24,081 nucleotides of DNA from a virus. The DNA is taken from positions 1 through 24,081 of the IMG/VR virus record IMGVR_UViG_3300015372_000024; one strand, 5' to 3'. How positions within the stretch are numbered: the stretch's first letter is position 1; every line of letters begins with the position of its first letter. The notes below the pieces were generated by a model. It had not been told where the DNA came from and did not search any database. It saw nothing but the letters and a program-made list of their open reading frames with translations. The position numbers were made by a program, and so were the translations under genes. Shown here in pieces: positions 1 through 24,081 of this stretch.

Positions 1-20
1 AAGCACGACTACCGAGCGAG

Positions 21-305
21 CCGCAGTAGCGAGACGCTCGATGAAATGCCGAACACATCTGCAGTAGCAAGCATGATTCGGGAGGCGGCACATCCGCAGT
101 AGCGAGCATGACCGCAAACGACCTCACCCTTCCGCAGCGACGCACTGGCTCCCTGAAAAGATAAAGCGAGCGCGTTCGATGCAACACCAAACCTAACGCC
201 GCACACTACGACCCAAGACGCACCGCAGTAGCGAGTTGATCTTGGCAACGAGCATGGCGCAAGCAACTGAGAACTGAATTTCGGGCAGGCATCCGCAGTG
301 GTGCC
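21..305. repeat. Six imperfect copies of a CCGCAGTAGCGAG element
   Basis: Copies of CCGCAGTAGCGAG start at 21 (exact), 59 (CTGCAGTAGCAAG), 94 (exact), 132 (CCGCAGCGACGC, degenerate), 223 (exact) and 293 (CCGCAGTGGTGCC, degenerate). The copies at 59 and 94 share a longer match, continuing into CATGA. Start-to-start distances are 38, 35, 38, 91 and 70 bases. The first copy is flanked by CGAGCG (13-18) and CGCTCG (35-40). No convincing gene occupies 1-366: the open frames here are on the minus strand, compositionally poor and run through the repeats. Spacing is too irregular and copies too degenerate for CRISPR. Origin iterons, a regulatory array or decayed duplications are possible. Confidence 0.6.
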
Positions 306-366
306 TGTCTCCGAAGTTCACGACCGTGACTTCACAACCCAAACCTCTGAGAAAATGGAGCCTACC

Positions 367-525
367 ATGTACGTTCAAGTTTACGTCTATGACCGCCGCA
401 ACATCGTGACTGAGGTCCGCACGTTTCGCGGCCTCACCACTGCGCGGAATTTCATCGACCGTGTGGAGAAGATGTACGCCGACTGCGTCGCGGTTATTCA
501 CGATATCACGGAGCGACGCGCATGA
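367..525 (+). CDS. Small hypothetical phage protein (52 aa)
   Basis: I do not recognise a family. The 52-residue product starts with an alternating hydrophobic segment (MYVQVYVYD) and carries a basic and acidic helix-like C-terminus, suggesting a compact beta-alpha cytoplasmic protein. An in-frame ATG lies at 355, but it sits inside the AAATGGAG leader (353-360); GGAG at 357-360 is six bases before ATG 367, so 367 is the better start. Its stop overlaps the next start (ATGA at 522-525), so the two are probably translationally coupled. It is the first gene after the repeat region. Confidence 0.65.
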   Translation: MYVQVYVYDRRNIVTEVRTFRGLTTARNFIDRVEKMYADCVAVIHDITERRA

Positions 526-722
526 AACTCACCGGCTACGTGGACGGCGAGCGCCGCTTCATACGCGATGACCTGACACCTGAGGATGCCGCGCGCGTTG
601 CGCGGCATATTTCTGACCTCGCTGGCGCGGACAAGACACGCCTCGTGCTTTTTCTGACCGACGCCAACGTGGTTCACATGATTCGTTCAACCCAAAACCC
701 AAATGAGGTACGTCATGCATAA
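522..722 (+). CDS. Small hypothetical phage protein (66 aa)
   Basis: A 66-residue, charged, soluble product with no recognised domain. It begins at the ATGA junction with the preceding gene, and its last eight bases overlap the start of the tiny secreted-peptide gene at 715. The pattern of three overlapping small genes indicates one transcript. The middle (residues about 20-48, rich in Ala, Arg and Asp and ending in LVLFLTD) could form a helix followed by a strand. Function unknown. Confidence 0.65.
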   Translation: MKLTGYVDGERRFIRDDLTPEDAARVARHISDLAGADKTRLVLFLTDANVVHMIRSTQNPNEVRHA

Positions 723-843
723 GTTGATGCTCGTTCTAGCCGTGACCTTTCTCACGTTCGTGATGGTCAGCACGGCACCCGCGCACGGTGACAAGATGAA
801 AAAGTGCCACGCGCACGGCACGACTACTTCACACTGTCACTGA
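715..843 (+). CDS. Tiny secreted Cys/His-rich peptide (42 aa)
   Basis: The frame encodes 42 residues: an N-terminal hydrophobic stretch (residues 4-18), a small-residue region STAPAHG around 19-25 that fits signal peptidase I cleavage, and a short mature tail containing KKCHAHG and SHCH. Two Cys and four to five His in under 20 residues suggest metal binding outside the cytoplasm, for example Zn or Cu. The start overlaps the end of the previous gene (ATGCATAA), which argues for coupling; there is no separate strong Shine-Dalgarno. I do not know a named family, though short secreted peptides ending in CHxHG...HCH exist in bacteria. Role unknown; periplasmic location is an inference. Confidence 0.6.
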   Translation: MHKLMLVLAVTFLTFVMVSTAPAHGDKMKKCHAHGTTTSHCH

Positions 844-848
844 CTTTT

Positions 849-867
849 CCCTGAAATTTCCCTGAAA
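849..867 (+). promoter_or_regulatory. Tandem CCCTGAAA element before the AAA+ gene
   Basis: Two exact CCCTGAAA copies (849-856 and 860-867) lie 11 bases apart, about one helical turn, in the gap between the secreted peptide and the AAA+ ATPase start at 905. The same octamer recurs at 151, 4471, 7065 and 11250. Its spacing to start codons varies from 14 to 48 bases, so it is unlikely to be a simple -35 box; a protein-binding site or leader RNA element fits better. Confidence 0.45.
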
Positions 868-904
868 ACATCGCGCCCATGAGCGGCGCAAAATGGAGAT
901 ACCA

Positions 905-2491
905 ATGACTGACAATACCATGACCAAGAGCCAGAACGAAGCCGCTAACGTCGCAGCACTGCTTCGTGCGCGCAACTCGGTGATCTGGATCAACACCAAA
1001 GAGGAAGCGCGCGTCGAACGTTATCTCGTGGAAGCCGCTGCCGCCGCTGGATACATGGCCCGCACTTGGGACGTGGCACAGGGCGTCTGCGAAATGGACG
1101 GCAAGATCGCGCCGCTGGCCAGCAATGAACCGGCTGAGGTTCTGGCCGCGATCAATGAGGCGGCGAATTCTTCCCGCCCGATGCGCTGCGTCTGGATCAT
1201 GCGCGATCTGCCCGTGTGGCTGAATGGCCCGATGGGCGCGACCGTGCTGCGCCAGTTGCGTAATCTCGCGCGCTCCCTGCCCGCGACCAAACGCGATGCC
1301 GCGCAGGCCATCATTATCCTGACCGCGTCTGGTGAAATTCCGCCAGAGCTGGTCGGTCAGGCCGTGATGGTGGAGTGGCCGCTGCCCGACCGTGCCGAGA
1401 TTGCCGACATTCTCGATGCGGCCATTGAATCGCTGCCTGAGGAGTTGCAGAAAACGGCAGCACCGAACGGCAACCGTGAAGCCGCCATCGATGCGGCCAT
1501 CGGACTGAGCGGTGAAGAAGCGCAGGCTTGCTACGCGCGCTCGCTTGTGCAGCTTCGCCGCGTTGATCCGGCGCTGGTTGCCAATGAGAAGAAACGGGTC
1601 ATCGCCCGTGAGAAAGTGCTGGAATGGTATGACCCGATTCCCGGCGGCTTGGATGCGGTCGGCGGATTGGACGTCATCAAAACGTGGCTGACGGGCCGCA
1701 GCGTTGCATTCAGCCCGAAGGCTCGTGCCTACGGCCTGCCTGCGCCCAAGGGCCTGCTGGTTGTCGGCCCTCCCGGCACCGGCAAGACGCTGACGGCCAA
1801 GGCAACCGCCACGGCTTGGCAATGCCCGCTGTTGCGCTTCAACTTCGGAGCCATGAAGTCGAAGTTCGTGGGCGAGAGCGAGCAGACCATCCGCCGCGCT
1901 TACAAGACCATCGAGGCGGTCGGCAAGTGCGTCGTATGGGTGGACGAAATCGAGAAAGATTTGCAAGGCGCGACCAGCGGTTCATCCGATGGTGGCGTGT
2001 CTGCCGACGCTCTCGGTTCGTTCCTGTCATGGATGCAAGAGCGGCAGGGCGAGGCGTTTGTCATCGCTACGGCGAATGACGTGACGGCTCTGCCGCCCGA
2101 GTTGCTCCGCAAGGGCCGGTTCGATGAAGTGTTCTTCGTCGATCTGCCGAATGAGACTGAGCGCAAGGCCGTTCTCAATGCGGCGCTGCGTTCGCATGGG
2201 CGCGGCAGGATCGAAGTCGATCATGCCCGCGTGGCCGATGAGTGCATCGGTTTCAGCGGTGCTGAAATCGCCGCATTGGTACCGGATGCACTCTATGCCG
2301 CATTCGGTGACGGCGAGCGTGAAATCTCGACCGCCGATCTGGTCGCTGCGGCCAAGACGGTCGTGCCGTTGAGCAAGACGGCTGAGAAGAAAATCGTGGC
2401 ACTGCGCGAGTGGGGCAAGATCAATGCCCGCGCTGCAAGCAGCGTCACGGAATCCGCACCGGAAAAGAAAATCCGCAAGCTGGATATCTGA
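905..2491 (+). CDS. Ycf46-like AAA+ ATPase
   Basis: A 528-residue ATPase with a divergent N-terminal half and a classical AAA+ module. The Walker A motif GPPGTGKT is at about residues 288-295, Walker B VVWVDEIE at about 342-349, a sensor-1 type region (IATAND) follows, and the arginine-finger segment RKGRFDE begins near 402. The N-terminal part opens with a VIWINTKEEARVERY-type segment (residues 26-40), as in Ycf46-like and related phage AAA proteins, where a degenerate ATPase-like domain precedes the active one. Such proteins remodel protein or nucleoprotein complexes; the substrate here is unknown. Start 905 is chosen because GGAG (895-898) sits six bases upstream; an in-frame ATG at 893 lies inside that leader. 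The helical protein downstream is the likely partner. Confidence 0.9.
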   Translation: MTDNTMTKSQNEAANVAALLRARNSVIWINTKEEARVERYLVEAAAAAGYMARTWDVAQGVCEMDGKIAPLASNEPAEVLAAINEAANSSRPMRCVWIMRDLPVWLNGPMGATVLRQLRNLARSLPATKRDAAQAIIILTASGEIPPELVGQAVMVEWPLPDRAEIADILDAAIESLPEELQKTAAPNGNREAAIDAAIGLSGEEAQACYARSLVQLRRVDPALVANEKKRVIAREKVLEWYDPIPGGLDAVGGLDVIKTWLTGRSVAFSPKARAYGLPAPKGLLVVGPPGTGKTLTAKATATAWQCPLLRFNFGAMKSKFVGESEQTIRRAYKTIEAVGKCVVWVDEIEKDLQGATSGSSDGGVSADALGSFLSWMQERQGEAFVIATANDVTALPPELLRKGRFDEVFFVDLPNETERKAVLNAALRSHGRGRIEVDHARVADECIGFSGAEIAALVPDALYAAFGDGEREISTADLVAAAKTVVPLSKTAEKKIVALREWGKINARAASSVTESAPEKKIRKLDI

Positions 2492-2499
2492 CCATGATG

Positions 2500-2528
2500 C
2501 CGTGCACGGCCAACCCGTGCACGGTTTT
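2500..2528 (+). terminator. Hairpin made of two CCGTGCACGG palindromes plus T-tract
   Basis: CCGTGCACGG (2500-2509) and CCGTGCACGG (2515-2524) are each palindromic and therefore pair with each other across the 5-base loop CCAAC, followed by TTTT at 2525-2528. This could be a weak intrinsic terminator or attenuator after the AAA+ gene. The core GTGCACGG also occurs at 12613 in the divergent control region, so an operator role is an alternative. Confidence 0.5.
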
Positions 2529-2563
2529 ACCTGAAATCACAATCTTGGAAAATGGAGAGTACG

Positions 2564-3361
2564 ATGACTTTGGATTTGGCAGTAAGCACACTTCGTCCCG
2601 GCCTGCTGGTTTCGCTGAAAACCTCCGTGGTCGGCAACGTCAGCTACCAGAAGAAAGTTCTGGAAAGCGACCGCCTCACTAAAGAGGGGAAGCGGACCGC
2701 CCGTTGGGAAACCAAACGGGAAATCGAGGATGCCGCCGAACATGAGGCGGCTATCAAGACGCGCTCTCAGGTCCGTATGCTGATCCGCAAAATCTGCGCG
2801 GTGTCAGCTTTCGGCCTGCTCTGCCCCGAGTCTCAAGAAAAGGATTTGGCGGCGGCGACCAAGGAGGCTCGCGCCATCGCGGCTGAGTTCAACCGCAAGG
2901 CCAAGTTCACGCGCGTTGAAGTCTATGTTTTCTGTGGCCGCATCGCCCCTGATGACGTGGAAGCAGTGCGCGCGATCAACAGTGAGGTACGCGATCTTCT
3001 GAAGGAAATGGAAGATGGTATCTCGAAGCTGGACGTGGCGGCAGTGCGCGATGCCGCCATGCGGGCGCGCAGCATCGGCAAGATGCTGACGCCTGCGGCA
3101 CAGGAGCGGATCACCGACGCCATCGATAAGGCCCGCGCCGCTGCCAAGAAAATCGTCAAGGCAGGCGAACAGGCAGCGCAGGAAATCGACCGTGGCACCA
3201 TCCGCCAGTTGGCCGATGCCCGCACCGCATTCCTCGATCTGGATACCGCAAACACTCAGGTGGCTAAGCCGCAGGCTGCGGCCCGCGCCATCGATCTCGC
3301 ACCCGAAACAAAACCCGTGAAGCGCACCCGTGACAAGGCCCGCGCTATTGAAATGGAGTGA
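2564..3361 (+). CDS. Helical protein paired with the AAA+ ATPase (265 aa)
   Basis: A 265-residue protein I cannot assign to a named family. Residues 1-25 are beta-like (LRPGLLVSLKTSVVGNVSY). The rest is strongly alpha-helical, rich in Ala, Lys, Arg and Glu, with coiled-coil character from about residue 130 and a basic tail (KPVKRTRDKARAIEME). It follows the AAA+ gene in the same direction with its own leader (GGAG 2554-2557, six bases before ATG 2564). Adjacency suggests a substrate, adaptor or inhibitor of the ATPase, which is an inference. The last codons (GAA ATG GAG TGA) double as the AAATGGAG ribosome-binding site for the next gene, so the two genes share sequence. Confidence 0.75.
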   Translation: MTLDLAVSTLRPGLLVSLKTSVVGNVSYQKKVLESDRLTKEGKRTARWETKREIEDAAEHEAAIKTRSQVRMLIRKICAVSAFGLLCPESQEKDLAAATKEARAIAAEFNRKAKFTRVEVYVFCGRIAPDDVEAVRAINSEVRDLLKEMEDGISKLDVAAVRDAAMRARSIGKMLTPAAQERITDAIDKARAAAKKIVKAGEQAAQEIDRGTIRQLADARTAFLDLDTANTQVAKPQAAARAIDLAPETKPVKRTRDKARAIEME

Positions 3362-3363
3362 TG

Positions 3364-3756
3364 ATGGCCGCGAGAAAAATCCACGGCATGAGCAACACGC
3401 CGACATATTGGGCGTGGCTGTCCATGAAATCCCGCTGCAACAATCCACAAAATCCTAGGTGGAAAAATTACGGCGGCAGGGGGATCAAGGTGTGCAAACG
3501 CTGGACGGTGTTTGCACATTTTCTCGCTGACATGGGACCGCGCCCTGATGGAAACAGAGGGGCGCGCTCTCTCTACAGCCTCGACCGCATCAATAATTCT
3601 GGCGGCTACACGCCTAGCAATTGTCGATGGGCAACGGTCGATCAACAGAAAGTAAATAAACGTGAGCGTGACTACAGCTTCAATCTGAAACCCGCGTATC
3701 GAAAAGCGATGCGTGATGCAGCTAACAAAAGATGGAGAAATCAAAATGCCATGTGA
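3364..3756 (+). CDS. HNH/AP2-type phage endonuclease-like protein
   Basis: A 130-residue protein with the hallmarks of a common phage family often annotated as HNH or AP2-like: TPTYWAWLSMKSRC near residues 12-25, YGGRGIKVCKRW at 36-47, LADMGPRP at 54-61, SLDRINN at 72-78, and NCRWATVDQQ at 86-95. In homing-endonuclease relatives the GYxPxNCRWAT segment belongs to the DNA-binding or nuclease region; I cannot confirm a full catalytic HNH set, so activity is uncertain. Start choice: GGAG at 3355-3358 lies five bases before ATG 3364; GTG 3358 and ATG 3361 are too close. The 3' end overlaps the next gene by 11 bases. Confidence 0.75.
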   Translation: MAARKIHGMSNTPTYWAWLSMKSRCNNPQNPRWKNYGGRGIKVCKRWTVFAHFLADMGPRPDGNRGARSLYSLDRINNSGGYTPSNCRWATVDQQKVNKRERDYSFNLKPAYRKAMRDAANKRWRNQNAM

Positions 3757-4090
3757 CTCAGCCCTCGCGCCGAACCAGACGATTTCTCAGCGCAAGGAGG
3801 AAGTGAAGAAATCGGTCAGCGTTCTCGACAAGCTGATCGCATCCGGCCAAGTGCGCGTGAAGGTCAGCCCGCAAGGGGCCGTCGCCTTCAGCGCATGGGG
3901 CGATGCCGAGCGTAACAAAGTCACTGACGCCTGCGCCTACCGCAGACTGATGGTGTCAGGCTCGGCACTGACCAAGGCAAAGATCGCGCAGGCCGAAATG
4001 ATGGCAGGCCGGTCGATCAATCGGCAGGTCGTCGGCCAAGGCGCGCACTCACATGATGGAGGCCATACATGGCACGATCACAAGGGATGA
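3746..4090 (+). CDS. Conserved phage hypothetical with His-rich tail (114 aa)
   Basis: The 114-residue product has a helical N-terminal region (residues 15-32), a short beta segment GQVRVKVSPQGAVAFSAW (about 34-51), then a helix, and ends in GAHSHDGGHTWHDHKG, with five His in the last 14 residues. The tail could bind metal. I recall similar phage proteins of unknown function, without a name. Start 3746 follows AGATGGAG (GGAG 3734-3737) by eight bases and overlaps the previous gene; an upstream in-frame ATG at 3713 lies well inside that gene and lacks a ribosome-binding site. Confidence 0.65.
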   Translation: MPCDSALAPNQTISQRKEEVKKSVSVLDKLIASGQVRVKVSPQGAVAFSAWGDAERNKVTDACAYRRLMVSGSALTKAKIAQAEMMAGRSINRQVVGQGAHSHDGGHTWHDHKG

Positions 4091-4266
4091 CCCGCCCGTG
4101 TCCATGCGGCTCTGGCCTGCCGTCACGGTGGAAACATGATGCGCGCGGCATACCGCTGGCGCGCGTCTGCGTTAAGTGCATCAAGAAAACGCTCGGCAGA
4201 TATCGTCGCGACGTGCTGACGAACCCGAACTATATCTGCGATGAGCCAATCGAGAGTGAAAGCTAG
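4069..4266 (+). CDS. Small zinc-finger-like protein (65 aa)
   Basis: A 65-residue basic protein with CPC at residues 11-13 and CVKC at 34-37, a likely four-Cys zinc site, followed by a basic helix (IKKTLGRYRRDVL). The pattern CPCGSGLPSRWKHDARG...CVKC is one I associate with small phage and alphaproteobacterial proteins of unknown function. GGAGG at 4058-4062 is six bases before ATG 4069, which overlaps the preceding gene by 22 bases; an alternative ATG at 4087 forms an ATGA junction. Nucleic-acid binding is plausible but unproven. Confidence 0.7.
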   Translation: MARSQGMTRPCPCGSGLPSRWKHDARGIPLARVCVKCIKKTLGRYRRDVLTNPNYICDEPIESES

Positions 4267-4470
4267 AACACGCAAGCCGGAGTCCGAGCCGGTAGCGTTA
4301 GGGGATGGTTGGAGAATTAAACCCCGATCACTGACGGTCATCCATCCTCGATCTCTAAGACATGGCGCTTTGGTAGACCGCCATGCCGGACCAGCGGGCG
4401 GTGTCCGCTAACAACACCCGCAGGCGCGGCGCACGGTACTCATACCTCAGCCGTGTGGCCGCGCCACTTT

Positions 4471-4503
4471 CCCTGAAACTTTGAAACCCTGATGAAAATG
4501 GAG
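4471..4503 (+). promoter_or_regulatory. CCCTGAAA element and AAATGGAG leader
   Basis: CCCTGAAA (4471-4478) is followed by TTTGAAA (4480-4486), CCCTGA (4487-4492) and AAATGGAG (4496-4503), ending seven bases before the start at 4511. It is the most complete copy of the composite leader seen in the left arm. The rest of 4267-4510 holds no gene I can support and no tRNA. Confidence 0.5.
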
Positions 4504-4510
4504 AACGACA

Positions 4511-4690
4511 ATGAGACTGATGAGCAAACTATTTGAGTGCGCTGCCGTGGCAACATGGAGCGTGATCATGGGAGCGATGATGATCTACGTCACGCTCTAT
4601 GCGCTGAACATCATCTACACCCCGGCTAAATCGATTGATCCTATGCCGGTTAGCCGATTCGCGGAGGCATATCATGAAAACGCAATCTGA
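4511..4690 (+). CDS. Small one-helix membrane protein (59 aa)
   Basis: Fifty-nine residues with one clear hydrophobic segment (about residues 11-37, AAVATWSVIMGAMMIYVTLY and onward) and a polar C-terminus. It is likely an inner-membrane protein with a single span. The start follows the AAATGGAG leader by seven bases, so the call is well supported despite the small size. It overlaps the start of the next gene (4674) by 17 bases, indicating co-translation with the ADP-ribosyltransferase-like protein. No family recognised. Confidence 0.65.
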   Translation: MRLMSKLFECAAVATWSVIMGAMMIYVTLYALNIIYTPAKSIDPMPVSRFAEAYHENAI

Positions 4691-5348
4691 ATTCATGGAG
4701 CTGGTGTCACGGCAGGAGCCGCTGTGCAATGAACTCCGCCCCTACGTGAACGATAGCCTGCGCGGACTTGGGCAGGTCATCCACCACCCGCTGATTATTG
4801 AACTGTTCTATGACCCGGATCGGTGCGGGCTGGTCAACGCCCGCTATGCCGCCAAGGTTGAGGAACGGCAGCGCGCGTTGGATAATAAAAAGTGGACCAC
4901 TTATGTGTTCGTGCATGAGCGGCCCTACCGAGTGCCCGCCTTGCTCAAGGCGATGCATCTTGGCTGCGATGATCCATCGCTCGTGGCCAACGTGTGGGTC
5001 GATAGCGAGAATATCTGGCAGCATAAAAAGACGTGGATTCACATCTGGACCAAGATGCCTGATCCGCGCCTGACGATGGATGCCAATGAGCGCACCGTCT
5101 ACAACTGTATGCCGGATACGGTGACGATCCACCGGGGCATCAAGAACCCAAGACACAACCGCATCGGCCTGTCGTGGACACGCGACAAGGAACGGGCGGT
5201 CTGGTTCGCGCACCGGCTGGCAATGAAAACCGATAAGCCAACCGTGATCGATGCCACCGTCGAGAAGCGGCACGTTCTCGCGTTCTTCAACGGGCGCGGT
5301 GAGGAAGAAGTCGTGGTGTTGCCTAAGCATGTGAAGGTGACGCCATGA
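4674..5348 (+). CDS. Putative ADP-ribosyltransferase-fold protein (224 aa)
   Basis: The C-terminal third carries the ordered R-S-E signature of arginine-type ADP-ribosyltransferases: HRG with Arg154, GLSWT with Ser167-x-Thr169, a WFAHRL segment at 177-182, and GRGEEEVVV with Glu210-x-Glu212. In that class (T4 Alt/ModA and bacterial ART toxins) these positions hold NAD and the catalytic ExE pair; the products modify host proteins such as RNA polymerase. Residues 1-140 are unassigned and partly helical. The family call is by motif only, and the spacing should be tested structurally. Start 4674 follows GGAGG (4663-4667) by six bases; an upstream ATG at 4635 has no such site. It overlaps the membrane protein upstream and, by ATGA, the gene downstream. 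Confidence 0.6.
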   Translation: MKTQSEFMELVSRQEPLCNELRPYVNDSLRGLGQVIHHPLIIELFYDPDRCGLVNARYAAKVEERQRALDNKKWTTYVFVHERPYRVPALLKAMHLGCDDPSLVANVWVDSENIWQHKKTWIHIWTKMPDPRLTMDANERTVYNCMPDTVTIHRGIKNPRHNRIGLSWTRDKERAVWFAHRLAMKTDKPTVIDATVEKRHVLAFFNGRGEEEVVVLPKHVKVTP

Positions 5349-5830
5349 CCGGCCTGCTCAAGCAACCGCGCTACAAATGGCAACCGCTGCGCGAGGCATT
5401 CGTGTACGGGCCACAACCTGAGCCGGTCATCGCCGAACACATGCGCTTCTATAATTCAACGCGTGAAGAAGCGATTGCCGCGCTGGAAAAATATGATGAG
5501 GGCTGTACCTATTGGCGCAATGATATCTATCAGGTGCAGTTACGCGACTGCGGAGACAACGTCTTTCATATCAATATCCGCCGCCGCGATGGTGGACCGA
5601 TCATGCGAGACTGGCGACATTTCCAGCAGATCAAAAACGAACTCATCGGGCCTGAGTGCGAAGCCATCGAACTCTATCCCGCCGAGAGCCGCTTGGTTGA
5701 TACGTCGAACAAGTATCATCTGTACGCGGTGAAAGACCCCACGTTCCGGTTTCCCGTTGGCTTCACAAACCGGGACGTGAACTACGAGACTACCGGCGAC
5801 GCACCGGGCCTGCGTCAACGATCCCTGTAA
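5345..5830 (+). CDS. Conserved phage protein, DUF7694-like (161 aa)
   Basis: A 161-residue protein with the widely conserved phage pattern WRNDIYQVQL (about 57-66), FHINIRRRDGGPIMRDWRHF (76-95), QIKNELIGPECEAIELYPAE and SRLVDTSNKYHLY (115-127), then FPVGF. I associate these motifs with DUF7694 from memory; no function is established as far as I know. It starts at an ATGA overlap with the ART-like gene. The stop lies within CCCTGTAAAAATGGAG (5823-5838), so the end of this gene supplies the leader of the next one. Confidence 0.75.
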   Translation: MTGLLKQPRYKWQPLREAFVYGPQPEPVIAEHMRFYNSTREEAIAALEKYDEGCTYWRNDIYQVQLRDCGDNVFHINIRRRDGGPIMRDWRHFQQIKNELIGPECEAIELYPAESRLVDTSNKYHLYAVKDPTFRFPVGFTNRDVNYETTGDAPGLRQRSL

Positions 5831-5845
5831 AAATGGAGACTGAAC

Positions 5846-6304
5846 ATGGGACTCGATATGTATCTGAATGGCCGCGCGTTTCTCTGGAAAGAGGAAAGAC
5901 GCGACGGCTACCGGCTTCGCGAAGTTGAAATAGAACTTGGCTACTGGCGCAAGCATCCGAACCTGCACGGCTACATCGTGCAGCATTTCGCTGGCGGTAA
6001 GGATCTCTGCCAAGACATTCCGCTGACCGCCGAGAACATGATCCAGATCGTCGCCGCGATACAGGACAAGGCGTTGCCGGAAACCACCGGCTTCTTCTTC
6101 GGCTCAAGCGACGGCAGTGAGGATGAAGAGAGCATCGATATTTTCCTGAAGGCCATCAAGTGGCTGGAAGGTGTAGCGGTGTTCAATCCGCTGAGTGAGC
6201 CGGCGGTGCCGATTGGCGGCGGCATGGCGATCCAGAAGGTCGACATCGAGGCCGTGCAGCAACTGAAAGAAAGCCGCACCGTCTACTACCGCGCTTCATG
6301 GTGA
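5846..6304 (+). CDS. MGLDMYL-family phage protein (152 aa)
   Basis: The N-terminus MGLDMYL and the following ELGYWRKHPNLHGYIV segment (about residues 30-45) identify a common but uncharacterised phage and bacterial family. Further along are a GGKDLC segment, an acidic patch (SDGSEDEES, about 92-100) and a helix IDIFLKAIKWLEG. The length of 152 residues agrees with the members I recall. GGAG of the AAATGGAG leader (5831-5838) is seven bases before the ATG. Function unknown; some database entries attach enzyme names to this family that I do not trust. Confidence 0.75.
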   Translation: MGLDMYLNGRAFLWKEERRDGYRLREVEIELGYWRKHPNLHGYIVQHFAGGKDLCQDIPLTAENMIQIVAAIQDKALPETTGFFFGSSDGSEDEESIDIFLKAIKWLEGVAVFNPLSEPAVPIGGGMAIQKVDIEAVQQLKESRTVYYRASW

Positions 6305-6308
6305 CAAC

Positions 6309-6527
6309 ATGAAAAAGCAAACCGAACCACGGCGGATTTTGCTGCCGTGGTGGGGCGTACTGATCGTGCAGGCAGTTCGCGCTGCCTATGTCGGCGTACT
6401 CATGATGGTGGCCGCGTGTCTGCTCTGGTGGATCACCGGCAACCAGCCCGACCTCGCCGCCATCGGCTGGCTCACCGCTGCCGGTGCCTTTGTGTATCAG
6501 CAAATAGACGACCCGCCGCTTGCCTGA
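6309..6527 (+). CDS. Small membrane protein, two helices (72 aa)
   Basis: The product has a basic N-terminus (MKKQTEPRR), a hydrophobic span at about residues 11-41 that could form one long or two short helices, and a second hydrophobic patch at about 48-63, ending in QQIDDPPLA. It begins four bases after the previous stop; GGTGA at 6300-6304 may act as the ribosome-binding site. A membrane location is well supported; the role is not. Holin-like features are weak and no lysis genes adjoin. Confidence 0.6.
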   Translation: MKKQTEPRRILLPWWGVLIVQAVRAAYVGVLMMVAACLLWWITGNQPDLAAIGWLTAAGAFVYQQIDDPPLA

Positions 6528-6549
6528 TTTTACAGGCGGCGATCAATAT

Positions 6550-6578
6550 GCGACATAAGTGTCGCGCCCTAGGGCGCG
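6550..6578 (+). promoter_or_regulatory. Two adjacent inverted repeats before the 6595 gene
   Basis: GCGACA-TAAG-TGTCGC (6550-6565) is a perfect six-base-pair hairpin. It overlaps CGCGCCCTAGGGCGCG (6563-6578), a perfect 16-base palindrome centred on CTAG. Together they fill the gap just before the AAATGGAG leader (6580-6587). The second has no T-tract and looks like an operator rather than a terminator. Confidence 0.5.
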
Positions 6579-6594
6579 CAAATGGAGAAACTTG

Positions 6595-7374
6595 ATGAAA
6601 GCAAAACCTGAGACTAAGAAAAAATCTACCGGCAAGGTGATTGCCGACAAACTCGTGGCCCACGCAAAGCCACAGTGCACCCTCGACCACAGCGCCGAGG
6701 GTGGCGTACCGAAGGCCCTGTGCCGTATCTGCACCCCGCCGTCCCTCGACCCCGCCGCCAAGGCGAAGGTGGAGGAAAAGATCGCAGCGGCGCGCATGAC
6801 ACAGGATGAGCGGCGTGACCCGCGTATCCCCAAGGGCATGTCCACGCAAGAAGGCAATGCCATGCTGGCAAGGCGTCACGCCGAGAAGGCGGATAAACGC
6901 AAAGCCGCGCTGGCATTGCTTGAAGAGAAACAGACCGCGGAGTTCGCCCGCATCAACGGTCTGCGTGAAAAGAGCGGGATGGAGAAACTGCCGGATCAAT
7001 ACCGGCGGTCCATGAAAGTCGATCCCGCACGAAACGACAAAATGTTTCTGCGGGCAGATGCAAACCCTGAAAAAATGGAGAGTGACATGAGTGCGAAGGC
7101 AAAGACCGCCAAGGCGGCAAAGACGAACGGCAAGGCGAAAGCAAACGGCACCGGACGCAAGGGCGCGTTCACCCCGGAAATCACCAGCGCGGTTCTCGCC
7201 ATGCTGAAGAAAGGCACCACGGCCAAGGCGATCATCGACGCGGCCAAGTGGGGAAGCTGCCCGAACCCGGTGAAGCGCGTGAACCGCTTCGTCACGGACG
7301 TGGCTGAGAAAATCCACAAGCTGAAGATCGTGATTGACGGGCGCGGTGAGGACGCCGCATACAAAACCGAGTAA
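6595..7374 (+). CDS. Basic phage protein, possible fusion of two genes (259 aa)
   Basis: A 259-residue, very basic protein with two parts. Residues 1-160 contain a possible zinc site (QCTLDH near 28 and ALCRIC near 43) and a long charged helix. Residues 165-259 begin with a Lys/Ala-rich tract (KAKTAKAAKTNGKAKANG) resembling histone-like tails, followed by a compact helical domain (GAFTPEITSAVLAMLKKGTTAK). The junction reads NPEKMESDM and is encoded by an intact CCCTGAAAAAATGGAG leader, so the second part may also be made from ATG 7087 as a 95-residue protein. DNA binding is suggested by composition only. Start 6595 follows GGAG by seven bases. A strong terminator follows the gene. Confidence 0.65.
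   Translation: MKAKPETKKKSTGKVIADKLVAHAKPQCTLDHSAEGGVPKALCRICTPPSLDPAAKAKVEEKIAAARMTQDERRDPRIPKGMSTQEGNAMLARRHAEKADKRKAALALLEEKQTAEFARINGLREKSGMEKLPDQYRRSMKVDPARNDKMFLRADANPEKMESDMSAKAKTAKAAKTNGKAKANGTGRKGAFTPEITSAVLAMLKKGTTAKAIIDAAKWGSCPNPVKRVNRFVTDVAEKIHKLKIVIDGRGEDAAYKTE
7065..7089 (+). promoter_or_regulatory. In-frame internal leader and start codon
   Basis: CCCTGAAAAAATGGAG (7065-7080) matches the leader block at 5823-5838 (CCCTGTAAAAATGGAG) but lies inside an open reading frame. GGAG is six bases before an in-frame ATG at 7087. Translation from there would yield the 95-residue C-terminal domain ending at 7374. It is either a real internal start or the scar of two genes that became fused. 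Confidence 0.55.
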
Positions 7375-7390
7375 CCCCGACTACCCAAAC

Positions 7391-7430
7391 TCCGCCGCAT
7401 GGGCCGCGCGCCCGTGCGGCGGATTTTTTT
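7391..7430 (+). terminator. Strong intrinsic terminator
   Basis: TCCGCCGCATGGGC (7391-7404) pairs with GCCCGTGCGGCGGA (7410-7423) through 14 positions, with one T-G wobble, around a CGCGC loop, and is followed by seven T residues (7424-7430). It ends the left plus-strand operon. Confidence 0.92.
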
Positions 7431-7625
7431 GTGCCTGACCGGCCCCCCGGCGAGACCGCTCTGCCGGGGACCTGTGGGATAGGGCTATCCGGGGACACCC
7501 TATACGACTGGCCAGAAACCGGGTTTTCCGTGGGGGTATGGATGGGGGCGCTAGGGTGGCCTACCCCCGCCACCGGGAAGCCACCGAGCGGCCATTTCTA
7601 GGCCCCCGAAAAGCCCGTCCTGTGA
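7431..7625. other. Hairpin-rich convergent intergenic region
   Basis: No gene is visible here. Perfect arms include CCCCGGC (7445-7451) with GCCGGGG (7463-7469), GGATAG (7477-7482) with CTATCC (7485-7490), GGGGGTA (7532-7538) with TACCCCC (7562-7568), and GGTGGC (7555-7560) with GCCACC (7569-7574). The last two pairs are mutually exclusive foldings. The region lies between converging operons, so it may simply stack terminators, but the density is high for under 200 bases. Confidence 0.5.
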
Positions 7626-7646
7626 CCCCTGTCGGACAGGGGTTTT
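7626..7646 (+). terminator. Intrinsic terminator, plus-strand orientation
   Basis: CCCCTGT (7626-7632), loop CGG, ACAGGGG (7636-7642), then TTTT. It acts as a back-up to the terminator at 7391 for rightward transcription, preventing read-through into the minus-strand operon. Confidence 0.7.
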
Positions 7647-7666
7647 CACGTCTAAAAAATGCCTGT

Positions 7667-7813
7667 CTAACAGCCGCTTCCGACCGGGGCGTCGGCCTTG
7701 GACGGTGCCGCCCGGTTGGTGCAGGCATCGGCATCCGCCGCCTGTTCGAGGTCGGCATCGGTCGGCTGCTCGATGATGTCATCAAGGTCTTGCACTTGCT
7801 TCTTCGGGTCCAT
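7667..7813 (-). CDS. Small acidic peptide (48 aa), last gene of the minus operon
   Basis: Forty-eight residues, strongly acidic in the first 32 (QVQDLDDIIEQPTDADLEQAADADA) and with two Cys, at about residue 31 and the C-terminus. It starts at ATG 7813 with GGAG of an AATTGGAG leader eight bases upstream; ATG 7819, which overlaps the previous stop, is too close to that site. It follows the IbrB-like gene directly. No family recognised. Small acidic proteins near DNA-acting genes can be DNA mimics, but nothing here proves that. Confidence 0.5.
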   Translation of the reverse strand: MDPKKQVQDLDDIIEQPTDADLEQAADADACTNRAAPSKADAPVGSGC

Positions 7814-7815
7814 TG

Positions 7816-8331
7816 TCATTTCTCCAATTCACTCGGTACCCAACCGTTTGCGAAACCCTCGGCGCTGCCGCGCTTCAGCATCCCGCCCGTGTCGAGCAAC
7901 CGTTCCACTTCCTCGTCCTCCATGCCAAGCCGCTTCATGATTTCGGATTCCGGCAGCTTGAATTCAACTGACAGCCTACGGACGATATCCGCCATTTTGA
8001 GGACACCGTGCGTTCCCCGTGCGCGATTATGCCGGATGGTGCTCATCATCTGATCGGCGTTACTGCGCGGAGTGAGGCGAACCACCGGCACCATTCCTTT
8101 GGTGAGCGCCGCCACTTCCCGGTCATGGGTGGCCAGATAGAAGCGATGATAGCCATCGACAATCTCGCCATCTTCGCGCGCCACGATTGGTTGCGTCCAG
8201 CCATCCTCCAAGATCGACAGCTTGAGCAATTCCAGTTCAGGCGGCGCTACGTGATTTGGATTGTAGAAATTTGCGCGGAGCGTTTTTGGATCGGTCCATT
8301 CTACGGATGACACGGGCTGAGTTCTGTCCAT
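7816..8331 (-). CDS. IbrB-like ParB-domain protein (171 aa)
   Basis: A ParB/sulfiredoxin-fold protein. It has LKLSILEDGWTQPIV (about residues 36-50), IVDGYHRFYLA (about 57-67, the position of the ParB GxRR box), and QMMSTIRHNRARGTH (about 93-107), a segment I associate with IbrB-type co-activators. IbrB works with IbrA in E. coli, where the pair activates eib genes; ParB-fold proteins of this kind bind or hydrolyse nucleotides. The PP-loop IbrA-like gene lies just upstream in the same operon, supporting the pairing. ATG 8331 follows a strong GGAGGT by about six bases and lies inside the 3' part of the small gene upstream, a 95-base overlap. Confidence 0.8.
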   Translation of the reverse strand: MDRTQPVSSVEWTDPKTLRANFYNPNHVAPPELELLKLSILEDGWTQPIVAREDGEIVDGYHRFYLATHDREVAALTKGMVPVVRLTPRSNADQMMSTIRHNRARGTHGVLKMADIVRRLSVEFKLPESEIMKRLGMEDEEVERLLDTGGMLKRGSAEGFANGWVPSELEK

Positions 8332-8467
8332 CGGGTACCTCCGAAACGTAGATGCAGTGCAGCCGGTGGCGACGGAGCAGCGTCTTCAGTCCGGCGCGCA
8401 GGGCGTGGATGCCGTCGACATTAGGCCCCGGTCGTAAGTGCACGATGTAAGTAGGTCTATCAGTCAT
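8237..8467 (-). CDS. Small basic protein between IbrA- and IbrB-like genes (76 aa)
   Basis: Residues 1-45 (TYIVHLRPGPNVDGIHALRA then LKTLLRRHRLHCIYV) match a small-protein pattern I have seen repeatedly in phage replication and ParB neighbourhoods; its function is unknown. It starts at an ATGA junction with the IbrA-like gene. The last 31 residues are read from the same DNA as the IbrB-like N-terminus in another frame and are basic and low in complexity. The conserved core probably ends near residue 48, with the tail a frame extension. Likely a helical nucleic-acid-associated protein; that is inference. Confidence 0.65.
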   Translation of the reverse strand: MTDRPTYIVHLRPGPNVDGIHALRAGLKTLLRRHRLHCIYVSEVPDGQNSARVIRRMDRSKNAPRKFLQSKSRSAA

Positions 8468-9747
8468 GCCACCAACTCCGATACCGGCGTCACTGCCATT
8501 TCCTTCTCGTACCGCTCGCGCGCCTTGGCCACGGTCAGGCCGTGCATTCCCGGTTGCTTGCGGTCCTTGTAGTCGCCGCGCATGGCGATGACCAGAAGGA
8601 ATTGCCATGAGATCCCGGTGATCGGATGCGGGGCGCGCGGCGCGATGAAGTCTTTGGTCTTATCATGGTGGCCGTCGATCCAGCGTTTCACCCGAGCGGC
8701 AATCTCTCCGCGATACGGTTGCGGGTGCTTCTCGATCCACTGCCGGATGAACGCTGGCCACGACATGCCAGCCGGTTTATCGGGGACGCCGCCGTAGGCG
8801 TAGAGCTCGGTCTGCGAATACCGCGCTGCGGTGGCCGCGCCGGGGACGCGGTTGCTCATCTTGTCCCAAATCTCGGGGAAGCAGATGGCGAACGTCCACA
8901 GTCCGCGCATCGGTTCCTCGCCGTAGGGCGGCGCGCAGCGTTGATCGTTATGGCTGATGCCCGCCGCTTCCATCACGTCATAGGCCGCGTTGTGATCCCA
9001 ACCGAACAGCTTAGGCGCGGTCCAGACGTCAGCCGTCGACCAATCGTAGATCGGATAGACCTTGACCAGATTCTCCGCCCACGGGCGGATATATGGTCGC
9101 GTATCGGAGTGGCGCATGAGGATGGCGCGCGTCCGCGTCAGGCTCTCGTCAGCGCGAATGCCCATGACCATCGCGGTCCTGCCGTACTGAAGTTTTTCAA
9201 ACAGAAGCGGGACACTGTCCGGCATGGTCGGGCGCTTCTCTCGTTCAGCGGGGAAGCCCTCGACCTGATCGAACGTGATGGCCTCGGGCGGTAACGGACG
9301 AACCCACTTAGCCTCGTCCTCCGGAGCCCACGGATACCAATAGGGCTGCTTGCGGGTGCAGGCGTTGCGGTGCTGGATCGGCAGACAGTACCAGCGCAAC
9401 TCGAGCCCCGGCATGGCGGCGACCCGGCGAACGTAATCCTCTGTTTCGTATGGGATGGCTTCCTCGTCGTAGTGAAACACGATGAGGTTCTTGCCTCTGG
9501 CCTGCGCCGCATCCAGAGCCAGATGGAGACAGACCGTCGAGTCCTTGCCGCCGCTGAAGGACACCGCCACCGTGTCGAACAATTTGAACGCCTCGTCCAC
9601 GCGCTCGCGCGCCAGATCAAGTACGTTCTTGTCGATGGCTTTTTTCTTGGCGATCTTTCCGGTGGAGAGCGACGCGCGATCGATATCCGGAGCAACCAGA
9701 TCGTCGCCGGAAAAGCCCTCATCGGTTACGGTAACTGTTTCCTTCAT
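8464..9747 (-). CDS. IbrA-like PP-loop ATPase, PAPS-reductase family (DUF3440 type)
   Basis: A 427-residue adenine-nucleotide alpha-hydrolase. The PP-loop SGGKDS is at residues 65-70. Downstream are MGIRADESLTRTRAI, VYPIYDWSTADVW, AGISHNDQRCAPPYGEEP, CFPEIWDKMSNRVPGAA, and a C-terminal KHPQPYRGE...HHDKTKDF region. The WST(A/E)DVW and APPYGEEP blocks match IbrA/DUF3440 proteins rather than CysH: the C-terminal ECGxH redox Cys motif of true PAPS reductases is absent. The family adenylates or activates a substrate using ATP; the substrate is unknown. DndC of DNA phosphorothioation is a distant relative. The start is two bases after the cupin stop, so the genes are coupled. IbrB-like and small genes follow. 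Confidence 0.88.
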   Translation of the reverse strand: MKETVTVTDEGFSGDDLVAPDIDRASLSTGKIAKKKAIDKNVLDLARERVDEAFKLFDTVAVSFSGGKDSTVCLHLALDAAQARGKNLIVFHYDEEAIPYETEDYVRRVAAMPGLELRWYCLPIQHRNACTRKQPYWYPWAPEDEAKWVRPLPPEAITFDQVEGFPAEREKRPTMPDSVPLLFEKLQYGRTAMVMGIRADESLTRTRAILMRHSDTRPYIRPWAENLVKVYPIYDWSTADVWTAPKLFGWDHNAAYDVMEAAGISHNDQRCAPPYGEEPMRGLWTFAICFPEIWDKMSNRVPGAATAARYSQTELYAYGGVPDKPAGMSWPAFIRQWIEKHPQPYRGEIAARVKRWIDGHHDKTKDFIAPRAPHPITGISWQFLLVIAMRGDYKDRKQPGMHGLTVAKARERYEKEMAVTPVSELVA

Positions 9748-9749
9748 GC

Positions 9750-10490
9750 CTACTGCCGGATTTCCTTGGTCCGGATTTCATCAATGTCCTTGGCGCTGAC
9801 GCCCTCGACGATTGTTCTATTCAGCATGGGATGGTTCTCGTGCGTCGGGCCGAAGTCGGTGTCCGGATGAAACACAGTTAGGTCCATGCCGCTGCCGTCC
9901 GTCACGAAGGCATGGATCGCATCGGGCGCTAGGATGAACACGCGACCGGGAGTGAGATCCTCGGTGCTGTCAGCCGTGATGCATTTTCCGCGACCACCGT
10001 GGATCAGTCCGGCCCGCACGGTCGGATGCGTATGCTTGGTTTGCGTGATGCCTTGCGGAAAGTGCAACAGGTTGAAACACGGATCGCCCTTGAGCGGCGG
10101 CGCGATGAGTAAGGTGTCACTACATCCGTCGATGTACCGCAACCGGCCCACGTCTTCTACGGGACCGCCCAAGTGGCGCAGGCCCATAAATCCCAAGCGG
10201 TAGACGAAGAACGCCATCGCGTCCTTGCTGGCGAAAATCTTGATGCCGTTCTTTCCCGGCGCGGAGAAGTATTCATACTGGCGAACGGGCGTGACGAACG
10301 AGCCGCCGTGTCCGGCACCGACCACTTCGATCTGTCCGCTCATGACAAAGCCGTAGGCGGTCCCCATAGCGCCGACCGACATTCCGGCAATGTCAGAGCC
10401 GATGACGCCGTACACCGCGCAGGGAAATTCCTCGTCGCTGAAGTCGGCCATGAGGCCATGCTTCAGGTCCATGATGGTCGCGTCCTTCAA
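9750..10490 (-). CDS. Cupin-domain protein (246 aa), TTG start
   Basis: The C-terminal domain has cupin motif 1 around residues 148-168 (ITQTKHTHPTVRAGLIHGGRG, His153 and His155) and motif 2 around 179-197 (LTPGRVFILAPDAIHAF, His193), then TVFHPDTDFGPT and HPMLNRTIVEG. The N-terminal half (about 25-80) also resembles a degenerate cupin barrel, suggesting a bicupin. Cupins of this type bind Fe or Mn and act as oxygenases, isomerases or small-ligand binders; the substrate is unknown. The first codon is TTG 10490, overlapping the ParB stop (TTGA), with GGAGG five bases upstream; ATG 10472 is an alternative. Its place between ParB and IbrA-like genes links it to that module. Confidence 0.8.
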   Translation of the reverse strand: MKDATIMDLKHGLMADFSDEEFPCAVYGVIGSDIAGMSVGAMGTAYGFVMSGQIEVVGAGHGGSFVTPVRQYEYFSAPGKNGIKIFASKDAMAFFVYRLGFMGLRHLGGPVEDVGRLRYIDGCSDTLLIAPPLKGDPCFNLLHFPQGITQTKHTHPTVRAGLIHGGRGKCITADSTEDLTPGRVFILAPDAIHAFVTDGSGMDLTVFHPDTDFGPTHENHPMLNRTIVEGVSAKDIDEIRTKEIRQ

Positions 10491-11137
10491 GCCTTCCTCC
10501 CGTACTCGTCGGCTATTGCAATCAGTGCCTCGGCTGTGGTGCGCAATTTCCGGTTATCGCGCTCGGTGGCCAGCCATGCGATCACCTTGTCCCGGTCGGC
10601 TGGCATCATATCAAATTTCAAGGACACCCCGCGCGCCCCCGGCACCACCGCACTGCTTTCCTTCACGTCAGCGCCGATGATATCCGCTAGGAAACCGCCG
10701 GGGTTGAGCAGCATCAATTCCTTGTCGTCAAATCCGAGGTCGGGGATATCGAAGCCGTTGAGTTTCAGATCGTCTATTTCCAGACGGAGCAGCGCCTCAT
10801 CCCAACCAGCGAGCAAGGCAACCTTGTTATCGGATATCCGCAGCCCGCGCTTGTCAGCTTCTGAAAGCCCCCGGTGAACGACCACGGGGAATTCCGTGAA
10901 GCCTGCCTTGAGTGCCGCCAATCGCCTGCCGTGACCCTTGAGGATGACGCCGCCCTCATCGACCACGATGGGCTGGTCGACGCCATGCTTGAGCATCAGC
11001 TTGGAGAGTAATTCCACCTGTACGTCTGGATGCTCGCGGGCATTGCGGTCGTATGGCTTGATCTTTTCAAGCGCCCATTTCTCGACCACTTCGGCAGGCC
11101 AAGCGGTTTTGGAAACCGCAGCCGTCGCTTTCGCCAA
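10487..11137 (-). CDS. Phage ParB-domain protein without a methyltransferase half (216 aa), TTG start
   Basis: Residues 20-115 form a ParB N-terminal domain: KIKPYDRNAREHPD (25-38), GVDQPIVVDEGGVILKGHG (52-70) with the GHGRR box at 68-72, then FTEFPVVVHRGLSEADKRGL and RISDNKVALLAGWDEALL. In phages this exact arrangement is commonly the front half of a ParB-DNA adenine methyltransferase fusion. Here the protein stops after about 100 further residues with no DPPY or FxGxG methyltransferase motif, so it is a stand-alone or truncated version. TTG 11137 is chosen because AAGGAG lies six bases upstream and no ATG or GTG fits. It overlaps the cupin start. Confidence 0.85.
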   Translation of the reverse strand: MAKATAAVSKTAWPAEVVEKWALEKIKPYDRNAREHPDVQVELLSKLMLKHGVDQPIVVDEGGVILKGHGRRLAALKAGFTEFPVVVHRGLSEADKRGLRISDNKVALLAGWDEALLRLEIDDLKLNGFDIPDLGFDDKELMLLNPGGFLADIIGADVKESSAVVPGARGVSLKFDMMPADRDKVIAWLATERDNRKLRTTAEALIAIADEYGRKA

Positions 11138-11160
11138 GCCGTTCTCCTTCTAAGGCAATG

Positions 11161-11267
11161 GCGGGCCGTGCGAAATGGAGTCAACACACGGCCCGCACTG
11201 TGGCTCCTGAAAAATCACCGTCGCACCCATGTCTACTGACCACGACGTTCCCTGAAACTCAGGAGCC
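11161..11267. repeat. Two perfect inverted repeats enclosing leader motifs
   Basis: GCGGGCCGTG (11161-11170) and CACGGCCCGC (11187-11196) form a 10-base-pair stem whose 16-base loop contains AAATGGAG (11173-11180, plus strand). Next, GGCTCCTGA (11202-11210) and TCAGGAGCC (11259-11267) form a second repeat whose interior ends in CCCTGAAA (11250-11257, plus strand). Both leader motifs point rightward although both flanking genes run leftward. The gap 11138-11281 contains no gene I can support. Confidence 0.6.
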
Positions 11268-11281
11268 GGGAGGAACCTAAC

Positions 11282-11911
11282 CTATTCAGGCTTCGGAGCC
11301 AATGTCGCAATTGTCTCCGGACGCAAGGTCAATCCGCTGATTTCTTGACCGGCTTTCTTGGCGCTTTCGATGAACGCTGCTTTTTCGGCTTCGGTGTAGA
11401 TTTTCTTGGCCGCTTTCCCATTCGAAGTCTCCCCTGATAATTGCCGCGCCTGAGTATCGGTTCTGTCAAGCCATGCGCGGCCCATAGCTTTCAGCCTTTC
11501 TGTTGGGGGACCGTCAGCCTCACGTTCCGCGAACTGCTTCCTGATACGCCGCTCGCGCTCGATAGACTGCTGATGCTCCCCCGCCCTTATCTCACATGCT
11601 TCGCATATCTCGGCAACCGATGGCAGAAACTTGGACCTGCTGGCGATGCCTACGCGCGGATCAGCAACATAGTCGGTAACAAACGGCGGGTACCGGGACA
11701 GCACTGCCGCCACAGCGGCAGCATACATTTCAGGATCGTGAACCTCATCTTTTCGGTAACAGGAGAAAATCTGTTTCGCTTTCTGAAGGTCGTCCTGTGG
11801 GGACCGGCCCGAAGCTGAACTCTCCACGGCTGGCGGCTTCTGCGAGGCGCGCAGCGGCACGGCTGACGCTGCGGCTATCGTCCTGAAATGCTCTTGGTCT
11901 TCCTTGTCCAT
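11282..11911 (-). CDS. Replication-associated phage hypothetical (209 aa)
   Basis: The core, about residues 45-115, reads DLQKAKQIFSCYR, AAVAAVLSRYPPFVTDYVADP, RVGIASRSKFLPSVAEI and CEACE. The FLPSVAEI segment is typical of small phage proteins placed after O-like initiators, which may be helicase-loading or replisome accessory factors; this role is inferred from position and remembered similarity. The C-terminal half is charged and helical. ATG 11911 follows GGAG of an AAATGGAG leader (11918-11925, minus strand) by six bases. The first 167 bases overlap the end of the initiator gene in another frame, and core sequence falls within the overlap, so a later start is unlikely. Confidence 0.7.
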   Translation of the reverse strand: MDKEDQEHFRTIAAASAVPLRASQKPPAVESSASGRSPQDDLQKAKQIFSCYRKDEVHDPEMYAAAVAAVLSRYPPFVTDYVADPRVGIASRSKFLPSVAEICEACEIRAGEHQQSIERERRIRKQFAEREADGPPTERLKAMGRAWLDRTDTQARQLSGETSNGKAAKKIYTEAEKAAFIESAKKAGQEISGLTLRPETIATLAPKPE

Positions 11912-12548
11912 AGTTGGCTCCATTTGATCTGGCGCGTTCTGCTTCACGGCGCAGCCAGCCCTCGAACGCACGGGACCAGTTGCGCTTACGACCTATCGGC
12001 CTGTCGGAGTTTTCATCGGCCCAACTCTTCAGCGTTTCAGCAGCATCAAGGACTTGCTGCTCGGTCAGGCCGCGCGATTTACCGTAACTCATGAGTTCAG
12101 GGGAAACCGACCAACCGGACGGCAAAACAGTTTTTGGTGCCGCCCCCCTCCTACTATTACTAACTGAGGGTTCTATTGAGGGTTCAAGGGGGGTCAGCAG
12201 TGACCCCCCGGGGGGGTCTGTAGTGACCCGGGGGTCTATTAGACCCCCCCCGGGGTGTCCATTAGAAGACACCCCCCCTCCTACCAACACCGTGAACATG
12301 CTGGACGCCTGACTGCCGTTATCCCGGTAGCGATCCTCACGCTTCAGGAAATTGCTCGCCACCAAATACCGGATCGCCCGCTTAACGGACGATTCGGATA
12401 ATTCGCACCGCCTGCCAATGTTACCGAGTGACGGCCAGCACCGTCCGGTTTCATCGTCGGCACTATCTGCCAGAGCGATCAGCACGATCTTGGCCTTTGG
12501 TTCACCGACCACGGCGTCAAAGGCCCATGTCATTGCGCGTATAGACAT
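11745..12548 (-). CDS. O-like phage replication initiator with winged-helix domain (267 aa)
   Basis: Residues 1-95 form a helix-turn-helix domain of the phage replication type: MTWAFDAVVG, AKIVLIALADSADDETGRCWP, SLGNIGRRCELSESSVKRAI and RYLVASNFLKREDRYR. A Gly/Pro-rich linker follows (about 100-150: GGGLIDP, TTDPPGGS, EPSIEPSVS), then a C-terminal region with WSRAFEGWLRREAERAR and FSFGPVP. This two-domain plan matches lambda O-like proteins, which bind the origin through the N-terminal domain and recruit helicase through the C-terminal one. As in lambda, the DNA encoding the linker contains an inverted-repeat cluster (12188-12275). ATG 12548 has GGAGGGGG upstream. The gene is first in the leftward operon. 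Confidence 0.8.
   Translation of the reverse strand: MSIRAMTWAFDAVVGEPKAKIVLIALADSADDETGRCWPSLGNIGRRCELSESSVKRAIRYLVASNFLKREDRYRDNGSQASSMFTVLVGGGVSSNGHPGGGLIDPRVTTDPPGGSLLTPLEPSIEPSVSNSRRGAAPKTVLPSGWSVSPELMSYGKSRGLTEQQVLDAAETLKSWADENSDRPIGRKRNWSRAFEGWLRREAERARSNGANYGQGRPRAFQDDSRSVSRAAARLAEAASRGEFSFGPVPTGRPSESETDFLLLPKR
12160..12280. other. Candidate replication origin inside the initiator gene
   Basis: The linker-coding part of the initiator holds perfect inverted repeats in series: GGGGGGTCA-GCAG-TGACCCCCC (12188-12209); the CCCCCCGGGGGG junction (12204-12215); GGGGGTCTA-T-TAGACCCCC (12230-12248); and GGGGTGTC-CATTAGAA-GACACCCC (12252-12275). Two direct repeats TGAGGGTTC (12165-12173 and 12177-12185) lie in an A/T-richer stretch beside them (about 12148-12186). 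Known lambdoid origins sit at this position within the O gene. Attenuation or a transcription block is an alternative. The protein linker is unconstrained, leaving DNA free to carry the signal. Confidence 0.55.
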
Positions 12549-12815
12549 AGGTTGGCCCCCTCCATTGGAGCGATCAGTTGTCCGGTAAAACGCTGAACGG
12601 GAAATCGGGACTGTGCACGGTACGCGCAGAGTTGCCGGAAACAAAATCACCTGTGCGCGCTGTGCACAATTCAGTGGAAAGTCGGTCAGTGGTGCTGACG
12701 CACACGAGCGAGCGACTATCCGCGAATCACGTAACATCGAGCAAATAAACTGATGGCGCGCTCCATCGCCGGGGGTATGCTGCCCTATTCAACAAATCGG
12801 AAAGGGACTGACGCA
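12549..12815. promoter_or_regulatory. Divergent control region between replication and early operons
   Basis: Leftward (12548) and rightward (12816) genes diverge here. Candidate operator elements are TGTGCAC (12612-12618), CTGTGC at 12611, 12651 and 12660, the palindrome TGTGCACA (12661-12668), and GTCAG-TGGTG-CTGAC at about 12683-12699. I could not fix a convincing pair of sigma-70 boxes in either direction. An in-frame ATG at 12753 extends the rightward frame but has a poor ribosome-binding site. Confidence 0.5.
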
Positions 12816-13577
12816 ATGAGCAACGAACTCAAGCACCCTAGGGCGCTGGCCATCGCCAAGAAAGGTGAGAGCGCACTTTGGGATATGGGCGACTACCTGA
12901 TTGAGATCGGCGGCAGAGACGCGAAGCTGGCGGAGGTTTCCGAAGAACTGAGTGAGCACGGATACCCTCAATATACCCCGCAGTATATGGGGATGCTCCG
13001 TGGGACTGCTCTGGCATTCAATCCCGTAAACCGGGTTTACGCTGTATCGTGGACCGCTCACTACGTCGCTGGATCGTCTGAGGTCCTTCAGGCGGTAATT
13101 GCCGCCGCTAAAGCGCAGGGCCGTAAGGGTGTCTCCAAGCGGTTTGTCCAGCAAGTGATGAACGGCATGGATGCGGATCACCGCGCCAAGCGTAAGGGTC
13201 TTTCGATCAGAGCCGAAAAAGCGGCTGTTCGCGCTGAGGCCAAGGGTGACAGAAAAGCCGCCGAACGTAATCGCGAACGCGCTCGTAAACTGAAGGGCGC
13301 GCCGCAACGCGATCCGTCTAAACGTATCGCACCGAAGCCGGAAGATACTCCGCTGTTGGTGATCAAGTCTAAGTTCATGGCTGACAGTTCGGAGGCGCTG
13401 GCATTAGTCAAGCGCATGGATAAGGAAATCAGCCCGCACATTGATGACCTGTCGAAGGCGTTCATCACCGGCAGCGTCGAAGAACTTCTGGAAATCGCTG
13501 AAAACTTCCGGAAGCTGGCTGCGAAGCTCAATCGCAACCAGACTAATAAGCGCTCGCATTTACATGCGGTCGCTTGA
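12816..13577 (+). CDS. Putative DNA-binding regulator, first rightward gene (253 aa)
   Basis: No named family. Residues 10-60 include AKKGESALWDMGDYLIEIGG and VSEELSEHGYPQYTPQYMGM, which reads like a helix-turn-helix arrangement; NRVYAVSWTAHYVAGSSEVLQ and KGVSKRFVQQVMNG follow. A highly basic coiled segment (about 130-180) and an acidic helical C-terminus complete it. Proteins with this R/S/H-A-A pattern occur in phage early operons and are assumed to bind DNA. Its place immediately right of the divergent region fits a repressor or switch protein, but that is inference. ATG 12816 follows GGAAAGGG within about eight bases and is preferred over ATG 12753. Confidence 0.65.
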   Translation: MSNELKHPRALAIAKKGESALWDMGDYLIEIGGRDAKLAEVSEELSEHGYPQYTPQYMGMLRGTALAFNPVNRVYAVSWTAHYVAGSSEVLQAVIAAAKAQGRKGVSKRFVQQVMNGMDADHRAKRKGLSIRAEKAAVRAEAKGDRKAAERNRERARKLKGAPQRDPSKRIAPKPEDTPLLVIKSKFMADSSEALALVKRMDKEISPHIDDLSKAFITGSVEELLEIAENFRKLAAKLNRNQTNKRSHLHAVA

Positions 13578-13596
13578 GCATAACGGAGGGCATTGT

Positions 13597-14097
13597 ATGC
13601 CTGATAAAATCCAAACGTGGCGGGACCAGATCATTGAAGCGATGTTCGATGCGCTGCCTGCCACGAGTTATTATGAGTTGATGAAGAAGATTAACTCCGC
13701 CAAGCGGTGGCACATAAGCATTGGTGACGTGAGCAACGCACTCACGCATTTGCGCCGCAACTCGGCGGAGTATGGATGGAGCGTCCCGCATATCAAGCGC
13801 GGGATGGCTGGCCGTAGAGACAAGAACCGGCTCTTTGCCTTGCTGGTTGATCGCGACGGCCACTATGAGCTGGACAGCAATCCAGAAGCTAAGGTCCATC
13901 TAAATAATGGTGCTATGGCGACAACGCAACACGCTGCCACGATGCTGAGCAATGAGGCAGCGGCACTGCGTATCGCCGCCACGGCGACGCGCTCGCTCAG
14001 TGCGAGGGCGCGTATGAATGATCTTTGCGACGACTTTGAGTACGTCGTCCGTAAGGCGAAGTCTCTGTTGGCAGAGATCAAGCGCGACGCCGCATAA
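13597..14097 (+). CDS. Hypothetical protein, possible winged helix (166 aa)
   Basis: The 166-residue product has an N-terminal segment WRDQIIEAMFDALPATSYYE, then MKKINSAKRWHISIGDVSNA and LTHLRRNSAEYGWSVPHIKRG, a pattern compatible with a winged-helix fold in which two helices precede a basic hairpin. A C-terminal helical half follows (about 100-166). GGAGGG at 13585-13590 lies six bases before the ATG. It shares the transcript of the putative regulator upstream and is followed by a terminator. A regulatory role is likely but not proven. Confidence 0.65.
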   Translation: MPDKIQTWRDQIIEAMFDALPATSYYELMKKINSAKRWHISIGDVSNALTHLRRNSAEYGWSVPHIKRGMAGRRDKNRLFALLVDRDGHYELDSNPEAKVHLNNGAMATTQHAATMLSNEAAALRIAATATRSLSARARMNDLCDDFEYVVRKAKSLLAEIKRDAA

Positions 14098-14111
14098 GGC
14101 GTTACGTTGAG

Positions 14112-14142
14112 AGCCGGGGCATCATCGCTGCCCCGGCTTTTT
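14112..14142 (+). terminator. Intrinsic terminator
   Basis: AGCCGGGGCA (14112-14121) and TGCCCCGGCT (14129-14138) make a perfect 10-base-pair stem around TCATCGC, ending in five T residues. It separates the two-gene regulator unit from the zinc-finger and recombination operon. Confidence 0.9.
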
Positions 14143-14163
14143 CACAGCCGAGTAAAATCTGTG

Positions 14164-14199
14164 CTGGCGATATTTGGACGTGGGGGTATTATGTCCGCA
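14164..14199 (+). promoter_or_regulatory. Promoter with ATTATGTCC element
   Basis: CTGGCG (14164-14169), a 17-base spacer, and TATTAT (14187-14192) fit a sigma-70 promoter with a good -10 and a poor -35. The -10 continues into ATTATGTCC, an extension shared with promoters at 15300 and 20740. It lies right after the terminator and before the gene at 14230. Confidence 0.55.
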
Positions 14200-14229
14200 C
14201 TGTAACTTCATCAAAATTGGAGCAGTGCT

Positions 14230-14901
14230 ATGTCAGCAACGCAGCTATTCGAACCATGCCAAGTTGAGTACGGCGGTAAGCCATCGCGCGGCCTACGCAT
14301 CGATTGCGGTAAGTGCGGAAAAGTTCACAAGATACCAATGAACCAACTGGCGCACGGCCAGAAGGAAGATCAGCAGAACCGTATCGCCACTCGTAAGTTC
14401 GAGCAGTCCGGCTGGCTCATAGGCAACCGCATTAAGGACCATCGTTGTCCTGAATGCTATGCCGCCGAGCGACCAAAGCCGCAATTGCATGTTGTCGCGG
14501 ATGAAGGCAAGGCGCGTGAACTGACCAAGGAAGATCGCCGCATCATCTTCGCTAAGTTAAATGACGTCTACGTGGATGAGCAGACCGGCTACTCGGCATC
14601 ATGGTCTGATACTGCGGTGGCAAAAGACCTCGGTGTTATGCCGGAATGGGTCAAGCAAATCCGCGAAGAAAACTTCGGCCCGCTTGGGGTCAATCCTGAA
14701 ATCGCCGCGCTGATATCCGAGGCCCGTCTGATCAATGGACAGGTCAAGGAAAAGGGCGCAGACGCCAGCCGCCTCATGTCAGAGATCGATAAGGTACGCG
14801 CCGCCGCGCAGACCATTGCCGGTGATATACAGCGTTTGGCCGCGCGTACTGAGGTGATCGAGCGTAAAATCCTTCAGATAGAGAAAGGGCTGCGGTCATG
14901 A
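14230..14901 (+). CDS. Cys4 zinc-binding, coiled-coil phage protein (223 aa)
   Basis: CGKC (26-29) and CPEC (73-76) form a likely four-Cys zinc site bracketing about 43 residues. A middle region (about 93-150: ELTKEDRRIIFAKLNDVYV, GYSASWSDTAVAKDLGVM, PEWVKQIREENFGPLG) resembles a helix-turn-helix, and the last 70 residues form a coiled coil. Zinc plus helix-turn-helix plus coiled coil suggests a dimeric DNA-binding protein, possibly an early regulator, although no named family comes to mind. The start follows AAATTGGAG by six bases. ATGA overlap with the zinc-ribbon gene downstream. Confidence 0.75.
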   Translation: MSATQLFEPCQVEYGGKPSRGLRIDCGKCGKVHKIPMNQLAHGQKEDQQNRIATRKFEQSGWLIGNRIKDHRCPECYAAERPKPQLHVVADEGKARELTKEDRRIIFAKLNDVYVDEQTGYSASWSDTAVAKDLGVMPEWVKQIREENFGPLGVNPEIAALISEARLINGQVKEKGADASRLMSEIDKVRAAAQTIAGDIQRLAARTEVIERKILQIEKGLRS

Positions 14902-15125
14902 GGGTCTTTCCGTGGGACAAGGTCATGGCTGATGCCGACGCCAAGATGAAGGCTTCTCCGCACGTTCACATCTACCAGCAATTCAACTGCGAGCATTGCG
15001 GTGCCAAGCAGACGATGGACACGCCGGACATTTTCTACGAAACCGGCACTTGCGAAGAATGCAAGAAAATCACTAACATCAAAAAGAACGGCATGAACTT
15101 CATGATGCACTTGGGCAGGCAGTGA
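14898..15125 (+). CDS. Zinc-ribbon protein (75 aa)
   Basis: A short zinc-ribbon: CEHC at residues 31-34 and CEEC at 52-55, with an ETG turn between. The C-terminal segment (KKITNIKKNGMNFMMHLG) is basic then hydrophobic. Such proteins usually assist nucleic-acid or protein contacts. It starts at the ATGA junction of the preceding zinc gene and ends at a GTGA junction with a tiny membrane-protein gene. Confidence 0.7.
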   Translation: MRVFPWDKVMADADAKMKASPHVHIYQQFNCEHCGAKQTMDTPDIFYETGTCEECKKITNIKKNGMNFMMHLGRQ

Positions 15126-15280
15126 TATTGAATGAGGGTTGGATATACGCGGTAGCCTGCATTGTTTACGTGATTTACTTCTGCGCGGTGTGGCGCTACC
15201 CGCCGTTAACCTTTCTCCGTCACATTGACCGCACCATTGACCGCGCCTGCGCCCTGTTGACGAGGCAATATTTCCGCTAG
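15122..15280 (+). CDS. Tiny one-helix membrane protein, GTG start (52 aa)
   Basis: Fifty-two residues beginning with GTG 15122, which overlaps the previous stop (GTGA). One hydrophobic helix spans about residues 6-24 (GWIYAVACIVYVIYFCAVW), followed by a basic amphipathic tail (FLRHIDRTIDRACALLTRQ) likely on the cytoplasmic face. TTG 15128 is an alternative start. There is no strong separate ribosome-binding site, so translation would depend on coupling. No family recognised. Confidence 0.5.
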   Translation: MILNEGWIYAVACIVYVIYFCAVWRYPPLTFLRHIDRTIDRACALLTRQYFR

Positions 15281-15312
15281 AAGTCTCGCTGCCATAGGCT
15301 ATTATGCCCGTG
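15277..15312 (+). promoter_or_regulatory. Promoter with ATTATGCCC element
   Basis: TATTAT (15300-15305) continues into ATTATGCCC, matching the elements at 14187 and 20740; 17 bases upstream is CTAGAA (15277-15282), a weak -35. It would drive the ERF and YqaJ genes. Confidence 0.5.
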
Positions 15313-15341
15313 GTTACGTCATTCAAGAAATGGAGAATCCA

Positions 15342-16142
15342 ATGGCGACAAGAACCGCTCGCGTGGTGAAGATACCGCGCGCCAAATCAGTCGCGGTGCG
15401 CGAGCATCCCACGAACATTCTCAGCATCATCGCCCACGCTGCGGCTGATCCAGCCGTGATGCCGGACAAGATGCGCGCCCTGCTCGATATGCAAAAGGAA
15501 ATAATGGCTGAAGAAGCCCGCATGGCCTTCACAGCCGATTACATCAAAATGTCCGGTGAGCTCCCCGTCATCGACGCCACGGGCCGTATCGAGATACGTG
15601 AAAAGGTTGGCGGCGAGCGCACCGGACGCATCATGCAGGCGACGCCCTATGCGACCTACAACGTGATCTGGAAAACCGTCAAGCCGATTTTACAGGAGCA
15701 TCACTTCGCACTTTTGCATAGCAATGAAGCATCAGCCGATGGGCGCGTGATCGTCAGGTCGACGCTCATGCACGACAAGGGGCATCAGAGAGAAAGCGTC
15801 ATCCCGCTGCCGTTGGAAACCAGCGGCTCCAAGAACAACGTGCAGGGATACGGCAGTTCTACGAGTTACGGTAAACGCTACAACACCGTGCAGTTGCTCA
15901 ATCTGATAAGTGAAGCGCCGGAAGAACGCGACACTGATGGCGTTGAAGTCATCGACCAGAAGCAACTGGAAGAACTGATCGCGCTGGCTGATGAAGTCGG
16001 GGCCGATAAGCGCCGGTTCTGCGAATCCATGAACATTCCATCCATGAAGGATTTGCCGGTCGCTCGCTTGGCTGAAGCCAATGCGCTCCTGAAGCTGAAG
16101 GCGGCACGGGCCAAGCTGAAGGAGAATACCGATGCAAAGTGA
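15342..16142 (+). CDS. erf: ERF-family single-strand annealing protein (266 aa)
   Basis: The ERF signature lies at residues 165-190: NNVQGYGSSTSYGKRY followed by NTVQLLNLISE. Upstream are MAFTADYIKMSGELPVI (about 61-77) and ATPYATYNVIWKTVKPILQE (100-119), the usual ERF core. ERF proteins anneal complementary single strands for phage recombination and genome circularisation, forming rings on DNA. The partner nuclease is the next gene, overlapping by 11 bases. The start at 15342 follows the AAATGGAG leader (15328-15335) by six bases; an in-frame ATG at 15330 is part of that leader. The C-terminal 60 residues are helical and variable, as is usual. Confidence 0.92.
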   Translation: MATRTARVVKIPRAKSVAVREHPTNILSIIAHAAADPAVMPDKMRALLDMQKEIMAEEARMAFTADYIKMSGELPVIDATGRIEIREKVGGERTGRIMQATPYATYNVIWKTVKPILQEHHFALLHSNEASADGRVIVRSTLMHDKGHQRESVIPLPLETSGSKNNVQGYGSSTSYGKRYNTVQLLNLISEAPEERDTDGVEVIDQKQLEELIALADEVGADKRRFCESMNIPSMKDLPVARLAEANALLKLKAARAKLKENTDAK

Positions 16143-16788
16143 GGATCTCATTCAAGGGTCGCAGGAATGGCTCGACTATCGCTGCGGTCGGGTCACTGCA
16201 TCCGGCATCGTCGCGCTCATGGCCAAAAGCTCTACGACCGGTAACTGGTTGGCCAGCCGTGCAAACTACATGGCGGAGAAGGTGGCCGAGCGGTTCACCA
16301 AAACGCCAGCCGCTTCCTACGTGAATGACGCCATGCGTTGGGGATTGGAAAAAGAGCCTGATGCGCGGCGCGTCTATTCACTGTTGCTGGACGTGGACGT
16401 GAAGGAGGTCGGCTTCGTGAACCATCCGACAATCCCGCTGAGCGGATGCAGCCCTGACGGTCTGGTCAGTGACGATGGCCTCATTGAAATCAAGTGTCCG
16501 TATACGGCCACGCATATCGAAACTCTGCTCACACAGAAGATAGATCACAAATACATCGTACAGATGCAATGGCAGATGGCCTGCGCCGACCGGCTGTGGT
16601 GCGATTACGTTTCCTTTGATCCACGGCTTGAACCACGGATGCAGTTGTTCGTGAAGCGTGTGCGGCGTGACATGAACATGATCGAGGATATGGAAAAGCA
16701 CGTCATCCAATTTCTCTATGAGCTTGATGATGTGATGGCCAAGTTGAACACGCTGTATCCGTATCCTGAAGAAGCGGTGGCTGCATGA
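16132..16788 (+). CDS. YqaJ/lambda-exonuclease-type recombination nuclease (218 aa)
   Basis: Conserved blocks of the YqaJ viral recombinase family: QGSQEWLDYRCGRVTAS (8-24); GLEKEPDARRVY (71-82) with the motif Glu; SGCSPDG with Asp109; IEIKCP with Glu119 and Lys121; and YIVQMQWQMA with Gln144. Asp109, Glu119 and Lys121 make the D...ExK metal-binding catalytic core. The enzyme should digest 5' ends of double-stranded DNA to give 3' single strands for the ERF partner. Length matches the family. Overlap at both ends (11 bases with ERF, ATGA with the next gene) indicates tight coupling. Confidence 0.93.
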   Translation: MQSEDLIQGSQEWLDYRCGRVTASGIVALMAKSSTTGNWLASRANYMAEKVAERFTKTPAASYVNDAMRWGLEKEPDARRVYSLLLDVDVKEVGFVNHPTIPLSGCSPDGLVSDDGLIEIKCPYTATHIETLLTQKIDHKYIVQMQWQMACADRLWCDYVSFDPRLEPRMQLFVKRVRRDMNMIEDMEKHVIQFLYELDDVMAKLNTLYPYPEEAVAA

Positions 16789-17057
16789 AACCGCATTTCC
16801 TGTCTGAAGGAATAGAAATGCCCCCGGCTGAATGTCCGAACTGCGGTTTTGTCAGCGATATGGCGTCTGCCATCGATAATGAAAATGCAAAGCTAAAGCC
16901 GGGGGACGTGTCGATCTGCATAGCCTGCGGACACCTGATGGTTGCCAAGGATGACCTGACCTTTCGCAATCCCACCGATGATGAAATCAAGAATTGCGCG
17001 GGCGATGAACGCATCGTTGCGATCATGACCGCGCTGCATCATGTGAAGTCAAAATGA
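16785..17057 (+). CDS. Zinc-ribbon protein (90 aa)
   Basis: CPNC (17-20) and CIAC (45-48) form a four-Cys zinc ribbon; an acidic C-terminal region (DDEIKNCAGDE) follows. Two starts are possible: ATG 16785 in an ATGA junction with the nuclease gene, or ATG 16818 (MPPAECPNC), which has AAGGA six bases upstream and gives a 79-residue protein. I list the longer one because junction starts dominate this operon. It lies between the nuclease and a conserved phage protein, so a recombination-accessory role is possible. Confidence 0.7.
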   Translation: MKPHFLSEGIEMPPAECPNCGFVSDMASAIDNENAKLKPGDVSICIACGHLMVAKDDLTFRNPTDDEIKNCAGDERIVAIMTALHHVKSK

Positions 17058-17575
17058 ACGCCCCGCTGTATTTCCGTTGGTACGATGATTATGCCATGCA
17101 TCCGTTGCCGCGCCATTTACCGCTGGCGCGCAAGCAGTTCGAACTCGGCAAAGTCTACCGGCTGGAAGTCATCGAGGAACGATCGGGCTCGGCGCATCGC
17201 AGATACTTCGCTGCGGTGCGTGAGGCGTGGATGCAGTTGCCGGAAGCAAAAGCCGAGACATACCCGACACCGGATCATCTGCGCCGATGGGCGCTTATCA
17301 AGACCGGCTACCATGATGAACGCGCCATAGCCTGCGGCAGCGAAGCCGAAGCGGTGAAGGTGGCCAGCTTCATCAAGCCGATGGACAGCTTTGCCGTGGT
17401 CACGCTCAAAGGTGACGTGGTGAAGGTCTACACCGCCAAGAGCCAGAGCATGAGGCGCATGGACAAGGATACGTTTCAGAAAAGTTCGCAGGCGGTTCTC
17501 GATTGCTTGAGTGAAGTGATCGGCGTGAAGCGCAGTGAATTGGAAAAGGAGGGCGAGCGTGGGGCCAACACTTGA
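17054..17575 (+). CDS. Conserved phage protein (173 aa), function unknown
   Basis: It matches a pattern common in phage early operons: ARKQFELGKVYRLEVIEERS (25-44), HRRYFAAVREAWMQLPE (48-64), YPTPDHLRRWALIKTGYHDE, VASFIKPMDSFAVVTLKG, VYTAKSQSMRRMDKDTF, then a C-terminal helix AVLDCLSEVIGV. Length is typical. The neighbours ERF and YqaJ suggest a recombination or Holliday-junction role, as with NinB-type proteins, but I do not see NinB motifs and do not assign it. It overlaps both neighbours (ATGA at 17054; 17 bases at its 3' end). Confidence 0.75.
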   Translation: MNAPLYFRWYDDYAMHPLPRHLPLARKQFELGKVYRLEVIEERSGSAHRRYFAAVREAWMQLPEAKAETYPTPDHLRRWALIKTGYHDERAIACGSEAEAVKVASFIKPMDSFAVVTLKGDVVKVYTAKSQSMRRMDKDTFQKSSQAVLDCLSEVIGVKRSELEKEGERGANT

Positions 17576-17855
17576 TTCCAAAAATGCCGCCATGAGAGCA
17601 TTGAAAACATCCAGAGAAATACAGCCATTGCTAGCCGGTCTTGGTCCCGACATTCAGGGGGCGGTGCTGGCAGACCTCGTATCGCTGTGGGTCGCCGGTC
17701 ACGCCCCCGAGTTAAGAGAGACTATGATGCACGATTGGTTTGATGCCATGAAGGAACTGATCGCACCGAGTGAATTGCAGATCATGGAGCAGTTGGAGCA
17801 GTTGGAGCAGTTGGGACTTAATCCGTGGAGGAATCCCGATGGGAAGAATGTCTGA
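17559..17855 (+). CDS. Conserved small phage protein, GTG start (98 aa)
   Basis: A mostly helical 98-residue protein with AVLADLVSLWVAGHAPELRE (about 38-57), seen in many phage early regions, then a helical C-terminus. GTG 17559 follows GGAGGG (17548-17553) by five bases, which is stronger than any ATG. The 3' part contains three tandem copies of GAGCAGTTG (17787-17813) coding for EQL repeats, which extend an amphipathic helix. It overlaps the preceding and following genes by 17 bases each. Function unknown. Confidence 0.7.
   Translation: MGPTLDSKNAAMRALKTSREIQPLLAGLGPDIQGAVLADLVSLWVAGHAPELRETMMHDWFDAMKELIAPSELQIMEQLEQLEQLGLNPWRNPDGKNV
17787..17813 (+). repeat. Three tandem copies of GAGCAGTTG
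   Basis: Exact 9-base units at 17787, 17796 and 17805, in frame, encoding EQL three times. Replication slippage could change copy number without shifting the frame. Confidence 0.85.
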
Positions 17856-18204
17856 TGCTGCCTTCGGTGATGATCTGTTCAGTGCGCCGCCGCCGCCGCG
17901 CGATAGCACGAAGGCGCGTGAGGCGCGTGATGCAGGCATCGCGCAAGTCCTCGATCACAATGAGGCATGGCGGATTGCCGCCTTGGCAGAAATGGAGAAA
18001 TTGTTTCGCGGATGGGTCGGCACCGCCGAGGACATTCGCATCAACATCACGCCCAAGGTCGGCGTTCCCAAGCATCCGAATGCGTGGGGTGGCCTGATGA
18101 ACGCGGCCCTCAAGCGCGGCTGGTTCACGCCGACTGGAAAGTGGATTTCACCGACTGATGTTAAGAGCCACAGCCGACCAACGCGCGAGTATAGGCGCAC
18201 ATGA
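17839..18204 (+). CDS. Conserved phage protein with HPNAWGGL motif (121 aa)
   Basis: Residues 35-121 match a common phage type: NEAWRIAALAEMEKL, TAEDIRINI, VGVPKHPNAWGGLMNAALKRGWF, PTGKW, and a terminal SHSRPTREYRRT. I recall such proteins beside recombination genes but no function. The N-terminal 30 residues are acidic and Pro-rich (SAPPPPRD). GGAGG (17827-17831) is seven bases before ATG 17839; a second ATG at 17848 is possible. The basic C-terminus may bind nucleic acid. Confidence 0.72.
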   Translation: MGRMSDAAFGDDLFSAPPPPRDSTKAREARDAGIAQVLDHNEAWRIAALAEMEKLFRGWVGTAEDIRINITPKVGVPKHPNAWGGLMNAALKRGWFTPTGKWISPTDVKSHSRPTREYRRT

Positions 18205-18216
18205 CCGGAGAGCATT

Positions 18217-18393
18217 ATGGGCACCGATAATCCGATAATCGAACCGCAAATGCTGAAACTGGTCAAAGCCGACCGGCTGGTGACCATCGAACGCTGTGCG
18301 GAAGTTGCTGAACGATGGCGTGAATGGGATGACAGACCACCTTCGCCGGAAGCGATCGCCGCCGCCATCCGCAAGCTGAAGGATACGGCATGA
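18217..18393 (+). CDS. Small hypothetical protein (58 aa)
   Basis: Fifty-eight residues, charged and helical: MLKLVKADRLVTIERCAEVAE then AERWREWDD and PEAIAAAIRKLK. GGAG at 18207-18210 lies six bases before the ATG, and the stop overlaps the next start (ATGA at 18390). No family recognised. Confidence 0.6.
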   Translation: MGTDNPIIEPQMLKLVKADRLVTIERCAEVAERWREWDDRPPSPEAIAAAIRKLKDTA

Positions 18394-18854
18394 GAGCATA
18401 TCGCCCCTACATTCCCTATAGTGTGCGCGCTCTGGTCGCTGAGCGGCAGGCTGACGCCAAGGGTTTTCGTCCTGACCCTAAGCTGCCAGCGAACCTGCGC
18501 CTGCGCTCTTGCCTTATATTCTTGTTCGGTACGGCCAAGGTCCATCTTGATCATGACCCGGCGCTGGAAAACCGTACCAAAATCATGCGACGGGATGGCC
18601 AGATCGGCGGATACATTCCGCCCGCAAATGATCCGAACTTTCTAATTTATCGCATCGCCGAAGATCACAGGATCAAGACCTATGTCCGTGGCGACGGCGC
18701 TCTCCGCAGTGACGTATCGCAGCATCGCTACCTCAAGCGCGTCGCCAGCAACCGCAAACCCAAGGCTGCTTTCAAGCCGCACCGCACCAAACACATCAGG
18801 AGATTTCCTAATGATGCAACCGTCATTCGAGGACATGATCAGAAAGCTAAGTAA
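18390..18854 (+). CDS. Conserved phage protein with LDHDPAL motif (154 aa)
   Basis: The central motif VHLDHDPALENR (about 51-62), followed by YIPPANDPNFLIYR (75-88) and EDHRIKTYVRGDGALRSDVSQ (90-110), is a pattern I recall from many phage proteins sometimes labelled HNH-like. The DHDPAL and DH residues could bind a metal, but a full HNH set is not evident. The C-terminus is very basic (KPHRTKHIRR), consistent with nucleic-acid contact. It overlaps the preceding gene by ATGA and the following by 44 bases. Confidence 0.7.
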   Translation: MRAYRPYIPYSVRALVAERQADAKGFRPDPKLPANLRLRSCLIFLFGTAKVHLDHDPALENRTKIMRRDGQIGGYIPPANDPNFLIYRIAEDHRIKTYVRGDGALRSDVSQHRYLKRVASNRKPKAAFKPHRTKHIRRFPNDATVIRGHDQKAK

Positions 18855-19206
18855 ATTGCAGCGGGATTTTCTAGTCGATCACGTCGACGGCCTGCGTCCG
18901 TTCGTGGACCAGCCCATTGAAAATCAAACACGCGAGTCGCTCGTGGCGCGCAAGCTTGTGCGCTATGAGCCGCTCGCGCGGTCACAGTTGGGAGCGCCCA
19001 ATGGCACGATGCTGACGGATGCAGGCAGAGAGGCGCTGTGCTGGCTGTTGGGGCAATACGCTGATGCCCTGATGCGCGGCATAGCGGCCCGCTGTTTAGA
19101 TCAAAGGAGTGAGGCTGAATTGCTGAGGGTATTAACCGAGAGTGCAACACATTGGAGCGTCTATGACAGAATCGCAAGAAACACGGATGCCGCCGCCGCC
19201 ACCTAA
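18811..19206 (+). CDS. Hypothetical protein (131 aa)
   Basis: Residues 5-60 are helical with a possible winged-helix pattern (MIRKLSKLQRDFLVDHVDG, ESLVARKLVRYEPLA), then LTDAGREALCWLLGQYADAL, which resembles the tail of small MarR-like or wHTH proteins where LTDAGRxAL is common. A DNA-binding role is therefore plausible. GGAG (18799-18802) is eight bases before ATG 18811. It overlaps both neighbours by 44 bases, so both ends are read in two frames. Confidence 0.6.
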   Translation: MMQPSFEDMIRKLSKLQRDFLVDHVDGLRPFVDQPIENQTRESLVARKLVRYEPLARSQLGAPNGTMLTDAGREALCWLLGQYADALMRGIAARCLDQRSEAELLRVLTESATHWSVYDRIARNTDAAAAT

Positions 19207-19468
19207 CATAATGGCTGAGCGCCCGCCGCTGGCAGAACCATTTTCTGAAACTGATCCGCCGCCCTATACGCGGACACCGGAGCGGCTGTCGCGCGGTATG
19301 CCGCCGCCACCGGATGAAACGCCGCTGGCCATTGACCGGCAATGGGATGAAAACCGGAGGTACGAGCGTAACCTGATAATGGCAAGCTGCGTCGTTGCCG
19401 TGCTGGCGTGTTTCACAGCGGCCACGCTGGCGATGATTGCTTTTTCTTTGATACGAACAGGGGGATAA
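19163..19468 (+). CDS. Proline-rich, C-terminally anchored membrane protein (101 aa)
   Basis: The first 70 residues are polar and Pro-rich (RMPPPPPNIMAERPPLAEP, GMPPPPDETPLA). A single hydrophobic helix at about 75-98 (NLIMASCVVAVLACFTAATL) ends near the C-terminus, giving a tail-anchored cytoplasmic domain. GGAG of an ATTGGAG leader (19153-19156) lies six bases upstream of the ATG. Role unknown. It sits before a coiled-coil protein that may be co-expressed. Confidence 0.6.
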   Translation: MTESQETRMPPPPPNIMAERPPLAEPFSETDPPPYTRTPERLSRGMPPPPDETPLAIDRQWDENRRYERNLIMASCVVAVLACFTAATLAMIAFSLIRTGG

Positions 19469-19469
19469 G

Positions 19470-19907
19470 ATGACACATGAAATTCCGACTGCCACCATTC
19501 CGAGGAAAGCGCCTATCGCGAAATCAATCGTGCGCGGTAATGGCACTCCTGAAATAGCGGAGCCGACATTGCCTGAACATCGCCAGAAACAAGTCGAAGC
19601 CGGATTGGCAACGTACCAGACGGTGTTGGCTGAACGTGATGACCTCGAGCGCAAGCTGCATCAGGCCAACCTGAAGATTGAGGAAATGAGCGTCCAGCTT
19701 AACTCGCTCAACAGTCTGACCAACATGCTTGAGTCCGGTTTCAAGAGCAAGGAACTGGAAATGGAGGGTCGCCTCGCGCGCCATCAGCGTGAGCGCGATG
19801 AAGCGGTAACACGCGCGGCCAAGCTGGAAGCCACGCTCGCGAATATGTTCGCCATGCTGGCTGACGCCATGAACGGGGGAATTAATGAGAGCGACCATAG
19901 AGGTTGA
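19470..19907 (+). CDS. Coiled-coil protein (145 aa)
   Basis: Residues about 38-135 show heptad-like spacing (AERDDLERKLHQANLKIEEM, SVQLNSLNSLTNMLESGFKS, ARHQRERDEAVTRAAKLEAT), so a long coiled coil is likely. The N-terminal 35 residues are disordered. It starts one base after the previous stop with GGGGGA upstream and overlaps the next gene by 23 bases. Function unknown; it could be structural or scaffolding, but no late genes adjoin. Confidence 0.62.
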   Translation: MTHEIPTATIPRKAPIAKSIVRGNGTPEIAEPTLPEHRQKQVEAGLATYQTVLAERDDLERKLHQANLKIEEMSVQLNSLNSLTNMLESGFKSKELEMEGRLARHQRERDEAVTRAAKLEATLANMFAMLADAMNGGINESDHRG

Positions 19908-20163
19908 GGATCGCGAAGAAGCGAAACTGATCCGGCGCGGGTTGGCCGATAAGGAAACCCGCGCATTAGTCAAGGTTATGGGGGCGCTCGACAAACTGCC
20001 AAATAAAAATATGAAAATCCCGACGATGAATTTTATCAGGGATTATTTCCGGGCAGTACGCGGCAATGAACAAAACCGTATGATGCGTGAAGGTAAATCA
20101 GAACGTGATCCGAACATCATCTATCCCGGCAAAGACCCTGACTTCACGTTTCCGGAGGAATAG
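19885..20163 (+). CDS. Small hypothetical protein (92 aa)
   Basis: A charged protein of 92 residues: an acidic then basic helix (VEDREEAKLIRRGLADKETR), then KVMGALDKLPNKNMK and a C-terminal PGKDPDFTFPEE tail. GGGGGAA lies upstream of the start. No family recognised. It ends three bases before the next gene, a membrane-anchored protein. Confidence 0.6.
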   Translation: MRATIEVEDREEAKLIRRGLADKETRALVKVMGALDKLPNKNMKIPTMNFIRDYFRAVRGNEQNRMMREGKSERDPNIIYPGKDPDFTFPEE

Positions 20164-20166
20164 TCC

Positions 20167-20715
20167 ATGAAAAACTACAGCGGAGCGTTCACCCCGCCGG
20201 TCATCATCATGGTGCTGTTAGTCGGCTTGGGTCTTTTATTTCTCCTGTGGGTCGCCATAGACTATGCCTTCGGCGCGGACGTCAATGAAACCTGTCTGAC
20301 GCGCGAGCAGGCGAGGGTGAAATATCCCGGCCAGTGGCTCTACTGGCACACAGCAAATCGGTGTTGGGATAACGTCAACGTGCGCAGCACTCACGCGCGT
20401 TCCGTCGCGGCAGCGGTCGTCAGCCGCCCCGCGACGTGGGGCAAGCAGAACAGTCTCAAGCTGCCGAAGCCAATCCCTGACGCCAACGGCAACGCTGCCC
20501 ATCACAGCGGCAGGCCCGTCCTGCCAGAAATGGCCGCTCGTGGGCCTACCGTATTCTACCCGTCACTGATGGCGGGTGGCGGCACCGATGATGGAATGCT
20601 GAGAGCCGAAAGCATGACCATGTGGCCGACCATTGCGGATTTCGATGTGGACCCTCCGCAATTTATCCCGTGGCAACAACGCATTGCCGCGTTATTCGAC
20701 CAAGCCCAAAAGTAA
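20167..20715 (+). CDS. Membrane-anchored or exported protein (182 aa)
   Basis: A hydrophobic segment at residues 11-34 (PVIIMVLLVGLGLLFLLWVA) acts as signal anchor; the boundary AFGADVN could also be a cleavage site. The outer part begins with CLTREQARVKYPGQWLYWHT and NRCWDN (about 43-68), a Cys pair pattern that I recall from rhizobial proteins of unknown function and that could form a disulphide. The remainder is Pro-rich and unstructured. GGAGG (20155-20159) precedes the start. It points to an alphaproteobacterial host, weakly. Confidence 0.65.
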   Translation: MKNYSGAFTPPVIIMVLLVGLGLLFLLWVAIDYAFGADVNETCLTREQARVKYPGQWLYWHTANRCWDNVNVRSTHARSVAAAVVSRPATWGKQNSLKLPKPIPDANGNAAHHSGRPVLPEMAARGPTVFYPSLMAGGGTDDGMLRAESMTMWPTIADFDVDPPQFIPWQQRIAALFDQAQK

Positions 20716-20716
20716 A

Positions 20717-20750
20717 ATGACACCTGCCGAATAATGGGGCATTATGTCCC
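20717..20750 (+). promoter_or_regulatory. Sigma-70 promoter of the VPLPA-CTERM pair
   Basis: ATGACA (20717-20722; five of six with TTGACA), a 17-base spacer, and CATTAT (20740-20745) running into ATTATGTCC. It is the best -35 of the three related promoters. It overlaps the end of the preceding gene by almost nothing and is 38 bases upstream of the start at 20778, giving the pair independent expression. Confidence 0.65.
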
Positions 20751-20763
20751 CGTGGCAACAATA

Positions 20764-20775
20764 GGAGAATTCTCC
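20764..20775 (+). promoter_or_regulatory. Palindromic ribosome-binding site
   Basis: GGAGAATTCTCC is a perfect 12-base palindrome containing the Shine-Dalgarno GGAG, only two bases from the start codon. In RNA it can fold on itself (GGAG with CTCC), which could lower or regulate translation. A DNA operator is the alternative. Confidence 0.45.
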
Positions 20776-20777
20776 CT

Positions 20778-21551
20778 ATGAAGAAACTCGGACTGCTCAC
20801 GGGCATGGCCATGCTCTTGAGTTGCGGGACAGGTCAGGCCGTCACGCTTGGCGGTCAGAACTGGACCTCTACTGGCACCGTATTGACACTGTCTCCGACA
20901 GTGCCAAGCGGCAATCAACCACTGAACATTCAGTGCATTATCTGCGGTGATAATCAGCCGCAGCAACAAGCGGACTTCGGCTACACCAACTTCCACAACA
21001 CTGGCTCGATGAGTGACATTCTGTACTTCTCGACCAATGTGGCGGGAGGCGGCAACCCCGGAGCAGACACGGTCGGCATCGGCTATGATGGCTCATTCTT
21101 ACGCGACTACATCGCCGCTCACGGCAGCGTCAATCTGACCTTTCAGGTCGGCATCGACGTGAACGACGCCGGTAAAACACCGCAGGTTCTGGAAAGTTTT
21201 TATCTCCTGAACCTGACGCAGCATAAGGTCTTGGCATCGTTTCAAGGGCCAGCAGACATTGGCTCGCAGAACAACGGGACCGGCTTTCCTGACTTCATCT
21301 TGGAAGGCTTCGACCTCAACTTCGGCACGGACTTCGTCCTTGGCGATCAGTTGATCTTCTTCGCTCGCATCAGCAATGCGAGCGATGGTCCGGACTCATT
21401 CTTCTTGATTCCGAATCAGGAAATCGTCACGCCGATTCCAGCAGCCGTATGGCTGTTTGGCAGCGGCTTAGCTGGCCTCGGCGTACTCGCGCGTCGTCGG
21501 CGCAAGCAGAAGCAAGTTTCCACACCTGTTGATGCACCGCTCGCATCATAA
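20778..21551 (+). CDS. Secreted protein with VPLPA-CTERM sorting signal (257 aa)
   Basis: The N-terminal signal peptide (residues 1-21, KKLGLLTGMAMLLSCGTGQA) is followed by a Gly/Asn/Thr-rich beta-type ectodomain with a CIIC pair (53-56). The C-terminus has PIPAAVWLFGSGLAGLGVLA (219-238), then RRRRKQ. That is the three-part PEP-CTERM/VPLPA-CTERM arrangement: motif, hydrophobic helix, Arg cluster. Host exosortases cut such tails and place proteins on the surface or in biofilm matrix. Twelve residues follow the Arg cluster, slightly longer than usual. Base composition is lower in GC and richer in Asn/Thr than the neighbours. No exosortase is in the window, so the host would have to supply it. 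Confidence 0.88.
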   Translation: MKKLGLLTGMAMLLSCGTGQAVTLGGQNWTSTGTVLTLSPTVPSGNQPLNIQCIICGDNQPQQQADFGYTNFHNTGSMSDILYFSTNVAGGGNPGADTVGIGYDGSFLRDYIAAHGSVNLTFQVGIDVNDAGKTPQVLESFYLLNLTQHKVLASFQGPADIGSQNNGTGFPDFILEGFDLNFGTDFVLGDQLIFFARISNASDGPDSFFLIPNQEIVTPIPAAVWLFGSGLAGLGVLARRRRKQKQVSTPVDAPLAS

Positions 21552-21598
21552 GGTGTCCAAAGCCCGTTATCCGGTGCGGGTGGGAAGAACACCGGGTG

Positions 21599-21614
21599 CT
21601 TTCTAGCTAGAAAG
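21599..21614. promoter_or_regulatory. 16-base perfect palindrome between the sorting-signal genes
   Basis: CTTTCTAGCTAGAAAG reads the same on both strands and ends ten bases before the ATG at 21624, abutting the AGAGAGG ribosome-binding site. It could be an operator controlling the second gene or, in RNA, a hairpin next to its ribosome-binding site. Just upstream CCGGTG and CACCGG (about 21571-21596) form a further repeat. Confidence 0.5.
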
Positions 21615-21623
21615 AGAGGCAAT

Positions 21624-22331
21624 ATGAGAAAGCTGTTACTTGCTACTGCCACCTTGCTGGCCATGTCGGTCAGCGCGATGGCTGGCACCATGAACCTGAT
21701 GCTTGATCAGGATAGTGGTGCGTTTACCCAAACGTTCTTGGGAGCGCCGGGTCAATCGACCTTCAACGCTACCAATGCTTCATTTGGTAACTTCAATATC
21801 GTCAACATCACCGGCAGCACGACACCCACTACGTCTGCTCCGATCCTGTTGACGAGTAATACGCTTGATGTGCAAACCACGACTACAACTGCGCACACCT
21901 TGCAAGTGTGGATCACAGCGAATGATCTCACCAGCCCAATTCAACTGGTCGATTTCTTCTCTGGCTTCACCAACGTCGCCCTGTCGAATGGATGGTCGGT
22001 CACGCTCGAAAGTCTCGTGAGCACGACCAATCAGATGTTCGCAGGAACGCAACTCGCCACCGACACCTTTGTCGGCGGCGTCATCCCCACCGTGTTCGCC
22101 TCCAACTTCAACGACCAATTCGATGTTGGCGACGGACCTTATTCACTGACCGCGCACTACACCATCCTCACGGATGGGCTTGGTCAGGCGAATAGCGGCA
22201 TCACCGTTTCAGGCGTGGAGGCAACTCCGCTTCCTGCGGCGGTGTGGATGTTTGGTGGCGGGCTTGCTGGCCTCGGCGCTCTGTTGCGTCGTCGCAAGAA
22301 ACAGCAGTCTGCTGAACCGCAGGCGGCATAA
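21624..22331 (+). CDS. Second secreted VPLPA-CTERM protein (235 aa)
   Basis: It has a clean signal peptide (RKLLLATATLLAMSVSAMA, cut near residue 20), a Thr/Asn/Ser-rich beta-type ectodomain without Cys (for example NFNIVNITGSTTPTTSAP and DVQTTTTTAHTLQVW), and the C-terminal signal TPLPAAVWMFGGGLAGLGAL (201-220) with an RRRKKQ cluster. Its tail is very similar to that of the preceding protein, while the ectodomains differ, so the pair probably arose by shared targeting rather than simple duplication. Expected fate: export, then processing by a host exosortase at the inner membrane. The pair, with its own promoter and terminator, looks like a lysogenic-conversion cassette. Confidence 0.88.
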   Translation: MRKLLLATATLLAMSVSAMAGTMNLMLDQDSGAFTQTFLGAPGQSTFNATNASFGNFNIVNITGSTTPTTSAPILLTSNTLDVQTTTTTAHTLQVWITANDLTSPIQLVDFFSGFTNVALSNGWSVTLESLVSTTNQMFAGTQLATDTFVGGVIPTVFASNFNDQFDVGDGPYSLTAHYTILTDGLGQANSGITVSGVEATPLPAAVWMFGGGLAGLGALLRRRKKQQSAEPQAA

Positions 22332-22338
22332 AGGCAAT

Positions 22339-22376
22339 ACCCGGCGCGGTGTGTGGCATCCGCGCCGGGTAATTTA
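22339..22376 (+). terminator. Intrinsic-type terminator after the sorting-signal pair
   Basis: ACCCGGCGCGG (22339-22349) and CCGCGCCGGGT (22360-22370) form a perfect 11-base-pair stem with a 10-base loop. The tail AATTTAA has few T residues, so efficiency may be moderate. Confidence 0.75.
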
Positions 22377-22390
22377 ACAGGGGGCATCCC

Positions 22391-22483
22391 GTGCAAACTC
22401 AAGATGAATACAGTGGTCCGTTCATAATGCTGGCCTGTACGTTGGCTGGAGTCATAGGTGTGCTGATCTTCATGTTTGTGTGA
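22391..22483 (+). CDS. 30-aa membrane peptide, GTG start
   Basis: Thirty residues: a short polar start (MQTQDEYSGP) and one hydrophobic helix (FIMLACTLAGVIGVLIFMFV) to the C-terminus. GGGGG lies about eight bases before GTG 22391. Its position with two similar small membrane genes supports translation, but a frame this short can occur by chance. Confidence 0.45.
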   Translation: MQTQDEYSGPFIMLACTLAGVIGVLIFMFV

Positions 22484-22489
22484 ACAATC

Positions 22490-22720
22490 ATGTTCAAGCC
22501 GATGAAAGATCGAACGGTGCTGGCGTTCATTTTCGGATTTGGCCTCTGCTATCTCACCGGGGCCGGTCTTTGCTTCTACATGCTGACGACATTCAAATTC
22601 CAGCCGCAAGACGCCGCCTACCGCTCAGCCATGTGGATGCATACCGCGTGGACCATGACCGATTGGGCTGATCGACGCCTTGCCAAATATCCGAAAGGTT
22701 TATTTTCTAATGCGCGCTAA
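22490..22720 (+). CDS. Small membrane protein (76 aa)
   Basis: One strong hydrophobic span at about residues 9-34 (TVLAFIFGFGLCYLTGAGLC and onward), then an amphipathic region (RSAMWMHTAWTMTDWADRRL). The ribosome-binding site is weak; an alternative ATG is at 22502. It starts six bases after the preceding peptide stop and overlaps the next gene by 11 bases. No family recognised. Confidence 0.6.
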   Translation: MFKPMKDRTVLAFIFGFGLCYLTGAGLCFYMLTTFKFQPQDAAYRSAMWMHTAWTMTDWADRRLAKYPKGLFSNAR

Positions 22721-22838
22721 AATAATGAGGGATTTGCGAACCGCCGCCGCCTTTACGGCCTTGTGGCTTGGCGTCAGTTATGTATTCGCATTGATCTTTT
22801 TTCCGTTATGGATCGCCAGTAATATGGCGCTGAGATAG
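22710..22838 (+). CDS. Tiny membrane protein (42 aa)
   Basis: Forty-two residues: a basic start (MRAKIMRDLR), one hydrophobic helix (TALWLGVSYVFALIFFPLW) and a short tail. AAAGG lies upstream and the start overlaps the previous gene. It is the last plus-strand gene; the stop is inside the left arm of the hairpin at 22837. Confidence 0.55.
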   Translation: MRAKIMRDLRTAAAFTALWLGVSYVFALIFFPLWIASNMALR

Positions 22839-23009
22839 TGAGGTAGATATAACCTCACTACCCTGCACCGGGGATTCTAGACGCCTCCAAAGGCTCCCGA
22901 ATCGCCACACACCCGGTGCAGGGACTTTATTGGAGAAGGCCCGTGAGGGATAAGCATAAGGCCAAGTAGGATACCCACCTTCAGGTATTGCAAACACCTA
23001 CCCTTCTCC
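22837..23009. other. Structured convergent intergenic region
   Basis: Three perfect inverted repeats follow one another: AGTGAGGT (22837-22844) with ACCTCACT (22852-22859); CCCTGCACCGGG (22861-22872) with CCCGGTGCAGGG (22912-22923), loop 39 bases; and GGAGAAGG (22932-22939) with CCTTCTCC (23002-23009) enclosing about 62 bases. A start-like TTGGAG...GTG at 22943 opens only an eight-codon frame. No gene is visible. It may be a terminator stack or a structured RNA, on either strand. Confidence 0.55.
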
Positions 23010-23020
23010 GACTTCATCAA

Positions 23021-23058
23021 AATAAAAACGGGCGGCAGATCACTCTGCCACCCGTTTC
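23021..23058 (-). terminator. Terminator of the methyltransferase operon
   Basis: On the minus strand ACGGGTGGCAG (23055-23045) pairs with CTGCCGCCCGT (23038-23028), one mismatch, loop of six, followed by TTTTATTTT. Read on the plus strand the same hairpin is followed by TTT, so it may be bidirectional. Confidence 0.8.
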
Positions 23059-23091
23059 CCGTCCCCTTGCCACTAGGGAGCGGCGCTGGCG

Positions 23092-23688
23092 TCATTCATT
23101 CCATATGACACCGATGCCGTAATAATTGCCGGGAGCATACAATTTGAATTCCTTATAGCGGCGGTTTCGTTTTACCGCTTTCCAGATTTCCGGAGCGCCC
23201 ATCGTGGAACCATCGGCTGGCGGCGTATTGTTTCGCGCACTGACCCATGTGTTATTCCAAGCGATATCGTGGAAGCCGACGACCTTCGCCATAGGCCCGT
23301 AATTCTTCCAATCTGATAGGACGTATTCCGGCGAATGATTACCGTCGATGAACAGCGCATCATAGGGACCGAGCGCCGCCGCTCTGAGGATTATTTCCGG
23401 TTCGATGCTGTCACCGTAAATGAAATGCGCGTCATAACCGAGCGCGATAAGTTCTGCGATGCATTGCTCTAGGCTATCGCGCGCGTCTTGCCGGTCAACC
23501 ATGTTATCGATCGCGACAAGACGAGATCCCTTGGGCAGAGTTTTGGCTACGGTCCACAGCGAGCGCCCGTACATGGAGCCTATTTCCAGATAGGACATGA
23601 CGCCTTCATCATGCAGGATATTAAGAAAGGCTCCCCATTCGCGTGGCTCTTGCAACGGTGGTTGCGTGTAGCTTGGCTTGTCCATCAT
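23092..23688 (-). CDS. Class I SAM-dependent methyltransferase (198 aa)
   Basis: SAM motif I is YLEIGSMYGRSLWTVAKTLP (about 33-52), acidic motif II follows at LVAIDNM (57-63), and DALFIDGNHSPEYVLSDWKNYG (109-130) with VVGFHDIAW matches the Methyltransf_24/cephalosporin-hydroxylase-like group, which often acts on sugars or small molecules. The C-terminus is short and basic to aromatic (RRYKEFKLYAPGNYYGIG). The substrate is unknown; glycan or surface modification would fit the membrane and sorting-signal genes nearby. ATG 23688 overlaps the preceding stop (ATGA); ATG 23685 is better spaced from GAGG. Confidence 0.82.
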   Translation of the reverse strand: MMDKPSYTQPPLQEPREWGAFLNILHDEGVMSYLEIGSMYGRSLWTVAKTLPKGSRLVAIDNMVDRQDARDSLEQCIAELIALGYDAHFIYGDSIEPEIILRAAALGPYDALFIDGNHSPEYVLSDWKNYGPMAKVVGFHDIAWNNTWVSARNNTPPADGSTMGAPEIWKAVKRNRRYKEFKLYAPGNYYGIGVIWNE

Positions 23689-24081
23689 CGCCTCGACCTA
23701 AACAGCGCCACAAACTCCGGTAGCTTGCTGGCAAAAACAGACTCTAGCACACAGCTTCTGTCCTCGAATTTCTTCAGCCACCATCGGTCATCCTTGATAA
23801 TCAAATGCGCGTTGCGCCCATCGCGCAGTGAGCGGCCCGCCACCTTTTTTGATATGGCGATAAACAGATACTTGCCAGCCAATGACTGAAGATGATCGAG
23901 AACATTATCAAGATAGTCCGGCTCGATATGCTCAAGCACGTCGAGGCACACGACCATGTCAGCCGCTATCGGCAACCGGGAGAACGCGGGGATTGCGGGG
24001 TCACAGCACTGGACCGTGATGCCGCCGCCTAAATGCTTTGCCAGCAATCCCTTGCCGCAGCCGTAATCCAGAATCGTGAAG
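23685..24081 (-). CDS. SAM-dependent methyltransferase, 5' end cut by window
   Basis: The visible 131 residues begin with FTILDYGCGKGLLAKHL, SAM motif I, at the window edge; VVCLDVLEHIEPDYLDNVLDHL (about 44-65) is the motif IV region typical of class I (type 11/12-like) methyltransferases, and FIAISKKVAGRSL follows. The N-terminus lies outside. A TTG at 24047 would give a shorter product lacking motif I and is rejected. It is upstream of the other methyltransferase, with an ATGA overlap, so the two are one operon. Substrate unknown. Confidence 0.82.
   Translation of the reverse strand, partial: FTILDYGCGKGLLAKHLGGGITVQCCDPAIPAFSRLPIAADMVVCLDVLEHIEPDYLDNVLDHLQSLAGKYLFIAISKKVAGRSLRDGRNAHLIIKDDRWWLKKFEDRSCVLESVFASKLPEFVALFRSRR

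Follow-up and report, generated by a model that had tools for sequence, protein, structure and literature searches.

A phage cassette of the IbrAB kind in which a bicupin, transporters and an aldehyde dehydrogenase share one slot

What brings two ParB-fold proteins, a cupin and a PP-loop protein of the IbrA type together in a phage genome? The question is raised by a phage fragment, the 24,081 nt of virus record IMGVR_UViG_3300015372_000024 (hereafter the window), in which six minus-strand ORFs overlap or abut (Table 1). Hundreds of isolate phages have IbrA-like genes, and phage PF01507 proteins are commonly taken as sulfur-metabolism genes (PAPS reductase, cysH). In many viromics papers cysH/PAPS reductase appears among the auxiliary metabolic genes, and IbrA-type proteins may be included there. 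The cassette described here is a variant of the IbrAB kind, and no description of it was found in open-access papers naming IbrA, DUF3440, or a cupin with ParB.

Table 1. ORFs of the window, and slot genes of the seven full-flank module loci that lack the bicupin
Feature	Position	Strand	Description
ParB1	10487..11137	-	ParB_N-type protein, 216 aa, TTG start
Bicupin	9750..10490	-	Slot gene of the cassette, 246 aa
IbrA	8464..9747	-	IbrA-type PP-loop protein, 427 aa; SGGKDS intact; without invariant Cys
Small ORF	8237..8467	-	76 aa; overlaps ParB2; outside the conserved cassette; without family match
ParB2	7816..8331	-	IbrB-type ParB/Srx protein, 171 aa
Acidic ORF	7667..7819	-	50 aa; outside the conserved cassette; without PHROG match
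Slot of L020, L188, L189			Na+/solute symporter (SSF)
Slot of L199			TctC solute-binding protein
Slot of L022			Small Cupin_2 and aldehyde dehydrogenase
Slot of L195			Small Cupin_2
Slot of L192			Small Cupin_2; symporter on the same contig

ParB1 and the cupin share a TTGA overlap (10490/10487), cupin and IbrA are separated by 2 nt (9749-9748), and ATGA overlaps join IbrA to the small ORF (8467/8464) and ParB2 to the acidic ORF (7819/7816); the small ORF overlaps ParB2 by 95 nt. The six ORFs and their junctions are as given in the initial annotation, and the two ParB-fold proteins, the IbrA and the cupin that it named were recovered with family matches far beyond chance (E from 5e-83 to about 1e-5). 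Its module of six genes was rejected in that form. ParB1, cupin, IbrA and ParB2 are one unit in phages, but the small and acidic ORFs are not members: no homologue of either was found in any other locus searched, and both are present only in a 40-kb IMG/VR sister contig with 99.8% identity to the window across 19,351 bases. The conserved unit is therefore taken to be the four genes. Elsewhere in the window, positions 893-2491 encode an AAA ATPase of phrog_8638 (E 2e-166), a family to which no function is assigned.

The four genes are linked in viral loci. A cupin alignment run against 2.9 million viral contigs found 351 relatives; 80 of them were retained and 79 scored. IbrA and ParB2 were present in 75 of these 79 loci, found through the cupin alone, and each of the remaining four is truncated by the end of its contig; in viruses, the cupin and the first ParB were thus not found unlinked from IbrAB. 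Gene order was ParB1-cupin-IbrA-ParB2 in 73 contigs of the deduplicated set and ParB1-IbrA-ParB2-cupin in 20. For loci that the IbrA search recovered with flanks of 2.5 kb or more on each side (full-flank loci), and counting contigs of which some are closely related, as in all linkage counts here, module-type IbrA was accompanied by ParB1 in 32/32 and by the bicupin in 25/32, against 0/18 and 0/18 for classical phage IbrA (Fisher 6e-14 and 5e-8, respectively), the two types having been set before the tree by score against a profile made of the window IbrA's relatives. Chance adjacency of the cassette genes was considered and rejected. The cassettes of relatives often sit just upstream of terminase-like genes, Mycobacterium phage Philly included (ParB1-74-aa ORF-IbrA-ParB2-terminase); the cassette in the window does not adjoin a terminase gene.

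No DNA-level match to the window region was present in 50,697 isolate phages, and the bicupin was absent from the same phages by tblastn with two different queries; the bicupin cassette therefore has no known occurrence outside uncultivated viruses and a small number of MAGs. Related forms are borne by the cultured mycobacteriophages Philly, Gaia and Nebkiss. IbrA and IbrB, which the initial annotation took for an E. coli speciality, have tblastn matches in 215 and 221 isolate-phage records, respectively.

The place of the cupin is a swappable slot, in which the bicupin, a Na+/solute symporter, a TctC protein, and a small cupin with an aldehyde dehydrogenase exchange (Table 1). The cupin had been proposed as a part of the IbrAB unit; it is linked to that unit in viruses, but it is only one of several interchangeable slot genes, and the same cupin family on bacterial chromosomes is mostly without IbrAB. 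IbrA identity across such exchanges was 78-81% between a cupin locus (L202) and two TctC loci (L191/L199), and 72-78% between another cupin locus (L015) and two SSF loci (L020/L188). As in some other loci, no recognised slot gene lies nearby in L190. Of 61 viral symporters found by SSF alone, 53 adjoin IbrA and none (0/61) is accompanied by the bicupin; bicupin and symporter were never together in the sampled loci. About half of the IbrA matches at SSF loci fall into a more remote group, with profile scores of about 135-182 (the Philly IbrA scores 180), and some loci of this group (L336, L342) look like Firmicutes prophages. With TctC alone as query both loci found (2/2) had IbrA, and with the dehydrogenase all near relatives (3/3) were linked to IbrA and seven distant ones (33-34%) were unlinked. 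By sequence the symporter is nearest to DUR3 urea and choline transporters, and the dehydrogenase to aminobutyraldehyde/betaine-aldehyde types. Phage-encoded symporters lie at L020:3746-5155, L188:3599-5032 and L342:4013-5401; in L349 and L351 a symporter without IbrA stands beside other genes.

IbrA matches phrog_2302 (E 5e-83) and the Pfam families PAPS_reduct (4e-14) and DUF3440 (1e-8). The SGGKDS ATP site is intact in the window protein and in 73 aligned relatives. The lack of the CysH catalytic Cys, already remarked upon in the initial annotation, extends to the alignment, since none of the Cys columns is invariant in 73 rows; the best, C121 (69/73) and C130 (62/73), are both in the N-terminal half. 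In searches of the PDB, where single sequences yielded little and profiles more, the best solved relative of the IbrA profile was CysD (3e-6), and FAD synthase, LarE and QueC were also matched. The AF2 model (pLDDT 89.6) matched the folds of FAD synthase, CysH, CysD, TilS and LarE. In the IbrA tree a branch of length 0.56 (SH-aLRT 100) splits module from classical proteins, and the cassette's IbrA is by this tree a clade of its own, apart from classical phage IbrA; a DEE(A/V)I motif is present in most module-type IbrA. In addition to IbrA, 11 loci contain another PP-loop gene, which resembles PAPS reductase.

Residues 5-143 of ParB1 match phrog_498, 'DNA methyltransferase' (E 4e-39); phrog_620 (E 8e-39) and the N-terminus of PADLOC MTase_II (E 3e-27) are also matched, and the ParB1 profile finds Spo0J/Noc in the PDB (E 4e-12). 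Judged by its best match, ParB1 is related to the ParB domain found ahead of DNA methyltransferases in phages. ParB2 matches phrog_2159 (E 2e-58) and keeps invariant DGxHR and NRxxG (consensus HNRARG) across module and classical rows. Its profile matches ParB-family chains in the PDB (E 1e-6) and, weakly, SerK and SbnI.

The cupin has weak Pfam matches to AraC_binding (the best) and Cupin_2 (about 1e-5) and no PHROG match. Its AF2 model (pLDDT 96.2) is a two-barrel cupin, placed by Foldseek nearest to UGlyAH-like, oxalate decarboxylase (OxdC) and BacB structures, with TM 0.57-0.64 to 1sfn, 1sef and 4e2q. About 20 polar residues are invariant or nearly so; H153, H193, R159, D121, C123, D125, C138, N140, Q150, H208, H220 and N224 are invariant in 92 relatives, and H155 is kept in 99%. 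The canonical Glu metal ligand is absent, its position being the invariant Arg159, and HxH (H153xH155) and H193 are present. By cupin motifs the site would be of the 3-His type, Arg taking the usual Glu position. The two-barrel fold is thus shared with ureidoglycine aminohydrolase and other bicupin enzymes, whereas the Glu ligand is not.

Viral and bacterial cupins are intermixed in one tree. The bacterial clusters contain the same bicupin family, roughly 36-50% identical, near genes of other ATP-activating enzymes, namely AsnB-like (23 loci), AMP-binding (8) and PP-loop (8) genes, and some are NRPS-like; they differ from the cassette in that most lack IbrA or ParB and some resemble loci for natural products. 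The neighbours of the cupin in Maricaulis-type genomes (NeuB and others) are on the opposite strand. One undescribed bacterial cluster (L171:5017-9508, L125, L180) combines a zinc-ribbon protein that weakly matches Toprim, an AsnB-like protein and the bicupin, sometimes with a PP-loop protein of 354 aa that no Pfam family matches. On a Paraburkholderia caribensis megaplasmid (L264:5854-6591, unannotated there in the record) the bicupin lies beside methyltransferase-like and desaturase-like genes, and no IbrA was noticed.

A second association of cupins with IbrAB was found in isolate phages. In Mycobacterium phage Gaia, IbrA is followed by one protein that joins an EctC-like cupin (PF06339, E 1e-32) to IbrB; this fusion (L266:5320-6219) is annotated in GenBank as an ectoine synthase/ParB multidomain protein. 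Relatives of the Gaia protein were found at 44 viral loci, with the EctC-like cupin in 38, of which 36 have IbrA on the contig. The cupin is fused to IbrB in 14 loci and otherwise mostly a separate ORF between IbrA and IbrB, although ORF splits may include frame errors. The EctC-like cupin is also found in Pseudoalteromonas phage XCL1123. As in the cassette, a cupin accompanies IbrA and IbrB in these loci (Gaia, Nebkiss, XCL1123), but the cupin is single-barrelled, the IbrA is of the classical type and no ParB1 was found beside the cupin-bearing loci. Since the bicupin and the EctC-like cupin come from different families, IbrAB gained a cupin on two or more occasions; from this family assignment, classical IbrAB took up the EctC-like cupin independently of the bicupin cassette.

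Several known systems resemble the cassette in part. The closest is the IbrA/IbrB pair of the E. coli IbrAB island and of hundreds of phages, in which a PP-loop PAPS_reduct/DUF3440 protein likewise stands beside an IbrB-type ParB and invariant residues are shared; the cassette differs by the separate IbrA clade, by ParB1 and usually by a slot gene, and the sampled classical IbrA has neither of these genes. In the CmoA-CmoX-CmoY system of phage cytosine hypermodification an ATP-dependent, AMP-forming ligase completes the modification, and phage CmoX loci for cytosine carboxymethylation often carry a ParBc protein (PMC12783734), but none of CmoA, CmoX and CmoY was recognised in the cassettes, and IbrA is not an asparagine synthetase. 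In Dnd, the PP-loop protein DndC adjoins the ParB-superfamily protein DndB (PMC10853773); cassette IbrA is without an invariant Cys, however, and no DndA/D/E partners were seen.

How might such a set of genes work together? It is possible, if somewhat short of probable, that IbrA adenylates a small molecule which the slot gene makes or imports, and that this molecule is then joined to a target recognised by ParB, most likely the DNA of the phage. The slot gene would make or import a small molecule, probably amino-acid-like or another carboxylate; in the window, the cupin would make or tailor it by metal-dependent, possibly oxygen-using, chemistry. IbrA would then activate the small molecule, or its acceptor, by adenylylation, as we infer because its SGGKDS is intact, no Cys is invariant and the profile is nearest to CysD. 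ParB2/IbrB would direct the attachment, ParB1 would provide DNA recognition, and a base in phage DNA would be the likeliest target, the genome thereby being hidden from host nucleases. DNA is favoured because of the kinship of ParB1, because relatives often have the cassette beside terminase genes, and by analogy with CmoX loci carrying ParBc (PMC12783734). DNA modification fits best; in the open-access literature searched, no DNA modification was reported for any IbrAB phage.

The neighbours bear on the first two steps. A glutamine-amidotransferase-domain ORF lies close to IbrA in L051/L052/L054 (the match in L231 is below the Pfam cut-off), and this ORF, together with the AsnB-like, AMP-binding and PP-loop neighbours of bacterial cupins, would agree with adenylylation. 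The DUR3/choline-like symporter, the aminobutyraldehyde/betaine-aldehyde-type dehydrogenase and the EctC-like cupin hint at a small nitrogen compound, amino-acid-like or otherwise; no single substrate follows from them, and the EctC-like and UGlyAH-like resemblances give no common one. Against the proposed scheme, ParB1 and ParB2 could bind nucleotides or DNA without modifying DNA, and symporter and cupin could be separate accessory functions and not equivalents; the window cassette's position away from terminase genes and loci such as L190 that lack a recognised slot gene also count against it. The fuller picture, that of a phage DNA-decoration system whose group comes from the exchangeable slot (made by cupin or dehydrogenase, imported by symporter or binding protein) and is adenylated and put on DNA by one ParB-IbrA-IbrB machine, is somewhat unlikely as a whole. 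If true, this would be a system of a new type, in which a phage imports a nutrient in order to modify its own DNA.

RNA bases or small molecules are the substrates of the PP-loop enzymes TilS, QueC, LarE and CysD, and free-serine kinases are found among ParB/Srx proteins. With LarE, QueC and CysD among the profile matches of IbrA, and SerK and SbnI among the weak ones of ParB2, the same machinery may serve another target, the small molecule being attached to tRNA, protein or a free nucleotide, for example against host defence. This is improbable, as the methyltransferase-type kinship of ParB1 and the frequent terminase position point to DNA.

Regulation is another reading. In E. coli the IbrAB island is an activator of prophage eib genes, to go by the title of Sandt 2002 as cited in PMC10434257, and in Flavobacterium phages IbrAB has been treated as a possible virulence factor. 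That IbrA and IbrB co-activate phage or prophage genes in this way, with the cupin as ligand sensor, would agree with its top Pfam match, AraC_binding. We consider it quite unlikely, since the conserved polar residues of the cupin look catalytic, the slot is swapped for a symporter, TctC or dehydrogenase, none of them regulators, and the ATP site of IbrA is intact throughout the alignment.

The affinities of symporter, dehydrogenase and EctC-like cupin would also suit metabolic cargo, that is, auxiliary genes for osmolyte or nitrogen supply lying beside IbrAB by chance. Such a coincidence is very doubtful given the near-total linkage to IbrA from the slot side (75/79 cupin and 53/61 SSF loci), the absence of any sampled locus with both cupin and SSF, and the fusion of the EctC-like cupin to IbrB.

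Sulfur chemistry, whether as PAPS reductase (an isolate-phage PF01507 protein is read as such an auxiliary metabolic gene in PMC10434257) or as DndC-like phosphorothioation enzyme, is the most improbable reading, for besides the PF01507 match it has a DndC match of E 3e-7 confined to 57 residues (187-243), while NCBIfam scores lie far below the cut-offs (CysH 30 bits against 154; DndC 23 bits against 290). PAPS reductase chemistry is unlikely because no Cys is invariant, the ATP PP-loop is kept and the profile is nearest to an adenylylating enzyme, CysD; the missing Cys and the CysH score speak against a CysH identity, which was rejected. Dnd/Ssp phosphorothioation was rejected on the DndC score and on the lack of recognised dnd partners in the neighbourhoods inspected; of the phosphorothioation link drawn in the initial annotation a weak, partial DndC match is left. 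For the IbrA family at large, a role in sulfur metabolism is made less likely by the intact PP-loop, the lack of any invariant Cys and ParB partners that are constant, and the exchange of cupin for transporter beside a constant ParB-IbrA-IbrB core makes these genes of undescribed biochemistry a testable pathway.

Further genes were noted near individual cassettes: a radical SAM protein (L225:6002-7255), a radical-SAM-looking ORF without Pfam match (L064:7506-8090) and a 2OG-Fe(II) oxygenase (L188:2364-3035). In one locus ParB1 is fused to DUF4417 (L067:2777-3910), downstream of the cupin-IbrA-ParB2 cassette.

Follow-up and report, generated by a model that had tools for sequence, protein, structure and literature searches.

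The DNA analysed here, a 24,081-base virus record, is referred to as the window in its whole length. Its minus strand carries a gene that the sequence-only reading had called a replication initiator with an origin-like cluster of inverted repeats inside it. Profile searches bear out the identity of the gene. Its product matches Pfam HTH_36 above the cut-off (4.7e-12) and two PHROG families annotated as 'replication initiation O-like' (phrog_1032, 2e-21; phrog_391, 3.5e-21), and domain and profile match together place it among the HTH_36 O-like phage initiators (PHROG 391, 1032, 270). The listed open reading frame has 330 aa; translation probably starts at 12548, at an ATG behind GGAGGGGG, which gives a protein of 267 aa. 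An AlphaFold2 model built from 38 sequences was used to delimit its domains. The features are as follows:

11745-12548, minus strand: initiator gene, 267 aa (Pfam HTH_36 match, PHROG O-like, AlphaFold2 model)
aa 1-90: winged-helix HTH_36 domain, confident in the AlphaFold2 model
aa 52-64: recognition helix (AlphaFold2 model)
aa ~93-133: disordered linker (AlphaFold2 model)
aa ~150-211: C-terminal helical domain (AlphaFold2 model)
12255-12272, no strand: unit 1 in gene order, core GTGTC-N8-GACAC, arms reaching 12252-12275
12232-12246, no strand: unit 2, core GGGTC-N5-GACCC, arms reaching 12230-12248
12214-12229, no strand: unit 3, core GGGTC-N6-GACCC, in register at 23 bp from unit 4
12191-12206, no strand: unit 4, core GGGTC-N6-GACCC, arms reaching 12188-12209
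12150-12187, minus strand: A/T-richer strip directly downstream of the array, candidate unwinding element with two TGAGGGTTC repeats

The four palindromic units have their centres at 12263.5, 12239, 12221.5 and 12198.5, that is, at distances of 24.5, 17.5 and 23 bp, and share the core GGGTC-N5-6-GACCC except for the outermost one. Three perfect inverted repeats with arms of 8-9 bases, a G/C junction and two TGAGGGTTC repeats had been described earlier, and all are present: the repeats lie at 12188-12209 (arms 9, loop 4), 12230-12248 (arms 9, loop 1) and 12252-12275 (arms 8, loop 8). The count of three is, however, incomplete, as these repeats belong to a regular four-unit array in which unit 3 (GGGTCTGTAGTGACCC, 12214-12229) is palindromic only in its 5-bp core. 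A fourth perfect inverted repeat, 12202-12218, is the CCCCCCGGGGGGG junction; this C6G6 junction is the place where abutting arms of neighbouring units meet. The array lies ~270 bp into the gene and encodes aa ~92-121, which places inverted repeats at ~20-bp spacing within the reading frame of the initiator, past its DNA-binding domain. The assigned location, between the DNA-binding and the C-terminal domain, is thus correct, and the stretch is Gly/Pro-rich and disordered in the model. In a near-identical contig of 40,047 bases, 10 differences were found over 6,810 bases compared, none of them in the repeats.

The A/T-richer strip is present as well, but the enrichment is modest: AT content is 63% over the 30 bp at 12150-12179, compared with 23-37% across most of the array. 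Its TGAGGGTTC repeats, at 12165-12173 and 12177-12185, read GAACCCTCA on the coding strand and encode EPSxEPS. The same peptide motif follows the arrays in the window (12150-12187) and at three related loci (L162, L170, L180), where direct repeats of roughly GAACCATCA specify it (GAACCCTCA in the window). Beyond being a protein motif, these repeats are possibly a second DNA element, for example a repeat of the unwinding region.

By sequence, the PDB holds no close relative of the initiator, and Foldseek returned generic winged helices, many of the best matches being transcription regulators. The Pfam lambda O model does not match; HTH_36 is the sole Pfam match at E<=0.001, and the protein therefore stands outside the lambda O sequence family even if, by analogy, it may work in a lambda-O-like manner. 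Genes for an Erf-like annealing protein, a YqaJ exonuclease and a ParB-like protein are found nearby and fit a phage early region.

Palindromes in the window and in related genes

The pattern GGGTC-N4-8-GACCC occurs three times in the 24 kb, always in the array, against an expectation of 0.09. With a palindrome score of 14, the linker ranks highest among all 150-nt windows of the record. This score was reached by none of 5000 linkers with permuted synonymous codons, nor by any of 5000 that drew their synonymous codons by resampling from the gene. On the same scale lambda O scores 3, a value reached by 16 of 5000 permuted and 2 of 5000 resampled sequences. The units lie in gene frames 0, 2, 1 and 0 and consequently encode different peptides. 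As neither codon control reproduces the score and the frames are mixed, the protein does not explain the palindromes; they are a DNA-level feature under DNA-level selection.

Relatives were collected by homology, using the HTH domain only in a search of viral contigs and bacterial genomes, and were supplemented with matches to the whole Pam5 protein and with phage records. This yielded 261 genes, of which 76 were left after dereplication at 75% HTH identity. Their linker DNA has a palindrome score of 4.47, against 1.00 after codon permutation (z 24.4). Strong palindromy is confined to the linker: the corresponding values are 0.91 and 0.71 for the HTH part, 1.07 and 0.72 for the C-terminal part behind the linker, and 0.74 and 0.68 (z 0.7) for other genes on the same loci. 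The expectation that the repeats would be conserved among relatives despite a variable protein is thus supported. Some relatives have little palindrome excess (e.g. L170 and L003), although direct repeats are visible in L170.

Motif extraction showed that the arrays of the family mostly comprise 3-7 units and begin ~60 nt behind the HTH, with peaks of unit spacing at ~17 and ~22 bp. Units are distributed over the three frames as 76/76/98, an approximate count given that it includes some weak matches; frames are mixed in 45 of 49 arrays. Immediately behind the array, over 50 bp, AT content rises family-wide to ~9-14 points above the gene mean. The half-sites themselves differ between lineages; examples are GTCCGCC/GGCGGAC, GTTACC/GGTAAC, GTCTCA/TGAGAC, GGGTGCAA/TTGCACCC, CGAAC/GTTCG, CCGCAG/CTGCGG, CCGGCA/TGCCGG and GGGGTCA/TGACCCC. 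Since palindromy is kept while the sequence varies, a change in one arm comes with the corresponding change in the opposite arm. A single universal half-site for the family was accordingly rejected, and the G/C arms, which had been taken as unusual and as a possible sign of a distinct design, are one of many half-site types.

A divergent alignment of 13 proteins contained no pattern sufficiently conserved to search a collection with. A DNA-only scan of viral contigs with GGGGTCA-N5-TGACCCC, which uses no protein information, returned at least 120 loci. Of the 120 loci listed, 22 carry the palindrome within an HTH initiator ORF, in every case downstream of the HTH, while such ORFs make up 2.3% of the bases (enrichment p 5e-14, the 22 loci not being dereplicated and including some close relatives). 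A two-unit pattern gave 28 loci, with most arrays in an ORF that, judging translations by eye, has an apparent upstream helix-turn-helix. The GGGGTCA/TGACCCC half-site (L015-L156, viral contigs) was seen in linkers from several types of initiator that seem unrelated in overall sequence, which suggests either a widely shared helix or convergence.

Half-sites and the recognition helix

Because an initiator gene encodes the binding domain and also harbours the sites that this domain is predicted to bind, every such gene constitutes a matched protein-DNA pair. Covariation was analysed in 91 genes dereplicated at 85%. The similarity of the palindromic 5-mers is correlated with recognition-helix identity once identity in the remainder of the domain is corrected for (partial r 0.172, permutation p 0.0005), the control consisting of domain identity and permutation rather than a full phylogenetic model. 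The strongest four alignment columns correspond to R57, K56, S53 and E52 of the window protein. All are in the recognition helix, an outcome that none of 1000 permutations gave; each also exceeds 0.117, the maximum over all columns in any permutation. When the linkers were codon-shuffled, only a fraction of the association between helix and half-site was left.

Particular residues go with particular half-sites, and because these pairings were chosen after the data had been seen, their p-values are descriptive only: GTCA..TGAC palindromes are found in 9 of 23 genes with R57 and in 2 of 68 others (p 4e-5), CGCA-N5-TGC in 27 of 45 with Q/H56 and 3 of 46 others, and GTCC..GGAC in 5 of 7 with I/M56 plus R52 and 0 of 84 others. 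The window initiator combines R57 with its GGGTCA..TGACCC array. In the R57 group, codon-shuffled linkers contained GTCA..TGAC in a mean of 4.1 of 23 cases (maximum 8 in 200), compared with the 9 observed; as shuffled linkers retain the motif, the pairing partly runs through the amino acids of the linker. Lysine at position 56 was also considered as a determinant of GTCA, but was not significant (p 0.07), and R57 performed better.

For the HTH_36 phage initiators as a class, we lean towards the view that their own genes hold a readable record of DNA specificity, with half-sites that covary with a few helix residues (R57, Q/H56, I/M56 plus R52). The origin would then be predictable from the protein, and origin exclusion groups could be assigned for many uncultured phages. 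With the matched pairs, a recognition code for phage origins can be tested directly, and they would allow origins in viral metagenomes to be located from sequence alone. They are also a strong example of one DNA carrying two codes at once, that of a protein and that of a binding site. We regard this wider family result as more important than the individual locus.

Probable origin function, alternative readings and known systems

The cluster is very probably the replication origin of the phage, or the initiator-binding part of it, similar to ori-lambda and bound by the product of the gene in which it lies. The covariation of helix and half-sites points to binding of the iterons by the initiator, while the further steps are modelled on lambda O. 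Dimers of the O-like initiator would bind the four palindromic iterons, which sit in the DNA coding for the initiator's own linker, via the winged helix. The resulting nucleoprotein complex would open the A/T-richer strip next to the iterons, and recruitment of the replicative helicase or its loader may fall to the C-terminal domain. Among uncultured phages, the locus would thereby be a well-supported case of an origin of the lambda type.

An alternative is that the palindromes are operators, through which the HTH protein represses its own transcription or blocks elongation, with the origin elsewhere. Winged-helix proteins are often repressors, many of the best Foldseek matches are transcription regulators, and the covariation demonstrates matching of protein and DNA rather than replication. 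We nevertheless consider this improbable. The array lies well inside the gene, a search of 11600-12900 gave no sigma-70-like promoter, the protein belongs to O-like replication families, and the A/T-rich element that follows the arrays family-wide would not be needed by an operator. In addition, the precedents of lambda, P22 and L are origins or inferred origins (PMC8022706). Operator function therefore fits worse than a lambda-type origin.

Even less probable is a role of the hairpins in mRNA or in the nascent strand, as terminator, attenuator or pausing element. The stems are G/C-rich and the strand does fold better than shuffled sequences (z -3.8, DNA parameters), but a search of the array revealed no terminator-like site, and an RNA hairpin does not predict half-sites that covary with a DNA-recognition helix. 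A terminator or promoter reading of the array was likewise discarded, as there are no such sites in it. That the palindromes result incidentally from G/C codon bias and a repetitive G/P-rich linker of low complexity might be suspected from the composition of the disordered linker; this is hardly credible given the loss of the signal on same-protein codon permutation and resampling (0/5000 each) and the use of three frames encoding different peptides in the window, with mixed frames in nearly all family arrays. GC skew was rejected as an origin marker, being confounded by gene orientation. Its minimum in the window (12563) coincides with a switch of gene orientation and is therefore uninformative on the origin; the near-identical 40-kb contig has its lowest skew near 39.6 kb.

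Among known systems, the lambda-type origin that we favour is closest to ori-lambda, as had been proposed from the mid-gene position. Lambda iterons are imperfect inverted repeats with contacted G-tracks in the middle of O, with an AT-rich tract directly downstream (PMC7466680), and the lambda record has four annotated 18-bp iterons mid-O, 20, 24 and 23 bp apart. Both systems have an N-terminal DNA-binding domain and four mid-gene inverted-repeat units, and the A/T-richer strip of the window is a candidate counterpart of the lambda tract. They differ in the half-site (TCCCTC/GAGGGA in lambda, GGGTC in the window), in the longer G/C arms and stronger palindromy of the window (14 compared with 3), in its less A/T-rich strip and in the protein family, HTH_36 as opposed to the Pfam lambda O model. 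Since lambda O shares the layout, the intragenic-origin design was already known, and the suggestion of a different origin design is not supported: on the best reading, the window has the known lambda-type design, which lambda, P22 and phage L show with different iterons.

Gene 18 of P22 and of phage L encodes O-analogous initiators, and the separate sets of repeats within the two genes are taken as the origin; repeats and proteins are unlike those of the window in sequence, and in the accessible part of that article they are described as repeats, with no analysis of palindromy or specificity residues (PMC8022706). The initiator of Pseudanabaena phage Pam5 (L004) has the SESSVK helix start, the same half-site and three copies of GGGGTCAGAATGTGACCCC after the HTH, but is only 32% identical overall, and its half-sites stand slightly further apart. 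Iteron-like origins are reported for the HTH_36 Rep modules of Paracoccus plasmids, one of them overlapping the rep start (PMC3832669). They share with the window an HTH_36 initiator with iteron-like repeats, but these lie in separate oriVs, once reaching the rep start codon, and not mid-gene, which counts against the origin reading. For a mycobacteriophage, an origin within or adjoining repA has been suggested (PMC7157519). In the literature searched, which mostly lay outside subscription papers, we found no report of a family-wide palindrome signal or of the helix/half-site association. The family-wide pattern and the covariation are the new parts, although priority is not established.

Further genes on the record

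Several other genes were noted on the record. At 893-2491 on the plus strand lies a large AAA ATPase matching phrog_8638 (1.7e-166), a family of phage proteins with no assigned function. A PAPS-reductase-like gene (8464-9747, minus strand) is located near the ParB-like gene (10487-11137, minus strand), and the two are possibly part of a DNA-modification or cargo cluster. Two adjacent plus-strand genes (20778-21551 and 21624-22331) carry VPLPA-CTERM (TIGR03370) signals for exosortase sorting at their ends, both above the curated cut-off; they are unusual on a virus record and represent either phage cargo or host-derived sequence.

Follow-up and report, generated by a model that had tools for sequence, protein, structure and literature searches.

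Morons are the cargo genes of lambda-type phages. The genes described here are similar to morons in that single genes or pairs of them sit at differing places in otherwise dissimilar phages, but they differ in that nine loci lie directly behind a terminase gene and in that the tail of the encoded protein varies between sorting types. The closest bacterial counterpart is the PEP-CTERM/exosortase system (Haft et al. 2006, PMC1569441). Its VPLPA variant (TIGR03370) shares with our proteins a signal peptide, a proline-rich motif, a transmembrane helix, and a basic cluster, and the curated cut-off of that model is passed; here, however, the genes belong to virus records, the ectodomains swap tail types, and the cassettes are ordered pairs. 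Two further examples come from viruses. Ltp of the Streptococcus phage TP-J34 is presented in the relevant passage of PMC3952083 as a surface-exposed superinfection-exclusion lipoprotein, which makes it a phage-encoded exported surface protein like ours, although Ltp is a lipoprotein whereas our proteins carry predicted C-terminal sorting tails. Among the viral horizontal gene transfer (HGT) proteins from Yellowstone, 13 belong to TIGR03118 and have a putative exosortase interaction domain (PMC11003980). These also place an exosortase-type C-terminal domain on virus-encoded proteins, but they form another family, and the passage that reports them makes no mention of tails being exchanged, of paired genes, or of a match to the host. 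A literature search, mostly of open-access papers, found no earlier description of phage-encoded VPLPA/PEP-CTERM cassettes.

The window phage and its two predicted exported proteins

The window, i.e., the whole stretch of DNA that was analysed, comprises 24,081 nucleotides (positions 1 to 24,081) of IMG/VR virus record IMGVR_UViG_3300015372_000024, of which positions 20,717 to 22,376 are shown. The features discussed below are:

20717..20745, plus strand: promoter-like hexamers ATGACA-17-CATTAT, at chance level, in upstream DNA that is not conserved
20778..21551, plus strand: gene 1, 257 aa, with a predicted signal peptide, a beta-sandwich ectodomain (family 0), a VPLPA-CTERM tail at aa 219-242, and a C-terminal extension
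21432..21503, plus strand: segment coding for the gene 1 sorting tail, aa 219-242, PIPAAVWLFGSGLAGLGVLARRRR
21624..22331, plus strand: gene 2, 235 aa, with a predicted signal peptide, a beta-sandwich ectodomain (family 3), and a VPLPA-CTERM tail at aa 202-225
22227..22298, plus strand: segment coding for the gene 2 sorting tail, aa 202-225, PLPAAVWMFGGGLAGLGALLRRRK
22338..22371, plus strand: GC-rich hairpin behind gene 2, a possible terminator with a weak U-tract

The region is phage, as the original prediction had it: the window contains phage-type gene matches (Erf, a RecE-like exonuclease, and NinB-like, O-like replication, and ParB-like proteins), comes from an IMG/VR virus record, and along 19,351 bases shares 99.8% identity with a second virus record that continues into tail genes, recognized by tape-measure homology. 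That prediction also described two adjacent genes for exported proteins with different ectodomains and C-terminal tails, and this description holds. The two open reading frames are adjacent on the plus strand, and comparing the family 0 profile with that of family 3 returned a probability of only 0.9%. Both products begin with Lys/Arg followed by a hydrophobic segment, which a simple charge and hydrophobicity rule predicts to be a signal peptide. Both tails read P-[IL]-P-AAVW[LM]F, followed by a hydrophobic stretch and an Arg cluster. By eye, several class-A signal peptides contain a possible lipobox.

The tails pass the NCBIfam VPLPA-CTERM model TIGR03370 (curated cut-off 25.35) with 28.1 bits for gene 1 (E 1.5e-6) and 28.3 bits for gene 2 (E 1.2e-6). 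Neither reaches the cut-off of Pfam PEP-CTERM PF07589 (20.7, against 13.2 for gene 1 and 14.7 for gene 2) or of NCBIfam TIGR02595 (16, against 12.1 and 12.5), so the genes are filed as the VPLPA variant and not as classical PEP-CTERM; the sorting signal originally proposed stands for the former type but not the latter. NCBIfam scoring of the tails of relatives covered ten proteins. The tail of L008 lies slightly under the VPLPA cut-off (24.5 vs 25.35), a PEPxxWA match in L029 lies below its own (28.7 vs 35), and tail B (VPGPxxGAG[IL]PG...RRRR) reached no NCBIfam cut-off in the eight proteins scored. In a separate Pfam search, two of ten proteins passed the Pfam cut-off.

The AF2 model of gene 1 (mean pLDDT 71) places a C-terminal helix at residues 222-243, in agreement with a transmembrane helix after the motif. 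No Foldseek match to it was found at E <= 0.001 in PDB or BFVD, no solved structure was found by sequence at E up to 1, and a fold match with a VIA Z of 8.0 is borderline, being inside the chance range for beta sandwiches. For gene 2, Foldseek gave E 8.1e-8 to 8okh, the Bdellovibrio protein Bd1399, and E 7e-6 to CBM61, with low TM-scores (0.34/0.44) and a model of mean pLDDT 67.5 whose tail is of low confidence; the VIA Z was 10.6, with an rmsd of 3.2 over 144 aligned residues. The predicted fold of gene 2 resembles those of carbohydrate-binding modules (CBMs) and adhesins.

Mobility, tail exchange, and bacterial counterparts

Relatives of gene 1 were found at 34 loci in viral contigs, one of which (L002) is the same phage, and family 3 of gene 2 has 10 other members among the matches listed. 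When the window was compared with G002 (40,000 of its 41,940 bases) by default blastn, gene 1 was the sole match, at 88% over 684 columns; a more sensitive run added one 67% piece, elsewhere. The neighbours of gene-1 relatives also differ between records. The genes have thus been inserted independently between genes of otherwise dissimilar phages, which agrees with the moron behaviour first proposed. At nine loci a gap of 11-27 nt separates gene 1 from a terminase large subunit gene upstream of it, which suggests expression with the virion genes. In L017 its neighbours on either side are, by Pfam, a terminase large subunit gene and one for a protease/capsid protein, and the same neighbour clusters recur elsewhere.

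Lysogenic conversion, which the original prediction favored, found no such backing. A tyrosine integrase above the cut-off was present in one of the 34 records with a gene-1 relative (L033), many of them fragments, with sub-threshold matches in L034 and L035 and none in the window; serine recombinases were found in 0 of 16 records. L040, whose related cassettes belong to other families, does have an integrase, and temperate members may exist since many records are fragmentary. Scanning 84,980 species genomes by motif, a search blind to relatives lacking both motifs, yielded 36 pattern stretches and no gene-1 relative. Searching 50,697 named-phage records with both proteins by tblastn returned nothing at E up to 10, and a plasmid search with gene 2 returned only PEP-CTERM proteins of Acidiphilium and Acidithiobacillus, at E 0.04 or worse.

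A tail-motif screen of viral DNA found the same ectodomains with differing tails, either the VPLPA type (tail A) or tail B, on many viral contigs. Ectodomain families were built by single linkage from 196 of at least 201 distinct tailed viral-contig proteins, five with ectodomains of less than 60 aa being dropped. Five families, drawn from these at least 196 proteins, each carry both tails; counted as 90% identity groups they hold 10 A and at least 37 B, 4 A and at least 27 B, 7 A and at least 8 B, 2 A and at least 8 B, and 2 A and at least 4 B. No relation among the five was detectable by profile comparison. Read from their sequences, the gene families are promiscuous, keeping the ectodomain and changing the tail. 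The same is seen within family 0, where 27 aligned gene-1 relatives have tail A in 5 cases, tail B in 20, a PEP-CTERM-like tail in one (L029), and VPLPAGLW in one (L032), while 54 residues are invariant across the alignment. A single clade was rejected in the gene-1 tree for both the A rows (p-AU 0.029) and the B rows (p-AU 0.005). The motif GPDSF occurs in 50 of 63 family-0 members among the matches listed. The L039 locus and the phage of L008 encode unrelated ectodomains, and across that 6.9-kb locus their DNA matches only where the signal peptide (45 nt, 84%) and the tail (144 nt, 87%) are encoded.

The tails within a locus agree in class. Among the matches listed, tail class was concordant in all 22 loci with two ectodomain families, and one of 10,000 within-family permutations was as good, though the 22 include near relatives, all six family-7 proteins (including L214, L224, and L254) forming one 90% group. 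An earlier, smaller count had given 7/7 loci (Fisher p 0.048). Families 2, 3, and 4 lie downstream in 19 of the 20 adjacent pairs that contain them (among the matches listed); both this order and the within-locus agreement were spotted before they were counted. These results strengthen the proposal that tails match the host, as tail class changes, in agreement within the 22 loci, while the ectodomains stay.

In bacteria, tail A was found in 36 of 369 gammaproteobacterial genomes versus 1 of 289 alphaproteobacterial genomes (p 1e-8) in searches with just the tail as query; none of the matches convincingly spanned the C-terminal extension. Exosortase PF09721 was present in 15 of 18 tail-A Gammaproteobacteria and 5 of 18 without tail A (p 0.002). 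The tail-A sample (18 of 36) consisted mostly of genomes with multiple matches, and the tail-less sample (18 of 333) came from the top of the list. Of 16 genome stretches that fitted the tail-B pattern, 12 were judged to be tails, a number of them on short or truncated open reading frames, and four (L066, L067, L072, and L075) were discarded as chance frames. Tail B occurs in bradyrhizobial metagenome-assembled genomes (MAGs), once in an exopolysaccharide locus, and PF09721 was found in 0 of 5 of the tail-B MAGs, so it would be unsafe to call all of these proteins exosortase substrates; tail B may serve as an anchor that stays unprocessed, or another enzyme may read it. The Bradyrhizobium protein from the exopolysaccharide locus, which has the same tail, scored 24.0 bits against the family 3 ectodomain profile (shuffle maximum 6.6), a relation not seen by plain blastp of its ectodomain (family 3 at E 0.45). 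One MAG has two proteins that share 51-52% identity, and the tail, with the product of the third gene in cassette L198. For the terminase large subunit of tail-B phage L017 the first matches were Roseibium and Agrobacterium phages (50%), and for the one from tail-A L007 they were Escherichia and Aeromonas phages (43%). No host is assigned through phage relatives: homologues of the ATPase and of the tape-measure protein are spread across many hosts, and these terminase matches are only hints.

Explanations for a tailed phage protein pair

With some confidence, we read genes 1 and 2 as a phage surface-display cassette with interchangeable sorting tails. Each predicted product would be exported by a Sec-type signal peptide and would carry a beta-sandwich ectodomain likened to glycan-binding and adhesive modules. 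The C-terminal tail would act as an address label similar to that of surface proteins of the host group, here of the VPLPA-CTERM type, which bacterial exosortase reads, and different phages would retain their ectodomains while swapping the tail for the type read by their own host. Host sorting machinery could then, during infection, deliver the phage proteins to the cell's envelope or its exopolysaccharide, and display there by means of the host address is the most likely role of the two proteins. The likeliest benefit would be masking of receptors or glycans, which would hinder superinfection or keep progeny from being lost on cell debris, although receptor masking is a guess.

Alternatively, the proteins may be secreted adhesins that glue or reshape the exopolysaccharide of the infected cell, altering aggregation or biofilm without blocking phages. 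PEP-CTERM proteins are linked with exopolysaccharide (EPS) in the parts of PMC1569441 that concern them and with floc formation in those of PMC9012009, and both the EPS locus carrying tail-B proteins in one MAG and the CBM- and adhesin-like model of gene 2 would fit; the benefit is hard to see for phages mostly lacking detectable integrases, and we consider this unlikely, if worth keeping in mind. It is also rather doubtful that the tails are plain, unprocessed membrane anchors, a transmembrane helix plus a positive stop, that look like sorting signals because host genes were captured together with their anchors. The failure to find PF09721 in five tail-B MAGs and the bacterial relatives with the same tail are what such anchors would predict, but the motif before the helix (PLPAAVWLFG or VPGPxxGAGxPG) is kept across unrelated passengers, and five families alternate between two distinct kinds of motif, in concert at any one locus, which is needless for a generic anchor.

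An improbable suggestion is that the tails are decoys which flood the host sorting enzyme and stop display of host EPS and biofilm proteins, the ectodomain being minor. One tail class common to many passengers and two tailed genes per cassette, giving a higher dose, would suit a decoy; however, a pure decoy would let its ectodomain decay, and the ectodomains are strongly conserved, as the invariant gene-1 residues attest, and come in ordered pairs. That these are misbinned bacterial genes is very improbable indeed. Families 3 and 18 do have bacterial relatives and the phage-gene check covered part of the screened contigs, but the window itself holds phage genes, gene 1 of L017 is enclosed by terminase and capsid-type genes whose clusters recur in other loci, and the motif-based genome scan found no gene-1 relative.

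If the display reading is right, phages decorate infected cells by way of host sorting enzymes, whose study has so far concerned the EPS and biofilm proteins of bacteria. The tails would serve as a sequence-readable host marker for uncultured phages and would point to substrates of exosortase variants, as well as to tail type B, which lies outside the NCBIfam cut-offs here. Pairing and passenger exchange make function directly testable. We are evenly divided on the broader proposal that phages of Proteobacteria possess a widespread, modular two-protein display that reads the host sorting code, with unrelated ectodomains set between a shared kind of signal peptide and an exchangeable tail, both tails switching with host group and tail B marking an EPS-linked bradyrhizobial sorting route without a known exosortase.

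Possible signals flanking the cassette

A promoter belonging to the cassette was part of the original prediction and is rejected as evidence for it. The hexamers are present, yet two such sites compare with a mean of 1.5 in shuffles, and upstream DNA among five aligned class-A genes is unalignable, with no conservation. The predicted terminator fared better in part. The hairpin is strong (-28.9 kcal/mol, z -3.6, equalled by 0 of 200 shuffles), but it is followed by UAAUUUAA with no clean U-run and is absent from the list of a consensus terminator scan. Likewise, the claim that composition deviates from the surroundings is upheld for one measure: GC content is ordinary (0.556 vs a mean of 0.573, sd 0.024), but the trinucleotides are unusual, with 2% of windows as far off.

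The gene pair and its setting

The window is an IMG/VR virus record of 24,081 bases. Two open reading frames make up the cassette, which closes its early region:

20778-21551, + strand, gene 1 (257 aa, ectodomain family 0)
21624-22331, + strand, gene 2 (235 aa, ectodomain family 3)

Both products have a signal-peptide-like N-terminus and end in a C-terminal motif, a hydrophobic stretch, and then an arginine cluster. The original prediction of VPLPA-CTERM tails on both proteins is borne out, as each exceeds the curated VPLPA-CTERM cut-off; neither reaches the cut-off of the classical PEP-CTERM models. The pair was also thought to have its own promoter, a claim we do not retain as the predicted promoter is at chance level and the upstream DNA is not common to five genes of this tail class. 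A strong hairpin lies 3' of gene 2, and a perfect 16-base palindrome (CTTTCTAGCTAGAAAG, 21599-21614) lies immediately 5' of gene 2. The genes of the window also include AAA ATPase, ParB-like, O-like, Erf, RecE-like exonuclease, NinB-like, and PAPS-reductase-like genes. A 40-kb record of the same phage, G001, matches the window at 99.8% identity from base 4731 through its last base and extends further, into tail genes, among them a tape measure protein. Behind the cassette (23092-24080, - strand) are two methyltransferase-like genes (Methyltransf_24, E 6e-10; Methyltransf_23, below cut-off). Amid the tail genes of G001 (locus L053, 12603-17383) are glycosyltransferase- and methyltransferase-like genes that may modify glycans (Glyco_transf_9, E 8e-11, and Methyltransf_24 exceed their cut-offs, Glyco_transf_8 does not).

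The gene 1 family is mobile, and its insertion places differ between phages. Relatives occur in 34 viral loci, one of which (L002) is the same phage as the window. There were none among 50,697 records of named phages, and a scan by motif across 84,980 species genomes, in which 36 stretches matched a motif, found no gene 1 relative. When the window is compared with 40,000 bases of the viral record G002, the sole match by default blastn is gene 1 at 88%, and raising the sensitivity brings up a single further piece, at 67%, located elsewhere. In nine loci (L007, L009, L011, L012, L014, L016, L017, L019, and L021) the relative sits 11 to 27 nt 3' of the terminase large subunit gene, assigned by Pfam in L007, L017, and L019 and by similarity cluster in the other six. 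In L003 it lies between a small terminase gene upstream (Pfam) and a large terminase gene downstream (cluster), and in L008 and L020 it is found 3' of a DNA polymerase A gene. One phage ORF of L008 (6910-9429) contains both uracil-DNA-glycosylase-like and DNA polymerase A domains.

Exchange of tails and apparent exchange of ectodomains

Alignment of 27 gene 1 relatives, including the window, gave 54 invariant positions, all within residues 25 to 212. The tails of these proteins are of several kinds: 5 are VPLPA (tail A), 20 are VPGPxxGAG[IL]PGL...RRRR and near variants (tail B), and the remaining two are a PEP-CTERM-like tail (L029) and VPLPAGLW (L032). The L008 tail falls narrowly below the NCBIfam VPLPA cut-off (24.5 vs 25.35), and the best NCBIfam match of L029, PEPxxWA-CTERM, is also below its cut-off (28.7 vs 35). 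None of eight tail-B proteins tested (seven viral and one bacterial) passed any NCBIfam cut-off. The ectodomain tree requires at least 4 changes of tail label, and a single clade is rejected for both the A rows (p-AU 0.029) and the B rows (p-AU 0.005).

The passengers appear to have been exchanged as well. The 6.9-kb L039 locus and the 40,000 bases of the L008 phage have DNA in common only at the two ends of one gene, namely over 45 nt of signal peptide (84%) and 144 nt of tail (87%), and the L039 ectodomain between these ends is unrelated to gene 1. L045 carries the L039 ectodomain and shares several kb of related sequence with the L008 phage in a different gene order. The matching ends and this kinship together point to passenger exchange between conserved ends. 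The tails of L008, L039, L042, L045, L048, and L262 have an extension after the arginine cluster, approximately WD[DEN]LPR[VL][DE]F[LM]PK, which occurs in proteins from four ectodomain families and would be on the cytoplasmic side if unprocessed. By eye, some class-A signal peptides have a possible lipobox (LASC, LISC, LVSC, in L008, L007, and L048), and L006 and L042 are without one; the proteins may be either lipoproteins or substrates of signal peptidase I.

In viral contigs, relaxed tail patterns matched 106 stretches for A and at least 120 for B. The 259 loci examined hold 269 tailed ORFs, 201 of them distinct, and a simple rule finds a signal peptide in 184 of these 201. Clustering of the 196 proteins with ectodomains of at least 60 aa gave 31 clusters, of which 17 are singletons, and five clusters contain both tails, each keeping A and B members after grouping at 90% identity.

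Tail classes in the five mixed ectodomain families (C, other tail class)
Family 0 (gene 1): 13 A, 49 B, 1 C
Family 1: 5 A, 31 B
Family 2: 12 A, 8 B
Family 3 (gene 2): 2 A, 9 B
Family 4: 4 A, 6 B

Profile comparison of families 0 to 9 found a clear relation solely between 8 and 9 (88%) and a partial one between 0 and 5 (51%). Tail class is concordant in all 22 loci holding at least two ectodomain families, and shuffling labels within families gave full concordance in 1 of 10,000 trials. Adjacent same-strand pairs are ordered: 20 of 21 contain a member of family 2, 3, or 4, which is the downstream gene in 19 of the 20, the lone exception being the third gene of the three-gene cassette L198. The window pair joins families 0 and 3, both with tail A; L018/L100 and L127 hold the corresponding pair of families with tail B on both proteins. 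Between the window and L018, the gene 2 ectodomains show 28% identity (28.9 bits, as against at most 21.2 in 200 shuffles). Neither sorting tails nor phage morons are new, and PMC11003980 reports a tally of 13 TIGR03118 proteins from viruses; we found no report of phage cassettes with interchangeable host-type tails in the literature searched.

Bacteria carrying the tails

A composite tail-A peptide search matched 36 of 369 sampled Gammaproteobacteria vs 1 of 289 Alphaproteobacteria (Fisher p 1e-8). In 18 genomes sampled from those 36, the PF09721 exosortase is over cut-off in 15, vs 5 of 18 genomes without the tail (p 0.002). Tail B occurs on several different proteins in Bradyrhizobium and other alphaproteobacterial MAGs, with exact pattern copies numbering 8 in G009, 5 in G007, and one in each of three more genomes (one being a chance frame). 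In five genomes with the pattern, all MAGs, there is no PF09721 match. In a Bradyrhizobium MAG, two tail-B proteins lie amid sugar transferase, polysaccharide export protein, epimerase, and glycosyltransferase genes. Given several proteins per PF09721-negative MAG and this exopolysaccharide (EPS) locus, tail B (VPGPxxGAG[IL]PG, hydrophobic stretch, and arginine cluster) is a candidate for an undescribed C-terminal sorting signal. Its carriers include the pair L077 and L073 (Bradyrhizobium MAG contig) and L063, L065, L068, L069, L074, and L076.

The ectodomain alone of one of the two EPS-locus proteins scores 24.0 bits against the gene 2 family profile, where 500 shuffles reached at most 6.6, a relation unseen by plain blastp against family 3 (E 0.45). 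With the tail included, the profile matched 7 of 397 genomes of Bradyrhizobium's order, nearly all in the tail region only. Two proteins of one alphaproteobacterial MAG (L063 and L074) share 51-52% identity with the third gene of L198 over 207-212 aa. At least some cassette proteins thus originate from, or imitate, surface proteins of the host.

Lysogeny, proposed role, and predicted structures

Lysogenic conversion had been proposed for the cassette and finds little backing in the integrase survey: a tyrosine integrase is over cut-off in 1 of 34 gene 1 records, many of them fragmentary, and there is none in the window. The exception, L033, has the integrase gene (573-1895) directly 5' of the gene 1 relative and is the one clear temperate case in the family; matches in L034 and L035 are sub-threshold. 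None of the 8 gene 1 records of at least 40 kb has an integrase over cut-off, 1 of 12 further records from other tailed families does (L040), and a serine recombinase was found in none of 16 records. Temperate members exist, yet they are not the rule among the records seen, many of which are fragments.

The sequences themselves show export signals and sorting tails, the mobility of the genes, the exchange of tails, concordance within loci, and ordered pairs. According to PMC1569441, a PEP-CTERM protein crosses the inner membrane by its signal peptide, leaving its motif at the periplasmic face, where an EpsH-type exosortase, tied to EPS, is the predicted partner. In an infected cell, the host sorting enzyme may treat the phage proteins like its own substrates, such that they would finish in the host envelope or EPS. 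The main rival accounts for the benefit by EPS remodelling. We favor masking of receptors or glycans, either against competing phages or against progeny sticking to debris, because the phages are mostly without a detectable integrase and a terminase gene adjoins in the nine loci.

A carbohydrate-binding or adhesive role for the ectodomains is plausible from the predicted structures. The AlphaFold2 model of gene 1 is a beta sandwich (mean pLDDT 71) with no Foldseek match at E <= 0.001. Its best VIA match is borderline, an Akkermansia enzyme module (8pxu; Z 8.0, rmsd 3.0, 117 aligned), below which rank several carbohydrate-binding modules, together with viral capsid proteins and seipin. For the gene 2 model (mean pLDDT 67.5), the best Foldseek match is Bdellovibrio Bd1399 (8okh; E 8.1e-8, TM 0.34/0.44), followed by CBM61 (E 6.8e-6) and then by structures that include adhesins and CBM4/CBM27, and the top VIA match has a Z of 10.6 with the runner-up at 8.4.
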